A DNA stretch of 8,681 bases, taken from assembly GCA_020444775.1 (NCBI GenBank), contig JAGRHX010000253.1, forward strand, positions 1-8,681, in the 5' to 3' direction. This stretch comes from Gammaproteobacteria bacterium. Its GTDB lineage: Bacteria > Pseudomonadota > Gammaproteobacteria > HK1. Of the stretch, positions 1-8,681 are shown piece by piece. A model generated the notes under the pieces. It did not search any database, was not told where the DNA came from, and saw only the letters and a list, made by a program, of their open reading frames with translations. How positions within the stretch are numbered: position 1 is the stretch's first letter; each line of letters begins with the position of its first letter. A program made the position numbers and the translations under genes.

Positions 1-258
1 GAGAAAGCCGACAACGCCCCAGAACATGGTGAGAATGACACCTGCCCGCACCGGCCCGTCCATATAACCAGATGTGTCGGGTTTGGCGGCTGCGCCGGAA
101 AAATCGATGCGGCGGGCCATGACGATGGTTGCGATGCCCAATGTGAGCAGCAGGACCACGGAATGCATGCGGAAAGCGGTGTCCTGAGCGAACAGGGCCG
201 CAACCAGTGCGAGAAAGCTGGTGCCCGCGAGCACAATCGTCGCGCTCATATGTCTCAT
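1..258 (-). CDS. ccoN: cbb3-type cytochrome c oxidase subunit I, N-terminal part (partial)
   Basis: This is the first 86 codons of the haem-copper subunit of the high-affinity cbb3 terminal oxidase (ccoN, also fixN), an inner-membrane enzyme that reduces oxygen at low tension. The gene runs off the left edge. Two hydrophobic segments (about residues 5-24 and 33-48) precede the signature YMDGPVRAG (65-73), and FWGVVGFL (79-86) begins the next membrane helix; tyrosine-hydrophobic-DGP-hydrophobic-R followed by FWG is typical of the CcoN N-terminus. The haem and copper ligands lie outside the window. I place the start at ATG 258 because GGGGG (269-265) sits six bases upstream; an in-frame ATG at 249 is possible but too far from that site. 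The gene diverges from the hemerythrin gene across an Fnr/FixK box, which fits oxygen-dependent control. Identity is a recognition from a short piece. Confidence 0.82.
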   Translation of the reverse strand, partial: MRHMSATIVLAGTSFLALVAALFAQDTAFRMHSVVLLLTLGIATIVMARRIDFSGAAAKPDTSGYMDGPVRAGVILTMFWGVVGFL

Positions 259-350
259 TATCTACCCCCGGGTGAGACCTCAGATATATCGAAACCCGCG
301 CGCGATGGGCCCGCTCAGTCACACGGCGCCCAGCGTTGTGGATCGTGCGC

Positions 351-356
351 AATCTA
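351..356 (-). promoter_or_regulatory. Putative -10 element of ccoN
   Basis: Read on the minus strand this is TAGATT, four of six matches to TATAAT, centred 32 bases from the middle of the Fnr box. The geometry mirrors the plus-strand promoter and predicts a ccoN leader of roughly 85 bases. The match is weak, and the position relative to the box is the main support. Confidence 0.35.
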
Positions 357-378
357 TGTGGCGCGGTGCCTATTTGCT

Positions 379-392
379 TTGACTTAAGTCAA
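379..392. promoter_or_regulatory. Fnr/FixK anaerobox, perfect 14-bp palindrome
   Basis: TTGACTTAAGTCAA is a perfect inverted repeat matching the Fnr/FixK half-site pattern TTGAY-N4-RTCAA. It lies between divergent ccoN and the hemerythrin gene. Its centre is 385.5. On the plus strand a -10-like TTATAT (416-421) predicts transcription from about 427, putting the box at about -41.5, the class II activator position. On the minus strand a -10-like TAGATT (356-351) predicts a start near 344, again about -41.5. One operator could therefore serve both genes. The likely binder is the Fnr-type regulator encoded at 901-1620. The palindrome is seen directly; the promoters are inferred. Confidence 0.85.
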
Positions 393-415
393 GGCGCAAA
401 TCACGCGTGGATGGC

Positions 416-421
416 TTATAT
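416..421 (+). promoter_or_regulatory. Putative -10 element of the hemerythrin gene
   Basis: TTATAT resembles TATAAT and lies 33 bases downstream of the centre of the Fnr box, the separation expected for a class II Fnr-dependent promoter that has no good -35. It predicts a transcript starting near 427, which favours ATG 452 over GTG 407 as the start of the downstream gene. Confidence 0.45.
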
Positions 422-451
422 GAGCGGGCTTTTGGACGAGGTGCAAGCTCA

Positions 452-904
452 ATGGCCGCTTACTCAACGCTTGAAATTCTCGAGCAATATGAACAGGTCC
501 GTCACGATCAGCTGAAGCTGTGCGACCGGCTTGAAGACATTGCCGATTCCCTGCCCCATGGCGTCGACCGCCAATCATGCATTTATATCGCGCGGGCATT
601 GGGCCCCTTGATGGCGCGGGCGCACCGCATTGAGGAAGACCAGCTTTTCCCCGCCGTTGAGGAGATGGGCAATATGGTGCTCGACGCGCGCACCGCGCTG
701 GCGCATCTCAAACTCGACCATGCGGGCGACATCTGTTTCGCCGAAGAGCTGATTGAGGCCCTCATGCAGGTGGGGCGGGGCGACGAAGTGCCCGGCGCGG
801 ACACGATCGGCTATATGCTGCGGGGGTTTTTTGAAAGCCTCAGGCGGCATATCGCGTTCGAGACGCAATTGGCGAATTTATTGCGCCAGCAGGTCAAGCA
901 CTAG
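452..904 (+). CDS. Hemerythrin-like (HHE cation-binding) domain protein
   Basis: A 150-residue all-helical cytosolic protein with the spacing of histidines and acidic residues seen in hemerythrin/HHE domains: H18 (VRHDQL), H58 with E61/E62 (AHRIEEDQLFP), H85/H90 (HLKLDH) and H133 with E137 (RRHIAFETQ). Such four-helix bundles usually bind a di-iron centre and handle oxygen, nitric oxide or iron. The start is set at ATG 452, with GAGG (438-441) ten bases upstream; GTG 407 in the same frame would lie upstream of the predicted transcription start. It diverges from ccoN over a shared Fnr box and ends tail to tail with the Fnr-type gene, sharing four bases. The context suggests a role under oxygen limitation, perhaps oxygen or NO sensing or buffering. 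Whether the metal site is complete cannot be settled by eye. Confidence 0.72.
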   Translation: MAAYSTLEILEQYEQVRHDQLKLCDRLEDIADSLPHGVDRQSCIYIARALGPLMARAHRIEEDQLFPAVEEMGNMVLDARTALAHLKLDHAGDICFAEELIEALMQVGRGDEVPGADTIGYMLRGFFESLRRHIAFETQLANLLRQQVKH

Positions 905-1620
905 CCGCAGCGGGCGCTTAAACGCTCCAGATCGGGAATGACGACGTGGCGGTTATTGGTCACCTCGATGACCCCGGCGCTGCGCAATTTGGTCAATTGG
1001 CGCGACACGGTTTCAATCGTCAGCCCCAGAAAATCGGCGATGTCGGCGCGCGTGAGCGGCAGGTCGAACACGGCGCGATTGGAATTTTCATCGCGGACCG
1101 GATTGATATGGGTGGCGATGAGCAGCAAAAAGCTCGCCAGTTTTTCCGAAGCGGTTTTGCGTCCCAATGTCAGCATCCAGTCACGCGCTTCATCGAGTTC
1201 GCGCAGTGTCTGGTCGAACAGGCGGTGTTCGAGCTGGGCGTTCTGCTTGAGCATGGCCTCAAAGGCGGGCTTGGGAATATGGCAGAGCTTGGTTTCGGAG
1301 GCGGCCTCGGCGGTCAACCGGCTTTCGCGGGCAAACGGGCGGCCCAGAAAATCGGGCGCGAATTGCAGTCCCACCACCTGCTGGCGGCCATCGGCGAGCA
1401 TTTTGGAGAGCTTGATCGCGCCGCGCATGACGTTGGCGTAATACTCCACCGGCTCGGATTCTGACATGAGTTCATCGCCCTCGGCATGCACGACCTGACG
1501 GGTGTGCTTGGCGATTTGCTGCAGCTCTTCTTCGTTCAAAGCGCCGCAAATCCCGTTATGGCGGGCCTCGCATTCCCGGCAGATTGAGGGGACGTTTGAG
1601 TTGTGAATGTCCTGACGCAT
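901..1620 (-). CDS. Fnr-type oxygen-responsive transcriptional regulator (FnrN/FnrL class, Crp/Fnr family)
   Basis: A 239-residue Crp/Fnr protein, the normal length for the family. The N-terminus has C14-x2-C17-x7-C25, and a fourth cysteine at C113 completes the ligand set for an oxygen-labile [4Fe-4S] cluster, as in FnrN/FnrL. The cNMP-fold sensor region spans about 30-120, a long dimerisation helix about 123-165, and the winged helix-turn-helix about 175-235. The recognition helix contains E203-x2-S206-R207, the E-SR pattern that reads TTGA half-sites, matching the box at 379-392. Under low oxygen it would dimerise and activate ccoN and the hemerythrin gene; both target and regulator lie here. 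The start ATG 1620 gives the expected cysteine-rich N-terminus, but I see no strong ribosome binding site. The stop TAG lies in a CTAG shared with the converging hemerythrin gene. I saw no complete Fnr box upstream, so autoregulation is not supported. Confidence 0.9.
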   Translation of the reverse strand: MRQDIHNSNVPSICRECEARHNGICGALNEEELQQIAKHTRQVVHAEGDELMSESEPVEYYANVMRGAIKLSKMLADGRQQVVGLQFAPDFLGRPFARESRLTAEAASETKLCHIPKPAFEAMLKQNAQLEHRLFDQTLRELDEARDWMLTLGRKTASEKLASFLLLIATHINPVRDENSNRAVFDLPLTRADIADFLGLTIETVSRQLTKLRSAGVIEVTNNRHVVIPDLERLSARCG

Positions 1621-1678
1621 GTTTTTACAACTCGTGCGAGCAGCCCGGGCTTAAGGGCGGTAAAGACCTGAAAAATGC

Positions 1679-1693
1679 GCTGATTTTGTCAGC
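1679..1693. repeat. Small inverted repeat GCTGA-N5-TCAGC
   Basis: GCTGATTTTGTCAGC has perfect five-base arms around a five-base centre. It is positioned where transcription of the fnr-type gene would begin, so it could be an operator or a short leader hairpin. It is not a match to the Fnr box. Nothing else ties it to a particular regulator. Confidence 0.35.
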
Positions 1694-1695
1694 TT

Positions 1696-1701
1696 TTTAT
1701 A
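1696..1701 (-). promoter_or_regulatory. Putative -10 element of the fnr-type gene
   Basis: On the minus strand this reads TATAAA, a good -10 hexamer, about 75 bases upstream of ATG 1620. No -35 at proper spacing is evident: TTGACT (1730-1725) lies 23 bases away, too far. An inverted repeat (1679-1693) lies just downstream, at the expected transcription start. Confidence 0.35.
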
Positions 1702-1857
1702 GTGGTGGTATTTGAGGCGCGGGAAGTCAAGCCGGAGCCTGGTAGCCAATTGTTAACCTAAAGGAGAAGTCGGGCAAGAAAATATGGCACATTCCGCCAT
1801 TTCAAAGCGTTCTTAACCGCTTGGGCGCACACTCAAACCTCGCAGGTGGTGGAAAAC

Positions 1858-4167
1858 GTGTTCAAATCAGCCCGAACTCATATGCCGGTTGTCGACTATG
1901 TGTCGATCGTCCGCTCGGTCTACAAGGACCGGGCCGGGCTGCTTTTTGGCGTTTTCGCGAGCATGATTGCTTCGGGCACAGCCGCCTTCAAGACCGATTC
2001 CGTGGCGCTTTGGGCAATTTCGGCGCTGTTTTTCGTGGTCGGCATGCTGCGCTATTGGGACATGCGCGCCTTCATGAACGCCGATATCGGGCCCGAAGAC
2101 GCCGACGCCGCTGAATACTGGGAAGGCCGGGTGACCATTGGCGGGGTCGCCGCCGCGCTGGTTTACGGCTCCTGGTGTTTTGTCAGCCTTGTCGTGGTGG
2201 ATGATAATTTCTCCGAACTGATCAGCGTGTCGATGACCGCTTCGGCGCTGGTGGGGATCGTGGCGCGCAATTTCGGGCTTGACCGGCTCATCGGTCTGCA
2301 GGCGCTGTTTGCGACCGGACCGGTGGCGCTGGGGCTGTTCATCGGGGGCGATGCCTATCATTGGGTTTTAGCGGCGCTTTTGGTTTTGCTGTCGGCAAGT
2401 TTCAGGAAGCTCGCAGGCGACGTCAGGGCCATTCTGCTCAACGCCGTGCACGGGCGCATAGAGGCGACGCGGCTTGCCGCTGAACTGGACACCGCCCTTG
2501 CCATCATGCCGCACGGGTTGTGCATGGTGGACAAGAACGGGATCATCACCGTGCTCAATGCGCAGGTGGTGAAAACCTTTTTTGGCGGCTCGCGCACCGA
2601 TTATGTGGGGCGGCCATTCACCGATCTGATTGAAAGCGGGCTGCAATCGGGCGCCTTTGACCGTCAGGCGGCGCAATTGCTGCTCGACGAGGTGCAGGAT
2701 ATGCGCCACGAAAAGCTGGTGCTGGCGCTGGCTGATGGGCGGCATTGCGAAGCGACCATCTCCTCGCGGCAGGGTTTTTCGGTGGTCATGCTCGAAGACA
2801 TTACCGAACGCGTGCGCGCGCATGAGCGCATCAGCTTTATGGCCCGTTATGACGGGCTGACCAAACTGGCCAATCGCAGCCATTTCTCCGATCAGGTGCA
2901 GGCGCAGCTGAATGAACTTGTGGCGCGCAAGGGCGGCGAGGAGGTGATGATGATGATCATCGACCTCGACGATTTCAAACATGTCAACGACACGTTCGGG
3001 CATCCGGTGGGCGACATGCTTCTGGTTGAGGCGGCGCACCGGGTCAACCAGGTGTTCGGGCAGGATTGCCTTGTGGCGCGGTTCGGCGGCGATGAGTTCA
3101 CGATCATCGTCGAGGATGTCGGGCGGGCCGAGGATGCCGCGGCCATCGCACGCAAGCTGCTCGAGGCCCTGGCCAGCCCGGTACCGCTGGCGTCGGGCGA
3201 CGTGGTGATCAGCGCGAGCATCGGCATCAGCCTGTTCCCCGATGATGCGTCCAGCGCCGCGGATCTGACCAAGGCGGCGGATACCGCGATGTATAGAGCC
3301 AAAGCGGGCGGTCGCAACATCTATCGTTTCTACACCAGCGAGCTCACCAGTCACGCTCAGGAGCGCTTCTTGCTGGAGCGTGACCTGCGGCACGCCCTGG
3401 AGCGTGACGAGCTCATCGTCCACTATCAGCCCCAGTTCGATGTCGCCAGCGGCAGGTTGGTGGGGGTGGAGGCCTTGCTGCGTTGGCAGCATCCGACCCG
3501 GGGGCTGCTCTCACCCGGACACTTCATCGAGATCGCCGAGGAAAGCGGTCTCATCAATCCCATCGGCGAATGGGTGCTCGGTGAGTCCCTGGCAGACGCC
3601 CGGCGCTGGCAGACGGCCGGGCTGCGCCTGATCCGCCTCGCGGTGAATCTATCGGGCCGGCAACTCATGAGTGACCGTCTGATCGATCGGCTGCGAGCCG
3701 ATCCGGGCCAACGGCGAACCGGCGAGGCGCAGATCGAGCTGCAGCTCGAGGTGACCGAGAGCGTGCTGCTCTCGGGGCCTGCGGTGGTGCGGCGGCTGGA
3801 GCAGCTTCGGCAGATGGGGATCGACATTGCCATCGACGATTTCGGCACCGGCTACTCCTCGCTCAGCCGCCTCAAGCATCTGCCCATCGACACGCTCAAG
3901 GTCGACCGATCCTTCGTCCAGAACCTGTCCGAGGACGAGGACAATCAGGCAATCGTCGCGGCGATCGTGCTGATGAGTCATCGTCTGGGCCTGAAGGTGG
4001 TTGCCGAAGGCGTCGAGACCGCCGAGCAACTGGCGTATCTGGCGGGGCTGCAGTGCGACGAGGCACAGGGCTATCTGTTCAGCAAGGCGGTGATGGCAGC
4101 ACGGATTGAAACCATGCTGCGCGAGGAGACTTTGCCGGCATTGGCACACGCCGACCCGGAGGCTTGA
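1858..4167 (+). CDS. Membrane-anchored PAS-GGDEF-EAL cyclic-di-GMP protein, possibly chimeric
   Basis: A 769-residue bifunctional protein of cyclic-di-GMP turnover. Five to six hydrophobic segments fill residues 25-182, then a PAS-like region (about 208-315), GGDEF (about 325-490) and EAL (about 505-755). RFGGDEF (408-414) is intact, so diguanylate cyclase activity is possible, but the RxxD inhibitory site is absent (GQDC instead). The EAL motif (538-540), LEVTES (630-635), DDFGTGYSS (660-668), KVDRSF (681-686) and AEGVE (716-720) are conserved, so phosphodiesterase activity is expected. I prefer GTG 1858, preceded by AGGTGG (1844-1849); GTG 1846 and ATG 1882 are in frame. Codon use changes after the GGDEF motif: by hand count, Leu CTT occurs 10 times before about 3100 and once after, and Phe TTT nine times before and none after. 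The C-terminal linker (FYTSEL, ERFLLERDLRHAL) has a gammaproteobacterial flavour, unlike the upstream genes. Function is well supported; being one natural gene is not. Confidence 0.85.
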   Translation: MFKSARTHMPVVDYVSIVRSVYKDRAGLLFGVFASMIASGTAAFKTDSVALWAISALFFVVGMLRYWDMRAFMNADIGPEDADAAEYWEGRVTIGGVAAALVYGSWCFVSLVVVDDNFSELISVSMTASALVGIVARNFGLDRLIGLQALFATGPVALGLFIGGDAYHWVLAALLVLLSASFRKLAGDVRAILLNAVHGRIEATRLAAELDTALAIMPHGLCMVDKNGIITVLNAQVVKTFFGGSRTDYVGRPFTDLIESGLQSGAFDRQAAQLLLDEVQDMRHEKLVLALADGRHCEATISSRQGFSVVMLEDITERVRAHERISFMARYDGLTKLANRSHFSDQVQAQLNELVARKGGEEVMMMIIDLDDFKHVNDTFGHPVGDMLLVEAAHRVNQVFGQDCLVARFGGDEFTIIVEDVGRAEDAAAIARKLLEALASPVPLASGDVVISASIGISLFPDDASSAADLTKAADTAMYRAKAGGRNIYRFYTSELTSHAQERFLLERDLRHALERDELIVHYQPQFDVASGRLVGVEALLRWQHPTRGLLSPGHFIEIAEESGLINPIGEWVLGESLADARRWQTAGLRLIRLAVNLSGRQLMSDRLIDRLRADPGQRRTGEAQIELQLEVTESVLLSGPAVVRRLEQLRQMGIDIAIDDFGTGYSSLSRLKHLPIDTLKVDRSFVQNLSEDEDNQAIVAAIVLMSHRLGLKVVAEGVETAEQLAYLAGLQCDEAQGYLFSKAVMAARIETMLREETLPALAHADPEA

Positions 4168-4174
4168 TTCCATA

Positions 4175-4188
4175 TCCAATATATTGGA
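4175..4188. promoter_or_regulatory. 14-bp palindrome, probable operator of the XRE-cupin gene
   Basis: TCCAATATATTGGA is a perfect palindrome in the 31-base gap between the GGDEF-EAL stop and the XRE-cupin start. It is AT-rich against GC-rich surroundings, and its right edge overlaps the Shine-Dalgarno sequence GGAAGG (4186-4191). XRE-family dimers bind palindromes of this size, so autorepression by the gene that follows is likely. A TATATT at 4180-4185 inside it could be a -10, but no convincing -35 is seen. Confidence 0.6.
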
Positions 4189-4198
4189 AGGTTTGTCC

Positions 4199-4849
4199 AT
4201 GAAGATGGATGAATGTGAGAATCCGATCCGGCAGGGCGTCGCCGCTGGGAGGCCGGCCGATACGGTCAACGAGCGAGTCGGAGCGCGGCTACGAGCCTTG
4301 CGCAGGGCACGCGGGCTGTCGCTCGAGGCCCTTGCGGCGCGCTCCGGTGTCAGTCGCTCGATGATCTCCCTGGTCGAACGGGCGGCAACGAGTCCGACCG
4401 CGGTGCTGCTCGAGAAGCTGTCCGCGTCCCTGGACGTCTCCCTGGCCTCGCTGTTCGAGGACCCTCAGCGATTGCCATTGCCACTTGCACGGCGCCGTGA
4501 CCAGACCAGCTGGCAGGATCCGCAGTCCGGCTACTTGCGTCGCAACGTCTCGCCGACCGGACCGGACGTGCCGGTCCAGATCGTCGAGGTGGAGTTCCCG
4601 CCATCGGCGCGGCTTGCGTATGAAGCTGCCCCCAGAAGCGTTCGTATCCATCAACAGATCTGGATGCTGGCCGGACAGATGGAGATAGGTCAGGGTGAGG
4701 ACTGTTATCGGCTCGCTACCGGGGACTGCCTGGCTTTAGAGCTCGATCAAGCGGTCAGCTTCTACAACCCTTCACGTCGGGCCGCGCGCTACGCGGTGAT
4801 ACTCAGTGGGCAGAGCTGCCTGCCACTGTCCACTCTTGAGGACCGATGA
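4199..4849 (+). CDS. XRE-family transcriptional regulator with C-terminal cupin domain
   Basis: A 216-residue cytosolic regulator. Residues 24-88 form an XRE helix-turn-helix: VGARLRALRRARGLSLEALA is followed by SGVSRSMISLVER, the usual turn and recognition helix, then SPTAVLLEKLSASLDVSLASLF. Residues about 125-203 form a cupin-2 barrel (VQIVEVEFPP, WMLAGQMEIG, LATGDCLAL), which in this family senses a small ligand. The start ATG 4199 has GGAAGG seven bases upstream, and a palindrome overlaps that site. The stop TGA ends one base before the start of the GNAT gene, so the two are almost certainly co-transcribed and translationally coupled. The XRE-cupin plus GNAT arrangement suggests the regulator controls the acetyltransferase in response to its substrate; that link is inferred. 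The ligand cannot be predicted. Confidence 0.88.
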   Translation: MKMDECENPIRQGVAAGRPADTVNERVGARLRALRRARGLSLEALAARSGVSRSMISLVERAATSPTAVLLEKLSASLDVSLASLFEDPQRLPLPLARRRDQTSWQDPQSGYLRRNVSPTGPDVPVQIVEVEFPPSARLAYEAAPRSVRIHQQIWMLAGQMEIGQGEDCYRLATGDCLALELDQAVSFYNPSRRAARYAVILSGQSCLPLSTLEDR

Positions 4850-4850
4850 G

Positions 4851-5402
4851 ATGACGGCATCAGTCAGCGAGGTCGGTTTTCGCATCCGCCATCTGCAGCG
4901 ACTGGAGACGGCGCAGGTCGAGGAGCTGTCCGGGTTGTTGATCGATTGCGTGGCAGGGGGGGCTTCGGTCAGCTTCATGCATCCGTTGAGCCTGGAGAAG
5001 GCCACCGCCTTCTGGCAACGGGTCGCGGAGCGGGTCGGACAGGGCCACACGGCCCTGCTGGTCGGCGAGGACGAGGACGGTATCGCCGGTAGCGTGCAAC
5101 TGATACTCGATCTTCCCGAGAACCAGCCGCATCGTGCCGACGTCGCCAAGCTGCTGGTGCACAGACGGGCCCGACGCCGTGGTCTGGGCGGCGCGCTGAT
5201 AGAGGCAGCCGAACGTCTGGCATGTGACCGTGGGCGGCGCTTGCTGGTGCTCGACACGGTGCCCGGCAGCGATGCCGAGCGGCTCTATACGCGGCTGGGC
5301 TGGCAACGCTGCGGGGTGATACCGGACTACGCGTTGATGCCAGACGGGACACCATGCGCGACCGCGTACTTCTATCGTCAGCTGGCCCCGATCGCCGGCT
5401 GA
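4851..5402 (+). CDS. GNAT-family N-acetyltransferase, tabtoxin-resistance-like
   Basis: A 183-residue acetyltransferase of the GNAT superfamily, which transfers acetyl from acetyl-CoA to an amine. The acetyl-CoA pyrophosphate loop is seen at RRRGLG (108-113), preceded by the beta-4 strand VAKLLV (98-103) and followed by helix ALIEAAERLA. LLVLDTVPGS and AERLYTRLGW (142-151) are the usual beta-5/alpha-4 elements. GGASVSFM (36-43) and the ending PDYALMPDGT...ATAYFY resemble tabtoxin-resistance (Ttr) type GNATs as I remember them, which suggests detoxification of a small amine, but this is not proof of substrate. ATG 4851 follows the upstream stop by one base and has GAGGA (4838-4842) eight bases ahead. 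It forms a two-gene unit with the XRE-cupin regulator. Confidence 0.85.
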   Translation: MTASVSEVGFRIRHLQRLETAQVEELSGLLIDCVAGGASVSFMHPLSLEKATAFWQRVAERVGQGHTALLVGEDEDGIAGSVQLILDLPENQPHRADVAKLLVHRRARRRGLGGALIEAAERLACDRGRRLLVLDTVPGSDAERLYTRLGWQRCGVIPDYALMPDGTPCATAYFYRQLAPIAG

Positions 5403-5494
5403 GGGGACGCTGCTCCGATCCACGCCGACGGTGACCGGGATGGCGTGCAGCGGCTCGTACCCGCCTGCCGGGGCTCGCCCGACGCGCCGTTCTA

Positions 5495-5516
5495 TCTCAT
5501 ACTCGAATCGATGAGA
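5495..5516. repeat. Inverted repeat TCTCAT-N10-ATGAGA upstream of the dioxygenase gene
   Basis: Perfect six-base arms separated by ten bases, about 57 bases before the dioxygenase start, in a 170-base gap after the GNAT gene. Its size and place fit an operator for a dimeric regulator. It does not match the palindrome at 4175-4188, so the XRE-cupin protein is not an obvious binder. The rest of this gap shows no clear promoter or terminator. Confidence 0.35.
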
Positions 5517-5572
5517 GCCGGCCGGCTGGAACGGCTGGGTTCGCACTCGTGCATCCACTGGAGGGTAACGGC

Positions 5573-6400
5573 ATGCGCAATCAACCGCTGGACATTCGAC
5601 CGATCGCTGGCGCCATGGGCGCCGAGGTGCACGGCGTGGACCTGGCCGCGGGACTGGACGACCAGACCTTCGCCGAGATCAACAAAGCGCTTCTCGACCA
5701 CGGCGCCATCTTCTTCCGCGACCAGGACATCACCCCCGACCAGCAGCTTGCTCTGGCCCGGCGCTGGGGCACGGTGCATCTGCATCCACACATGCCCTGT
5801 CTGCCGGACCACCCCGGGATCATCGAGATCGTCAAGAAGGAGGACGACGTCCACACCTTCGGCGGCAACTGGCACACCGATCAGATGTTCACTCCCACCC
5901 CGGCACGCGCGACCATGCTGTATGCCAAGGAGGTGCCGGCGGCCGGTGGCGACACCTTGTTCTCGAATCTCTATCTGGCCTTCGAGAGCCTGTCCGAAGG
6001 CATGCAGTCGATGATCAAGGATCTGCGCACCGTCAGCCTCTACGACAAGCAGAAGAAGCGTGCATCGAGCATGCGACCCACCGAGCCGGACAAGCCGGCC
6101 GAGCCGGCCGTGCACCCGCTGGTGCGCCGTCATCCGGAAACCGGGCGCGACGCGTTGTACATCAGCTACGAAGGTATCACCCGTTACATCGACGGCATGA
6201 CCGAGGCGGAGAGCCGTCCGCTGCTCTCCTACCTGATGCAACACGCGACGCGTCCGGAGTTCACCTGCCGTTTTCACTGGGCGCCGGGCTCGTTGGCGCT
6301 GTGGGACAATCGCTGCGTGCTGCACCTGGCGATCAACGACTACAACGGTAAGCGACGTGTGATGCACCGGATCACCATCGAGGGTGAGCGCACCCACTGA
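5573..6400 (+). CDS. TauD/TfdA-family Fe(II)/2-oxoglutarate-dependent dioxygenase
   Basis: A 275-residue cytosolic non-haem iron oxygenase, the usual length for TauD/TfdA. It couples decarboxylation of 2-oxoglutarate to hydroxylation of an organic substrate. The iron triad is seen as H101-x-D103 (NWHTDQ) and H251 in WDNRCVLHLAINDY, with R266 (VMHRITIEG) as the 2-oxoglutarate carboxylate ligand. The N-terminal GAEVHGVDL and GAIFFRDQDITPDQQLALARRWG are family signatures. Start ATG 5573 has GGAGGG (5560-5565) seven bases upstream; ATG 5549 is in frame but lacks a site. It follows the GNAT gene by 170 bases, so may have its own promoter, and converges with the SDR. Family members act on taurine, sulfate esters, phenoxy acids and other compounds; the substrate cannot be assigned here. 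Confidence 0.9.
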   Translation: MRNQPLDIRPIAGAMGAEVHGVDLAAGLDDQTFAEINKALLDHGAIFFRDQDITPDQQLALARRWGTVHLHPHMPCLPDHPGIIEIVKKEDDVHTFGGNWHTDQMFTPTPARATMLYAKEVPAAGGDTLFSNLYLAFESLSEGMQSMIKDLRTVSLYDKQKKRASSMRPTEPDKPAEPAVHPLVRRHPETGRDALYISYEGITRYIDGMTEAESRPLLSYLMQHATRPEFTCRFHWAPGSLALWDNRCVLHLAINDYNGKRRVMHRITIEGERTH

Positions 6401-6454
6401 GGCACGTGGGCCGCTCGGTCACCGCGGCGCTGGCAATCCGATGGCCGTCGGGCG

Positions 6455-7234
6455 CTAGCGGTGCCCGCCATTCACGTCGATGGTCTGCCCGGTGACGAAG
6501 TCCGCGTCCGATGAGGCGAGGAAGCACACCACCCGGGCCTGCTCCTCGGCGCTGGGCAGACGGCCGAGCGGAATCAGCGACAGCACCTCGGCCTTCTGTG
6601 CCTCGCTGCGCCGCTCCCAGATCGGCGCGATGCGCTCGGACAGGGTCATGCACGGCGCGATCGCGTTGCAGGTGATACCGAAGGGACCGAGCTCCAGCGA
6701 CAGCTTGCGGGTCAAGGCGATGATCCCGCCCTTGGCGGCGGCATAGGCGGCGCTGCTGCTGGCGCTCAGGCCGCGGCCGGCAATCGAGGACAGATTGACG
6801 ATCCGTCCCGAGCGCTGGCGTTTCATGATCGGCACGACGTGATGGCAGAACAAGAAGGTGCCGGTCAGGTTGAAGTCCAGCAGCTTCTGCCAGTCGCCCA
6901 GGCTCAGCGCGTCGATCCCGGCGCTGGCATCGGCGATCACGGTGCTGCCACCGACCGCGTTGACCAACACGTCGACCCGGCCCAGATCGCGGAGCGTGGC
7001 TTCGACCACCGCCTGGACCTCGCTCTCGTTCAAGGCATTGGCGGCGTGGGCATGGGCCCGTCCGCCGGCGGCCTCGACCTCGCGTACGAAGCCGTCGAGG
7101 GCCTCGGTCTGCAGATCGACCGCGACCGGTATGCCGCCCTCGGCGGCGATGATCTCGACGGTCGCGCGACCGATGCCGTTCGCCGCGCCGGTGACGATGG
7201 CGACCTGATCCTTGAACCGCGGGGAGAATCGCAT
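6455..7234 (-). CDS. Short-chain dehydrogenase/reductase (classical SDR)
   Basis: A 259-residue NAD(P)-dependent oxidoreductase of the classical SDR type, which interconverts alcohols and ketones. The cofactor loop TGAANGIG occupies 15-22; D40 at the end of the second strand (VAVD) favours NAD over NADP. VNAVGG (91-96) replaces the usual NNAG. The catalytic tetrad is N122 (FNLTG), S150 (NLSSIAG), Y164 and K168 (AAYAAAKGG). The C-terminus has the common DADFVTGQTIDVNGGHR. ATG 7234 has AGGAG (7247-7243) about nine bases upstream. The gene diverges from the SCP2-like/hydrolase gene over a 104-base gap and converges with the dioxygenase over 54 bases. A role in oxidising a hydroxylated intermediate is plausible but inferred. 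Confidence 0.92.
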   Translation of the reverse strand: MRFSPRFKDQVAIVTGAANGIGRATVEIIAAEGGIPVAVDLQTEALDGFVREVEAAGGRAHAHAANALNESEVQAVVEATLRDLGRVDVLVNAVGGSTVIADASAGIDALSLGDWQKLLDFNLTGTFLFCHHVVPIMKRQRSGRIVNLSSIAGRGLSASSSAAYAAAKGGIIALTRKLSLELGPFGITCNAIAPCMTLSERIAPIWERRSEAQKAEVLSLIPLGRLPSAEEQARVVCFLASSDADFVTGQTIDVNGGHR

Positions 7235-7338
7235 GACGCACGCTCCTGGTTATGTTGACGGGCCATTCACGCCCGCCGGCAAAGTTGCGTGATCGCGAGC
7301 CGCACGGTCAAGATCCGGCAGAAATCGAGGTACCCCGC
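7235..7338. promoter_or_regulatory. Divergent intergenic region between SDR and hydrolase genes
   Basis: This 104-base gap must hold the start signals of two divergent genes. It contains the SDR ribosome binding site (7247-7243), the hydrolase ribosome binding site GAGG (7327-7330) and a five-base hairpin CGGGC-N7-GCCCG (7259-7275). TTGACG (7255-7260) looks like a -35 but has no good -10 at 16-18 bases. No operator palindrome like the one at 4175-4188 is present. Confidence 0.4.
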
Positions 7339-8583
7339 ATGTTCGAGCTCCTGACCCGGCGCGGCGACACGAGCGCCGCCTTGAATCGACACCTCTCGCA
7401 CCGAACGTTGCGCGTCGAGGTGCGCATCGGTACGCGCAGCGAGCACCTGACCATCGCACCTGATGGGGTGCAGGTCAGCGATCGGCCGGGTACGAGCGCG
7501 GCCGATGTGGTGCTGAGCGCCAGCGAGCAGGCCTGGCTCGAGCACCAGAGCGCCGCGCCCGCACCGGGCTTCCAGGCACTCTCGACCATGCGTCGTTGTG
7601 GTCATCTGGAGGTGAGCGGGGACCTGCTTGCCTACCATCAGAATCTGCTGATGCTGGAGATGCTGTTCACGCCCGCCGCGCGCTGCGATGCGGCTGTCGT
7701 GGAACCGCCAACAACGCCTTATCTGGAGCCGATCGTCGGTCGTTATCTGAACCTCGCCATCGAGGGGCAGGCCTGTCGGGTGTACTTCGAGGAGGCCGGT
7801 AGCGGGGTGCCGTTGCTGTGTCTGCACACCGCGGGCGCGGATGCGCGACAGTTTCGCGCCATCCTCAACGACCCACGCGTGACCGAGCGGTTTCGAGTCA
7901 TTGCCTTCGATCTACCCTGGCACGGAAAATCATCGCCGCCCGCCGGCTTCGAGCAGACGGTCTACGAGCTGAGCACCGACCGCTACGTGAACACGGTGAT
8001 GGCGGTCATCGACGCGCTGGAGCTGCGTGATCCGGTGGTGATGGGCTGCTCCATAGGCGGACGGGTGGTGCTGCATCTGGCGCTGCGCCACGCCGAACGG
8101 TTGCGTGCGGTGATCGGGCTGCAATCGGCCCTGTACGCCGAGGATCGCACCGGCAATGTCGAACCGGGCAGTCGCATGGTCCTGCACCGGCCCGACGTGC
8201 ACGGCGGCCAGATCGCCGGCGCGCTGATGAACGGTGTGATGGCGCCGCAGTCGCCCGCCAGTGAGCGCTGGGAGACCATGTGGCACTACATGCAGGGCGG
8301 GCCGGGCATCTTCATGGGCGATCTGGCCTACTACTTCGAGGACGGTGACCTGCGCAACGGTGGCGTCTCCGGTATCGACACCCGACGTTGCCCGGTCTAT
8401 CTGCTCAGCGGCGAATACGACCCCTCGGCCACGCCGGAGATGGGGCGGGAGCTGGCCGAGCAGATCGGCGCCACCCATTTCGAGGTCATGAAGCAGATGG
8501 GGCATTTCCCGATGTCGGAGAACCCCGAGCTGTTCGCCCGCTATCTGCTGCCGGTGCTGGACAAGGTGCTGGCGCAGCCCTGA
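7339..8583 (+). CDS. Alpha/beta hydrolase with N-terminal SCP2-like domain
   Basis: A 414-residue protein in two parts. Residues about 1-115 resemble an SCP2/sterol-transfer-like fold: ADVVLSASEQAWLEHQ (55-70) and GHLEVSGDLLAYHQNLLMLE (88-107) match the strand, turn and G-x-hydrophobic-x-hydrophobic-x-G-D pattern of that family. Residues about 140-412 are a complete alpha/beta hydrolase: oxyanion region HTAGAD (163-168), DLPWHGKS, nucleophile elbow GCSIGG with S238, acid D361 (SGEYDPSATP) and base H389 (QMGHFP). Plain hydrolases of this type are about 260-290 residues, so the extra N-terminal domain is real added length. ATG 7339 has GAGG eight bases upstream; an in-frame ATG at 7252 would add 29 residues but lacks a site. 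It would cleave an ester, lactone or carbon-carbon bond; the lipid-binding-like domain hints at a hydrophobic substrate, which is inference. Confidence 0.85.
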   Translation: MFELLTRRGDTSAALNRHLSHRTLRVEVRIGTRSEHLTIAPDGVQVSDRPGTSAADVVLSASEQAWLEHQSAAPAPGFQALSTMRRCGHLEVSGDLLAYHQNLLMLEMLFTPAARCDAAVVEPPTTPYLEPIVGRYLNLAIEGQACRVYFEEAGSGVPLLCLHTAGADARQFRAILNDPRVTERFRVIAFDLPWHGKSSPPAGFEQTVYELSTDRYVNTVMAVIDALELRDPVVMGCSIGGRVVLHLALRHAERLRAVIGLQSALYAEDRTGNVEPGSRMVLHRPDVHGGQIAGALMNGVMAPQSPASERWETMWHYMQGGPGIFMGDLAYYFEDGDLRNGGVSGIDTRRCPVYLLSGEYDPSATPEMGRELAEQIGATHFEVMKQMGHFPMSENPELFARYLLPVLDKVLAQP

Positions 8584-8625
8584 GGGCCACGCCCGACCTG
8601 TTCTTCGACAACGGCGATCAAATGC

Positions 8626-8681
8626 TCACTGGCGTGTGATCGCCGCTTTCGAACCACGCAGCACGAACTTCTGCACCTTGC
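8626..8681 (-). CDS. AMP-dependent acyl-CoA ligase/synthetase, C-terminal end (partial)
   Basis: Only the last 17 codons and a stop (TGA at 8628-8626) lie in the window; the gene enters from the right edge. They read KVQKFVLRGSKAAITRQ. The partial codon before them ends in GC, consistent with glycine, giving GKVQKFVLR, the characteristic end of the adenylate-forming acyl-CoA synthetase fold whose lysine is the catalytic A10 residue. It converges with the hydrolase gene over 42 bases that hold nothing evident. Such an enzyme would activate a carboxylic acid to its CoA thioester. The call rests on one short motif. Confidence 0.7.
   Translation of the reverse strand, partial: KVQKFVLRGSKAAITRQ

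Follow-up and report, generated by a model that had tools for sequence, protein, structure and literature searches.

Chimeric contigs are common when similar genes are assembled, and short contigs can be chimeric. One study states that such contigs tend to form between similar gene homologues (PMC4133164), and another describes, in bacteria, homology-facilitated illegitimate recombination, with one end homologous and the other illegitimate (PMC3240628). The locus described here resembles assembly chimeras of similar genes in its abrupt change of lineage at a stretch common to homologous genes, and differs from them in that no exact shared word turned up when genomes of both sides were sampled. 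It shares with homology-facilitated illegitimate recombination one junction in homologous sequence, whereas the second, illegitimate junction is unseen within the contig. At the protein level, the closest systems are the PAS_7-GGDEF-EAL proteins of a family found in our genome sample, for which "Devosia-type" is our own label, and PAS-GGDEF-EAL proteins of a mainly gamma/betaproteobacterial type. The protein studied here has the front half and the overall length (~769 residues) of the former, but its back half falls outside that family's own identity range; it has the back half of the latter, but differs from them in its front half and sensor part. The contig joins the DNA of two bacterial lineages inside the GGDEF motif of a single gene, most likely through a false assembly join (probability of about 0.83).

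The window, that is, the whole stretch of DNA that was analysed, is 8,681 bases long and appears to be the whole contig. The GGDEF-EAL gene on the forward strand has an open reading frame that starts at 1846 or 1858 and ends at 4167. For the protein of 769 residues, Pfam matched PAS_7 at residues 215-322, GGDEF at 329-487 and EAL at 508-743, and no Pfam family was matched in residues 1-214. The features are:

407..904, + strand: hemerythrin-domain gene, left block (Pfam PF01814; codon usage of the left side)
901..1620, - strand: gene for an FnrL-like Crp/Fnr regulator (fnr), left block (NCBIfam FnrL best match; codon usage of the left side)
1858..3099, + strand: front of the mosaic gene, Devosia-type, with the sensor part, PAS_7 and the start of GGDEF through the GGDEF motif (searches, trees, identity comparisons)
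3073..3100, + strand: seam over the RFGGDEF codons, where the similarities of both lineages overlap (profile change-point and DNA similarity)
3100..4167, + strand: back of the mosaic gene, gamma/betaproteobacterial type, with the remaining GGDEF part and EAL (searches, trees, identity comparisons)
4199..4849, + strand: XRE-family regulator gene, right block (Pfam HTH_3; best relatives Burkholderiales-like)
4851..5402, + strand: GNAT acetyltransferase gene, right block (Pfam; neighbour of XRE in Burkholderiales-like loci)
5573..6400, + strand: TauD/TfdA-family dioxygenase gene, right block (Pfam PF02668; codon usage of the right side)
6455..7234, - strand: short-chain dehydrogenase (SDR) gene, right block (Pfam; codon usage of the right side)
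7339..8583, + strand: alpha/beta hydrolase gene, right block (Pfam; full-length relatives up to 70%; codon usage of the right side)

Relatives and trees of the two halves

Comparison at the sequence level confirmed that the GGDEF-EAL gene is a mosaic, with residues 1-414 grouping with Devosia-type PAS_7-GGDEF-EAL proteins and residues 415-769 with mainly gamma/betaproteobacterial PAS-GGDEF-EAL proteins. The initial annotation had proposed that two genomes meet in this gene, and separate protein searches with the two halves indeed led to different lineages, with conflicting trees. Among the best 120 of 529 front-half hits, the first was the mosaic protein itself, and 25 rows named an organism, which was Devosia in 22 and Pseudomonas sp., Alphaproteobacteria bacterium and uncultured Pelagibacterium in the other three. 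Among the best 120 of 7,995 back-half hits, 16 rows named an organism: 10 were gamma- or betaproteobacterial, three were unranked Pseudomonadota, and three came from other phyla (Allocoleopsis, and Dehalococcoidia twice). Median scores for front and back were 372 and 181 bits among the 119 best relatives of the front, and 65 and 330 bits among the 119 best relatives of the back.

The identities within the protein families pointed the same way. Within the 119 Devosia-type proteins, the back parts are 43.1-100% identical to each other (7,021 pairs), whereas the back part of the mosaic protein is only 30.7-38.3% identical to them, under the family minimum, and is 45.9-58.0% identical to the 119 proteins of the back set. 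The difference between back and front identity was -18.5 points for the mosaic protein, and the lowest value among the 119 front-set proteins was -5.5. Homologues matching from end to end, the observation that the initial annotation had set against its own proposal, were sought, and 100 of the 121 genomes of the Devosia-type family have such a homologue at 1e-120 or better, almost always over the full length; but when 35 of these loci (33 genomes, two of them represented twice) were read per half against the window, the fronts were 45-51% identical and the backs 34-40%, and every one of the 35 kept its own EAL half. The family had been missed in a first draw of 289 alphaproteobacteria-like genomes and in one small order (43 genomes), and was seen in another order (199 genomes).

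Quick trees (LG+G4) were made with 30 proteins taken from each set of 119. In the tree of the front of GGDEF, which comprises only 89 columns, the mosaic protein nests in a 14-row Devosia-type set with a support of 97, and in the tree of the back half it nests in a 17-row gamma/beta-type set with a support of 99. These nested sets, which were taken from the trees before testing, were used for placement tests, in which forcing the mosaic protein into the other set was rejected for the back half (p = 8e-65) and for the front (p = 0.009), while controls with the same sets and without the mosaic protein were not rejected (p = 0.569 and 0.564). A coarser test, which asks on which side of the central branch the mosaic protein lies, left both alternatives standing (p = 0.204 for the back half and 0.535 for the GGDEF front).

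Position of the seam and codon usage

The place of the seam was located by proteins and by DNA. In a scan of profile log-odds, the switch from a Devosia-type front to a gamma-type back fell at 3099/3100 (interval 3067-3106), immediately after residue 414, the final residue of the GGDEF motif. For the mosaic protein this switch brought a gain of 174 log units, whereas 237 of 238 control proteins gained no more than 10.3; the scan modelled only this order of the two types and not the reverse. The remaining control (P0104), with a gain of 54, is a truncated protein with an odd negative score confined to its last 20 columns. Of the 12 hits in which DNA similarity to Devosia-type loci extends furthest, 11 run to 3099-3100 and one to 3131. 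For non-alphaproteobacterial loci, similarity sets in at 3073 for three genomes (L199/L205, L200 and L202/L207) and at 3217-3394 for the five others. As judged from these similarities, the seam is a stretch of approximately 28 bases over the RFGGDEF codons, 3073-3100. The seam sits at the left edge of the span originally flagged, 3085-3240, and the suggested in-frame meeting of two lineages just after the GGDEF motif is supported, with the seam on the GGDEF codons and the frame unbroken across it.

Codon usage and composition also differ between the two sides. A recount reproduced exactly the numbers counted by hand in the initial annotation, both for Leu CTT (10 before 3100 and 1 after) and for Phe TTT (9 of 25 before 3100 and 0 of 8 after). 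The shift in codon choice that had been placed just after the motif is found as a contig-wide split at this gene, but the synonymous-codon change-point within the gene peaked at 2929, not 3100, and its score was matched in 3 of 200 synonymous shuffles; codons alone give a modest signal within the gene and locate the seam only weakly. When each gene was left out in turn, all three left genes tested scored as left (hemerythrin +20.0, fnr +16.1, and the front half of the GGDEF-EAL gene +14.1) and all six on the right scored as right (back half -30.0, XRE -7.8, GNAT -19.3, TauD -27.9, SDR -25.2, and hydrolase -43.7). In 500-base segments, the GC content ranged from 0.53 to 0.62 for those that end no later than 3000 and from 0.61 to 0.69 for those that begin beyond it. 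In the 5.6 kb to the right of the seam, up to the hydrolase gene, codon usage did not revert to the Devosia type, and the contig ends at 8681.

The blocks on either side of the seam

The unity of the left block rests only on codon use and on the fact that every piece of it has Devosia-type relatives. The fnr gene was present in 15 of 20 Devosia-type genomes, whose best copies are 59-67% identical to it, and NCBIfam FnrL was its best match with 219 of 300 bits, under the cut-off. Among 17 Devosia-type fnr loci, 4 have a hemerythrin relative next to fnr, which suggests that the two genes form a conserved oxygen- or redox-linked pair. In the window, these two genes (407-1620) are convergent and overlap by 4 bases. 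Neither fnr nor hemerythrin had a match of more than 60 bits near the Devosia-type GGDEF-EAL genes, whether in five loci that span 19-19.5 kb or in 30 others read with less flanking sequence. The fnr/hemerythrin neighbourhood is not family-defining, and its absence from these loci counts against a single native left block; an additional seam may lie in the interval 1620-1858.

By its relatives, the right side can be assigned only as far as gamma/beta, and no genus is claimed for it. It is placed no finer because its parts favour different groups: the XRE gene favours the Burkholderiales-like order, in which 12 of 200 genomes held a match at 1e-25 or better (best 59%), compared with only distant relatives in 369 genomes of the Gammaproteobacteria-like class (31% for the best-scoring match), and the back half of the GGDEF-EAL protein slightly favours the gamma-like class, with matches at 1e-100 or better in 11 of 296 genomes (best 53%), over the Burkholderiales-like order, with matches in 2 of 150 genomes (best 50%). 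XRE and GNAT (4199-5402) are paired not only here but also in Burkholderia stagnalis (L112), and 4 of 7 Burkholderiales-like XRE loci have the same pair.

The hydrolase is a poor guide to the lineage of the right side. The best 80 of its 569 loci were mostly from alphaproteobacterial metagenome-assembled genomes (MAGs), with some from Gammaproteobacteria, Burkholderiales and Rokubacteria, and no match to XRE or GNAT was found among them. Pfam covers only the part of this protein of ~414 residues after approximately residue 150, and the front part is without a named family. Full-length relatives at 60-70% identity are frequent in metagenomes and alphaproteobacterial MAGs. Scans of viral contigs with the hydrolase and with the 48-base word at 3079-3126 found no related locus. 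A plasmid origin was also considered and rejected: parts of the first 8,000 bases have matches in 438 plasmid records, none of which covers 80% in one place.

Origin of the join

A false assembly join is favoured because the window appears to be a whole short contig with a single seam that is not followed by a return within 5.6 kb, because that seam lies in the most conserved motif, and because the mosaic protein has only one known member. An abrupt change of lineage and of composition at one point of a contig, the mark of interspecies chimeras, was found here. Such a join would have arisen if both organisms were present in one sample, each with a GGDEF-EAL gene sharing the same word of ~20 bases over RFGGDEF, at which, at low depth, an assembler or a chimeric read would have crossed from one genome to the other. 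Since all GGDEF genes read the motif in the same phase, the crossing by itself would keep the frame open, and an open frame therefore does not point to a working hybrid. Between unrelated genes, exact runs of 20-22 bases at the GGDEF motif were seen in 2 of 336 pairs of Devosia-type and non-alphaproteobacterial genes, and, given tens of GGDEF-type candidates per genome, many genome pairs would be expected to share such words. However, the exact 21-base word of the window over the motif was found in 1 of 121 Devosia-type genomes and in none of 150 Burkholderiales-like genomes, and the longest exact runs between the window and the compared loci were 18 bases on the Devosia-type side and 17 on the non-alphaproteobacterial side. 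The rarity of this word and the lengths of these runs, which are short for assemblers that use longer words, count against the simplest form of a false join, and neither parent gene was found among the genomes sampled. The weight of this reading, like the low and very low weights that we give to the two alternatives below, is a judgement.

Alternatively, a Devosia-type bacterium may have taken up other proteobacterial DNA, with recombination at the GGDEF core and a second junction that would lie outside the contig. We consider this unlikely, and just as unlikely the product that it would have left, a c-di-GMP sensor enzyme with the bacterium's own sensor front and a foreign EAL half from another class, imported with at least five neighbouring genes. 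The seam does lie in homologous, in-phase sequence with the frame open, and homology-facilitated illegitimate recombination has been described in bacteria (PMC3240628). A seam that keeps the frame and falls on the coding word with the highest conservation is predicted by real recombination and by a false join alike. Against recombination, the similarities of the two lineages overlap by only ~28 bases. Furthermore, no second junction was found by codon use within 5.6 kb, all 35 Devosia-type loci examined retain their own back half, and the hybrid protein is a single member on one short contig, the same arrangement being found in no independent genome or contig among the best 120 of 529 front-half hits or the 35 loci. 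Nothing in the data requires a living hybrid. It is very improbable that there is no join at all and that the EAL half and neighbouring genes of a single lineage merely diverged or changed their codon use. The weak codon change-point within the gene and the coarse test of the central branch would allow this, but the firm nesting of the back half among gamma/beta-type proteins, the rejected placements with controls that pass, and the like split of the flanking genes by codon use argue against it.

A search of the literature found no title about false joins at GGDEF, which does not imply absence from print. If the join is real, this gene would be a direct case of the swap of an output domain in a c-di-GMP enzyme between distant bacteria. 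If the join is false, as we think most likely, it shows how hybrid proteins with an open frame and a full set of domains can arise at the GGDEF motif and pass gene calling and domain annotation, and such hybrids could be mistaken for domain shuffling in c-di-GMP signalling. The biology itself would then be ordinary, and the contig would serve as a warning for claims of domain swapping that are based on GGDEF-EAL proteins from metagenomes.
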